52,610 nt of DNA. It comes from an uncultured Ectothiorhodospiraceae bacterium. GTDB lineage: Bacteria > Pseudomonadota > Gammaproteobacteria > UBA6429 > Thiohalophilaceae. The notes under the pieces are model-generated. The model was not told the origin of the DNA, made no database searches, and saw nothing but the letters and a program-made list of their open reading frames with translations. The stretch lies in contig CAMYMU010000034.1 of the NCBI GenBank assembly GCA_947259575.1, forward strand, positions 947 through 53,556, given 5' to 3'. Every line of letters begins with the position of its first letter. The first letter of the stretch is position 1. The translations under genes were made by a program, and so were the position numbers. This document shows, piece after piece, positions 1 to 52,610 of the stretch.

Positions 1-180
1 TGGATCAAGCGCAGGCTCAGAGATGCTCGCGCATGACAATAAGACCAATGAGCCCAGGATTAGACCTAACTTGGGTATTAGATTGAATATTGGGAAAGAG
101 AGTTCTGATTGACGTCCCCTGCAAGGCATGTCCAGTTTCCTTATGACAAATACTTACAGGGAGGGCTGTAAAAACCCAAA
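1..180. other. Left edge, no gene seen
   Basis: This stretch lies downstream of the M23 peptidase gene, which ends at 181 on the minus strand. I see no convincing reading frame, RNA gene or strong terminator hairpin. In related gammaproteobacteria secA follows in this direction, so the secA leader may lie here or just outside the window; that is inference from gene order only. Confidence 0.4.
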
Positions 181-1110
181 TCAGTGCTTAGCTGATGCGT
201 GAATATATTTCTTTGGGTTAACTTTACGGCCATTAACCAGTACTTCGAAGTGCACGTGAGGACCTGTTGAACGTCCAGTCGTACCCATTTTAGAAATAAC
301 TTCGCCTTTTTTAACCGTCTGCCCGACTTCGACAAGGTTTTTCAGATTGTGACCATAGCGTGTTACATAACCCTTACCATGGTTGATCTCAACAAGATTT
401 CCATAGCCAGACTTGCGACCTGAAAACTGAACCACGCCCGCCGCAACGGCGACAACATCAGAGCCAAGTTTGCCCGCAAAGTCGACACCCGCATGGTGTA
501 CGCGGCGGCCAGAGAATGGGTCGGTACGAAGACCAAAGTAAGATGATAACCAGCCGCGTGATACAGGGCGTCCTGTCGGCATAACTTCGGCCTCCAGGTT
601 ACGAGTCATAAGCATGGTTTCAAGTACATCTAGCTGCTTACTACGGTCATCAAGTTGTGCTGACAGTCCGTTCAGTGCAGACACAAAATCAGGTACCTGT
701 ATCTGACTACCCTGAGTTACTTCAGGACCACCTTGGGCAGGTGGGCTTTCAAAATCGAATTCGCCTTTATCCAGATTAGCCATATGAGTCAGACGTGTGC
801 CTAGTGCATCTAGACGAATCACATGCGCCTGCAACTTACCTAGGCGTAGCGCGAGGGCGTTGAGGTTATCTTCTGCTTTGTGAGTGACTTCTGAGAGGGC
901 GAGACGTTGAGAATCAAGTTCGGCTTGGACAGCGACCGTGAGGTCATCAGGGTTGGCCTGCATATGGGCCACACCAAGTTGGTATCCTGCAAACACCAAA
1001 ACAGCAGGTACAACGACGAAAAACCCGACTACAAGCGCTGCCAACTTTTTCTGGCAGAGCGTAACGAGACCTGAGCACCCTTTTTTACGTCTTAATACAA
1101 CGATATTCAT
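181..1110 (-). CDS. M23 (LytM-type) zinc metallopeptidase, membrane-anchored
   Basis: Predicted peptidoglycan endopeptidase of family M23, acting in the periplasm. The 309-residue protein has a short basic N-terminus, one hydrophobic anchor at about residues 22-43, a heptad-like coiled region at about 60-110, and a C-terminal LytM domain from about 185 to 300. The zinc-ligand motifs are complete: HxxxD at H206/D210 and HxH at H285/H287, so it should be an active enzyme rather than a degenerate EnvC/NlpD-type activator. It starts with ATG but has no clear ribosome-binding site. It sits between the lpxC side of the dcw cluster and, by analogy with relatives, secA, and is divergent from dciA across about 180 bases. 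Its cross-link specificity cannot be read from sequence. Confidence 0.93.
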   Translation of the reverse strand: MNIVVLRRKKGCSGLVTLCQKKLAALVVGFFVVVPAVLVFAGYQLGVAHMQANPDDLTVAVQAELDSQRLALSEVTHKAEDNLNALALRLGKLQAHVIRLDALGTRLTHMANLDKGEFDFESPPAQGGPEVTQGSQIQVPDFVSALNGLSAQLDDRSKQLDVLETMLMTRNLEAEVMPTGRPVSRGWLSSYFGLRTDPFSGRRVHHAGVDFAGKLGSDVVAVAAGVVQFSGRKSGYGNLVEINHGKGYVTRYGHNLKNLVEVGQTVKKGEVISKMGTTGRSTGPHVHFEVLVNGRKVNPKKYIHASAKH

Positions 1111-1289
1111 TTTTTACACGCCACTGGATGAAGACAAAATGTCTGACTTCTCAAATAGTTATCGGTTAGGTAATGTATAACTTTATTTTTATTTACTTAA
1201 GGATTGATTTCCCACACAATCCTGGAGTATTAGTTAACAAAATTTAACTAAGCCCTACGTAAATAGCAAGTTATATTTACCCAAAGATT

Positions 1290-1742
1290 ATGAAATTAAG
1301 TCGGTCACTAGACAAGGTTCTTCAAGAAGCAGATTCCGATCTTGGGATCCTAGTCACAAGAACAAGGCAATTAAGTGGGTTGACTAAGCGATTTCGCTCG
1401 CTATTAGAACCTGCTTTGGCCCCTCACTGTTATATAGGCAATATTGTTGATGATCATATGACGGTTATGGTCGATTCTGCGGCATGGGCAAGTAAATTCC
1501 GCTTCTACAGCCAGAGTATCATCCCTAGTCTGAACGCATTACACCCCTCTTTTAGTAAAATTAAACACATTCAGACAAAAATATTGAGCCCCCGCTATGA
1601 ACCCGCACCGGTCCCCTACAAACGGCCTGAACTCAACCAGGAAAACGCAGCTGGGCTGAAAACACTTGCAGATAGTGTTGATGATGATGCTTTGGAAGAG
1701 GCGCTGACACGGCTTGCACAACGGGCAAAACAGGAAAACTAA
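1290..1742 (+). CDS. dciA: DciA-like DUF721 protein (replicative helicase loader family)
   Basis: A 150-residue DUF721 protein. The family includes DciA, which interacts with the DnaB replicative helicase and replaces DnaC/DnaI loaders in many bacteria. The N-terminal half (about 1-95) carries the conserved DUF721 region, with the typical pattern of a hydrophobic beta hairpin and a W-A-x-K/R-x-R stretch (about 65-72); the C-terminal tail is polar and ends in a predicted helix. Its place beside lpxC, opposite to the dcw cluster, is usual for gammaproteobacterial dciA. The ATG has no good Shine-Dalgarno sequence. The gene converges on lpxC, with a perfect hairpin between them at 1775-1804. The family call is from pattern; helicase interaction is inferred. 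Confidence 0.82.
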   Translation: MKLSRSLDKVLQEADSDLGILVTRTRQLSGLTKRFRSLLEPALAPHCYIGNIVDDHMTVMVDSAAWASKFRFYSQSIIPSLNALHPSFSKIKHIQTKILSPRYEPAPVPYKRPELNQENAAGLKTLADSVDDDALEEALTRLAQRAKQEN

Positions 1743-1774
1743 AGCTTACTTGTAGGGATTATAGCGAGTAAGGG

Positions 1775-1804
1775 CTGATTATCGTAGAAAACTACGATAA
1801 TCAG
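1775..1804. terminator. Perfect 13-bp hairpin between convergent dciA and lpxC
   Basis: The arms at 1775-1787 and 1792-1804 are exact reverse complements around an AAAA loop. Position between two converging genes suggests a bidirectional terminator. T-runs next to the stem are short, so termination strength is uncertain. Confidence 0.65.
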
Positions 1805-1830
1805 TAAAATCAATAAGTTAGCTGCCTAAG

Positions 1831-2742
1831 TTAACTGGCCTGCACAGGCTGCATAAATGAAATCGGCGCCTTTTTTTCGTCTTCGAAGGTCACTAATTCC
1901 CAGGCATTCTCGTTCGCAATCAGGGTGCGCAGCAGTTTATTATTCAAGGCATGTCCTGATTTATGGCCGCTAAAGGCGCCAATCAGGCTTCGTCCTAGTA
2001 AATAGAGGTCACCGATAGAATCCAGGATCTTATGCTTCACAAATTCGTCCATGTAGCGCAATCCATCTTCGTTTAGTACACGGTAATCATCCAAAACAAC
2101 TGCGTTGTCCAGGCTGCCGCCAAGGGCCAAATTATTGGCGCGTAAGGTCTCAATCTGGTTCATGAAGCCGAAAGTACGCGCACGAGAGATTTCTTTTACA
2201 AATGATGTGGTAGAAAAGTCGACTTCGGCCTTCTGGTGACCTTCCTTAAAGGCAGGATGGTCAAAATCAATGGAAAAACCGACCTTAAAGCCGTCAAAAG
2301 GCTCAAATTTGACCCATTTATCGCCATCTTCAACCATCACAGGTTTCTTGATACGAATGAACCGTTTTGGTGCATTCTGCTCTTCGATGCCTGCAGATTG
2401 GATCAAAAAGACAAAAGGACCTGCACTACCATCCATAATCGGCACTTCTGCCGCATTCAGATCGATGTACGCATTATCAATACCAAGTCCTGCGAGGGCA
2501 GAGAGCAGGTGCTCAACAGTTGATATACGTACCCCATCTTTAATGAGGGTGGTTGAGAGTGTGGTATCGCCAACATTCTCAGGAATTGCAGGAATTTCAA
2601 CAGGTTCGCTCAAATCAACGCGGCGAAAAATAATCCCTGCATCCGGCATTGCGGGCCGAAGCGTCAGATAAACCTTTTCCCCTGTGTGTAATCCAACACC
2701 GGTTGCGCGGATAACATTTTTTAAAGTACGTTGTTTGATCAA
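1831..2742 (-). CDS. lpxC: UDP-3-O-acyl-N-acetylglucosamine deacetylase
   Basis: Zinc deacetylase that catalyses the first committed step of lipid A synthesis in the cytoplasm. The 303 residues match the usual length (about 305) and the family N-terminus [10 protein letters not shown]. Zinc ligands are visible at H78, H237 and D241, and catalytic residues at E77, D245 and H264, inside the EHLLSAL, HKILD and SGH contexts. The start codon is TTG (2740-2742), with AAAGG a few bases upstream; homology of the first residues fixes this start. It is the last gene of the dcw cluster, 218 bases after ftsZ, so it may have its own promoter; a TAATAT-like -10 lies about 40 bases upstream but has no good -35. 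The protein ends PVQAS; whether it is degraded through its tail, as in E. coli, is not known. Confidence 0.98.
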
Positions 2743-2806
2743 AGCCTTTATCCTCTAGCTATTTGTTATAACTCGAATATTATGCAAATTGCCTGCCAGC
2801 ACTTCA

Positions 2807-2884
2807 TTAGGTAATACTAATAGCCATTCGGCAAACAGGTGATGATAAATCAACCATAGCCGGTAGGGCAATAGCTAAAATCAT
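2807..2884 (-). CDS. Putative 25-residue small protein or leader peptide between ftsZ and lpxC
   Basis: A short open frame of 25 codons plus stop lies in the 218-base gap between ftsZ and lpxC. The ATG at 2882-2884 is preceded by GGAGGG with an 8-base spacer, a better Shine-Dalgarno than most genes in this window. The product would begin MILAIALPAM and is mostly hydrophobic with one cysteine. The ten bases GGAGGGCAGA in its leader are identical to those before the ftsZ start, so the site may be a duplicated ftsZ leader. No homologue is recognised. It could be a real small protein, a leader peptide for lpxC, or chance. Confidence 0.3.
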   Translation of the reverse strand: MILAIALPAMVDLSSPVCRMAISIT

Positions 2885-2960
2885 AGCGTCTGCCCTCCGT
2901 ATATCTTTAATTCACCACACAATTCTCAATTTAGCCTATTTTGCATAATAACCCACCATT

Positions 2961-4109
2961 TTAATCAGCCTGGCGTCTCAAAAATGCAGGGATGTCCAGG
3001 TAGTCCATATTACCGGAGACCTCTGCATCATATTTATCGCCAGATGCCTTTTTGCGGATTACTGTGGGTCGATCTAGTTTTTCATAATCAACTTCCCCAC
3101 TATTAGTACGATCCACGACGAGCTTGGGCGTTTCGTTCCGTTCAATTCCACCACCCAATCCAGTCGCCACTACAGTGACGCGTAATTCGCCACTCAGTTC
3201 AGGGTCGATCACAGTTCCGACGACCACTGTTGCATTTTCTGAGGCAAATGACTTGATAGTGTTACCGACTTCCTCGAACTCACCAATAGCAAGGTCCATT
3301 CCAGCGGTGACGTTCACCAGGATGCCACGGGCACCGGCAAGGTTTACATCTTCCAACAGTGGACTGGCAATCGCCGCTTCTGCTGCTTCCTGTGCGCGAC
3401 TCTCACCTGATGCACGACCTGAACCCATCATCGCCATGCCCATTTCTGACATGACAGTGCGTACATCGGCAAAGTCGACATTGATAAGACCCGGACGAGT
3501 GATCAGCTCGGCAATACCTTGAACCGCGCCGAGTAATACATCATTAGCTGCTTTAAAGGCATCCAATAGTGTGATGTTCTTACCCAGAACACTCAGGAGC
3601 TTTTCATTTGGAATCGTGATTAACGAATCAACAAAGGTTTTCAGCTCTGTGGTACCGTCCAGTGCAATTTCCATTCGCTTCTTGCCTTCAAATGGAAAGG
3701 GTTTCGTGACAACCGCAACTGTCAGGATACCCATCTCTTTGGCAACTTGTGCAACAATCGGAGCACCACCGGTACCAGTACCACCGCCCATGCCTGCAGT
3801 AATGAATACCATGTCCGCACCTTCGAGTACTTCCTGAATGCGTTCACGATCTTCCATCGCAGCCTGACGACCAATGTTTGGATCTGCACCAGCACCCAAA
3901 CCCTTTGTGATCGTGCTACCCAACTGCAACAAAGTTTTGGCTGCGCTGTTTTTCATTGCCTGTGCATCTGTGTTGGCAACGATAAACTCCACGCCTTCAA
4001 TATTTTGCTGCAACATGTGTTCAACGGCATTTCCACCACCACCGCCGACACCCACAACTTTAATTACTGCTTCTTGCGAGTAATTATCCATTAGTTCAAA
4101 CATACTCAT
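2961..4109 (-). CDS. ftsZ: Cell-division GTPase, tubulin homologue
   Basis: FtsZ polymerises into the cytokinetic ring under the inner membrane. The 382-residue protein has the tubulin signature GGGTGTG at 108-114, the T7 synergy loop NVDFAD at about 210-215, a short linker and the conserved C-terminal peptide ([14 protein letters not shown]) that binds FtsA, ZipA and others. The start is placed at ATG 4107-4109 because GGAGGG lies 7 bases upstream; an in-frame TTG five codons earlier falls on that ribosome-binding site and is unlikely. The second ATG (4101-4103, MFEL) corresponds to the E. coli start and is the main alternative. It follows ftsA after about 100 bases, a gap holding a small hairpin. 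Confidence 0.97.
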
Positions 4110-4182
4110 ACCTCTGCCCTCCAACTACTAGTTAAACAACAAGAAACTGTTTGAATCCATTTCATCCAGTCTCCTGAACATC

Positions 4183-4206
4183 GAAATTACGCGTAAACGT
4201 AATTTC
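4183..4206 (-). other. 9-bp inverted repeat in the ftsA-ftsZ gap
   Basis: Arms at 4183-4191 and 4198-4206 are perfect complements with a 6-base loop, directly after the ftsA stop codon. The stem is AT-rich and lacks a following T-run, so a transcript-stability or processing element is as likely as a partial terminator. Function is inferred only from position. Confidence 0.35.
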
Positions 4207-5442
4207 CTAAAAATTACCTTGAAACCAACTCTTCATTCTCTTAACTACAGAACGTAAACTTCCACTCATCCGCACTTCCGCTTCTCGCATGGCACGATTG
4301 TGAAAACCAAATAACAACAAACCCACACCGGTTGAGAAAATGGGATTTTTAACCACATCAACCAGACCGGTAATAAACTGAGGTAAGCCAAGACGCACAG
4401 GCATATGGAAGATCTCTTCTGAAAGTTCAACAACACCTTCCATCTTTGCGCTTCCGCCGGTCAACACCACACCTGCTGCGCACAAATCTTCAAAGCCACT
4501 GCGACGCAATTCTGCCTGGACCAGTGTGAACAGCTCTTCATAACGAGGCTCAACCACTTCCGCTAAGGTTTGTCGCGCTAAGCGTCTTGCGGGTCTCTCA
4601 CCCACGCTTGGCACTTCAATGGACTCATCAGGACTGGCCAGTTGTGTCAGTGCACAGGCATACTTTATTTTGATCTCTTCTGCGTGTTGCGTGGGTGTAC
4701 GAAGCGCAACGGCAATGTCATTTGTCACTTGATCACCAGCAATTGGTATCACGGCTGTGTGACGAATAGCGCCTTCAGTGAATACCGCCATATCAGTTGT
4801 GCCGCCACCAATATCAACCAGGCAGACACCTAATTCTTTTTCATCTTCAGTCAATACGGCATAACTGGAAGCAAGTTGCTCAAGAATGATGTCATCGACT
4901 TCAAGTCCACAACGTCTTACACACTTAATGATATTTTGTGCCGCACTCACTGCACCGGTGACCATGTGAACTTTGGCTTCCAGTCGAACACCGGACATAC
5001 CAATCGGCTCACGTATCCCTTCCTGGTTATCAATAATGAATTCTTGCGGAAGAATATGCAGGATGCGTTGATCGGCGGGAATAGCAACCGCACGCGCTGC
5101 ATCAATTACACGTTCAACATCTGCTGTAGTGACCTCTTTATCACGAATAGCAACAATGCCATGTGAGTTGAGACTTCTTATATGACTACCGGCGATACCA
5201 GCATAGACAGAGTGAATCTGACAACCTGCCATTAATTCTGCTTCTTCTACTGCACGTTGTATCGACTGCACGGTGGATTCAATATTGACGACAACGCCCT
5301 TCTTTAAACCCCGTGATGGATGCGAACCAATTCCAATCACTTCTATTTCGTTCTCAGGCGTGACTTCTCCCACGATCGCGACGACCTTGGATGTACCGAT
5401 ATCCAATCCGACGATCAAGTTTTTCTCACCCTTTTTAGACAC
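4207..5442 (-). CDS. ftsA: Actin-like cell-division protein that anchors FtsZ
   Basis: FtsA is an actin-fold ATPase that tethers FtsZ to the inner membrane and recruits later divisome proteins. The 411 residues show phosphate-1 (VGLDIGTSK, about 11-19), the inserted 1C domain at about 85-165, phosphate-2 (DIGGGTTD at 210-217) and an adenosine-binding LTGGSAKMEG stretch at about 330. The C-terminus (RMKSWFQGNF) is the amphipathic membrane-targeting helix. ATG start. The gene follows ftsQ after 17 bases and precedes ftsZ, the canonical ftsQ-ftsA-ftsZ order. Confidence 0.97.
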   Translation of the reverse strand: MSKKGEKNLIVGLDIGTSKVVAIVGEVTPENEIEVIGIGSHPSRGLKKGVVVNIESTVQSIQRAVEEAELMAGCQIHSVYAGIAGSHIRSLNSHGIVAIRDKEVTTADVERVIDAARAVAIPADQRILHILPQEFIIDNQEGIREPIGMSGVRLEAKVHMVTGAVSAAQNIIKCVRRCGLEVDDIILEQLASSYAVLTEDEKELGVCLVDIGGGTTDMAVFTEGAIRHTAVIPIAGDQVTNDIAVALRTPTQHAEEIKIKYACALTQLASPDESIEVPSVGERPARRLARQTLAEVVEPRYEELFTLVQAELRRSGFEDLCAAGVVLTGGSAKMEGVVELSEEIFHMPVRLGLPQFITGLVDVVKNPIFSTGVGLLLFGFHNRAMREAEVRMSGSLRSVVKRMKSWFQGNF

Positions 5443-5459
5443 TGTCTTTTCCCTCGTCC

Positions 5460-6218
5460 TTATCCCTTGTTTAACTTACGCCAGCCAACTGCAAGACCAT
5501 TGCTATAGCGCATGTCGATTCTTGCAATCTCTGCTGCTCGCTTTACTAATACTTTTTTATAAACTCTCGCGAAACGTTCTAACCTGCTCTCAATCTTTTC
5601 ACGCCCAAGCAACACATTAATCTCGTTACTTAGTTCAAGAGTGTAAGCACCCCGTGAGTCAAGATTCACACTAGCGATCTCAATCCCTAATGGAGCAATT
5701 ACCTGTTTAGCGGTTTTATAAAATTCCGTCATGTTTCGTTCCATGCCAACAGGCCCATCAAAAACTGGTAGACCGACGGGATAACTTTCTTCAAACGGTA
5801 AAATAATTGCACCCTGATGATTCACGAGTCCTCCTTTTGCCCATATGGCGGTTGCTTTTTCTTCTACAACACTGATTGAAATTGTATCTGGCCAAATTCG
5901 ACTAACACTCGCAGATGTAATCCAGGGCAATGATTCTACGGCTCGCTGTACATCAGAGACGTTTACCGCGAAGTAACCACCTTCGATTGTTTCTGCTATT
6001 ACTGTCCGTAACATTGCTTCATCGACTTTGACAAAGCTGCCTAATGCATGAATCTTTTTAATCGGCAAGGTATCGGGTTGACGCAGTTCGTTCACTGCCC
6101 AGACTAAAAATGCGACTACGGCTAACACAACAACCACTCGTCGCAAGATGCCATTATTGAAGGGCATCCAAGGCTTGGTTTGGAGATAAACCGCTTGTTG
6201 ACTAGCGCGAGTTGACAT
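5460..6218 (-). CDS. ftsQ: Divisome protein FtsQ (POTRA domain)
   Basis: FtsQ links cytoplasmic and periplasmic divisome parts and binds FtsB/FtsL. The 252-residue product has a cytoplasmic N-terminal tail, one transmembrane helix at about residues 26-42 (VVVVLAVVAFLVWAV), a POTRA domain at about 52-120 and the FtsQ beta domain beyond. The start is taken at ATG 6216-6218, with AGAGG 6-7 bases upstream; an ATG five codons earlier overlaps that site and is less likely. It overlaps the end of ddl by 17 bases, suggesting translational coupling. Confidence 0.93.
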   Translation of the reverse strand: MSTRASQQAVYLQTKPWMPFNNGILRRVVVVLAVVAFLVWAVNELRQPDTLPIKKIHALGSFVKVDEAMLRTVIAETIEGGYFAVNVSDVQRAVESLPWITSASVSRIWPDTISISVVEEKATAIWAKGGLVNHQGAIILPFEESYPVGLPVFDGPVGMERNMTEFYKTAKQVIAPLGIEIASVNLDSRGAYTLELSNEINVLLGREKIESRLERFARVYKKVLVKRAAEIARIDMRYSNGLAVGWRKLNKG

Positions 6219-7203
6219 TGGTTTCCTCTGCATTTTTACCGTTACCTTGCTCCGTTATCGTGCTTACCACGATTCGATAAACAAGCTCATCAAATTCTAT
6301 TCCTGCAGCTTTTGCTGCCATGGGTACCAAGCTATGATCTGTCATACCTGGCACCGTATTTAGTTCGATAATGTAAGGTTTACTATCCTGATCACAGATG
6401 ATGTCTACCCTTCCCCAACCTTCCGCACCAATGGTCTGAAATGTTGATAATGCGAGTCGTTGCAAACGTGCTTCTTCATCGGCACTTAAACCACATGGAC
6501 AATGATATTGAGTGTCATCCGAAACGTATTTTGCTTCGTAGTCATAAAATGCACGTGCCGTCTCGAGACGAATAACGGGCAAGGCCTGCCCGGCTAACAC
6601 TGCAACGGTATATTCGCTACCGGTGACCCATTGTTCAGCGAACACCAGGCCATCGTATTTCGCAGCAAGTTGATAAGCAGAAAATATTTGTTTCTCCTCA
6701 TCAACTTTACTCATGCCAATACTTGATCCTTCCAGGGCTGGTTTTACCATTAGAGGTAAACCAAGTTCGGCAACGACATAATTCAAATCAACATCATCAT
6801 CGAGTTGCATATATTTTGGTGTTGGTAAATTTGCACCACCCAATAGTTGCTTGGTACGTAACTTATCCATCGCTATCGCGGATGCCATCACGCCGCTACC
6901 GGTGTAAGGAATGTTCAGCACTTCAAGCGCACCCTGGATCACACCGTCTTCGCCTCCTGGTCCGTGTAAAACAATGAAGGCACGATCAAAGTTTCCTTCC
7001 TGCAACTCAGCAAGGATGGTTGCACGATCCACATCAATACCAACTGCATCGACGCCTCTTTTTTGCAGTGCTGCTAAAACGGCTTGCCCACTATTCAGTG
7101 AAACTTCACGTTCCGATGACCAGCCCCCCATTAACACGGCAATCTTGCCCAGTGTTTCTGGTGTTGGTAATTTGTCAGCATGCAATGTCACTACCGTACC
7201 CAT
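6202..7203 (-). CDS. ddlB: D-alanine--D-alanine ligase
   Basis: ATP-grasp ligase that joins two D-alanines for the peptidoglycan stem. The 333 residues are longer than E. coli DdlB (306) because of about 17 extra residues at the N-terminus and some at the C-terminus. Key family blocks are present: GGWSSEREVSL at about 26-36, HGPGGEDGVIQGALE at about 79-93, and a C-terminal ELNTVPGMTDHSLVP ATP/magnesium-binding block. The ATG lies directly after an AAAGG with very short spacing, so a GTG at codon 5 or a later start is possible. It follows the murB stop after 5 bases. The dcw location favours the ddlB name. Confidence 0.95.
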   Translation of the reverse strand: MGTVVTLHADKLPTPETLGKIAVLMGGWSSEREVSLNSGQAVLAALQKRGVDAVGIDVDRATILAELQEGNFDRAFIVLHGPGGEDGVIQGALEVLNIPYTGSGVMASAIAMDKLRTKQLLGGANLPTPKYMQLDDDVDLNYVVAELGLPLMVKPALEGSSIGMSKVDEEKQIFSAYQLAAKYDGLVFAEQWVTGSEYTVAVLAGQALPVIRLETARAFYDYEAKYVSDDTQYHCPCGLSADEEARLQRLALSTFQTIGAEGWGRVDIICDQDSKPYIIELNTVPGMTDHSLVPMAAKAAGIEFDELVYRIVVSTITEQGNGKNAEETNVNSR

Positions 7204-7208
7204 ACCTT

Positions 7209-8162
7209 TTACTGTTCACCTACGATTTTTACTTCACGTTGCAATTCAACGCCCATTTGTTCTTTAACTGTCTGTTGAACCTTAGTGATAAGGTCTTCAA
7301 TATCTGCTGCACTTGCAGTACCTGTATTGACAATAAAATTGGCATGTTTATCTGAAACACATGCGCCACCAAGGCAAGTCCCTTTTAAACCACAAGATTC
7401 AATCAGTCGTGCCGCGTAATCATTTTCAGGATTACGAAATACTGAACCGGCATTGGGTTGTTGTGTCGGTTGACTCGCTCCTCTTTTGTTCAACAACGCC
7501 TTTATCTTGCTCTGACTTTCATCCGCATCACCTGGTGCCAGTTTCAACACACAGGAAACAAACCATTCTTCGCCTTTTTCACCTTCTTCAAAAGTGCCAC
7601 TCACATGTCGGTAGCCCACTTCATATTCATTCGGTGAGCGTGTAGTGAGTTCACCTTGACGATTTATTGTCTGTACTGACTCAACGATATCCCAGGTTTC
7701 ACCACCAAAAGCACCCGCATTCATCGCCAATGCGCCACCCATCGTCCCTGGAATACCGCATAAAAATTCTGCACCGGTTAAAGCATTCCTGGCGGAAACC
7801 TTCGCCGCCTTCGGACAAGCAACACCTGCCTCAACATAAAGACGTTGCTCATCAAGGACTTCAACACTATTTAAGACACCACTCGTACAAATCACAGTGC
7901 CATCAAAGCCTGCATCCCTTACTAACAAGTTACTACCCAGTCCTAACCAATATAATTTTTCATTAGCAGGTATTGTTGATAAAAATAAACTCAGGTCTTC
8001 AATATCAGCCGGTTGGTAAAAACGTTTTACCGCACCGCCAACACGCCATGACGTATGGCGCGACAACACTTCGTGCTCTTTTAAGACACCGCGCAACTGT
8101 TTACTTGTCTCTGTTGTCATGCCGTTGGCTACCATGTCACTCGTTAAAACCTGCTTCTTCAC
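7209..8162 (-). CDS. murB: UDP-N-acetylenolpyruvoylglucosamine reductase
   Basis: FAD- and NADPH-dependent reductase that makes UDP-MurNAc. The 317-residue protein has the FAD-binding block GLGSNLLVR (74-82), the glycine-rich GIPGTMGG (136-143), a YR pair at 184-185 and NAGSVFRNP with the probable proton-donor serine at S240. This domain pattern fits the shorter type II MurB usual in dcw clusters rather than the E. coli type. The start shown is GTG (8160-8162), 11 bases after the murC stop with a poor ribosome-binding site; the ATG at codon 15 is an alternative. Confidence 0.95.
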   Translation of the reverse strand: MKKQVLTSDMVANGMTTETSKQLRGVLKEHEVLSRHTSWRVGGAVKRFYQPADIEDLSLFLSTIPANEKLYWLGLGSNLLVRDAGFDGTVICTSGVLNSVEVLDEQRLYVEAGVACPKAAKVSARNALTGAEFLCGIPGTMGGALAMNAGAFGGETWDIVESVQTINRQGELTTRSPNEYEVGYRHVSGTFEEGEKGEEWFVSCVLKLAPGDADESQSKIKALLNKRGASQPTQQPNAGSVFRNPENDYAARLIESCGLKGTCLGGACVSDKHANFIVNTGTASAADIEDLITKVQQTVKEQMGVELQREVKIVGEQ

Positions 8163-8173
8163 TTTTACTTAGA

Positions 8174-9631
8174 TCAAGCATCAAGTTGATCCTCTAATAA
8201 AATTTTTATCTTGCTTGCAATTGCACCTACGTTACCGGCACCTTGTGTCAACAAAATATCTCCGTCTGCCAATATGCCGTGTAGTGCTTCTGGTAATTGA
8301 TCAATAGACTCAACAAACACAGGGTCGACTTTGCCACGTGTACGTATTGCCCTGGAAAGCGCACGACCGTCAGCACCAGCAATCGGTGCCTCACCTGCTG
8401 GATACACATCGAGCAGTACCAAACAATCAACTTCCGACAGGACCATGCTAAAGTCTTCAAACAAATCACGTGTCCGTGTATAACGATGTGGTTGAAAAAC
8501 CAAAACCAGGCGACGCTCTGGCCAGCCACTACGAATCGCCTGTACAACTGCTGCAACTTCACGAGGATGGTGACCGTAGTCATCAATATGCATGACCGAG
8601 CCAGTTGCAATACGAATATCTCCGTATTTCTGGAAACGTCGTCCGATGCCTTGAAAACTACGAAAAGCATCGATAATTGATTTGTCTTCAACACCTATCT
8701 CATGGGCAACCGCGACCGCGGCAAGCGCGTTCAGGATGTTGTAATGCCCAGGCATATTTAACGAAAGAGACAAGCTATCTTCACGATCTGGTAGATTGAC
8801 TCTGAAGTGTGTCTGGAATCCATCACTAGTAATATCAGATACGCGCACATCCGCATCTTCGCTCATACCGTAGGTAATAATTGGCCGGGTAATTTGTGGA
8901 ATAATTTCACGCACCACTGGATCGTCAATACAAAGAACTGCCAAGCCATAAAATGGCAGGTGATGTAGAAATTCGACAAAGGTGTTTTTGAGTACTTCAA
9001 AATCACCACCGTATGTCTCCATATGGTCAGCATCAATATTTGTAACTACCGCTAGCATTGGCTGTAAGTGCATAAAGGATGCATCGCTCTCATCTGCCTC
9101 TGCGACCAGGTATCTTCCAGAACCGAGTCGTGCATTAGTATCTGCACTATTTAATTTGCCACCGATGACAAATGTAGGATCCAAGCCATCTTCAGCGAGA
9201 ACGCTGGCAACAAAACTGGTTGTTGTTGTCTTGCCGTGGGTACCAGCAACCGCGATGCCATATCTAAAGCGCATCAGTTCAGCCAACATCTCAGCACGTG
9301 GTACAACCGGAATTCGACTTTCATGCGCAGCGACTACTTCCGGGTTGTCTTGTTTAACTGCAGTTGAGGTTACAACCACATCGCAACCGACAATATTTTC
9401 TTCGCTATGTCCGATGGTAACCGTCGCACCCATATTTTCTAATCGTTCAGTCACTGCATTATTCTGAATATCAGAACCGCTTACCTCATATCCAAGATTA
9501 AGTACCACTTCTGCAATACCGCTCATGCCCGCACCACCGATGCCCACAAAATGGACACGCTGAATACGACCCATACCAGGTTCACCCCGGCCGGTTTTAA
9601 CATCGGTACTACGGCGTGCGTGCAGGATCAT
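8174..9631 (-). CDS. murC: UDP-N-acetylmuramate--L-alanine ligase
   Basis: Mur ligase that adds L-alanine to UDP-MurNAc. The 485-residue protein has an N-terminal nucleotide-binding [11 protein letters not shown] block (about 29-39), the ATP-binding P-loop [10 protein letters not shown], the DDYGHHP motif of the family, and a C-terminal domain ending near GAGNVG. The start is placed at ATG 9629-9631, preceded by GGAGG with a 7-base spacer and overlapping the murG stop as ATGA; a TTG six codons upstream lies inside murG and before that site. Confidence 0.97.
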
Positions 9632-10716
9632 AACGATACCTCCATGCAATGTTGGACAACCTTACTTGTCGCATCAGGGCGTCCCAACTGTAATGCGCGC
9701 TTGGCCATTGCTAATAAATGTTCACGACCTAGATTGATCAGGTTTTGTAGCTCATCAGCTAATCGCTTGGGTGATAGCTCATTCTGCTGAATTAATAGTG
9801 CAGCATTCGCCTCACTCAAATATTTTGCATTTGCAGTTTGATGGTCATCAACCGCATAGGGATAAGGCACTAGCAAAGAAGCAACACCAACATTACTGAT
9901 TTCAGCTACGGTCATGGCACCGGCACGACAAATGACAACATCTGCCCATTGATAAGCCTCATCCATATCCTCAATAAACTCGACAACACGCGCGTCAACA
10001 CTCTCGTGCTTGTATTTGTCAATTGTCGACGCTGACTTTTGTTTGCCAGCTTGATGCCAGATTTCTACTTTATGTTCTGTCCCCAACATCGCAACAGCAC
10101 TCGGTACAACTTCATTCAATGCTTGCGCACCTAAACTACCACCAACAACAAGTATTCGAATCGCTGACTGGCGCTTAGAATATCTCTGTTCTGCAGTTTC
10201 AACTGCCAATATTGATTTACGCACTGGATTGCCGGTGAAATAAACTTTTTTATTTTGTTTAAATGCATCAGGAAAGGCTTCTAAAACACGATTCGCAATT
10301 TTCCCTAATAATCTGTTGGTTAAACCAGGGATGGCATTCTGTTCATGGATCACTAATGGGCGAGCTAGCAAACGTGATGCAACACCGCCGGGCCAGGTAA
10401 CAAAACCACCCATCCCAAGAACAAAACTTGGTTTGATGTTCAGACATATTTTGATTGCATGAAACGTTGCAAACATGATCTTAAATGGTGCCTGGATCCA
10501 GCGTAGGATGCCATTGCCACGCAGTCCCTTTATATTGATATACGAGATACTAAAACCTGATTCAGGTACAACTCTTGACTCAATACCATTACGCGTACCT
10601 AACCAGTGCACTTTGATCCCATTATCACGAAGTGCCTCGGCAACAGCTAATGCGGGAAATACGTGCCCACCAGTGCCACCGGCCATTATGAGTGCAATTT
10701 TTTCCTGCTTACTCAT
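9628..10716 (-). CDS. murG: Lipid II synthase (GlcNAc transferase)
   Basis: Peripheral membrane GT28 glycosyltransferase that adds GlcNAc to lipid I, making lipid II. The 362-residue product starts near the family hallmark [15 protein letters not shown] and contains a second glycine-rich [11 protein letters not shown] loop and an acidic/aromatic C-terminal donor-binding region (RAGAMTVAE). The start is placed at ATG 10714-10716 because it aligns with known MurG N-termini ([17 protein letters not shown]); an ATG 16 codons upstream lies well inside ftsW. It overlaps ftsW by 8 bases and murC by 4. Confidence 0.97.
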
Positions 10717-11911
10717 AGACTTTTCTACCCTTCTGAATAATTCGATCTTCTTTTCGTGTTTCATAATCTATACGCACGAGTAAGGCTACTGCTATGCACA
10801 TAACAAGAATGCTACTTCCGCCGTAACTCATAAATGGCAGCGTTAATCCTTTTGTAGGTAACACTCCCATATTGACGCCGATGTTGATGAATGCCTGTAA
10901 ACCAATCCAAATTCCAATTCCGTAAGCAACATAACCTGCAAATGGTCGTTCACGATTTTCAGCTCTTCTACCAATCAACAAGATGCGGAACACTAAAAAT
11001 GAAAACAAGCCAATAACCGCTATTACTCCGAACAAACCCAATTCTTCAGCCAGCACCGCGAACAGAAAATCTGTATGCGCTTCTGGCAAGTAAAATAATT
11101 TTTGAACACTTGCACCTAAACCAACGCCAAACCATTCACCCCGGCCAAATGCGATCAATGCCTGTGTTAGCTGAAAACCACTATTAAAAGGATCATCCCA
11201 TGGGTCCATAAAACCAGTTAAACGCTGCATACGATACGTAGAGGTATACACCAACAGCGCTAAAGCACCTGAAACAGAAGTAATTAAAATCATAAACTGG
11301 CCAACACGTACCCCGCCTAACCACATCATTGCGACTGCTGTACTAATAAGGACTGCTGCGGCACCAAAATCCGGTTCTAACAATAACAACACCATCACGA
11401 TCATTAACAAGCCAAGAGGTCGCCAAAAGCCTGCTGCAGTAGTACGAACCGCATCAATATGCCTTACCAGATAACCTGCTAAATATAAAATCATGAATAG
11501 CTTTACAAACTCTGAAACTTGTAAGCCAAAACTACCAACTGCTATCCAGCGCGTACTACCATTTACGTTTTTACCAAGCCCAGGAATAAAGACCAGCAAT
11601 AAACCCAGCAGGCTAACAATAACAAGTGCTGGACCAAGATCTTGCCAGACACGCATCGGTACCTTGACTAATATGAAAGCTGCAAATAGCCCAATTCCAG
11701 CAAACATCATTTGACGCCATAAATAATAAAATGGCTCACCAATATTTTTTTCTGCAATCGAAACTGATGCCGAACCCACCATGATCAAACCAAGAATTAA
11801 CAACGCCAAGACTGTGCCGAGCAACCAATAGTCAGAGGTCCAAATAATTTTTTGTTTTTGAATCTTCTGATTGAATGCAGCATGCATATATGAAGTTAAG
11901 GTTTCGCTCAT
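10709..11911 (-). CDS. ftsW: Septal peptidoglycan glycosyltransferase FtsW (SEDS family)
   Basis: SEDS polymerase that works with FtsI at the septum. The 400-residue protein has a cytoplasmic N-tail and about ten hydrophobic segments, with family features such as NVNGSTRWI after the second or third helix, the large periplasmic loop containing RLTGFMDPW, and a C-terminal LPFMSYGGSS block. ATG start; its ATGA overlaps the murD stop. It lies between murD and murG, the standard dcw place for ftsW rather than rodA. Confidence 0.97.
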   Translation of the reverse strand: MSETLTSYMHAAFNQKIQKQKIIWTSDYWLLGTVLALLILGLIMVGSASVSIAEKNIGEPFYYLWRQMMFAGIGLFAAFILVKVPMRVWQDLGPALVIVSLLGLLLVFIPGLGKNVNGSTRWIAVGSFGLQVSEFVKLFMILYLAGYLVRHIDAVRTTAAGFWRPLGLLMIVMVLLLLEPDFGAAAVLISTAVAMMWLGGVRVGQFMILITSVSGALALLVYTSTYRMQRLTGFMDPWDDPFNSGFQLTQALIAFGRGEWFGVGLGASVQKLFYLPEAHTDFLFAVLAEELGLFGVIAVIGLFSFLVFRILLIGRRAENRERPFAGYVAYGIGIWIGLQAFINIGVNMGVLPTKGLTLPFMSYGGSSILVMCIAVALLVRIDYETRKEDRIIQKGRKVYE

Positions 11912-13302
11912 GACGTCACCTCTTTTACTAACCGCATAAATTCATTGCCTCGATGCTCATAACCATCAAACATATCGAAACTTGCACAAGCCGGAGATAA
12001 CAATACAATGTCTCCAGATTTTGCCTCTTGATCTGCTTCAACAACCGCTGATTCCAGACTATCGACTATTGTGGTATTCACTCCCGTACCCAGTGCCTCG
12101 GCAATTAACTGTGCATCTTCACCCAGCAGAAAAACATGTTTTGTATATTTTTCCAGAATCGTATGTAAATCAGAAAAATCTTGTCCCTTGCTCTGGCCGC
12201 CCATAATAAGAATCAAGTTTGAGCTATCCATACCTTGTATAGCGGCTACTGCTGCACCAACATTGGTTGCCTTAGAATCATTAAACCACTGCACTCCATT
12301 ATGCTCAGCGACCCATTGAGTCCGGTGAGCTAAGCCGGAAAAGTTTTTTGCCGCCTCAAGCATTGCAGGCATAGGCAAATCAATTGCAGTGCCGAGTGCA
12401 AGTGTCGCCAGCACATTGGCAATATTGTGCTGTCCTTTTAATTTCAATGCGCTAACTGGAATTAATGCTTGTTCGCCCTGGCACAGCCATAGTTCATCAT
12501 TCTTAGTCAACAAGCCGAATTGATTATTTGCCGTTGGTTGCTTCAGAGTGAAGCCAAGCGTCTCGCGTGATGTTAATTCATCACCTAGCAATGAAAGCAC
12601 AAGCTCATCATCAAGGTTAACGATAATTTTTCCCTGGCCTGATATTATTTTGCGCTTGGCCGCTGCATAATCAGCAAGCGAGGCATAGCGGTCCATGTGA
12701 TCTTCGCTAATATTTAATATGGTACTTGCTGTAGCTTGTAGACTATTGGTTGTTTCTAATTGAAAACTGGATAGCTCGAGTACATATAAATCTGTAGTTA
12801 CATCATCGTTGATCTGCTCTAAAACAGGCACTCCAATATTTCCAGCAACAACCGTCTCTCGTTTTGCTTTGCGCGCCATCTCACCCAACAGTGTCGTTAC
12901 TGTACTTTTGCCATTTGAACCCGTTATTGCAATTACAGGTTTTGTTGTGCACAACGCGCAAATTTCGACATCACCAATCAGTGACTTACCTGATTTCAAT
13001 GCAAACTGTAAGACTGGTTCTTTTAAGGCAATTCCCGGACTCACGATTAACACGTCAAACTCGGTTACAAACTCCTTATCGAGAGCACCGGTGCGTACTT
13101 CGATATCAGAATACTCGCTTCTCATTTGATACATACCAGGAGGTTGGTCACGACTATCCATAACAGCAAACTCAACTTTCCTATCGGCAAGAAATTTAAC
13201 GCAAGATAAACCTGTCTTCCCCAGGCCAACAACAAGCACACGCTGATCTTTAAATATGTCAGCGCAAACTAATTGTCTTTCTGCTTTTTGCATTACTTGC
13301 AC
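11908..13302 (-). CDS. murD: UDP-N-acetylmuramoylalanine--D-glutamate ligase
   Basis: Mur ligase adding D-glutamate. The 464 residues comprise an N-terminal Rossmann-like domain (VLVVGLGKTGLS at about 24-35), the central ATPase with P-loop ITGSNGKSTVTTL, the NDSKATN motif and a C-terminal substrate-closing domain ending SPACASFDMF. The start shown is GTG (13300-13302) because GAGAGG stands 6 bases upstream; an ATG three codons later is equally in frame. The gene follows mraY after 12 bases and its stop overlaps the ftsW start. Confidence 0.96.
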   Translation of the reverse strand: MQVMQKAERQLVCADIFKDQRVLVVGLGKTGLSCVKFLADRKVEFAVMDSRDQPPGMYQMRSEYSDIEVRTGALDKEFVTEFDVLIVSPGIALKEPVLQFALKSGKSLIGDVEICALCTTKPVIAITGSNGKSTVTTLLGEMARKAKRETVVAGNIGVPVLEQINDDVTTDLYVLELSSFQLETTNSLQATASTILNISEDHMDRYASLADYAAAKRKIISGQGKIIVNLDDELVLSLLGDELTSRETLGFTLKQPTANNQFGLLTKNDELWLCQGEQALIPVSALKLKGQHNIANVLATLALGTAIDLPMPAMLEAAKNFSGLAHRTQWVAEHNGVQWFNDSKATNVGAAVAAIQGMDSSNLILIMGGQSKGQDFSDLHTILEKYTKHVFLLGEDAQLIAEALGTGVNTTIVDSLESAVVEADQEAKSGDIVLLSPACASFDMFDGYEHRGNEFMRLVKEVTS

Positions 13303-13314
13303 ATCCAGCCTCTC

Positions 13315-14397
13315 TTAGCGAACCTTCAATGTAGCCAAACCGATCAACACCAGAATAACGGTGATAATCCAAAAACGAACTATCACACGAGGTTCCGGCC
13401 AACCTTTTAATTCAAAGTGATGATGTAAAGGTGCCATCCTGAAAATGCGCTTACCCGTTAGCTTGAAAGAAGCAACTTGCAAAATCACCGACACTGTCTC
13501 GATAACAAACACACCACCCATAATAAATAATACAAATTCCTGTCTAACCATAATGGCGATAACACCAAGTGCAGCACCGAGAGCAAGCGCACCAACATCA
13601 CCCATGAATACCTGTGCCGGATAAGTGTTAAACCATAAGAATCCGAGCCCTGCTCCTACCAATGCACCGCAGAAAATAACTAACTCACCTACTCCTTTTA
13701 TGTACGGGATAGATAAATATTCTGAGAAGTTTGCATGACCAGTGGCATACGCAAATATGCCTAATGCACCGCCAACCATCACTGTTGGTAAGATAGCCAG
13801 GCCATCGAGTCCATCAGTTAAATTCACTGCATTACTGGAACCTACAATCACAAAGTACGAGAGTATTACAAAACTTATTGCACCCAATGGAATGGCAATA
13901 GACTTGAAAAATGGCACAATCAATTCTTTTTCTACCGGAGATGCTGTTTTGAATAAATAAATCGAAACTACGATTGCAAATAATGATTGCCAAAAGTATT
14001 TATATCGTGACTTGAGACCTTCAGGATCCTGCTTAATCAGTTTCTTATAATCATCAATCCAGCCAATGACACCAAAGCTAACTAATACACCTATTACTAC
14101 CCAAATATAACGATTACTTAAGTCCGCCCATAATAACGTTGCAACTGTGACTGCAATCAAAATAAGCGTACCGCCCATTGTGGGTGTACCTGCTTTTGAA
14201 AAATGAGTTTCTGGTCCATCATTACGTACAGTCTGACCGATTTTTAAAATACTCAGCTTTTTGATCATATAAGGACCAATCAAAAAAGAGATCAACAATG
14301 CCGTAAGCACACCCAGAATTGCGCGCAGAGTCAAATAATTAAAGACATTAAAGCCGCTATAGAATTGTTGTAAGTATTCTGTAAGCTGAAAAAGCAA
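13315..14397 (-). CDS. mraY: Phospho-MurNAc-pentapeptide transferase (lipid I synthase)
   Basis: Integral membrane enzyme that transfers phospho-MurNAc-pentapeptide to undecaprenyl phosphate. At 360 residues it is the same length as the E. coli protein. Conserved cytoplasmic loop motifs are visible: KAGTPTMGG at about 67-75, the [13 protein letters not shown] aspartate-rich block, and the MAPLHHHFE histidine motif near the C-terminus. About ten hydrophobic helices. The start codon is TTG (14395-14397), one base after the murF stop, with GGGGAGAG a few bases upstream. Confidence 0.97.
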
Positions 14398-14398
14398 T

Positions 14399-15748
14399 TT
14401 AACTCTCCCCGTTAGCCGCCAGAGCGTTAACTATGTTTTCCATTTTCATTACTCGCGATCCTTTCACCAACAAAGTCACATCATCTGCCAGATTATTTTT
14501 GATTTCTGAAATCATGCTTGGCTGATCTTCAAATACATAGCTGTCTTCGCCAAAGCCTTGCGCACTAAATTGCGCAAACTGGCCAATCGCATAAAGCTTA
14601 TTCACTCCAGAGATACGTGCCTGCTTACCGGCATCTGTATGTGAATGTTCCGCTGCGCTTCCTAGTTCACCCATGTCTCCTAATGCCAGCAAGTGTGTGC
14701 CAGGGTATTCATTCAAAACCTGTAAAGCGGCTTTAAGAGAACCAGGATTAGCGTTATACGTGTCATCAATAATTCGGCTACCTGAAATGCCTTTTTTCAA
14801 CTGTAAACGTCCACTGACTGCCTGCATGGACTCCAGGCCATTTTTAATAGACTCGATATACACCCCAGCAGAACCGCATGCTGCAGCAGCAGCCGCAGCA
14901 TTCAACAGGTTGTGTTCTCCGGGTAAGTTATAATCTACGCTTACGGTTCCACCAGGTGTGGTGAGTAGTACATGGTCATTCTCTTTGCGAACCGAATAAT
15001 CAGCTTCAGCGACTAAACCAAATGTACTAGTCTTTACACCCTTACATATCGATAACCAGTATTCGCTATACTGATCATCTTTATTAATAATGGCGGTACC
15101 ATTCTTGCCTAGTCCTGAATAAATTTCTCCCTTCGCTCTGGCAACGCCATCTAAATCGCCAAAACCCTCAAGGTGTGCAGGCCCCGCATTTGTAATGACA
15201 GCAACGGTTGGTTTTGCAATGTGAGTTAGATACTCAATTTCTTTAGGATGATTTGCGCCCATTTCGATTACTGCCGCACTATGCCCTAAGTTCAAACCGA
15301 ATAAGGTTAAGGGCACACCGATATCGTTATTTAAGTTACCTTTAGTCGCCAGCACATTATGTTCCTGTGAAAGTATGGCTGTGGTAATTTCTTTGACTGT
15401 GGTCTTGCCATTACTTCCGGTAATTGCGATCAGAGGAATATCAAACTGCATACGCCATGCATTTGCTAACTTGCCTAATGCAATTCTTGTATCGTTAACA
15501 ATAATCTGTGGTAACGAAGTAGATATTTTTTTCGAGACCAATATTGCTATCGCACCATTTTTTTCCGCCTGTTCCGCATAATTATGTCCATCGAAGTTAG
15601 GTCCCTGTAATGCGACAAATAATTCGCCTTCGACACAACTACGAGTGTCAGTGTTTAACCCACAAATGGTTTTATCTTCACCCACTAGTTCACCTTGCAC
15701 AGCATTAGCAATCTTTACCAGGTTCCAGTCAATAGATGAATTACTCAT
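14399..15748 (-). CDS. murF: UDP-MurNAc-tripeptide--D-alanyl-D-alanine ligase
   Basis: Last cytoplasmic Mur ligase; attaches the D-Ala-D-Ala made by Ddl. The 449 residues contain the P-loop [13 protein letters not shown] (about 108-120), an NDIGVPLT stretch, the [10 protein letters not shown] block and a C-terminal domain with [13 protein letters not shown] start, overlapping the murE stop as ATGA. Length and domain order match E. coli MurF (452). Confidence 0.97.
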
Positions 15749-17268
15749 TTATTTTTACTTTCCAGTACTTGCCTTGCTACCAAGGCATCATCAAAATCAA
15801 TTTTTTCATCACCAATCTGCTGGTAGGTTTCATGACCTTTACCAGCAATTAGCACGATGTCGTCCTGTGCTGCATTATTCAATGCATATTCGATTGCCTC
15901 ACGGCGATCTTCTTTAATCGTTAATTTACTGGCGTCCATGCCCGCAACAATCTCACTGATGATATTTGCTGGAGTTTCATGACGCGGATTATCGCTGGTA
16001 ACAACAACGTGATTAGCAAGACGTTCTGCGACATTCCCCATTAATGGACGTTTTTCTCGGTCACGATTTCCACCGCAACCAAATACACACCAGACATCAT
16101 TACTAAAATGTTCTTGTAGTGAATGCAGGACTTGTTCAAGTGCATCAGGCGTATGTGCATAGTCAACAACCACCGTTGGCTGATTTGGTATACTGACAAT
16201 ACTTAGACGACCTGTAATCGGCTTTAAATTAGATAAACGACTGGCGATTTCTTCAAGGCTGAAACCTTTGCTAAATAAAACACCTGCGGTGGCAAGTAAG
16301 TTATAAACATTAAACAAACCATAGATATGATTGCTCACCACTGCTGTACCTGATGGTGTTTGCAAGCTAAATGCTAAACCGGATGCGGACTGCCTTATGT
16401 CGCTTGCGCTTATATCGCATTGGCTGTCATTGCTTGCGATACCATAACTTAGCGTGTTAACTGATCCAGGCAATTGCTTGATCAATTTTCGACCGAATTC
16501 ATCATCAATATTTATGACTGCTGAATTGATCGTATCAACAGTGAACAGTTTGGTTTTAGCTGCAGCGTAATTTTCCAACGAACCATGGTAATCAAGGTGC
16601 TCGTGAGAAAGATTGGTATAGACCGCACAGTCAAAATGAATACTGTCTACTCGACCCTGGTCAAGCGCATGCGATGAGACTTCCATTGCAACGGCCTGTG
16701 AACCCGCTTCAACTAAATCTGCTAACCATGAGTGGCAAGTGATTACGTCAGGTGTGGTGTGTGATGAAGGCTGTAGCTTATCAAGAAAACCCCAACCAAC
16801 TGTTCCAATAACAGCGCACGGTGAATCAATAGAAAGTGCCTGTGCAATGAAATGACTGCATGAAGTTTTACCATTTGTACCGGTTATACCGACCATAAAC
16901 ATCTGTTTTGATGGCTCGTGATAGAAACGGTCGGCTATTCTGCCGACCTTGTTTGACAATCCATCAATCGCGATTACTGGTACTTTTTTTCCCGAACTTG
17001 AAGTTCGCCATGCGATCGGTATTGGAACCGTCCCCTGCTCTGATTCCCAGATGACGGCACTCGCCCCAGCTTCAATCGCTTGATTAATATATTTTCTACC
17101 ATCTACGGTCAAACCCGGTAGCGCTACAAACAGATCACCTTGTTTGACCATTCGACTATCCAGACTGAGCCTTTCTATTGATGTATTTGCTAACGTAGAT
17201 ACTTCCACCAAACCTTCCAGCAAAATATCCAATGTCATTGAAATCACTTTGTTGTGAGATGCCATCAT
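15745..17268 (-). CDS. murE: UDP-MurNAc-L-Ala-D-Glu--meso-diaminopimelate ligase
   Basis: Adds the third stem residue. The 507-residue protein has the P-loop GITGTNGKTSCSHF, the TNLSHEHLDYHGS block, and the C-terminal DNPR motif (in VVTSDNPRHE), which is known to mark meso-diaminopimelate-specific MurE and so predicts DAP-type Gram-negative peptidoglycan. It starts with two successive ATG codons; the first overlaps the ftsI stop as ATGA. An internal methionine at residue 11 is an alternative start. Confidence 0.97.
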   Translation of the reverse strand: MMASHNKVISMTLDILLEGLVEVSTLANTSIERLSLDSRMVKQGDLFVALPGLTVDGRKYINQAIEAGASAVIWESEQGTVPIPIAWRTSSSGKKVPVIAIDGLSNKVGRIADRFYHEPSKQMFMVGITGTNGKTSCSHFIAQALSIDSPCAVIGTVGWGFLDKLQPSSHTTPDVITCHSWLADLVEAGSQAVAMEVSSHALDQGRVDSIHFDCAVYTNLSHEHLDYHGSLENYAAAKTKLFTVDTINSAVINIDDEFGRKLIKQLPGSVNTLSYGIASNDSQCDISASDIRQSASGLAFSLQTPSGTAVVSNHIYGLFNVYNLLATAGVLFSKGFSLEEIASRLSNLKPITGRLSIVSIPNQPTVVVDYAHTPDALEQVLHSLQEHFSNDVWCVFGCGGNRDREKRPLMGNVAERLANHVVVTSDNPRHETPANIISEIVAGMDASKLTIKEDRREAIEYALNNAAQDDIVLIAGKGHETYQQIGDEKIDFDDALVARQVLESKNK

Positions 17269-18983
17269 TGCGCTCCCCCCAACATTGCAAAAGTTGCCGG
17301 TTTCTTGGGTAGCTTATCCGGCGAGATATCGAGCAAGCGTAAGGCACCAACCATAACACTACTAAAGACTGGGGCAGCAACAGCACCACCGTAATAGTGT
17401 TCACCACGCGGTTCATGAATTGTTATCGCCATCACTAATCGCGGGTTATCTGCAGGGACCATACCGACAAAAGTAGAAACGTATTTATCATCTGAATAAC
17501 CATGTTTACCTACTTTCTTCACGGTTCCGGTTTTACCTGCAACATGAAATCCGGGGACCGCAGCTTTCGTACCTGTGCCACCTTGAGCAACAACACCCTT
17601 TAACATCTCTCTAATCTGCTTTGTATGTTTTGCTGAGATCACACTCTCACCTTCAACATGACCGGTCTGAAGTTCTATACTAAGTGGCTTGAGCATGCCA
17701 TCACTTGCAAGCACCAGGTATGAACGTGCTAGCTGTAAAGTTGTAACGGACAAACCATAACCATAAGATAAAGTAGCGCGTTCAATATCACGCCATATCC
17801 GTGGTTGATGTAACGAACCCATCACTTCACCAGGTAACCCACTTTGAGTTACATCACCAAAACCAATGCGTTGGTGTACTTTCACCAGGTTATTAGGATC
17901 AATGGTTAATGCGATTTTACTTGCACCAACATTACTGGACTTTTCAATAACTGATGCCAACGTCATCCGACCATAGTTTTTAATATCACGAATTACGCTT
18001 TTACCAACTCTCATATAACCTGGTGAAGTATCGATAACAGTTGAGAGTTTAAACTTGCCCGACTCTAATGCCGCTGCAACCGTAAAGGGTTTAACGGTTG
18101 ACCCTGGCTCAAAGGTATCGGTCACAACGCGATTCCGATAGCGATAGCTTTGTAGGTCAGCACGATTATTTGGATTGAAAGCAGGCTGATTGACCATTGC
18201 GAGGATTTCACCCGTTTTCACATCGAGGATTACTGCAGAGCCTGATTTCGCCTTATGCTCAAACACAGCACGTTTTAACTCACGATAGGTTAAGTACTGT
18301 AATCTGCGATCAATGCTTAGTACGAGATCCTTACCCGCGTGTGGTGACTTAATCAGGTCAACAGGCTTAACCACGCGCCCCAGGCGATCCTTCATTACTA
18401 GTTGACTACCATCGGTGCCTTTTAACCATTGATCATATGCGAGTTCGATACCTTCCTGACCAACATCATCTACATTAGTAAAGCCAACCACATGTGCTGC
18501 TACTTCACCCGTTGGATAATAACGACGGTATTCACGTTGAATGGATAAACCAGGTATTTCCAACTCGATAACTTTTTGCGCAAGCGATGGATTGATCCTG
18601 CGCTTAAGATAAACAAATTCTTTGCCTTCTTGTTTCTTGCTTGCAATCAACTTCTTTATTTGCTGCGGCTTCAAGTCAAGTAGTTTGGCAAGGTTGTATA
18701 GTTGCCTGGTCGTAGCTTTATACTGTTGGGGTTGAGCCCAAATAGAATCCACCGGCGTGCTAACTGCCAAAGGTTCACCATGCCGATCAACAATCATGCC
18801 CCGATGTGCCGCAACTGGAATCGAACGTAGCGCCCGCGCATCACCTTGTTCTTGTAAAAATGTTTTATTGGTTACGTGCAGATCAAAAGCACGCACGATC
18901 AGAGCCAGAGGCACAGTGAGTACCAGCACAAGAACAATGCCTATGCGAAATCGGCTAGATGGCTTGTGAACTTGCTCTGTCAT
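17265..18983 (-). CDS. ftsI: Septal transpeptidase PBP3
   Basis: Class B penicillin-binding protein that cross-links septal peptidoglycan with FtsW. The 572-residue protein has a short cytoplasmic tail, one transmembrane helix at about residues 12-32, a pedestal domain (RGMIVDRHGEPLA at 61-73) and a transpeptidase domain with all three active-site motifs: STVK at 295-298, SSN at 349-351 and KTG at 484-486. ATG start overlapping the ftsL stop (ATGA) and stop overlapping the murE start. Confidence 0.98.
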   Translation of the reverse strand: MTEQVHKPSSRFRIGIVLVLVLTVPLALIVRAFDLHVTNKTFLQEQGDARALRSIPVAAHRGMIVDRHGEPLAVSTPVDSIWAQPQQYKATTRQLYNLAKLLDLKPQQIKKLIASKKQEGKEFVYLKRRINPSLAQKVIELEIPGLSIQREYRRYYPTGEVAAHVVGFTNVDDVGQEGIELAYDQWLKGTDGSQLVMKDRLGRVVKPVDLIKSPHAGKDLVLSIDRRLQYLTYRELKRAVFEHKAKSGSAVILDVKTGEILAMVNQPAFNPNNRADLQSYRYRNRVVTDTFEPGSTVKPFTVAAALESGKFKLSTVIDTSPGYMRVGKSVIRDIKNYGRMTLASVIEKSSNVGASKIALTIDPNNLVKVHQRIGFGDVTQSGLPGEVMGSLHQPRIWRDIERATLSYGYGLSVTTLQLARSYLVLASDGMLKPLSIELQTGHVEGESVISAKHTKQIREMLKGVVAQGGTGTKAAVPGFHVAGKTGTVKKVGKHGYSDDKYVSTFVGMVPADNPRLVMAITIHEPRGEHYYGGAVAAPVFSSVMVGALRLLDISPDKLPKKPATFAMLGGAQ

Positions 18984-19246
18984 GGTTTTATGATCACTAC
19001 CTCTGCATAATCAACATTACGCATCTTTAAGCGTTTACGGGCTGCACTTTCGACACGACCATGGGTCGCCCAGGTGCTTTGCTCTAGTTGTAAACGACCC
19101 CAGTCAACATTTAAGTTGTCACGATTCGTCTCTAACTGGCGCAACTCGACATACAACATGCGGTTATGATGCTTGGAATAAATCACACCTATCGAGCTCG
19201 CTACGATGACTAACACCAAACAGACATTGAGCAGTCGCAGCATCAT
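18980..19246 (-). CDS. ftsL: Divisome protein FtsL
   Basis: Small bitopic divisome protein that forms a complex with FtsB and FtsQ and helps activate FtsWI. The 88-residue product has almost no cytoplasmic tail, one N-terminal transmembrane helix (about residues 3-21) and a periplasmic coiled-coil-like helix with leucines at heptad spacing (about 30-60). It is shorter than E. coli FtsL (121), mainly through loss of the cytoplasmic tail. Identity rests on topology and on its place between rsmH and ftsI; both junctions are ATGA overlaps. Confidence 0.9.
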   Translation of the reverse strand: MMLRLLNVCLVLVIVASSIGVIYSKHHNRMLYVELRQLETNRDNLNVDWGRLQLEQSTWATHGRVESAARKRLKMRNVDYAEVVIIKP

Positions 19247-20181
19247 AATGATTTCTCCGCGACACGCATGATGGCACTACGTGCTCTTGGATTCACTGCA
19301 ACTTCTTCCTTGCTTGCTTTTATCGCTTTACCGACCAATTTCAGTGGCGCATTCATCTCGACATGGCGTATTGGTAAATCATGTGGAAATTGTTCGCCCT
19401 TACTTTGCTCACGCATAAAACGTTTCACAATGCGGTCTTCTAAAGAATGAAAACTAATCACAACCAGGCGCCCGCCTTTTTCTAAGGCATCCACCGACGC
19501 GGCAAGGCATGCCTTAAGATCATCTAACTCATGATTAATCTGAATACGGATGGCCTGGAAAGTGCGAGTTGCTGGGTCTTTGCTTTTTTCGCGAGTAGGT
19601 ACCGCTTGAGCAACAATGCTGGCCAACTGTTGGGTGCGGGTAATGGCAAGGTTTTCACGTTCACGTAAAATGGCGCGAGCAATACGGCGTGCATACCGCT
19701 CTTCGCCATATTCAAACAGGACCTTCACTAGTTCGTCTTCTTTTACTTGTGCCAACCACTCTGCTGCAGACATGCCCTGTTCGGGATCCATACGCATGTC
19801 GAGAGGGCCATCACGTCGGAAACTAAAACCACGTTCGGCATCGTCAAGCTGCGGAGAGGAGACACCAAGATCCAGCAACACACCATTTGCCGCCTGCCCC
19901 CAGTTGGTCTCGGCCAGGGCATCAGCAATCTCGGTGAAACTGCCACTATATATATAGGTACGTGGGTCGTCGGCAAAACGCTGCTGAGCAACCGCAATTG
20001 CTGCAGGGTCTTTATCCATGACCAGCAGGTGTCCCGAATCTGATAATTGATCCAGAATCATCTGACTATGACCTCCCCGTCCATATGTCCCATCGACATA
20101 AACCCCCTCGGGTTTGATTTTCAATGCTTCAATCGCCTCGTTGAGTAATACCGTTTCGTGTTGGTGTTCTTGCACCGGCAT
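19243..20181 (-). CDS. rsmH: 16S rRNA (cytosine-1402-N4) methyltransferase
   Basis: SAM-dependent methyltransferase that modifies C1402 in the ribosomal P site together with RsmI, which is also encoded in this window. The 312 residues match the family length (313). Visible blocks are HETVLLNEAIEAL near the N-terminus, the SAM-binding DGTYGRGGHS (about 30-39), VLLDLGVSSPQLD and the C-terminal ISFHSLEDRIVK. The ATG directly follows the mraZ stop codon with no gap, and its end overlaps ftsL. Confidence 0.97.
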   Translation of the reverse strand: MPVQEHQHETVLLNEAIEALKIKPEGVYVDGTYGRGGHSQMILDQLSDSGHLLVMDKDPAAIAVAQQRFADDPRTYIYSGSFTEIADALAETNWGQAANGVLLDLGVSSPQLDDAERGFSFRRDGPLDMRMDPEQGMSAAEWLAQVKEDELVKVLFEYGEERYARRIARAILRERENLAITRTQQLASIVAQAVPTREKSKDPATRTFQAIRIQINHELDDLKACLAASVDALEKGGRLVVISFHSLEDRIVKRFMREQSKGEQFPHDLPIRHVEMNAPLKLVGKAIKASKEEVAVNPRARSAIMRVAEKSL

Positions 20182-20637
20182 CTACAACGACAATGACTCC
20201 AGCTCGTCAGAGAGACCTTCATCCGCGTCAGTCTCCTCAAGCCATTGGTCACGGCGATCATTCCAGGTCTGTTCATTCCAGACCTCAAACTTGTTGCCCT
20301 GGCCGAGCAAAATGATGCGTTTTTCTAACTGCACCAGTTCACGCAAGGCGGGTGGCAACAAAATACGTCCGTGGGAATCGAGTTCGACTTCAGAGGCATG
20401 ACCTAAAAGGAGGCGTTTTAGACGGGCAGCCTGCTTATTCAGACTGGGCAGACGAACCAGCTTGCGCTCGATGTCTTCCCATTCAGTCACGGGATAGATC
20501 AATAGGCAGGGATCACTCATATCGAGAGTGACCACTAACTGACCATCCGCGGTTGACTGCAAGCGATCACGGTACTTGGTTGGTACCGCCATGCGACCCT
20601 TGGCGTCGAGATTAAGAATCGTGACACCTCTAAACAA
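20182..20637 (-). CDS. mraZ: MraZ, transcriptional regulator of the dcw cluster
   Basis: MraZ is an AbrB-like DNA-binding protein that represses its own operon in E. coli. The 151 residues contain two tandem SpoVT/AbrB-type repeats, at about 5-52 (NLDAKGRMAVP) and about 80-125 (ELDSHGRILLP). The start is TTG at 20635-20637, set by the family N-terminus (MFRG) and by AAGGGG 8 bases upstream. It is the first gene of the cluster; a promoter and three MraZ-box repeats lie directly upstream at 20662-20724. Confidence 0.96.
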   Translation of the reverse strand: MFRGVTILNLDAKGRMAVPTKYRDRLQSTADGQLVVTLDMSDPCLLIYPVTEWEDIERKLVRLPSLNKQAARLKRLLLGHASEVELDSHGRILLPPALRELVQLEKRIILLGQGNKFEVWNEQTWNDRRDQWLEETDADEGLSDELESLSL

Positions 20638-20661
20638 AATTTGTCCCCTTTAGACGAAATG

Positions 20662-20686
20662 ATCCATTTGGATCCACTTTTTCCCA
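20662..20686 (-). promoter_or_regulatory. MraZ box: three direct repeats at 10-base spacing
   Basis: On the minus strand the repeats are TGGGA (20682-20686), TGGAT (20672-20676) and TGGAT (20662-20666), each separated by 5 bases. Known MraZ operators are TGGGN repeats with 5-base spacers, so spacing fits exactly although two repeats have A at the fourth base. The site lies just downstream of the predicted transcription start, as expected for autorepression. Confidence 0.8.
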
Positions 20687-20695
20687 CTACGTAAC

Positions 20696-20724
20696 ACTAT
20701 AGTACTAAACCACCCACCGAACAA
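20696..20724 (-). promoter_or_regulatory. Predicted sigma-70 promoter of the mra/dcw operon
   Basis: On the minus strand TTGTTC (20719-20724) and TATAGT (20696-20701) are separated by exactly 17 bases. This places the start of transcription close to 20689, directly before the MraZ box and about 50 bases before mraZ. No experiment supports it here, but element quality, spacing and context agree. Confidence 0.7.
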
Positions 20725-20741
20725 GTGAATTAGCCCACAAA

Positions 20742-20759
20742 AAGCAAGAATTCTTGCTT
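20742..20759. promoter_or_regulatory. 18-bp perfect palindrome upstream of the mra promoter
   Basis: AAGCAAGAATTCTTGCTT reads the same on both strands with no central gap. It ends about 18 bases upstream of the predicted -35 box. A dimeric transcription factor site is a plausible reading; no known regulator is recognised. Confidence 0.4.
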
Positions 20760-20915
20760 ATCTGTCAGTAACTTAGCAGCACAGTGGACAAAATATGTAC
20801 AGGAATTACAGCGCAGACGATGAATAAATATTCATCAAAAACAGAGAGTTATGAGATCTAGTTAAAGTAGAAAATTAGGAAATTTTGATCGAATAGTGAT
20901 CAATTTTAGTAAGAG

Positions 20916-21275
20916 AGGTGAAAGTCGGCCGATAAGCCGGGTTCTGTCGTGGACAACCATTCATCTAGGCCATTCGTCGCCAAATGGCTCAAGCAGCCTA
21001 CCCGAGTGCGATACGGGCCGCATCACTGCACTCCTATTTGGCCTTGCTCCGAGTGGGGTTTACCCTGCCACTGATGTTGCCATCAGCGCGGTGCGCTCTT
21101 ACCGCACCATTTCACCCTTACCAACCGCCATACGAATATGACGGTGGCGGTATATTTTCTGTGGCACTTTCCATCGGCTCTCGCCGCCCAGGCGTTACCT
21201 GGCACTCTGCCCTATGGAGCCCGGACTTTCCTCTAGAAATCGAATTTCGAGCGGTTGTCTGGCCGACTTTCACCT
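20916..21275 (-). ncRNA. rnpB: RNase P RNA, bacterial type A
   Basis: Catalytic RNA of ribonuclease P, which trims tRNA 5' ends. Reading the minus strand, the conserved 5' block GAGGAAAGTCCGGGCTCC, the CAGGGTGCCAGGTAACGCC-like block and the 3' block with AGAACCCGGCTTATCGG are all recognisable. The 5' and 3' ends pair perfectly over 15 bases (21261-21275 with 20916-20930), extending the P1 helix. The mature ends are estimated from that helix; the total of about 355-360 bases is close to the E. coli RNA (377). It lies between rsmI and mraZ in the same direction, the arrangement known from Pseudomonas. Confidence 0.95.
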
Positions 21276-21312
21276 ACATTTTAACTTATCGTGCCCGCTT
21301 CTATCTATATAG

Positions 21313-22182
21313 TTATTCGCGATGCGTTCCTTGTGAATTTTGTAAATCCAGTGCTTGTTCATATAAGGCGTTCTTCTTTTGGCCTGTGAGATCCGCAGCC
21401 AGTTGCGCCGCATCTTTAAGGCTCATTTTGGTAAGCAAGCCGGACAAGAGTGAGCTGACTTCAATTTCGGCTATTTTCGGATCACGAATAGTCCTGGCTC
21501 CCTCGACCACCAGTACACACTCACCCTTTTTCTGCTCAGGATTTGCCGTTACCCACTCTAATAGCTCAGCGACCTGATCCCGCTTAATAGTCTCATATAG
21601 CTTGGTCAATTCACGCACCAGACATACCACACGCTGTTCACCAAACACATCAGATAATGATGTGAGTGTGGCAACAATACGATGTGGTGCTTCATAGAAC
21701 ACCAACGTTCTCGTCTCATCTTTGAGTGCCCGTAATGCCTTCTCCCGCGCACCTGTCTTTGCGGGTAAAAAACCTTCGAAACAAAAGTGGTCAGTTGGAA
21801 GGCCCGCGACAGATAAGGCAGAAATCAATGCGCTTGGCCCTGGGATGGGAATTACTTTCAACCCCTGATCATGCAGACGGCTTACCAGGGTATAACCTGG
21901 ATCACTAATCAGGGGAGTGCCCGCATCGCTGATCAGGGCAATCGACTTGCCCGAGTGTAACTTTGCTATGATTTCGTCGGCCTGTTCACGTTCGTTGTGT
22001 TCGTGTAATGCCATCATAGGGGCTTTGATACCAAAATGATTAAGCAGTTTTTGGCTATTTCGTGTATCTTCAGCTGCAATCAGGTCGACAGATTCAAGCA
22101 CTTCCAGCGCGCGATGGGTCATGTCACCCAGATTACCGATCGGGGTTGCGACAATGTAAAGCGCACCAGTTGCATCAAACAC
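21313..22182 (-). CDS. rsmI: 16S rRNA (cytidine-1402-2'-O) methyltransferase
   Basis: Tetrapyrrole-methylase-fold enzyme that 2'-O-methylates C1402, the same base modified by RsmH. The 289 residues match the family (286 in E. coli) and show TPIGNLGD (13-20), an AAEDTR stretch at about 36-41, SDAGTP (85-90) and PGPSA. The start is GTG at 22180-22182 with AAAGG about 8 bases upstream. It is divergent from lpoA across 40 bases, so their promoters must overlap. rnpB follows about 40 bases downstream. Confidence 0.97.
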   Translation of the reverse strand: MFDATGALYIVATPIGNLGDMTHRALEVLESVDLIAAEDTRNSQKLLNHFGIKAPMMALHEHNEREQADEIIAKLHSGKSIALISDAGTPLISDPGYTLVSRLHDQGLKVIPIPGPSALISALSVAGLPTDHFCFEGFLPAKTGAREKALRALKDETRTLVFYEAPHRIVATLTSLSDVFGEQRVVCLVRELTKLYETIKRDQVAELLEWVTANPEQKKGECVLVVEGARTIRDPKIAEIEVSSLLSGLLTKMSLKDAAQLAADLTGQKKNALYEQALDLQNSQGTHRE

Positions 22183-22222
22183 GTTATAATCCTTTTATTG
22201 CGAACGAAGGAAGCTATTTATA

Positions 22223-24079
22223 ATGACAAGACGTTTTACCATCTTATTCGTTTTCTTATTCATTTTCACTGGCTGTACCACCATAACGGAGGATGTCGAG
22301 ACTCCAGATGAAATTTCCAGTGAAGATCCTGAACTGTTGTTTCAGGCAGGTCAATTTGAAAATGCCGCAAATGGATTCATCGCTCTCGCTAAAGAGACCA
22401 CAGCTACCCAGCAAACTTTCTATAGCTTACGTGCAAGTGCCGCACTAGCACGCGCAGGAAAGATTGGCGAAGCTAAACAGTGGCTGGCGCAGACATATAC
22501 TGACTCTCTAGATAGTTTTACCAACACCATATACAACCTAAGCCTGGCTCATATAGCAATAGCGGAAAGACATCCAGGCGATGTTCAGGATCTACTGGCC
22601 GATCCCATCGATCCATCTACGTCCGCTTTATATATCGCAGAGTTTTATAATTTACGTGCCGAGGCTTATACCCTCTCGGGCAACCGTTTGGAAACAGCAC
22701 GTCAGTTAGTCGAACGTGAAAAATATTTGAGCGACCCACAGGGAATCCTGGCTAACCAGCAAGACATCTGGTCAGCTTTAGCAACCATGTCCGAACGTGC
22801 ATTACACCAATTGCGCTCAGCACCTCCACCCGACACGTTGAGTGGTTGGATGGAACTGGTAAAAACGGCTAAAGTGCATCAACTCAGCCCTGCACGCTTA
22901 AAAGAACAAATTTTTCTGTGGCAGGAAAAATACCCCAACCATCCTGTCTCTGAAGATATCCTGCAAGCGCTTTCCGAACGCAAACAAGAGGACGTCGCTT
23001 ACCCGGATCGACTGGCGATAATGTTACCGTTAAGTGGTAAATTTGCTAAAGCAGGTGAAGCATTACGCGATGGTTTCATGGCCGCCTATTTTACCTTGCG
23101 CCCAAATAGCAGTCAGTCGATACGCATTTATGACGTAGGTGGCACAGAAGATGTCTCAAGCGTTTACGAACAAGCCGTCGACGAAGGTGCCCAATTTATT
23201 GTCGGACCATTAACAAAAGCGGCGGTCGGTCATATCAGTGAAATGGATGAACTTCCTGTTCCCATCCTGGCCCTAAACTATTCACTCGACGATGAATCCG
23301 CACGCGGTAATTTTTACCAGTTTGGCCTCTCCCCTGAAGAGGAGGCACGTCAGGTTGCCGAACGTACCTGGCTTGATGGTCATGTTAATGCAGCTGTACT
23401 TGCACCCATTGGCCCCTGGGGGGAACGAATTTATCAAGCCTTTAAGGAGCGTTGGGAATTGATGGGTGGCAAGATTGTTGAACGACAGACTTACGAGCCA
23501 ACCAAAACTGACTTCTCTATTCCGATTCGCATGTTACTCAACATCGATGACAGCCAACGACGCTATCGTCGCATGGCAACCACCCTGAAACGAGATATTA
23601 AATTCACCTCACGTCGTCGTCAGGATATTGATTTTGTCTTTGTTGCAGCCTACCCAAGACAGGCCAGACAAATCAGACCACAGCTCAAATTTTATCATGC
23701 CAGTGATGTACCCGTTTATGCGACCTCGCATGTTTACACAGGTATTCTCAATCAGGAACGTGACCGGGATATGGATGGACTGCTGTTTGGTGACATGCCG
23801 TGGGTATTATCAGAGAGCACCGCACACCGTGGCATTCGCTCCGAAATTGATAGTCAAATATCAGATTCGGGCAATGCCCTGCAACGTCTCTATGCACTTG
23901 GTATCGACGCCTTTAATATAATCGGTGCCCTGAATACCTTAAGAAACTATCCGTATGAACGTTTTGATGGTGAAACTGGCAGTCTTAGCCTCGACGAAAA
24001 GCTAAGAGTTAGAAGACAATTGACCTGGGTGAAATTTAGAAGTGGGCGTCCCGTCTCCCTGGATCAAGGTAATCTATAA
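22223..24079 (+). CDS. lpoA: Outer-membrane lipoprotein activator of PBP1A
   Basis: LpoA reaches from the outer membrane to stimulate the peptidoglycan synthase PBP1A. The 618-residue protein starts with a lipoprotein signal peptide (lipidated cysteine C18 in FTGC), followed by a helical TPR-like N-domain (about 30-250) and a periplasmic-binding-protein-like C-domain (about 265-600) with the LAIMLPLSGKFAKAGEAL entry strand. It is shorter than the E. coli protein (678). Position beside rsmI, then yraN and diaA, is the usual order. Confidence 0.94.
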   Translation: MTRRFTILFVFLFIFTGCTTITEDVETPDEISSEDPELLFQAGQFENAANGFIALAKETTATQQTFYSLRASAALARAGKIGEAKQWLAQTYTDSLDSFTNTIYNLSLAHIAIAERHPGDVQDLLADPIDPSTSALYIAEFYNLRAEAYTLSGNRLETARQLVEREKYLSDPQGILANQQDIWSALATMSERALHQLRSAPPPDTLSGWMELVKTAKVHQLSPARLKEQIFLWQEKYPNHPVSEDILQALSERKQEDVAYPDRLAIMLPLSGKFAKAGEALRDGFMAAYFTLRPNSSQSIRIYDVGGTEDVSSVYEQAVDEGAQFIVGPLTKAAVGHISEMDELPVPILALNYSLDDESARGNFYQFGLSPEEEARQVAERTWLDGHVNAAVLAPIGPWGERIYQAFKERWELMGGKIVERQTYEPTKTDFSIPIRMLLNIDDSQRRYRRMATTLKRDIKFTSRRRQDIDFVFVAAYPRQARQIRPQLKFYHASDVPVYATSHVYTGILNQERDRDMDGLLFGDMPWVLSESTAHRGIRSEIDSQISDSGNALQRLYALGIDAFNIIGALNTLRNYPYERFDGETGSLSLDEKLRVRRQLTWVKFRSGRPVSLDQGNL

Positions 24080-24134
24080 TTACACTAGAATTACGCAAAA
24101 TTACATTGAGCTGAAAGTTAAAGGATAAACACTG

Positions 24135-25101
<967 letters not shown>

Positions 25102-25222
25102 AGCCACCATTTAGGCAGCAGAAATTGTGAAAATGTGTAAATAATCACAGTTTTAATATGCTCTTTGCCTAATAATTGGTCCCACTAAAAAAAATAAAGA
25201 TTAACAAAATGGGAAGGGCGTC

Positions 25223-25501
25223 ATGGCAACAATTCGCCGAATTACCGGGAAGATTGTTTCAACCTATGTAAAACCTATTGCGGTTAAACGTGTGGTTAAA
25301 CAATTAGTTTCTACAGCACAAGCAAATGGGCAAAATAAAAGACCCGTGCGTCGCCAGATCGATCGCCGCTGTGGACGTGATCGTCGCCAGCAACAACATC
25401 CCATCATAATCGACCTTCGAAGTTCTTATGCTCGCAGATTGAATAGTCGTCGTGATTATGAAGACATGAATGACAACGCTGGGATAGATACTTACGCTTA
25501 G
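25223..25501 (+). CDS. Small arginine-rich protein of unknown function
   Basis: I do not recognise this 92-residue protein. It is strongly basic in the middle, with a repeated RRxxDRR pattern at about residues 43-55 ([13 protein letters not shown]) and a second RR cluster at about 71-77, and ends acidic. There is no signal peptide or membrane segment. The ATG has a strong GGGAAGGG ribosome-binding site 4 bases or so upstream, which supports it being real. In related genomes a BON-domain lipoprotein usually sits here after diaA; this is not one. Its stop overlaps the stop of the convergent macrodomain gene. Nucleic-acid binding is a guess from charge. Confidence 0.65.
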
Positions 25502-26004
25502 TCTATCGCTTGCTTCTGCATGTAAACCAACTCATAGAGTTGTTGATCTGCTTCACTAAAACAACAGGCAATAATCTTTTCAAACTCCGCAGAATGCTCA
25601 ATCATGTTTTCTAATGCGATATTACAAGCATCACTCTTCGGGAAACCATAGACACCTGTGCTGATCCCAGGAAAGGCGATTGATTGCAATTCATATTGTT
25701 TGGCAAGCGCAAAACACTGCTGATAGCAACTCGCTAATAACTCGGGCTCATTTGCCTGGCCACCCTGCCAGACCGGACCAACTGTGTGAATAACGTATTT
25801 GGCTGGTAAATTAAACCCTGGGGTTATTTTCGCCTGACCAGTTTTGCAGCCATTCAATAGTTTGCATGCTTCAAGTAACTCTGGTCCGGCAGCACGATGA
25901 ATAGCACCATCGACGCCACCCCCACCTAACAAACTCTGGTTTGCAGCATTCACGATGGCATCAACCTTGAGTGTGGCGATGTCAGCATGAACAATTTCGA
26001 TCAT
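25498..26004 (-). CDS. Macrodomain protein, predicted O-acetyl-ADP-ribose deacetylase
   Basis: Single macrodomain of 168 residues, similar in layout to YmdB. The ADP-ribose-binding motifs are present: [18 protein letters not shown] at 19-36 and [10 protein letters not shown] at about 112-121. Likely substrates are O-acetyl-ADP-ribose or ADP-ribosylated macromolecules. It is 12 bases upstream of nothing on its own strand but follows sspB after 12 bases, so it may be the distal gene of the sspA-sspB transcript. Confidence 0.93.
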
Positions 26005-26016
26005 GAGTAAGAGGGG

Positions 26017-26385
26017 TTACTTAACGATGCGGAGATTAGGTTTATCTGGTTTTGGAGGGCTGGGCTCATCATCGCCTTCACTGAAAACCATACCTTGCCC
26101 ATTCTCCTTTGCATAGATTGCCAGTACGGCATCGATAGGAAAAATAACATCCATAGGTTTTCCGGAAAAGCGTGCATTAAAATTCACACTCTCATTTCTC
26201 AATTCCAGATTATTAACGGCTCTTGGTGCAATATTGAGAACAATCTTGCCATTCTCAACGTATTGCCTCGGGACGTGGACATCATCGTTACTAGCATCCA
26301 CCAGTAAATATGGTGTGAGTTCGTTATCGACTATCCACTCGTATATCGCTCTGAGTAAATAGGGTTGGCTTGGGCTTAAATCCAT
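26017..26385 (-). CDS. sspB: ClpXP adaptor SspB
   Basis: SspB delivers ssrA-tagged proteins to ClpXP. The 122-residue protein has the folded tag-binding domain at about 1-100 (PYLLRAIYEWIVDNELTPYL near the start), a short acidic/proline linker and the C-terminal ClpX-docking tail PNLRIVK. It is shorter than E. coli SspB (165) because the linker is short. It follows sspA after about 50 bases. Confidence 0.95.
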   Translation of the reverse strand: MDLSPSQPYLLRAIYEWIVDNELTPYLLVDASNDDVHVPRQYVENGKIVLNIAPRAVNNLELRNESVNFNARFSGKPMDVIFPIDAVLAIYAKENGQGMVFSEGDDEPSPPKPDKPNLRIVK

Positions 26386-26435
26386 GATCTTTTTCTCACA
26401 AACTTTAGCAAAAACCCTTGCGGGAAGTTACAGTA

Positions 26436-27059
26436 CTAAATGCGCATTTCTTTTTCAGCCTCAGTCAGGCTTTCTAAAAATGCATTACGTTCAAAAATTC
26501 TATCCGCATAATTCATTAGTGGTTTAGCCGCACCAGGTAATTGAATACCATATTCGGGCAAACGCCATAGCAGTGGTGCAATTGCGCAGTCGATAAGACT
26601 AAACTCATCGCTCATAAAGTATGGCTTAGATTCGAAAATCGGAACCGCACTTAATAAACCATCACGCAAATCAGTACGCGCAGCGTCAGCATCAGAACCA
26701 CCAGCACTGATTTTATCTGCCAGGCTATACCAGTCACGCTCAATGCGATAAAGCATAAGACGGTTACGCCCTCGTGAAACGGGATCAACCGGCATCAATG
26801 GCGGATGGGGAAAACGTTCATCCAGATATTCAACAATTACTTGATGTTGATAAAGCGCAAGATCGCGATCCACAAGCGTCGGTACGCCACCATATGGATT
26901 TAAGTCGAGCAGATCTTCAGGTTTGTTATCTTCGGTAACAACCTGCATCTCAAAATTAATACCTTTTTCTGCCAATACAATACGTACTGTATGACAACGT
27001 GGGCAGACATCGGATGAAAATAATGTCATTGCCAGACGGCGATTAGTGACTTGCGCCAT
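26436..27059 (-). CDS. sspA: Stringent starvation protein A, GST-fold regulator
   Basis: SspA binds RNA polymerase and alters promoter use during stress. The 207-residue protein has a thioredoxin-like N-domain (about 8-85) and a helical GST C-domain, ending LTEAEKEMRI as in other SspA. The start is taken at ATG 27057-27059 because it aligns with known SspA N-termini; an in-frame start 21 codons upstream would run through a hairpin. Unlike E. coli SspA, the position after the first strand carries CPRC, a glutaredoxin-like CxxC, so a redox role is conceivable. Confidence 0.95.
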   Translation of the reverse strand: MAQVTNRRLAMTLFSSDVCPRCHTVRIVLAEKGINFEMQVVTEDNKPEDLLDLNPYGGVPTLVDRDLALYQHQVIVEYLDERFPHPPLMPVDPVSRGRNRLMLYRIERDWYSLADKISAGGSDADAARTDLRDGLLSAVPIFESKPYFMSDEFSLIDCAIAPLLWRLPEYGIQLPGAAKPLMNYADRIFERNAFLESLTEAEKEMRI

Positions 27060-27102
27060 ACTCGAAGTACCTCGATTTATCTTGCTAGCGTGTAGTGCAA
27101 TA

Positions 27103-27119
27103 AGGGGACATAGTCCCCT
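27103..27119 (-). terminator. Short GC-rich hairpin between petC and sspA
   Basis: AGGGGAC (27103-27109) and GTCCCCT (27113-27119) form a 7-bp stem with a 3-base loop. It lies about 40 bases after the petC stop and about 45 before sspA. The T-run after it on the minus strand is weak, so it may be a partial terminator of petABC or part of the sspA leader. Confidence 0.4.
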
Positions 27120-27159
27120 CATGCAAAATGATTATAGACGAACTCTAATGTAACTATTT

Positions 27160-27942
27160 CTAGTGTACGTCTTTCCAGTATTCCTTCTTCAACATATAAG
27201 CAAGCAGGAATAAAATTATTAAGAAGAACATTACAAAGATGCCGGTACGTTGGCGTTCGAGCTGGATAGGCTCAGCCATATAGACCATGAAATTAACCAG
27301 GTCAGTAACGGCACGCTTGTATTCAGCATCCGACATGGTGCCTTCAGTTATGCGGACTAATTCCATGATCTCGTGACCGTCTTTGTCTTTCATGACTTTG
27401 CCATCGGCGTCTTTCTTGGGTACACGATCTTTCAAACCATCAAGCTCCCACAATACATGCGGCATACCAACATTACTGAAGGTAGTATTGTTAACACCGA
27501 AGGGACGTTTTGAATCGACATAGAAAGTCGTTAGATAAGTGTATAACCAGTCAGCACCTTTGGCACGAGCAGTCAGTGTCAAGTCAGGTACCGGTGTACC
27601 AAAGTACTTTTCACCATCTTCCTTACGCAAGGCCACGGTCATCAGCTCACCAATCTTCTTCGCTTCACCTTCTTCCAGCTTATCGAAGTCGAAATTGGCA
27701 ACGAACATCAAGTTATCCAGAACTTGATCATCCGTCAGGCCCAGGCCCTGCCCAACACGGCTATAACGCATCATGCTGGCAGAGTGACAGCTTAGACAAT
27801 AGTTAACAAAGAGCTTGGCACCATGACGCAGTGAACTCTTGTTCTCCAGGTTGATATCTGCCTTCTCTAGATGCACATCACCAGCGGCATGCGCAAACAA
27901 TGGTAGACACAACAACAAACAGGTAATCAGTTTCTTCTTCAT
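27160..27942 (-). CDS. petC: Cytochrome c1 of the bc1 complex
   Basis: Membrane-anchored cytochrome c1 that takes electrons from the Rieske protein. The 260-residue protein has a Sec signal peptide (about 1-20), haem-binding CLSCH at 49-53, the axial methionine at M160 in NVGMPH, and a C-terminal transmembrane anchor (about 236-254) followed by a basic end. ATG start, overlapping the petB stop by 4 bases. It is the last gene of petABC. Confidence 0.97.
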   Translation of the reverse strand: MKKKLITCLLLCLPLFAHAAGDVHLEKADINLENKSSLRHGAKLFVNYCLSCHSASMMRYSRVGQGLGLTDDQVLDNLMFVANFDFDKLEEGEAKKIGELMTVALRKEDGEKYFGTPVPDLTLTARAKGADWLYTYLTTFYVDSKRPFGVNNTTFSNVGMPHVLWELDGLKDRVPKKDADGKVMKDKDGHEIMELVRITEGTMSDAEYKRAVTDLVNFMVYMAEPIQLERQRTGIFVMFFLIILFLLAYMLKKEYWKDVH

Positions 27943-29372
27943 TTTGTCACCCTTTCTGGAACAGGTTTAACAACTGCTGGTACGACATAAGCAGGCAGAA
28001 TCAGGAAGTACGTGGTATATGCTAATGTGAACAGGGATATCACGGCAGTAATTTCTGCACTAACTTCACCAGCCCACCAGTACCAAATAATACCGAGCGT
28101 CACTATGCTATACAGCGCAACCAATGGAGCACGGAACATACTCGACGTAATCTCAGTACGACTGTAATAAGGCATATAAAGAAAATAGCCGAAGTACACC
28201 AGGGTCGCACACTGCGCAATCATCGTCTTGACTGGGCTTGCGGATACCACGCCTAAGTAACCTAACCAGATGAAGCTGACAACAAACCCAGCTAATGCCA
28301 GCTTAGTACGTAGGTCCTTATAACGAATCGACTTAACCGGTGAGCGGTCTATCCAAGGCAGGAAGAACAACACCACAATCGCCGCGCCCATAACAATTAC
28401 ACCCGGGAATTGCGAACCAAACATTGGTGGTACCGCACGCAACATGGCATAGAACGGTGTGTAATACCAAACCGGCGCAATATGATCAGGCGTCTTTAAT
28501 GGGTTGGCCGGTTCAAAGTTAGGTACTTCGATAAAGTAACCAAACATAGTCGGCGCAAAGAACACCACCGCAAAGAAACCAATCAGGAACACCACTACAC
28601 CCAGAATATCTTTCACGGTGTAGTAAGGGTGGAACGGAATACCATCAAGTGGAATACCATCTGGACCCTTGTTCTTCTTGATCTCGATACCATCAGGGTT
28701 ACCCGAGCCGACTTCATGCAGCGCCATGATGTGCGCAGCAATCAACATGATCAGTACCAACGGCACGGCAATCACGTGGAAGGCAAAGAAACGGTTCAAG
28801 GTGGCATCAGAGATAACGAAGTCACCACGAATCCATTCAGACAGAGGCTCACCAATACCGAAAGGTACGGCAGCAAACAGGTTAACAATTACCTGGGCAC
28901 CCCAATAAGACATCTGTCCCCAAGGTAACAAGTAACCAAAAAAGCCTTCAGCCATCAGAGCCAGATAAATAAATACACCGAAGATCCAGATGAGTTCACG
29001 CGGCTTACGATAAGAACCGTAGATCAGACCACGGAACATGTGCAGATAAACCACGATAAAGAACGCAGAAGCACCGGTTGAATGCATGTAACGGATAAAC
29101 CAGCCCCACTCCACATCACGCATGATGTATTCAACAGATTTGAATGCCTCAGGGATACCGCTGGCATCTAGCGATGCATCTGGTTTGTAGTGAATAGTCA
29201 GGAAAATACCGCTGACGATCTGGATAACCAGTACTAACAGAGCCAAAGAACCAAAGTAGTACCAGAAGTTAAAGTTTTTAGGCGCGTAATATTCAGATAA
29301 GTGCTCTTTCCACAGTTTGGTCAGCGGAAAACGATCATCAACCCAGCCTAATAATGCCATCATCATATTCAT
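27939..29372 (-). CDS. petB: Cytochrome b of the bc1 complex
   Basis: Di-haem membrane subunit that oxidises quinol. At 477 residues it is fused full-length cytochrome b (N- and C-terminal parts together), longer than Pseudomonas cytochrome b because of additional C-terminal hydrophobic segments. Haem ligands are H97, H111, H199 and H214. The Qo motif reads PVWY rather than mitochondrial PEWY, a variant known in many gammaproteobacteria. The start overlaps the petA stop as TAATG and the end overlaps petC. Confidence 0.97.
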   Translation of the reverse strand: MNMMMALLGWVDDRFPLTKLWKEHLSEYYAPKNFNFWYYFGSLALLVLVIQIVSGIFLTIHYKPDASLDASGIPEAFKSVEYIMRDVEWGWFIRYMHSTGASAFFIVVYLHMFRGLIYGSYRKPRELIWIFGVFIYLALMAEGFFGYLLPWGQMSYWGAQVIVNLFAAVPFGIGEPLSEWIRGDFVISDATLNRFFAFHVIAVPLVLIMLIAAHIMALHEVGSGNPDGIEIKKNKGPDGIPLDGIPFHPYYTVKDILGVVVFLIGFFAVVFFAPTMFGYFIEVPNFEPANPLKTPDHIAPVWYYTPFYAMLRAVPPMFGSQFPGVIVMGAAIVVLFFLPWIDRSPVKSIRYKDLRTKLALAGFVVSFIWLGYLGVVSASPVKTMIAQCATLVYFGYFLYMPYYSRTEITSSMFRAPLVALYSIVTLGIIWYWWAGEVSAEITAVISLFTLAYTTYFLILPAYVVPAVVKPVPERVTK

Positions 29373-29971
29373 TAGGCAGTCCCCTCTGAATCATCACCCA
29401 CCAAAATCGTGGTTTCATTTAAAAACTTAAACTTGGGAATCTCAAGATTCGAAGGAGCGGGTGCACCTTTATAAACGCGGCCAGCCAGATCAAAAGTAGA
29501 ACCATGACAAGGGCAGTAAAAGCCACCAACCCAGCCTTCTTCAAAACCGGCTGGAGCCAGATCAGGGAAGTGCTTGGGAGAACAACCCAGGTGAGTACAA
29601 ATACCGACCATGACAAGCAAATTCTTATTCTCTGCACGTGAGCGGTGCTCGTTCTTTGCGTAGTCTGGCTGCTTTGAGCCATCAGAAGTTGAGTCAGTTA
29701 ATTTCGCTTCGAGCGAGGCTAGATCGGCAAGGTTTTGATCGGTACGTTTTAAGATCCAAACCGGCTTTTTACGCCACTTGACCGTAATCAGCTCACCCGG
29801 TTGAAGCTTGCTGATGTCATATTCAACTGATGCACCCGCTGCCTGAGCCCTGGCACTTGGAAGCATGGATTTAACAAAGGGGACAGCGATCGCTGCTGCT
29901 CCTACGGCACCAGTTGCAGCAGTCATGCCAACTAAAAACCGGCGTTTACTTTGATCTACTTCTTCGCTCAT
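29372..29971 (-). CDS. petA: Rieske iron-sulfur subunit of the bc1 complex
   Basis: The 199-residue protein begins with a twin-arginine-type signal anchor (SKRRFLVG, then a hydrophobic helix at about 15-35), and holds the 2Fe-2S ligands in CTHLGC (125-130) and CPCHGS (153-158). It is therefore probably exported folded by Tat and stays anchored. It is the first gene of petABC; the 174-base gap upstream should hold the operon promoter, but I see no clear -35/-10 pair. Confidence 0.97.
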   Translation of the reverse strand: MSEEVDQSKRRFLVGMTAATGAVGAAAIAVPFVKSMLPSARAQAAGASVEYDISKLQPGELITVKWRKKPVWILKRTDQNLADLASLEAKLTDSTSDGSKQPDYAKNEHRSRAENKNLLVMVGICTHLGCSPKHFPDLAPAGFEEGWVGGFYCPCHGSTFDLAGRVYKGAPAPSNLEIPKFKFLNETTILVGDDSEGTA

Positions 29972-30145
29972 GCGATGTCTCTCCGCGTCGTTTTAACCAT
30001 GACCAGGCCATGATTTAACTCGTTCGAATTTTAAGTAAGAATGTCAGAATATTATTGAATAGCCTGACGAAAACGGTGGCATAGTTTGCAGGAATGACCC
30101 TAATCGGTCAAGCAGTACTTGAAAAAATAACTAAATATCAAAGGG

Positions 30146-30901
30146 TTATACTGGGTTATCAATATCTACATAGAAATGATTTATATCAAAATCTTCTGCC
30201 AGACGCGCCCCGAGAGCCTGTACTCCATAGCGCTCAGTGGCATGGTGTCCGGCCGCCACGTAATGAATCCCGGTCTCCCGAGCTATGTGAGTGGTCTGCT
30301 CGGAGATTTCGCCACTTAAAAACAGGTCCACACCCAGCTCAACGGCCTGATCAATATATGACTGTGCACTGCCTGTGCACCAGGCAACTCTTTGAATCTG
30401 TTTGAGATCTCCCGCAATATGGAGTGGCTCGCGCTCCAACTGCTCCTGCACCACAGCGAGAAATTGCTCGACAGATAGCGCAGATTCCAGGCTGCCATAA
30501 AGCCCAATAGCAGGCTGTTCACGGCCAAACTGACCCTCAATACCAAGCCCCAGCTTTTGCGCAAGCTGGGCATTATTACCAAGCACCGGATGGGCATCGA
30601 GCGGCAGATGATAGGCGAGCAGGCTAATATCCGCTTTGAGTAAGGCCTGCAGACGGCGACGTTTCAGTCCCACAATCCGCGCATCTTCACCCTTCCAGAA
30701 ATAGCCATGGTGGACCAGAATTGCATCCGCCTTTTTCTCGATGGCAGCATCGATCAGCCCCTGGCAGGCAGTGACGCCACTGACAATTGTTTCAATCTGG
30801 TCTTTGCCCTGCACCTGCAGACCATTAGGACAATAGTCGCGAAAACGATCGACCTCCAGAAGGTCATCGCAGTGACTAACCAAGTCGTTTAATTTCACCA
30901 T
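30146..30901 (-). CDS. Nif3/DUF34 family metal-binding protein
   Basis: Member of the Nif3-like family (YbgI in E. coli; 247 residues). The 251-residue protein carries the di-metal ligand motifs HHG (H64, H65), LPLDAH (D102, H104) and GHHATE (H219, E223). Biochemical function is unresolved; GTP cyclohydrolase-like and metal-chaperone roles have been proposed for the family. It is divergent from the protease gene and precedes petA on the same strand. Confidence 0.92.
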   Translation of the reverse strand: MVKLNDLVSHCDDLLEVDRFRDYCPNGLQVQGKDQIETIVSGVTACQGLIDAAIEKKADAILVHHGYFWKGEDARIVGLKRRRLQALLKADISLLAYHLPLDAHPVLGNNAQLAQKLGLGIEGQFGREQPAIGLYGSLESALSVEQFLAVVQEQLEREPLHIAGDLKQIQRVAWCTGSAQSYIDQAVELGVDLFLSGEISEQTTHIARETGIHYVAAGHHATERYGVQALGARLAEDFDINHFYVDIDNPV

Positions 30902-30962
30902 GCACTCGCCATCTCCATCGGTTATGCTTATAGCTAACCTCTATTCTAACTCAAGTAAAAAC

Positions 30963-32114
30963 ATGCAACTCAGAAAAAATATCGCTTTTATATTCCAGTT
31001 CACGACCATCGGTCTTGCCCTCGCCTTTGTCATCATTTATTTATACCCGAACCTGCTCGGTAACCAACCGCAGGAAGTTCTGCTTCAACAAGGTGAAGGT
31101 GAAATTAAACGTCTCGAACCAAGTAAAGGGGTCGTCTCCTATGCGGCTGCCGTGAAAAAAGCTGCACCCGCTATTGTAAATATCTACGCAACTAAACTGG
31201 TTACTCAAAAACGTACACCTTTTTTTGATGACCCCCTGTTCCGCCACTTCTTTGGCGATGAGGAAAGTGCAACCCGTCAGCGTAAAGAACCCAGTCTAGG
31301 TTCCGGCGTAATTCTTAGTAGCGAGGGATATATTCTTACCAATAACCATGTCATCTCGGATGCAGCAGAGATCGCTGTTGCCTTAAATGATGGACGTACT
31401 ACCTCTGCCAAGCTGTTTGGTGCCGACCCCGAATCAGATCTGGCCGTTTTAAAAATCGAGCTAAAAGACCTTCCCGTTGTTACCCTGGGACGTTCCGACA
31501 ATCTGGAGGTCGGTGATGTTGTCCTTGCGATCGGCAACCCCTTTGGTGTCGGTCAGACTGTTACCTCAGGTATTGTCAGCGGTCTGGGACGAACAGAGTT
31601 GGGCATTAATACTTTTGAGAACTTCATTCAAACGGATGCAGCAATTAACCCCGGCAACTCAGGTGGCGCCCTGATCAACGCCAACGGCGAATTAGTTGGT
31701 ATCAATACAGCAATCTTCAGTCAAAGTGGCGGCTCTCACGGTATTGGTTTTGCGATTCCCGTGAACCTCGCTAAAGATGTCTTAACCCAATTGATAGAAC
31801 ACGGGCGAGTGATACGCGGTTGGTTAGGAATAAAGATCCAGGACATCTCGCCGCAACTGGCCAAGGCCTTCGAGCTGGACTCAACCGATGGCGTAGTGAT
31901 TAGTAATATTGTTGTAAATGGTCCGGCTGACAAAGCAGAACTGGATCGTGGTGACATTATCACTCATGTTGATGGTAATAAGGTGCGCGATTTCCGTGAA
32001 ACACTGAATCAAATCAGCATGCACAAACCGGGTGATAAAATTACGCTATCGATTATTCGTGATGGTAAGAAAATGGAGAAGACGGCAATGGTTAGTGAAC
32101 GACCCAGTAGCTAA
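30963..32114 (+). CDS. algW: DegS/AlgW-type periplasmic serine protease
   Basis: HtrA-family protease of 383 residues from this start: one N-terminal transmembrane anchor (about 6-29), a trypsin-like domain with the triad H129, D159 and S233 (in TNNHV, SDLAV and GNSGG), and a single PDZ domain (about 265-370). Single PDZ plus anchor is the DegS/AlgW type, which cleaves the anti-sigma factor of the RpoE/AlgU envelope-stress pathway. Location next to hisC matches AlgW of pseudomonads; the symbol is by analogy. The ATG at 30963 has no good ribosome-binding site; in-frame starts at 30900 and 30924 exist. Confidence 0.92.
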   Translation: MQLRKNIAFIFQFTTIGLALAFVIIYLYPNLLGNQPQEVLLQQGEGEIKRLEPSKGVVSYAAAVKKAAPAIVNIYATKLVTQKRTPFFDDPLFRHFFGDEESATRQRKEPSLGSGVILSSEGYILTNNHVISDAAEIAVALNDGRTTSAKLFGADPESDLAVLKIELKDLPVVTLGRSDNLEVGDVVLAIGNPFGVGQTVTSGIVSGLGRTELGINTFENFIQTDAAINPGNSGGALINANGELVGINTAIFSQSGGSHGIGFAIPVNLAKDVLTQLIEHGRVIRGWLGIKIQDISPQLAKAFELDSTDGVVISNIVVNGPADKAELDRGDIITHVDGNKVRDFRETLNQISMHKPGDKITLSIIRDGKKMEKTAMVSERPSS

Positions 32115-32116
32115 GC

Positions 32117-33184
32117 TTAGTTTGCTAACGCAGTTGTTAGCGCCGACAGGAAGGCTTCATTTTCAGAAGGTAAACCGACTGTCACCCGTAAACAATTGTT
32201 TAAACTCGCTGATGACTTGGAAAGATTTTTGATAAGCACCTTTTGTTGTTTAAGTGAATCAAATACCTCATCTGCCGATTTGCTCTTGCAACGAAACAGG
32301 ACAAAATTTGCCTGGGTGGGATAGACATCTATCCCTTCCAGCGCGTCCATACTTGTAACCAGGCTTTCACGATCTTTTTTAATCTGCTCCGTTTGCTGAT
32401 TTAGCACATCAACATTATCCAGGGCAAACTCTGCACTGAGTTGGGTCAGGACATTGATGTTATAGGGTAAACGCACTTTATCGATTTCATTGATTAGTTT
32501 TGCTGAGCCTGCCATATAACCAAGTCGAAGTCCTGCCAAGCCCATCTTCGAAACCGTACGCATAACCAGAAGGTTTTCATACTGTTCTAACTTATCCGCA
32601 TAGGATTTGTCGGCAAAAGCATAGTAAGCCTCATCAATCACAACCAGGGCATCAGTTGATAAAATGATCTTGTCGATCAGCGCCTCATCAAACAAATTAC
32701 CTGTTGGATTATTCGGATAGGCAAGAAATATGACGGCTGGTTGATATTGCTCGATGGTAGTCAATGTTGCGCCAGCATCAAGACTGAAATCATCAGCCAA
32801 TGACACCCCCACATAAGGCATATCAAGAAAGGTAGCGATCATCTTGTACATGACAAAGCTCGGTTCGACTGACATTACCGTTCGATCAGATCCACTAACT
32901 GCCATCATGATCATCTGGATTAATTCGTCTGAGCCATTACCTAGAATGATGTCAGCACTGTCAGGAATATTTAATGATGAATAGATTTTTGACTTGAGTA
33001 ACTGCGCAGAAGGATCAGGGTAACGGTTTAACTCTGATTGCTTAAGTAATTCCAACCATTTACTGGTTAACTCGTCGGACCAACGATAGGGATTCTCCAT
33101 CGCATCGAGTTTGATATAACCCGATGAGTCCGGAACATGGTAAGCCGATAAGGCTTGTATCTCAGGACGAATCCAGTTTTTCAT
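32117..33184 (-). CDS. hisC: Histidinol-phosphate aminotransferase
   Basis: PLP enzyme of histidine synthesis, 355 residues (E. coli 356). Recognisable are the LGNGSDELI cofactor-phosphate block (about 81-89), YPNNPTGN, the DEAYYAF stretch and the Schiff-base lysine in RTVSKMGLAGLRLGY. ATG start. It ends two bases from the stop of the convergent protease gene and is the last gene of a hisG-hisD-hisC group. Confidence 0.96.
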   Translation of the reverse strand: MKNWIRPEIQALSAYHVPDSSGYIKLDAMENPYRWSDELTSKWLELLKQSELNRYPDPSAQLLKSKIYSSLNIPDSADIILGNGSDELIQMIMMAVSGSDRTVMSVEPSFVMYKMIATFLDMPYVGVSLADDFSLDAGATLTTIEQYQPAVIFLAYPNNPTGNLFDEALIDKIILSTDALVVIDEAYYAFADKSYADKLEQYENLLVMRTVSKMGLAGLRLGYMAGSAKLINEIDKVRLPYNINVLTQLSAEFALDNVDVLNQQTEQIKKDRESLVTSMDALEGIDVYPTQANFVLFRCKSKSADEVFDSLKQQKVLIKNLSKSSASLNNCLRVTVGLPSENEAFLSALTTALAN

Positions 33185-33207
33185 AGCTGATTTTTCAATA
33201 TAAGAAC

Positions 33208-34521
33208 TTATGACTTGATTCGATATTCCGCGGAACGTGCGTGAGCAGTCAGTCCTTCTCCGTGCGCTAACGCCGAGGCCGTTTTACCCAGTTCAGATGC
33301 ACCATCAGCAGAACACATGATCAAACTCGAGCGTTTTTGAAAATCGTAGACTCCCAACGGAGAACTAAAGCGTGCCGTACGCGAGGTTGGTAAAACGTGA
33401 TTGGGACCAGCACAGTAATCGCCAATGGCTTCAGCAGTGAAACGTCCCATGAAGATTGCACCTGCGTGCTTAACTTTTTTCGCCCAGTCTTGTGGATCAT
33501 CCATCGACAACTCTAAGTGCTCAGGTGCAATATGGTTAACCACATCGATCGCCTCATCGAGGTCTTTTACTTTAATGAATGCACCACGAGCATTAAGCGA
33601 AGCCTCAATAATTTCAGCGCGGGGCATCGTTGCCATTAACTTGACCATGCTCTGCTGCACTTTTTCAAGAAAATCACCATCCTGTGAAATCAATATTGAT
33701 TGTGCATCTTCATCGTGTTCCGCTTGCGAAAACAAATCCATAGCAATCCAGTCAGGATCGGTCTTACCATCACAGACAACCGCAATCTCTGAGGGTCCGG
33801 CGATCATATCAATGCCGACTTTACCAAATACCATTGACTTGGCCGTGGCCACAAATATATTTCCAGGTCCAACAATTTTATCAACCCAGGGAATCGTTTC
33901 GGTTCCGTAGGCAAGAGCAGCAACCGCTTGTGCACCACCTACTGCGTAAACGGCATCAACCTCGGCAATTTTTGCCGCGGCCAGTACCAGATCGTTGACC
34001 ACACCATCAGGCGTTGGCACCACCATGATCACTTCTTCAACGCCAGCTACTTTGGCGGGTATAGCATTCATTAACACTGAGGAAGGATACGCCGCTTTGC
34101 CACCGGGAACATAGAGTCCAACTCGATCAAGTGGTGTCACTTGTTGACCCAGTACGGTGCCATCATTTTCCTGATACGACCAACTCTCTGATTTTTGTTT
34201 TTCGTGATACAAACGCACACGATCAGCGGCTTTTTGTAAAGCCTGATACGCTTGTTTATCAATCTTGTTGGCCGCTGCATCCAGATCGGCTTGCTTGATA
34301 GTCAGTTCGTCCATTGATTGAACACTCATGCGATCAAACTGGTTGGTGTAATCGATGACAGCTTTATCGCCTTCACTACGCACACGGGCAATGATGTCAC
34401 GAACCAACGTATTTACTTTGTCATCAGAAACACTTTCCCAGGCAAGAAGCTCGTCGAGCTCCGTCCAGAAATTCTCGTCACTTGTTGAAAGTTGTTGTAT
34501 ATCCAGATTAGACATTTTCAT
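33208..34521 (-). CDS. hisD: Histidinol dehydrogenase
   Basis: NAD-dependent zinc enzyme for the last two steps of histidine synthesis. The 437 residues match the family. Visible are the [16 protein letters not shown] block, [20 protein letters not shown], a [11 protein letters not shown] zinc-site stretch and GPNHVLPT near the C-terminus. The start overlaps the hisG stop as ATGA, indicating coupled translation. Confidence 0.97.
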
Positions 34522-35147
34522 TTTACGGCTGCTGCAAAACTATCAATCAGTGCTTGAATACTCTTGTGTTTCATTTTCATTGCGGCCTTGTTTATGACCA
34601 GGCGTGAACTAACATCACAAATATGTTCGAGAGGCTCAAGACCATTTGCCTTTAAGGTATTTCCAGTATCCACTAGATCAACAATATAATCTGCCAGCTT
34701 AACAATCGGCGCAAGCTCCATTGAGCCATAGAGTTTAATGATCTCGACCTGCTTTCCCTGTTTCGCATAAAAGGCACGCGCACTATTCACGAACTTGGTA
34801 GCGATTCTTAAGCGCCCGTTCGGCGCAGGTTGCCCCTTAATACCGGCAGTCATCAATTTACATTTGGCGATCTTCAAATCAACTGGTTCATACAAACCTT
34901 CACCACCATGCTCCATCAACACATCCTTACCCGCAACACCTACATCCGCTGCACCGTATTGCACATAAGTCGGTACATCAGTCGCGCGAATGATCACAAG
35001 CTTCACATTATCCTGATTGGTATCCAGGATAAGTTTACGACTTGTCTCTGGGTCATCAACAGGTTCAATACCGGCTTGCTTCAGAAGCGGTAAGGTTTCT
35101 TTATAAATGCGTCCTTTTGACAGGGCGATAGTTAGTTTGTCACTCAT
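34518..35147 (-). CDS. hisG: ATP phosphoribosyltransferase, short form
   Basis: First enzyme of histidine synthesis. At 209 residues it is the short form, lacking the C-terminal regulatory domain of E. coli HisG (299). Short HisG proteins are known to need HisZ as partner; hisZ is not in this window. The N-terminus ([18 protein letters not shown]) and the [18 protein letters not shown]-site block are clear. Its 5' leader consists of the tandem repeats described at 35163-35223. Confidence 0.96.
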
Positions 35148-35162
35148 AATATTATACTTTGT

Positions 35163-36486
<1,324 letters not shown>

Positions 36487-36511
36487 TTATGAAATAGTTA
36501 GCTGAACAGCA

Positions 36512-36766
36512 TTACGAGACGCGTAACTTGCTCGCCTTCTCCCACTCTTCCGGGGTGTAAGTCTTGATAGTCAGGGCATGCAGCTCACCGCTGGTGATCC
36601 TGTCGTTGACAGTGGCATAAACCAGCTGCTGTTTCTTGACCAGGGATTTGTCGGCAAAGACTTCACCGACGACCGTTGCATCAAAGTGACTACCGTCGCC
36701 CGTTACGGTTACCTCACAGCCGGGTAAACCGGCCTCAATTAATTGCTTTACCTGATCTGGTTCCAT
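36512..36766 (-). CDS. ibaG: BolA/IbaG family protein
   Basis: Small BolA-fold protein (84 residues) that in relatives binds monothiol glutaredoxins and may help iron-sulfur traffic. The family pattern is visible: GDGSHFDATVV (about 23-33), a KQQLVYA helix and the ELHALTIKTYTPEEW end. ATG start. Position directly before murA identifies it as IbaG (YrbA) rather than BolA proper. Confidence 0.94.
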   Translation of the reverse strand: MEPDQVKQLIEAGLPGCEVTVTGDGSHFDATVVGEVFADKSLVKKQQLVYATVNDRITSGELHALTIKTYTPEEWEKASKLRVS

Positions 36767-36890
36767 ATCTGTACCTGTATTGTCATGCAGCAGTGAAAAT
36801 AATGCGCCATTTTAACGCGCAATGACGAACAAAGCGACGGGCAAAAGCCTGGCTGGGCACGAGAATGGGTTAATTTGGGATGATTTAGAG

Positions 36891-37196
36891 CTAGTGATTG
36901 ATTGGCAGTACGGAATGTAACTCACAAACCCTGGCAATCTGTAATAACTGGTCAGGTATCTGTTCAAAACGCAGGGTGACATTTTGCTGTCGGGCTATAC
37001 GCAACCAGTCGATCAGCAGTGCGAGACCGGCACTGTCGGCACGGGCTATCCTGGACAAATTTATCGTCACTTCACCACTCATTGCGACCATAAGCGGTTT
37101 TGTGTCCCGGGATACCTGCGACACATTTTGCATGGTCAGCTCACCACTCAGGGCATATTGCTGATCATTTATCTTTTCCAGAACAGGCTGACTCAT
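36891..37196 (-). CDS. mlaB: STAS-domain component of the Mla transporter
   Basis: MlaB binds the ATPase MlaF and supports MlaFEDB activity. The 101-residue STAS protein has the central DSAGLALL block (ADSAGLALLIDWLR) containing the conserved aspartate-serine pair. The start is taken at ATG 37194-37196, one base after the mlaD stop; an in-frame ATG 18 codons upstream lies inside mlaD. In most gammaproteobacteria mlaC stands between mlaD and mlaB; here it is absent. Confidence 0.93.
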   Translation of the reverse strand: MSQPVLEKINDQQYALSGELTMQNVSQVSRDTKPLMVAMSGEVTINLSRIARADSAGLALLIDWLRIARQQNVTLRFEQIPDQLLQIARVCELHSVLPINH

Positions 37197-37197
37197 C

Positions 37198-37770
37198 TTA
37201 TTCTTTTTCTGCTTGTTCTTTGTCTTTGCTATCCATAAAGCTGGAAACAAATTGCGCGATTAATTTTTCTAACACAAGTGATCCCTGGGTTAACTCGATC
37301 TTGGAACCCTGTGCCAGGTGTTGTGGTTTACAGTCCAGACCTTTCAAGTCAGGCTCGCGACCCTCCAGTTCTGCCTGCAATTTTTCATCTTCGCAGGGGT
37401 CCGCTGCCGAACCAGGCAATAAGCCGACATACTTTTCACCTAGCAGACCAGCCGTGTAAATATTTGCAGAGGTGCCTGCTGGCAATTGATTATATTGTTC
37501 TTCAATTCGCATCGTGACAACGGCCTGGAAAGACTTGCCATCAAAACTGATATTGGTGACACGTCCCAGGGTAACACCAGCCATGGTCACAGGAGAACGT
37601 ACCTTTAAGCCACTGGCGTCTTCAAAGTTTGCCTGAATTTCGTAGCCTTCACTATTTGAGTAAGTACCCAAATTGCTTACTTGCATGGCTAGCATAAATA
37701 AGGCGGCCATACCTGCCACTACAAATAAACCTACCCATATTTCAACTGTACGTGATGTCATCATAATCAT
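37198..37770 (-). CDS. mlaD: MCE-domain protein MlaD with an extra cysteine-bearing loop
   Basis: MlaD forms a hexameric lipid pore on the periplasmic face of MlaFEDB. The 190 residues have one N-terminal transmembrane helix (about 9-29), an MCE domain (about 40-165) with [10 protein letters not shown], and a hydrophobic pore-helix region ([11 protein letters not shown]). Compared with E. coli MlaD, about 20 residues are inserted after GLLGE..., holding C126 and C147, which could form a disulfide. The ATG overlaps the mlaE stop. Confidence 0.95.
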
Positions 37771-38552
37771 GACTCTCCAAACATTAATGCGGTCAGAATA
37801 AAGTCCAGTCCCAGGACAGCTAATGATGAGTGCACAACGGTTCTCGTCGTTGCCCGACTCACTCCTTCAGAAGTTGGTATCGCATCATAACCTTCAAAAA
37901 CTGCAATCCAGGTAATAACGGTACCAAACACAATACTTTTGATAACACCGTTAAGGATGTCATCATGATAATCAACGTTGGCCTGAATCTGAGACCAATA
38001 GGCACCTTCATCAACACCGAGTAAACCGACACCGACAAAGTAACCACCCAGTACACCGACTGCGCTGAAAATAGCAGCCAACAAGGGCATCGAAATTAAA
38101 CCAGCAAGAAAACGTGGTGCCAACACACGCCGGACCGGGTCAATCGCCATCATTTCCATCGCTGATAGTTGCTCGGTCGCTTTCATTAAACCAATTTCTG
38201 CCGTCAAGGCAGAACCTGCTCGGCCGGCAAATAATAAACCCGATACAACAGGGCCTAGCTCGCGTACGAGTGATAACGCGACGACAACACCAAGCGATTC
38301 TTCGGCGCCGAATTTTACTAATGTGTTATAACCTTGTAGTCCCAGTACCATGCCAACGAATAATCCTGAAACGAATATAATCAATAAGGAAAGCACACCT
38401 ACAGAATAAGTTTGCTGAATCAACAACCGTACCCGCGGTAACAACGCTGGAATACCCAATACGATGTTGACTAGCAGAATGCTGCCGCGCCCCAATCGTT
38501 GGAAGAAGCTCAGTCCTTTATGACCTAGAGTACGAATAGAATTCAGGCTCAT
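37767..38552 (-). CDS. mlaE: Permease of the Mla phospholipid transporter
   Basis: Integral membrane permease, 261 residues (E. coli 260), with about five to six hydrophobic segments and the family core [18 protein letters not shown] followed by [15 protein letters not shown]. Works with MlaF, MlaB and MlaD in retrograde phospholipid transport that keeps outer-membrane asymmetry. Starts as TAATG overlap with mlaF and ends in an ATGA overlap with mlaD. Confidence 0.97.
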
Positions 38553-39403
38553 TAGCTTGCCACTCCACTACTACCATTACTTTGAGCTCTTTGATCGGCA
38601 CCGTCCATAAGATCGGCGAGATAGTCCTTGGCCTGATAATGAAATGGTACCGGTCCATCTGAGTATCCATTCAGGAATTGCTGAGCCCACTCAGAAGATG
38701 AGTTACCCAGCTCTTCGGCGGTGCCATGACCGACAACCTTGCCATTGGAAAGCAGATAAATGTAATCGGCAATACTGCATGTCTCAGCAATATCATGTGA
38801 AACGATAATACTGGTCAGTCCCAGGGCATCGTTGAGCTCTCGGATCAGTTTAACCAGCACGCCCATAGAAATCGGATCCTGACCAGTAAACGGTTCGTCA
38901 TACATCATGATCATGGGATCCAGTGCAATAGCACGGGCCAGGGCAACTCTTCGGGCCATACCGCCGGATAATTCACTGGGCATGAGTTCGCGGGCACCAC
39001 GTAAGCCAACCGCATGTAACTTCATCAGCACCAGGTCACGAATCATATCATTGGAAAGTTCAGTGTGTTCACGCAAAGGGAAAGCAACGTTTTCGAAGAC
39101 ATTCATGTCCGTCAGCAAGGCACCATTTTGAAATAACATGCCCATGCGTTTGCGTATTTGGTATAAGGCACCGTGCCCGAGGCCGGCGATATGCTGCCCC
39201 TCTACATGCACCGTTCCAGAACTAGGCCTTAATTGGCCACCAATCAGACGCAACATAGTGGTCTTACCGGTACCACTGGGACCCATAATGGCCGTAATCT
39301 TGCCGCGTGGGATATCAAGATCAACACCATCAAAGATCATGCGATCACCACGTTCAAAATGCAGGTCGCGCACCTTTACCAAAATGTCTGAATCATCTGC
39401 CAT
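38552..39403 (-). CDS. mlaF: ATPase of the Mla phospholipid transporter
   Basis: ABC ATPase of 283 residues. Walker [10 protein letters not shown] lies at 41-49, the signature LSGGM at 145-149 and Walker B ending D169-E170 (MMYDE), followed by an H-loop in IIVSHDIAE. First gene of mlaF-E-D-B-ibaG-murA. It follows the DUF72-like gene after 34 bases; that gene may be cotranscribed with it. Confidence 0.97.
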
Positions 39404-39437
39404 ATTTAATTTTGTAATCTTCCCTCACTCATCTCAA

Positions 39438-40127
39438 TCAGAGTAAGTCGAGGATAATACCTGCATTCGTTAAAAGTTGCATTGATGGTGGCTCACCATC
39501 AACAATTAAGACCTGGTTACGGTTTTCAGTCCCCGCAGCCAATATGCATTCAAATAATGTGCGCAATTGTTTTGGGTCGACTTCACCTGATAGTTTGGTC
39601 ACGCTAACCGAGCCTAAAGCAAGGTTCGACTGTAATGCTGGTTCTCCTGTCCAGACTATTCCATAGTCTTTACCAGCAAATTCTTCTGTTAACCATGCCT
39701 GCAACTGGCGCCGTTTATCTGTAGCCAAATCATCCTTAATCTCAAAGCAAAGGGGATACTTGTCTGCTAACTCCATATATATAGCAAGATCAAACTCACT
39801 CACCTCGGTCTCGACCTTAATCAGCACGGCCAGGACCCTCTCCGCTAGCGCCTCGATTCCTCGCTCGGCCTCACTTATTTGGGCTGCTGTTGCCCCTTGT
39901 GCTGGCCACTCACAAATCATTTTCAGTGACTCATCACTCTCTTCAAGCCATTCGTCAAATTTATCTGCCTGCGTTGACCAGTAGCTGGCCGGTACCATCA
40001 CTACTTGAAATTCATTTCCGTAGTAACCCACCTGCCATTCATCGGGTAAATCCTCGGGATAAAATTCCCCGGACCAGCCTTCATGTATCCAGCCGCGAGC
40101 CCCAATCAAGACCACATGTTCGCTCAA
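39438..40127 (-). CDS. DUF72-like protein of unknown function
   Basis: About 229 residues from this start. The N-terminal stretch (IGARGWIHEGWSGEFYPEDL) followed by a conserved NEFQVVMVPASYW resembles the entry strand and FYP motif of DUF72 (YecE-like TIM-barrel) proteins; the rest is diverged, acidic and lacks membrane segments. The start is uncertain: TTG at 40125-40127 is chosen because AAGG lies 9 bases upstream and a perfect TATAAT lies at 40162-40167; longer in-frame starts at 40193 and 40250 would begin upstream of that promoter. It precedes mlaF on the same strand and is divergent from the zinc-ribbon gene. Confidence 0.6.
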   Translation of the reverse strand: MSEHVVLIGARGWIHEGWSGEFYPEDLPDEWQVGYYGNEFQVVMVPASYWSTQADKFDEWLEESDESLKMICEWPAQGATAAQISEAERGIEALAERVLAVLIKVETEVSEFDLAIYMELADKYPLCFEIKDDLATDKRRQLQAWLTEEFAGKDYGIVWTGEPALQSNLALGSVSVTKLSGEVDPKQLRTLFECILAAGTENRNQVLIVDGEPPSMQLLTNAGIILDLL

Positions 40128-40161
40128 TGTCAAAAACCTTGTAGATGATTCAATTGGATTG

Positions 40162-40167
40162 ATTATA
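40162..40167 (-). promoter_or_regulatory. Candidate -10 box of the DUF72-like gene
   Basis: A perfect TATAAT on the minus strand lies about 35 bases upstream of the chosen TTG start. No good -35 is seen at 17 bases, so the call rests on the -10 and on the position in a divergent intergenic gap. Confidence 0.4.
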
Positions 40168-40249
40168 CTGGTGTTTGCCACAATGCCCAGCATATTGATC
40201 GTGGCTGAATCGTAACTGAACGAGCAACAAAAATAAGGGTTCATAAACA

Positions 40250-40435
40250 ATGGGTGATGTAGTACGCTTCAAAAAGCCTAAATTGAAGGAAAAACACAAA
40301 GGCAAAACCCTTTGCCGTAGTGGCTTCCATAAGTGGGAAATCGATAAAAGCAAACCGTTCTCTGTGAAGCAAGGGAAGCTACTAACAGTTTATAAATGCA
40401 AGCGTTGCGGTAAAATCAAGACAACTGAAGAATAA
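40250..40435 (+). CDS. Small zinc-ribbon-like protein
   Basis: A 61-residue basic protein. The metal-ligand pattern is C22-x3-H (LCRSGFHKWE) and a C-terminal CxxC (YKCKRCGK), consistent with one zinc site. The CRSGFHKW core followed by KQG.L.T.Y.C.RCG is, as far as I recall, shared by small uncharacterised proteins of Pseudomonas and Marinobacter relatives. Start ATG with AAGGG about 10 bases upstream. It stands 10 bases before mlaA and is likely cotranscribed with it. Function unknown. Confidence 0.75.
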   Translation: MGDVVRFKKPKLKEKHKGKTLCRSGFHKWEIDKSKPFSVKQGKLLTVYKCKRCGKIKTTEE

Positions 40436-40445
40436 AAACTCATAC

Positions 40446-41228
40446 ATGAAACTGACGCGTCTTTCTAAAAACCTAGTTCTAATCTTATGCCTGTTTGCCA
40501 GTTCATGCGCAACGGTCTCGGCACCCGATGATCGTGATCCCTGGGAATCCTTCAACCGTTCTATTGGTTCATTCAATGATGCATTTGATAAAGCAATTGC
40601 TGTACCGGTTGCCACTGCATACCAGGCCGTTCTACCTGATTTTATCGAGACGGGTATCTCCAACTTTTTCAGTAATCTGGGTGATGTCATTGTTATTGTA
40701 AACGACCTATTACAATTCAAGTTTGAACAGGCTGGTTCAGACTTCTCACGCTTAATAATGAATACTACCTTTGGACTGCTTGGCTTTATTGATGTCGCTA
40801 CACATATGGATTTACCCAAGCATGACGAAGACTTTGGTCAGACGCTTGCAACCTGGGGTGTGGGTGATGGCGCCTACTTAGTGCTACCGTTTCTTGGTCC
40901 AAGCTCTGTGCGTGATGCAACGGGGCTGGTCGTCGACTTCAGTTTCCTTGACCCGGTAACCTATATTGAAGATGATGAAGCACGATGGTCATTGATAGCC
41001 TTACGCGCAGTTGATAAACGTGCTAATTTACTGGAAGCCAGCCGTATCCTGGAACAATCGGGCATCGATCCTTACGTCGCGTTACGTAATACCTACTATC
41101 AAATCCGTGAAAATCAGATTTATGATGGTAACCCACCTATTAAAGATGACATCAAGGCGCCAACAGAAGAAGACCTCAAGCTGGAAGACGAGCTTGAAAA
41201 AGAACTGTTACTTGATTCACTTAAATAA
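40446..41228 (+). CDS. mlaA: Outer-membrane lipoprotein MlaA (VacJ)
   Basis: MlaA removes phospholipid from the outer leaflet of the outer membrane. The 260-residue protein has a lipoprotein signal peptide with lipidated C21 (FASSC), then the VacJ core: DPWESFNRSI...FNDAFDKA (about 30-55) and NTTFGLLGFIDVA, DEDFGQTLATWGVGDGAYLVLPFLGPSS. It is 260 long versus 251 in E. coli. Placed beside, but divergent from, the mlaFEDB operon, which is less usual; mlaC is not seen. Confidence 0.96.
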   Translation: MKLTRLSKNLVLILCLFASSCATVSAPDDRDPWESFNRSIGSFNDAFDKAIAVPVATAYQAVLPDFIETGISNFFSNLGDVIVIVNDLLQFKFEQAGSDFSRLIMNTTFGLLGFIDVATHMDLPKHDEDFGQTLATWGVGDGAYLVLPFLGPSSVRDATGLVVDFSFLDPVTYIEDDEARWSLIALRAVDKRANLLEASRILEQSGIDPYVALRNTYYQIRENQIYDGNPPIKDDIKAPTEEDLKLEDELEKELLLDSLK

Positions 41229-41248
41229 ACCGGAATAGACTTAAACCC

Positions 41249-42223
41249 ATGCAATTACTGATATATTCACTAGCCATTGTCGGCGGCTTCGCCGTATTAG
41301 TTTGGGGCGCCGATCGTTTTGTACATGGTGCAGCCGGCACCGCGCGTAACCTGGGCGTCTCTTCACTCATCATTGGTTTGACTATTGTTGGTTTTGGCAC
41401 ATCAGCTCCAGAGATTCTCGTCTCGGTCACTGCGACTATCAATGGCAATCCGGGGATCGCGGTCGGAAATGCAATTGGTTCCAACATTGCAAATGTTGGC
41501 CTGGTCTTGGGTGCAACCGCATTGTTTTTTCCCTTGGTCGTCGGTTCAGATACACTAAAACGTGAGTTTCCGATCATGCTTGTGATGATGGGCGTAGCTC
41601 TTTTTCTGATTCTTGATTACGAACTCAGCCGCTACGATGGTGTTATTTTGTTATCCGGCATAGTTGCCTTTACCTTCTGGCTAATCCGCACGGCTAAAAC
41701 CAAACACGGCTATGAACCTTTAAGCCATGAATACGACAGTGAAATTCCGCGGATTCCTTTAAATACTGCACTTGGTTGGACATTCCTTGGACTCGTCTTA
41801 TTATTGATAAGCTCACAGGTTCTAATCTATGGAGCAGTCGGTGTCGCTAAATATTTTGGACTGAGTGACCTGGTCATTGGTCTTACTATCATTGCTATCG
41901 GCACCAGTCTGCCTGAGTTAGCAACGTCAATCATGAGTGCCGTAAAAAAAGAACCCGATATAGCCATTGGCAACATCATTGGCTCAAACATGTTTAACTT
42001 ACTCGCCGTGCTCGGTATCCCGGCCGTGATTGCACCCATTTCCCTGGAAGCCCATGTGCTGACGCGAGACTACGCGACCATGCTTGGGCTGAGTGTCTTA
42101 TTATTTATTTTTGCTTATGGTTTTAAAGCGCAGGGACGAATTAACCGGTTTGAAGGTGGCATTTTGCTTTCCAGTTATTTTGCCTACATGACTTACCTTT
42201 ATTTTAGCGCCATCCAGCCATAG
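41249..42223 (+). CDS. yrbG: Ca2+/Na+ (CaCA family) antiporter, YrbG-like
   Basis: Inner-membrane exchanger of 324 residues with about ten hydrophobic segments and the two CaCA alpha repeats, GFGTSAPEILVS (about 49-60) and AIGTSLPELATS (about 212-223). Same length and position (before kdsD) as E. coli YrbG (325). Its ion is inferred to be calcium from the family. 20 bases after mlaA, probably cotranscribed. Confidence 0.95.
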   Translation: MQLLIYSLAIVGGFAVLVWGADRFVHGAAGTARNLGVSSLIIGLTIVGFGTSAPEILVSVTATINGNPGIAVGNAIGSNIANVGLVLGATALFFPLVVGSDTLKREFPIMLVMMGVALFLILDYELSRYDGVILLSGIVAFTFWLIRTAKTKHGYEPLSHEYDSEIPRIPLNTALGWTFLGLVLLLISSQVLIYGAVGVAKYFGLSDLVIGLTIIAIGTSLPELATSIMSAVKKEPDIAIGNIIGSNMFNLLAVLGIPAVIAPISLEAHVLTRDYATMLGLSVLLFIFAYGFKAQGRINRFEGGILLSSYFAYMTYLYFSAIQP

Positions 42224-42296
42224 TATAAAAAAGCCGGGCATTCTGTGCCTCGTCGAGCTATATTCTTAACAGTACATTTAAATAAACAATACCGCT

Positions 42297-43271
42297 ATGG
42301 ACAAAACCAAGGTTGCCCAGCTGGCTAAAGCTGTTATCGAGACCGAGACGCGCGCAGCTGAGAAATTGCTCGACAGAATTAATGATACCTTTATCAGTGC
42401 GATCGATGCGATGTTGCACTGTAAGGGGCGTGTTGTTGTGCTTGGCATGGGTAAGTCAGGACACATCGGCAACAAGGTTGCTGCAACACTTGCCAGCACC
42501 GGCACCCCTGCTTTTTTCGTTCACCCCGGTGAAGCCAGTCATGGTGACCTGGGAATGATCACATCCCAAGACGTAGTGCTAGCCCTATCCAACTCCGGAG
42601 AAACCGACGAGATTCTGACTATCCTGCCATTGATTAAACGCCTTAATGTGCCGTTGATTGCCATGACCGGTAATCCACAATCACGTCTAGCGAAAGAATC
42701 AAGCTTCCATTTGGATGTCAGTGTTGAAAAAGAGGCTTGTCCTTTGGGTTTAGCGCCGACATCAAGCACCACCGTTACATTAGTCATGGGCGATGCCCTC
42801 GCCGTTGCACTACTGGAATCACGTGGCTTTACCCAGGATGATTTTGCTCGCTCTCATCCAGGTGGACGACTTGGTAAACGCTTGCTATTGCACGTTGAAG
42901 ATATTATGCACTCAGGTGATGATGTCCCCAGAATTCAGGCTGGTGCAAACATGACGGCGGCACTGGAAGAAATGAGTAAAAAAGGATTGGGCATGACAAC
43001 CATCGTTGATAACAACGGCGCCTTACTCGGTGTCTTTACTGATGGTGATGTACGTAGATTACTCGATCATGGTGAGATTAAAATAAGTGATCTCAAAATT
43101 GATGATGTCATGAGTACAAACTGCATGAGTATTCATAAATCTCAACTTGCAGCAGAAGCGCTTCAACTTATGGAAGCAAAAAGTATTAACGCTTTTCCTG
43201 TCGTTGATGAAAACAACAAGGTCATCGGCGCTCTTAATATGCACAACCTGTTACGCGCGGGCGTTGTATAA
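42297..43271 (+). CDS. kdsD: D-arabinose 5-phosphate isomerase
   Basis: Isomerises ribulose 5-phosphate to arabinose 5-phosphate, the KDO precursor. The 324 residues (E. coli 328) have an N-terminal SIS domain (about 35-170, with LGMGKSGHIGNK and ALSNSGETDE), the SHPGG block and two CBS domains (about 205-320). ATG has no clear ribosome-binding site. A 73-base gap separates it from the antiporter, with a TATATT that could be a -10. Confidence 0.97.
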   Translation: MDKTKVAQLAKAVIETETRAAEKLLDRINDTFISAIDAMLHCKGRVVVLGMGKSGHIGNKVAATLASTGTPAFFVHPGEASHGDLGMITSQDVVLALSNSGETDEILTILPLIKRLNVPLIAMTGNPQSRLAKESSFHLDVSVEKEACPLGLAPTSSTTVTLVMGDALAVALLESRGFTQDDFARSHPGGRLGKRLLLHVEDIMHSGDDVPRIQAGANMTAALEEMSKKGLGMTTIVDNNGALLGVFTDGDVRRLLDHGEIKISDLKIDDVMSTNCMSIHKSQLAAEALQLMEAKSINAFPVVDENNKVIGALNMHNLLRAGVV

Positions 43272-43288
43272 ATATAGAAGGTATTCAC

Positions 43289-43810
43289 ATGCAAGATATA
43301 TTAAATCTGGCAAAAAAAATCAAATTAGTTATTTTCGATGTTGATGGCGTACTCACTGATGGTAGTTTGTTTTTTGGTGATGATGGGCAGGAATACAAAG
43401 CCTTTTACTCACGTGATGGTCTTGGTATCAAACTTTTACAACGCACAGGGGTTGAAGTTGGGATTATCACTGCACGGGATTCTCAACTGGTTAATCACCG
43501 CATGGAGAACCTCGGAATTGAACACCTTTATCAGGGACGGCTCGACAAAATATCAGCGTTCGAAGAAATGATTGCTAAATTAAATGTCAGCCCTGAGCAA
43601 ACAGCCTACGCAGGTGATGATGTCGTTGACTTACCTGTCATGAAAAAAGTTGGGCTCGCGATAGCTGTTCAAGATGCACACCCTTTCGTAAAAAAACACG
43701 CACACTGGATCACCGAGCACAATGGTGGTCGTGGTGCCGCACGAGATATATGCGAATTGATCATGGAAGCTCAGGGCACACTAGATGATCAATTGAACGC
43801 CTTCATGTAA
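43289..43810 (+). CDS. kdsC: KDO 8-phosphate phosphatase
   Basis: HAD-superfamily phosphatase of 173 residues that releases KDO from KDO 8-phosphate. Nucleophile and acid aspartates are D17 and D19 in FDVDGVLTDG; the substrate and metal block AYAGDDVVDLPVM is near the C-terminus. It is the short class without a cap domain, which forms tetramers. GAAGG precedes the ATG by 7 bases; the stop touches the lptC start. Confidence 0.96.
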   Translation: MQDILNLAKKIKLVIFDVDGVLTDGSLFFGDDGQEYKAFYSRDGLGIKLLQRTGVEVGIITARDSQLVNHRMENLGIEHLYQGRLDKISAFEEMIAKLNVSPEQTAYAGDDVVDLPVMKKVGLAIAVQDAHPFVKKHAHWITEHNGGRGAARDICELIMEAQGTLDDQLNAFM

Positions 43811-44377
43811 ATGGGTAAGCTGCATTACATTATCGTCCTAATCGTGGTACTTGCGATTGCCACCCTCACCTACCAGTTATCAACCTCTGTCGATGAAACA
43901 GCTGACTTAACTGATCCCAGCCTGCGACATGACCCAGATTACTTCATCAGCGAATTTAAGGCCACCATGTATGACCAGAGCGGAGTTGCCCGCTATCGCC
44001 TGGCTGCAAAGCATTTGGAACATTTTCCCGATACCGACACCATTGAAGTGCAAGATCCTCGTGTAGAATATATCGATCCAACTCGCCAGGTTTGGTTGGC
44101 AACATCCGACTATGGGATTGGCTACGAAAATACGGAAATCCTGAAATTGTCCGGGAACGTCAAAATAGTAAGCAACAACCCTGATCCGGATAAAAATCTG
44201 GTCCTGGAGACCGATAAGTTAACCATTACATTCGCGAAAAAACAGGCCAGTACCGATACCAGGGTGAAGATCATCGGAAAAAACAGTACTATCACTTCAA
44301 AAGGTATGGATGTAAATTTAGACACTGGGATCTTGACCCTTAAGTCCCAGGCACGAGGACGATATGTTCCAAAGTAA
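43811..44377 (+). CDS. lptC: LPS export protein LptC
   Basis: Bitopic membrane protein of the Lpt bridge: one N-terminal transmembrane helix (about 5-22) and a periplasmic beta-jellyroll domain (about 55-185). 188 residues, as in E. coli (191). Starts directly after the kdsC stop; overlaps lptA by 14 bases. Identity rests on topology, the jellyroll pattern of alternating strands and its place in kdsC-lptC-lptA-lptB. Confidence 0.92.
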   Translation: MGKLHYIIVLIVVLAIATLTYQLSTSVDETADLTDPSLRHDPDYFISEFKATMYDQSGVARYRLAAKHLEHFPDTDTIEVQDPRVEYIDPTRQVWLATSDYGIGYENTEILKLSGNVKIVSNNPDPDKNLVLETDKLTITFAKKQASTDTRVKIIGKNSTITSKGMDVNLDTGILTLKSQARGRYVPK

Positions 44378-44927
44378 ACCGCGACATTTATCTTTGTTGA
44401 CCGCTATCCTGGCCATGGCCATCTTGGTTTTCGCAGGAGCAAAGCCTGGTTGGGCATTGCACAGTGACCGCGATCAACCGATCGATATCCGTGCCGATCG
44501 AGTGGAAGTAAACGAAAAAGAAGAAGTCAGTCAGTACGTGGGTAATGTTCATCTTAAGCAAGGCACGCTCGATATCAAAGCTGATAAAATCACGGTTTAC
44601 TTGAGCGAAGGCAGATTAACCAAGATTGCGATCCGCGGTAATCCCGCCACGTTCAAGCAACAGCCCGAAGACAAACAGGATATTGTTAAATCGAGTGCCC
44701 GCTACATGGAGTACTTTGCGAGTAAAGAGCACCTGGTACTAAAAACCAATGCCCAGGTTGTACAGGGTGCTAACCACTTCAGCGGCGATTATATTGAATA
44801 TGACACCCTCAATAGCACCGTGAAAGCCAATAAAGATGAAGACAGTGGCTCGCGTGTCCATGCTATCATTCAACCTAAAGCTGACACCGATGAAGAAGCG
44901 CCACAAACACCTACCCCACAACAATGA
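44364..44927 (+). CDS. lptA: Periplasmic LPS transport protein LptA
   Basis: LptA forms the periplasmic bridge for LPS between LptC and LptD. The 187 residues start with a Sec signal peptide (about 1-32, cleavage near GWA) followed by the OstA-like jellyroll with [13 protein letters not shown] (about 38-50), [18 protein letters not shown] and a proline-rich tail. GAGG lies 5 bases before the ATG; the end overlaps lptB by ATGA. Confidence 0.95.
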
Positions 44928-45649
44928 GTACTCTCGCAGCACAAAGTCTGGCTAAAAAATATAAACGTCGCAGTGTCGTCAAGGATGTCTCGTTTCATAT
45001 TAATAGCGGTGAAGTCGTCGGTCTACTAGGGCCCAATGGCGCAGGAAAAACCACTTCCTTCTATATGGTCGTTGGCCTGGTCGATGCCGAAAAAGGCAAT
45101 GTTTACCTGGATGATCATGATTTAACCAACATGCCGATGCATGATCGGGCCCGAATGGGCATTGGTTATTTACCACAGGAAGCCTCTGTATTTAGAAAGC
45201 TTTCCGTTACGGACAATATCATGGCGATTCTGCAAACCCGTGAGGATTTGGAGCCTGCCCAGCAGGAGAATGCACTTGAAGAACTGCTTGAAGAGCTCCA
45301 TATCACTCATATACGTAACAATATCGGCATGAGCCTCTCAGGTGGTGAACGACGCAGAGTTGAGATAGCCAGAGCCTTAGCGACTATGCCCAGGTTTATC
45401 CTGTTAGATGAGCCATTTGCCGGTGTCGACCCAATATCAGTGCTCGATATTCAGTCAATTATTCATCACTTACGCGAGCGCGATATTGGTGTGTTAATAA
45501 CTGACCATAATGTAAGGGAAACCCTAAATATCTGCGATCGTGGCTACATAATCAATGAGGGCGATGTAATCGCTCAAGGTGAGCCTGAAACGTTATTGGC
45601 CGATAAGCAGGTTAGAAAAGTCTACCTCGGGGAGCAATTTAAGCTCTAA
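44924..45649 (+). CDS. lptB: ATPase of the LPS exporter
   Basis: ABC ATPase of LptB2FGC, 241 residues, equal in length to E. coli LptB. Walker [10 protein letters not shown] at about 35-43, signature [15 protein letters not shown], Walker [14 protein letters not shown]. The start overlaps lptA. Last gene before rpoN after an 87-base gap, which contains a 6-bp GACCTG/CAGGTC inverted repeat near 45698-45722. Confidence 0.97.
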
Positions 45650-45736
45650 AATCATTGCTGGGTGTAAGGACAAATCTAGGCTAAAATTAAACTACGACCT
45701 GTGACAACATCAAGCAGGTCCTCAAAAACATAAAAT

Positions 45737-47242
45737 ATGAAACAAGCATTACAACTCCGTCTTGGTCAACACCTAACCATGACTCCTCAATTGCAACAGG
45801 CAATCAAACTGTTGCAACTGTCGACGTTAGAACTCCAACAAGAAATCCAGGAAGCCCTCGATTCAAACTTGATGCTTGAAGTGGCAGAAGACGGTGATAC
45901 TGAGACTGCCAATAAACCTGAAAATGATTCAGAACAATCAGACCAACCCACACAATCCGAACAAGCGAATTCAAATGCGCAAGAGACACCCGATCAGGAA
46001 AAACCTGAGCAGGATAGTATGGAGTCTGAGACCATCCCGGAAGACCTACCCGTCGACAGCGCCTGGGATGATATTTATGATAATATCCAAACCTCATCAG
46101 CCTCACCAAGTTACCAGGAATCAGATCGCGAACAGGAAGTGGGTGACACGAATAGTGAAACCTTGCAAGAACATCTACGTTGGCAAATGCAGCTAACACC
46201 ATTCTCAGATAATGATTTGTTAATCGCCGACGCCATCATTGATGCGATCGACGATGATGGCTTTCTACGCACTAGCATAGAAGAACTACACCAGATTCTC
46301 CCCGACTATATGGAGATAGAACTGGACGAAGTGGAAGCCGTGTTACATCGTGTGCAAAATTTTGACCCACCCGGTGTCGGCGCCAGATCAGTTCAGGAAA
46401 GTCTGATACTCCAGCTCAAGCAGATACTAAATGAATCTGATGAGAATCATGTTGCCTTTAAACTTGTATCTGAATATTTTGACTTGCTTGCCAATCGTGA
46501 CTTTAACCAGTTGATGCGCAAACTGGGAATTGACGAGGAAGAACTCAAAGCCTTGATCACAATCATTCAATCACTAAACCCCAGACCCGGTAGCCAGATA
46601 ACGGCAAGCAAGGCTGAATACATTGTGCCCGATGTTTTTGTTCGAAAAATTAAGGGCAAATGGAAAGTTGAATTGAATCCGGATGCTGCGCCTCGTATTC
46701 GTATTAATGCGACCTACGCGGGGATGGTCAAACAGGCACAAAGCTCTGCAGATTCAACTTATATGAAAAATCATTTACAAGAGGCACGTTGGTTTATTAA
46801 GAGTCTTGCTAGTCGCAATGAAACCCTGCTGAAAGTCGCTACCTGCATCGTAGAAAGGCAGCGTGCTTTTTTAGAATATGGTGAAGAAGCCATGAAGGCT
46901 CTGGTATTGCATGATATTGCTGAGGCAGTTGATATGCATGAGTCAACTATCTCTCGAGTCACAACTAAAAAGTATATGCATACACCGCGCGGCATCTTTG
47001 AGCTGAAATACTTTTTTTCTAGTCACGTTTCCACAGCTGATGGTGGAGAGTGTTCTGCCACCGCAATTAGAGCCTTAATCAAAAAACTTATCGCAGCAGA
47101 AGCACCAGGTAAACCTTTAAGCGACAGTAAGATAGCAAATTTTTTATCCGAACAAGGTATTAACGTTGCAAGACGAACTGTAGCGAAATATCGTGAAGCA
47201 ATGGCTATTCCACCTTCGAATGAACGAAAGCGCTTAGCCTGA
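45737..47242 (+). CDS. rpoN: RNA polymerase sigma-54 factor
   Basis: Sigma-54 directs RNA polymerase to -24/-12 promoters and needs enhancer-binding activators. The 501 residues (E. coli 477) show region I ([20 protein letters not shown], about 6-26), a Q/D/E-rich acidic region II (about 50-115), the core-binding domain, an HTH ([15 protein letters not shown]) and the RpoN box [11 protein letters not shown] near the C-terminus. No strong ribosome-binding site before the ATG. Followed by hpf, ptsN and PTS genes as in relatives. Confidence 0.97.
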
Positions 47243-47262
47243 TCATATGAAAGGAGCATACT

Positions 47263-47589
47263 ATGCAACTGAATATCACTGGACATCATGTAGACATCAC
47301 AGAATCATTACAAAACTATGTAGAAAGCAAGCTTGAACGATTAGAGCGGCACTTTGATAACGTAACCAATGTCCATGTAATATTAACCGTAGAGAAACAA
47401 CGTCAAAAAGCCGAGGCAACCATTCATCTCAGTGGTGCTGACGTGTTTGCAGATGCCGTTAATAATGATATGTATGCTTCCATTGATGCATTAATTGACA
47501 AGCTTGATCGGCAGGTTAAAAAGCATAAGGAAAAAATGCAAGATCATCATCGTAGTGAAGGGCGAGCCCAAAAGCACACTGAAGAATAA
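47263..47589 (+). CDS. hpf: Ribosome hibernation promoting factor, short form
   Basis: HPF of 108 residues (E. coli 95) that forms 100S ribosomes in stationary phase. Family pattern: MQLNITGHHVDITESLQNYV start, DVFADAVNNDMYASIDALIDKLDRQ centre, and a basic helix end. No C-terminal long-form domain. Strong ribosome-binding site AAAGGAG 6 bases before the ATG. 20 bases after rpoN. Confidence 0.96.
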   Translation: MQLNITGHHVDITESLQNYVESKLERLERHFDNVTNVHVILTVEKQRQKAEATIHLSGADVFADAVNNDMYASIDALIDKLDRQVKKHKEKMQDHHRSEGRAQKHTEE

Positions 47590-47621
47590 CGAACTAATGA
47601 GAAAGAAAGAAAGTAAGCAAA

Positions 47622-48083
47622 ATGTTATTGACTGATTTAATTACACCCGAACGAATCGCTTGTGATGTCGATGCACAAAGTAAAAAACGCGCACTCGAGC
47701 ATTTAAGCGAAATTATTTCCCGTACAGAAGATACCATTTCATCAAATGATGTCTTTGAGAGCCTCCTGGCGCGCGAGCGTCTCGGCGGCACGGGCGTCGG
47801 ACATGGTGTTGCCATACCTCATGGCCGCTTAAAGGATAATAGCCATACACTTGGCGCCTTTATTAAACTACAAAAAGGTGTCGATTATGACGCAGCCGAT
47901 CATCAACCCGTTGATCTACTGTTTGCGCTACTCGTACCAAAAGAATCAACAGACGAACATCTACAAATACTTGCACAACTCGCTAAGATGTTTAGTAATG
48001 AAGATTTCAGGCAAAAATTACGTAATGCAGAGACTAGCCATGCAATCCATCAGCTACTAAGTGACTGGAACGAAACAGTTTAG
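47622..48083 (+). CDS. ptsN: Nitrogen-PTS EIIA component
   Basis: EIIA-Ntr (153 residues) with a PTS EIIA fructose-type domain; the phosphorylated histidine is H67 in HGVAIPHGR. In relatives it controls potassium transport and other processes through its phosphorylation state. It follows hpf by 32 bases and is followed by a 182-base AT-rich gap before hprK. Confidence 0.95.
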   Translation: MLLTDLITPERIACDVDAQSKKRALEHLSEIISRTEDTISSNDVFESLLARERLGGTGVGHGVAIPHGRLKDNSHTLGAFIKLQKGVDYDAADHQPVDLLFALLVPKESTDEHLQILAQLAKMFSNEDFRQKLRNAETSHAIHQLLSDWNETV

Positions 48084-48265
48084 TCAATAGCGATTTTTCC
48101 ACCCCTGCTAACTTGATTTTACCAAGTATTCATTACTAGTATTATCCTATTCAATATTTAAGTTCTTTAGCATCAGGTTTCACTGGTATTAGTTTTTTCA
48201 TCCACTAAGCTAATTCCTAACGAAACAATAAATACATATAAAAACAAACCTCAAGGTGCAAACTT

Positions 48266-48799
48266 ATGGGTCTAGCCGAACATTGTGAACATGGCGTATT
48301 TCTGTCAGTTTTTGGTGTTGGACTGCTGATTAAGGGCGATGCCGGAATGGGAAAAAGTACTCTGGCATTGGAATTAATAGAACGCGGTCATCAGTTTATT
48401 TGTGATGATGTTGTCCAGCTTAGTGTTGATAATACTCGACTCATGGGTAAAAGTCCGCAGCTTCTAAAAGACTTACTCGCTGTCCGCGACTTGGGTGTCA
48501 TAAATATTTCACAACTATTTTCAGCCGCTAGCTGTCTAATACAATACCCTCTCGATCTGGTGATTAAGCTCGTTGACAGTGAACATGGAATAAGATCAAC
48601 CCTAACCGGTATACAGTCTCATCTCACAATTTTAAACCATAAAATTCCAGTTCAGCTACTCCACGCGCATCCCAAGCGAAATCTTGCGATCGTCACAGAA
48701 ACCGCAGTAAAAAATCATATACTCTACAAACGTGGTCAAGATGCGGGTACACTCTTGGAAAAACAACAACAACAATTTATATATAATCAGACATCATGA
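48266..48799 (+). CDS. hprK: HPr kinase/phosphorylase, C-terminal domain only
   Basis: The 177 residues correspond to the complete catalytic domain of HprK/P and nothing more. Visible: histidine in HGVFLSVFG (residue 9), P-loop GDAGMGKS (24-31), catalytic acid pair D47-D48 (FICDDV), the family signature DLGVINISQLF, and the end RNLAIVTETAVKNHILYKRG. The N-terminal regulatory domain of about 130 residues seen in full-length HprK (about 310) is absent; short HprK is otherwise known from alphaproteobacteria. The residue after the P-loop serine is T, where full-length enzymes usually have E. The ATG has AAGG 9 bases upstream. Overlaps rapZ by ATGA. Confidence 0.9.
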   Translation: MGLAEHCEHGVFLSVFGVGLLIKGDAGMGKSTLALELIERGHQFICDDVVQLSVDNTRLMGKSPQLLKDLLAVRDLGVINISQLFSAASCLIQYPLDLVIKLVDSEHGIRSTLTGIQSHLTILNHKIPVQLLHAHPKRNLAIVTETAVKNHILYKRGQDAGTLLEKQQQQFIYNQTS

Positions 48800-49653
48800 A
48801 GTTAATAATCGTAAGTGGCTTATCCGGCTCTGGAAAATCGATTGCATTACAAGCACTTGAGGATGTGGGTTTCAATTGCATAGATAATTTACCGATGGCG
48901 CTACTGAATGCACTGGCCGTCCAAATCACCCATGCTGCCGATCCCATCTCTGAGCATTTCGCGGTCGGTATCGATGCTCGAAACCTGGCTCATGACCTTG
49001 AGCAGTTTCCTGAATTACTGGAAACCTTGCATGCAATGAACCTCAGCACCAAGGTAATTTATTTAACCGCGGACGAGCAAACGCTAATAAAACGCTTTAG
49101 TGAAACACGTCGCAAGCACCCACTTAGCACAGGTGAGACCTCTTTAAACGAGGCAATCGCACATGAAAGTAATTATCTTGCCCCTGTATCATCCAGCGCC
49201 GATCTAACCATTGATACCAGCCGCACCAATGTCCATCAGCTACGTGAGTTGATCAGGCAGTGTGTTGAAACAGACAATCAGGAAGGCATGTCGATCCTGG
49301 TTGAGTCATTTGGTTTTAAACACGGGATCCCTAATGACGCCAATTTTATTTTTGATGTTCGCTGCATTACCAACCCACACTGGGTACCTGAGTTACGCAG
49401 CAAAACTGGGAAAGAAGCAGATGTCATTGCTTACCTGGAATCTCATGAAGATGTTGGCAGAATGTACAATGATATATCTAGCTTTATCAATAAATGGATT
49501 CCAACCTTTGAAGAAGAAAACCGAAGTTATATGACCATCGCTATAGGTTGTACTGGCGGTTACCATCGGTCTGTATATCTTTCTGAAAAAATCGGCAAGG
49601 CATTACAGCAAAAATATAACAACGTCGTCATCAGGCATCGTGAGTTGTCGTGA
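48796..49653 (+). CDS. rapZ: RNase adapter RapZ
   Basis: P-loop protein of 285 residues (E. coli 284), which in E. coli binds small RNAs and guides RNase E in glucosamine-6-phosphate control. Walker A GLSGSGKS at 8-15, the DNLPMALL stretch, SFGFKHGIP, and the C-terminal GCTGGYHRSVYLSE block. The ATG overlaps hprK; the end overlaps EIIA as GTGA. Confidence 0.97.
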   Translation: MKLIIVSGLSGSGKSIALQALEDVGFNCIDNLPMALLNALAVQITHAADPISEHFAVGIDARNLAHDLEQFPELLETLHAMNLSTKVIYLTADEQTLIKRFSETRRKHPLSTGETSLNEAIAHESNYLAPVSSSADLTIDTSRTNVHQLRELIRQCVETDNQEGMSILVESFGFKHGIPNDANFIFDVRCITNPHWVPELRSKTGKEADVIAYLESHEDVGRMYNDISSFINKWIPTFEEENRSYMTIAIGCTGGYHRSVYLSEKIGKALQQKYNNVVIRHRELS

Positions 49654-50057
49654 GCGTTGGTTTACTCATAGTGACCCACGGCAATATCGGACAATCATTA
49701 TATGATGCGGCCGCACATATTATGGATAGCTGTCCAATCAGGACTCTAATTATTTCACTCCATGCAAACGATGATCGCGAAACTAAAGAAAAAGAGGTCA
49801 ATAAGACAATTAGCGAACTAGACACCGGTATGGGTGTGATCATTCTAACCGATATGTATGGCGCGACTCCAAGTAACATTGCCTGTCTGAACGAAACCAA
49901 TAACGTAAAGATTATATCCGGTCTAAATCTGCCAATGTTAATCAGGGTAATGAATTATCCAAATTTAAGCTTGTGGGAGTTAGCTGAAAAAGCAATAACT
50001 GGTGGCCAGGAAGGAATTTTATGTTGCCAAATTCAAAAGAGAGCCAATGCTTCGTAA
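49650..50057 (+). CDS. Mannose-family PTS EIIA protein
   Basis: Stand-alone EIIA of the mannose family (135 residues), with the phosphorylated histidine H10 in IVTHGNIGQSL and the DMYGATPSN motif. No EIIB, EIIC or EIID genes are nearby, so a regulatory role is likely. GTG start overlapping rapZ by 4 bases; the end overlaps HPr by 11 bases. Confidence 0.94.
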   Translation: MSVGLLIVTHGNIGQSLYDAAAHIMDSCPIRTLIISLHANDDRETKEKEVNKTISELDTGMGVIILTDMYGATPSNIACLNETNNVKIISGLNLPMLIRVMNYPNLSLWELAEKAITGGQEGILCCQIQKRANAS

Positions 50058-50316
50058 ACAAATTGAAATAATTAACAAACTGGGGATGCATGCCAGAGCT
50101 GCAGCAAAATTTGTTACCCTAGCCCAGACATTCAAATCAGATATAAAACTGGCACGATCTGATCAACAAGTTAATGGAAAGAGTATCATGGGTGTCATGA
50201 TGTTAGCTGCTGCAAAAGGTAGCATCATTGAATTAATTATCGAAGGCGAAGATGAACAGCAGGCCGTAGATTCACTCAGTCAACTAATCAATAATCGCTT
50301 CGAAGAAGATGAATGA
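50047..50316 (+). CDS. ptsH: HPr phosphocarrier (NPr-like)
   Basis: HPr-family protein of 89 residues. The EI-dependent histidine is H15 (KLGMHARAAAKF), and serine 46 in GKSIMGVM is the site HprK phosphorylates in other species. The start is taken at ATG 50047, which fits the family N-terminus; an upstream in-frame start falls inside the EIIA gene. No enzyme I gene follows; instead mgtE comes after 194 bases. It may be named npr from its position. Confidence 0.94.
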   Translation: MLRKQIEIINKLGMHARAAAKFVTLAQTFKSDIKLARSDQQVNGKSIMGVMMLAAAKGSIIELIIEGEDEQQAVDSLSQLINNRFEEDE

Positions 50317-50413
50317 GTATCCGCGCGTTTCAGACTCATTTAATCAGGTAGATATTCCTTTAGGTTCTATTCCGCAACCAGTTGCTATTCGTTTCCCTTA
50401 GCGAGTTTCACTT

Positions 50414-50419
50414 TATAAT
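50414..50419 (+). promoter_or_regulatory. Candidate -10 box upstream of mgtE
   Basis: A perfect TATAAT lies about 92 bases before the mgtE start, with only a weak -35. It would give a leader of roughly 85 bases. I see no recognisable magnesium riboswitch in it; a 5-bp stem ACACT/AGTGT lies just before the ribosome-binding site. Confidence 0.35.
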
Positions 50420-50510
50420 TTCAGTAGCTCTATAGCTGAATGCCGATCACTTGATGTCGATTTTATCAGCCCGCCCTGCTACACTTGCGTCAGTGTGAGG
50501 AGTGGTTGTA

Positions 50511-51875
50511 ATGAATAACGAAGTCAACAATGAAAAAGAACAAGACGTAAACATCCTCGCTCAATTAAATGAAGCGCTTGCGGATAATGATACGACTCTG
50601 GTCGAGTCGCTTCTCGAAGACCTGCACCCCGCAGAAATAGCCCACTACCTGGAAGCCCAACCTGGTGAGAAGCGTGAGCTGATCTGGCCACTAATTCAAC
50701 CCGAGCATGAAGGTGAAGTTTTATTACACCTAAATGATGAAGCACGTAGCGTCATCATGAAGAAAATGGATCCCGAATCGCTGGTTGCCGCCACCGAGAC
50801 ACTGGATACCGATGACCTTGCCGACATTCTGCCGGAGATGCCACAAAATGTTATCCAGGAACTGTTGCTCACCATGGAGTACCAGGACCGCGAACGTCTT
50901 CGCTCAGTGCTTGCCTATCCGGATGATTCTGCCGGTGGACTTATGGACCTCGACACGGTAATGGTGCGTGCAGATATCAGCCTGGATGTGGTGTTTCGTT
51001 TCCTAAGAAGACGAGGTGAAATACCGGCTACTACAGATAGTCTGTTCGTCGTCGACCGTGATGGTGTCTTTCTGGGACTACTTCCCTTTAACGATTTACT
51101 TACCCATGAGACCGATACAACCGTTGCAGAAATCATGCACGGTGATGTAGAAGGTATCCCGGCTGATATGCCCGCACAGGATGTTGCAAACCTGTTCGAG
51201 CGCCGTGACCTGGTGACCGCGCCGGTGGTCGACGAAGACAACAGACTGCTCGGGCGTATTACCATTGATGATGTGGTTGACGTAATCCGCGACAAAGCCG
51301 ATCACTCATTCATGGGTATGGCTGGTCTGACTGAAGAAGAAGATCTGTTCGCACCTGTCATTAAAAGTACCCAACGTAGACTGATTTGGTTAGGTGTAAA
51401 TCTAATCACCGCCATTCTCGCTTCTGCCGTGATCAGACAATTTGATGGCACTATTGATAAGCTGGTTGCACTCGCCGTACTCATGCCCATCGTCGCCAGC
51501 ATGGGCGGCATTGCTGGTAGCCAGACCCTCACTTTGGTCATCCGCGCAATGGCCCTCGGTCAAATTAGCAAAGCAAACGCACGACGACTTCTGTTCAAAG
51601 AAATGGGCGTCGGTATCTGGAATGGACTGATATGGGCCATCGTCGTCGCCGGCATCGCAGAAATCTGGTATCAGAACCTCAGCTTGAGTTTAGTCATCGG
51701 CTCAGCGATCATCGTCAACCTGATCGTCGCTGCCATAGCCGGCGCCACCATCCCGCTACTACTCAGACGAATGAATATTGATCCGGCACTTTCTGGAAGT
51801 GTTGTCTTAACGACCATTACTGATGTAATTGGTTTTTTTGTGTTTCTTGGATTAGCAGCGGTGTTTTTAGTCTAG
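50511..51875 (+). CDS. mgtE: Magnesium transporter MgtE
   Basis: Mg2+ channel of 454 residues: an N-terminal MgtE superhelical domain (about 10-130), two CBS domains (about 130-250) and a C-terminal membrane domain with five hydrophobic helices (about 280-452), including PIVASMGGIAGSQTLTLVIRAMA, which lines the pore in known structures. The start is placed at ATG 50511 because AGGAG lies 8 bases upstream; an in-frame GTG three codons earlier sits too close to that site. Confidence 0.96.
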   Translation: MNNEVNNEKEQDVNILAQLNEALADNDTTLVESLLEDLHPAEIAHYLEAQPGEKRELIWPLIQPEHEGEVLLHLNDEARSVIMKKMDPESLVAATETLDTDDLADILPEMPQNVIQELLLTMEYQDRERLRSVLAYPDDSAGGLMDLDTVMVRADISLDVVFRFLRRRGEIPATTDSLFVVDRDGVFLGLLPFNDLLTHETDTTVAEIMHGDVEGIPADMPAQDVANLFERRDLVTAPVVDEDNRLLGRITIDDVVDVIRDKADHSFMGMAGLTEEEDLFAPVIKSTQRRLIWLGVNLITAILASAVIRQFDGTIDKLVALAVLMPIVASMGGIAGSQTLTLVIRAMALGQISKANARRLLFKEMGVGIWNGLIWAIVVAGIAEIWYQNLSLSLVIGSAIIVNLIVAAIAGATIPLLLRRMNIDPALSGSVVLTTITDVIGFFVFLGLAAVFLV

Positions 51876-51950
51876 TTTTGTTTTTCGCTCATCCAGTGTT
51901 TTTGTCATTCCACTCGAGAGAGGAATCTGCATTTTCGATTTTTTTTATTT

Positions 51951-51984
51951 CGCTTCGCTGAAGCGAGATACTTCTCTTTGCTTG
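51951..51984. repeat. Left terminal inverted repeat
   Basis: Starts CGCTTCGCTGAAGCG, itself a 6-bp hairpin, then GAGATACTTCTCTTTGCTTG. Pairs with the right copy at 52536-52569 with two mismatches. Confidence 0.8.
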
Positions 51985-52407
51985 TCCAAAGAAAAGTATC
52001 CAAAAGAAACGACACCCCCGATGCGGGCGTAACCCGTGAGTTTTCCTGTTTTTTGCCCTGTCCGGTTTTGATTCGCATCCCTGCTCAACAAAACCGGGCT
52101 CGCCGTCCATGGCTCGCTCTATTTTAGTTTCCCAAAAAACATTAAAACTCACACACCCACACATGGGGGCTTTCTGCTCACAACTATAGTAGAGATGGAT
52201 TCTTGGTAACTCACACTGTGCTCGCTCAGTGGACAATCCCCTTGCGCAGCTATGAGAGTCGTTTGGCTAAGCGCAAGTGAAACCCGAACGGGGCGAGGCA
52301 AGGAAGCCGAGCCTTTGTGATGAGCCACGGAAGGCGAATCACAAAGTTTCACTGAGCAAGCCAATAAGACTCGAATGGTTAGCAAGCGCAGGGGAAGAGC
52401 TTCTTTG

Positions 52408-52437
52408 CCTACTTTCTTGTCGATACAAGAAAGTAGG
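52408..52437. repeat. Perfect 13-bp hairpin inside the terminal element
   Basis: Arms at 52408-52420 (CCTACTTTCTTGT) and 52425-52437 are exact complements around CGAT. A second stem-loop (52439-52455) follows directly. Confidence 0.8.
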
Positions 52438-52535
52438 TCGCTCTCGGCGAGAGCGAAAAGACACATTCATTTTTGGACAAGCAAAAAGAAAGGGACTCGG
52501 CCCAGTGGGACGAAATAGAAATAAAAATAAAATAC

Positions 52536-52569
52536 CAAGCAAAGAAAAGTATCTCGCTTCAGAGAAGCG
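52536..52569. repeat. Right terminal inverted repeat
   Basis: Reverse complement of the left repeat with two mismatches; it ends with the mini-hairpin CGCTTCAGAGAAGCG. Confidence 0.8.
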
Positions 52570-52610
52570 AAAAAGAAATAAAATCTAAAAAATAAAAAAT
52601 CAGCTCCCTG

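Follow-up and report, generated by a model that had tools for sequence, protein, structure and literature searches.

A catalytic-domain-only HPr kinase with a degenerate signature in a gammaproteobacterial rpoN-PTS cluster

Downstream of rpoN in an uncultured Ectothiorhodospiraceae bacterium, in a cluster ordered rpoN-hpf-ptsN-hprK-rapZ-EIIAMan-HPr-mgtE, lies an hprK gene that appears to encode only half of the usual HPr kinase, which raises the questions of how the gene came to be so short and whether its product can still act on HPr. The window, by which we mean the whole stretch of 52,610 nucleotides that was analysed, comes from one draft genome (G000, 70 contigs). An earlier note on this DNA had described an HprK consisting of the catalytic domain alone, set in a gammaproteobacterial rpoN-PTS cluster; both Pfam and synteny bear this description out (Table 1).

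Table 1. Features of the rpoN-PTS cluster; positions are those of the window.
Feature	Position	Strand	Basis
rpoN (sigma-54)	45737..47242	+	Pfam
hpf (sigma-54 modulation / ribosome hibernation)	47263..47589	+	Pfam
ptsN (EIIA-Ntr), GVAIPHGR present	47622..48083	+	TIGR01419 above cut-off
ptsN-hprK spacer, 182 nt, no N-domain relic	48084..48265	+	N-profile search, ORF reading
hprK, catalytic domain only, 177 aa	48266..48799	+	PF07475 141 bits, no PF02603; fold match to HprK chains
P-loop GDAGMGKS, residues 24-31, then Thr instead of Glu	48335..48358	+	alignments
Degenerate HprK signature LAVRDLG, residues 71-77; Glu204 equivalent is Ala72	48476..48496	+	alignments; Glu204 role as given in PMC9399212
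rapZ, overlaps hprK end by 4 nt	48796..49653	+	NF003828 above cut-off
EIIA, mannose family, VTHG present	49650..50057	+	PF03610 69 bits
HPr, His15 and Ser46 positions kept	50047..50316	+	PF00381 108 bits; alignment
Spacer, 185 nt, where G001, G002 and G003 carry ptsI (EI); no EI relic	50317..50501	+	synteny, sequence reading
mgtE-like gene (provisional name), follows ptsI in congeners	50502..51875	+	synteny and identity

Short HprKs among gammaproteobacteria are not in themselves new, since PMC2405797 already describes truncated forms in alphaproteobacteria and Coxiella. At least 228 of 370 genomes of the class, drawn evenly, carry PF07475 above cut-off. The GTDB class searched may, we presume, include betaproteobacteria. 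According to a 2026 review, most proteobacteria outside the alpha group lack hprK (PMC13104625). In the literature we found no paper combining "HPr kinase" with "Ectothiorhodospiraceae".

The hprK frame opens with ATG, 8 residues before HGV, and has an in-frame stop 8 codons upstream, so that the protein does begin at the kinase domain, as had been noticed before. PF07475 (Hpr_kinase_C) matched residues 6-167 (3.5e-41, 141 bits against a curated cut-off of 33.3) and PF02603 (Hpr_kinase_N) had no match in the protein, which is the architecture of a short HprK. Two more specific models stayed below their cut-offs: TIGR00679, the two-domain equivalog for bifunctional HprK/P, with 150.4 bits against 240 over model positions 134-298 of 300, and NF003883 (HPr kinase/phosphorylase-related protein), with 143.6 bits against 252 over 16-183 of 189. 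An AlphaFold model (pLDDT 93.7), for which the input alignment was 40 window and locus sequences, superposed on Lactobacillus casei 1kkm_A with a Z of 25.8 (1.5 A, 174 residues; VIA-align), consistent with the fold of the HprK C-domain. When solved structures were compared with it, Coxiella's short chain 3tqf ranked first by Foldseek and second by sequence, after 1ko7.

Given that the N-domain might have survived as a separate or frameshifted gene, or might be intact in close relatives and lost here through a sequencing error, as the earlier note had allowed, we looked for it in several ways. The window's genome, which is 95.85% complete, gave no PF02603 match at E<=1; a search of all frames of the window with a profile made from 23 N-domains of the family gave no significant hit (best 5.7 bits, E 5); and the spacer upstream of hprK is too short for the ~130 residues of an N-domain; the frames upstream hold no relic. 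On these searches we reject a separate or frameshifted N-domain. The gene is short and syntenic in all four analysed genomes of the window's genus, g1, with its frame intact in G000, G001 and G003 and, in G002, split over two contig ends into two open pieces. The analysis covered 37 genomes of the family, and of the 33 outside the genus 28 carry a fused N-domain with PF02603 above cut-off; the shortening is therefore no sequencing error. The five without PF02603 are G006, in which the N-part lies beyond a contig end, G019, which is short, and G007, G008 and G022, in which an N-region is present and goes unrecognised.

The missing domain is not a proven regulatory one. It had been called regulatory in the earlier note, which suggested that this kinase may be regulated differently, and in passages of PMC2405797, PMC2937029 and PMC11204831 its role is called unknown. 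As reported in PMC2937029, removing 127 residues from the N-terminus of L. casei HprK leaves both of its activities in place, and all of its known regulation too. Loss of the domain therefore need not alter regulation, and the suggestion does not follow.

We turned to the neighbouring genes for the history of the locus. A tree of RapZ, PtsN, RpoN and Hpf, made by a quick method, unites G008, G022, G019 and G007 with genus g1 at 99 SH-aLRT, in a clade of eight genomes including the window's, and makes the short HprK here a local loss within the family. The family N-profile scored 123 bits in G017 and 133 in an outgroup, as against 26.5 in G007, 17.3 in G008 and 16.7 in G022, where a region of ~125-135 residues persists; in g1 and G019, neither of which has an N-region, it found nothing significant. 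The predicted structure of the G022 protein can be aligned with 1ko7 (262 residues, 4.0 A) and 1knx (285 residues, 4.7 A) across both domains, though the rows of its input alignment were mostly canonical and may have guided the fold. Given this weak N-region in three genomes and none in G019 and the genus, the N-domain appears to have faded in this clade before disappearing. G007, with an N-region and an hprK cut by a contig end, is placed weakly (80) between G019 and g1, so the domain may have been lost twice. In the family member G008 (L035, 4759-6063) hprK comes directly after hpf, and in the 12-kb stretch of that genome no ptsN-like ORF, EIIA-Man or ptsI was found.

The motifs of the catalytic domain have fared unequally. 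We aligned 131 kinase-domain rows, after dropping 17 loci that were fragments or duplicates, had split frames or matched in part. The Walker A motif and the DD pair expected of an HprK/P are intact, as the earlier note had it, and it was also right that the residue after the P-loop serine differs, being Thr here and Glu in 105 of the 131 rows. The active-site residues named in the cited part of PMC9399212 are His140, Lys161, Asp179 and Arg245, with Ser162 and Glu204 as Mg2+ ligands and residues 266-271 needed for dephosphorylation; the window protein keeps the equivalents of His140, Lys161, Ser162 and Asp179. The signature, on the other hand, had been described as kept and is not: against the consensus [ILM]E[IV]RG[ILMV]G quoted in PMC2937029, it has lost the Mg2+-binding Glu, which is present in 101 of the 131 rows and is Ala here, and its first Gly, after the Arg, has become Asp, while the second Gly remains. 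It is this second Gly that, by our own count along the sequence, would correspond to Gly207, the mutation of which affects HprK kinase activity according to a passage in PMC11204831. The same LAVRD occurs in all three genus members with this stretch (LAVRDIG in G001 and G003); the G002 assembly is without the stretch. The statement that the C-terminal motif is kept held for one half, RNLAIVTETAVKN being good, and failed for the other, in which the usual PVxPGR reads HAHPKR; the dephosphorylation loop (266-271) is degenerate. We set aside the Arg245 loop as evidence of decay: the aligned position holds T, E and N in the three g1 proteins, none of them Arg, but the alignment is poor in this loop, and an Arg stands close by in the window protein.

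Degenerate signatures occur in other short HprKs. The Coxiella burnetii HprK (3tqf), like that of the window, is gammaproteobacterial and consists of the catalytic domain only, and its signature reads ilitgig; three rows of our alignment that resemble it have ILITGIG, ILVTDIG and ILISDIG. They differ from the window protein in that GKSE is intact and the Glu position is taken by Leu rather than Ala. Across the alignment the signature Glu is kept in 31 of 53 short rows and in 68 of 76 full rows (Fisher p 8.8e-5; L001 and L116, with frames truncated at contig ends, are excluded). The rows in this count are related to one another, however, and their sampling was uneven, with weak matches oversampled on purpose and others hand-picked. 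Since, in addition, a test on independent pairs, two of them usable, showed nothing, we claim no class-wide rule linking a short HprK with loss of the Glu. The full-length HprKs of the window's own family (e.g. G005, L005) share the cluster and the kinase domain with it and differ in having PF02603 and a mostly canonical GKSE and [LIM]EVRG. The HprK of Xanthomonas campestris is probably full length. Like the window's, it is gammaproteobacterial and lies beside ptsN in an rpoN-PTS cluster, and the authors of PMC6916182 describe it as a serine kinase.

The rate at which hprK changes has also departed from that of its neighbours. Fitted on 351 pairs of 27 canonical family members (residual SD 0.039), HprK identity lay 5.9-10.2 SD below the RapZ trend in all 15 pairs, not independent of one another, among six of the eight clade members (without G002 and G007). 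Within the genus HprK had the lowest identity of the genes compared (42-63%, against 81-92% for RapZ, 75-94% for PtsN and 56-83% for EIIA-Man), although between the window and G003, where HprK stands at 42.4%, LptA (62.9%), LptC (62.8%) and EIIA-Man (55.6%) are fast too. Most pairs with the window were saturated at synonymous sites. Between G001 and G003 the dN/dS of HprK (Nei-Gojobori) was 0.24, three to eight times the 0.029-0.077 of RapZ, EIIA-Man, HPr, MgtE and EI; with the two pieces of G002 it was 0.25-0.36, and G001-G003 across the identical pieces gave 0.17 and 0.41. HprK is thus relaxed, not dead: selection persists, and a dN/dS well below 1, together with the frame intact in three genomes, indicates that the protein does something.

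What it does must be considered against the rest of the phosphotransferase system. HPr does keep both His15 and Ser46, as had been stated, and Ser46 had been taken as a sign that the kinase may still work; however, Ser46 is likewise kept in all five HPrs found in 12 genomes of the class that gave no hprK match, so we do not count it as evidence of kinase function. PtsN and the mannose-family EIIA carry GVAIPHGR and VTHG, which we take to hold the phosphorylatable and the active-site His, respectively. The permease families PF02378 and PF03609 had no match in seven of seven genomes, whereas in 14 control genomes they were found in 7 and 3, respectively. Between HPr and mgtE, ptsI is absent from the window's genome and present in the three congeners G001, G002 and G003, and it is missing from 4 of 11 family clusters readable through to mgtE (G000, G004, G008 and G022); according to PMC2405797, most alpha- and gammaproteobacteria have lost ptsI. 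An EI search of G000 gave three matches, and among the matches listed are a 766-aa frame (a 755-aa ORF with GAF, PtsP type) and a weaker 817-aa frame. We rejected loss of ptsI as a cause of HprK decay, because G004, without ptsI, has a canonical full-length HprK, and G001-G003 and G019 keep ptsI beside a short one.

We favour, with a probability of roughly 0.55, an HPr kinase that was inherited vertically and is now at a late stage of decay, with doubtful kinase and little phosphorylase activity. In the ancestor of the clade the N-domain would have lost constraint, leaving in genera g6 and g5 a region that is present and unrecognised by Pfam, and it would then have been lost in g17 and in g1, where the catalytic signature would have changed as well, Glu204 becoming Ala and the Gly behind its Arg becoming Asp. 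The remnant has the predicted fold of an HprK domain and, with its nucleotide and phosphate site kept (His140, Lys161, Ser162, DD), may bind ATP or PPi, and HPr. The signature change makes kinase activity doubtful: with the Mg2+ ligand gone, and judging from the annotated role of Glu204, phosphorylation of Ser46 would be poor or nil, and given the degenerate 266-271 loop phosphorylase activity would be slight. The working part of the system would then be a histidine relay from PtsP through HPr to PtsN and EIIA-Man, with PtsP, ptsI being gone from the window's species, left as the likely donor.

On the other hand, the gene might encode a fully working short kinase, one that uses ATP or PPi to phosphorylate Ser46, responds to phosphate by inhibition and has hardly any dephosphorylating activity, its signature changes being tolerated or compensated. 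The precedent is the Brucella melitensis HprK, which likewise lacks ~130 N-terminal residues and which, in the part of PMC2937029 cited, is a demonstrated active kinase with barely any phosphorylase activity; for the window protein kinase activity is putative. The His, P-loop and DD are invariant across the genus, the predicted fold is intact, purifying selection persists, and the 31 short rows mentioned above keep the signature Glu. Unlike those rows, however, the window HprK has lost both this ligand and the first Gly of the signature, and the raised dN/dS and an identity far below the RapZ trend also speak against a fully working enzyme, which leaves us regarding it as a serious candidate but on the unlikely side.

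A further reading, which we think improbable, is that HprK became a repurposed pseudokinase in the genus, in which the Ser46 kinase and phosphorylase chemistry would be gone and the fold and ATP/PPi site would be selected to sense energy or pyrophosphate and to titrate or sequester HPr, with intermediates still alive in sister genera. The retention of nucleotide-site residues beside the loss of the metal ligand and the dephosphorylation loop, and a frame kept across the genus at a dN/dS of 0.24, would fit; but simple decay predicts the accelerated change equally well, and partner and binding are putative.

The last alternative of any weight concerns origin and is compatible with the preceding readings of function: the short gene may have been acquired by in-place replacement from another gammaproteobacterium with a short HprK. 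By path, the nearest HprK rows outside the genus are indeed the short HprKs of family f10 (G045, G278), and a tree joining them to g1 was not rejected (AU p 0.867); nor, however, was one family clade (AU p 0.438), and in the free quick tree, where long branches meet, g1 fell with the three Coxiella-like rows at a support of 49.5. No alphaproteobacterial HprK was included in these trees, and the HprK gene tree holds too little signal to be used for descent. Since hprK is exactly syntenic in the genus and the N-domain is lost by degrees in the nearest genera, we judge replacement still harder to credit. A frameshift, misassembly or wrong start, conceivable in a single draft genome, is refuted for the domain loss by four short congeneric genes, the close upstream stop and the want of any relic, and hardly merits further thought.

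What is new here is another local loss of the N-domain with surviving intermediates, together with an altered signature that casts doubt on kinase activity. With a fading and vanishing N-domain, an eroding signature and canonical relatives as controls, the clade offers a natural series for the roles of the N-domain and of the signature Glu; otherwise it is one more case of the known reduction of regulatory PTS.

Several other loci in the survey are of interest in their own right. Methylophilaceae and betaproteobacterial MAGs, including Candidatus Methylopumilus (L087-L093), have short HprKs with 18-24 residues before the kinase domain, in which GKSE is kept and RH replaces RN in the C-terminal motif. 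The HprK match of G318 (L080/L153) contains one TAA and may be a pseudogene. Four very diverged short HprKs of family f88 (L097, L100, L103 and L105), with the signatures MHIHD, MHIRD and MHIRN, form a long branch with a support of 100.
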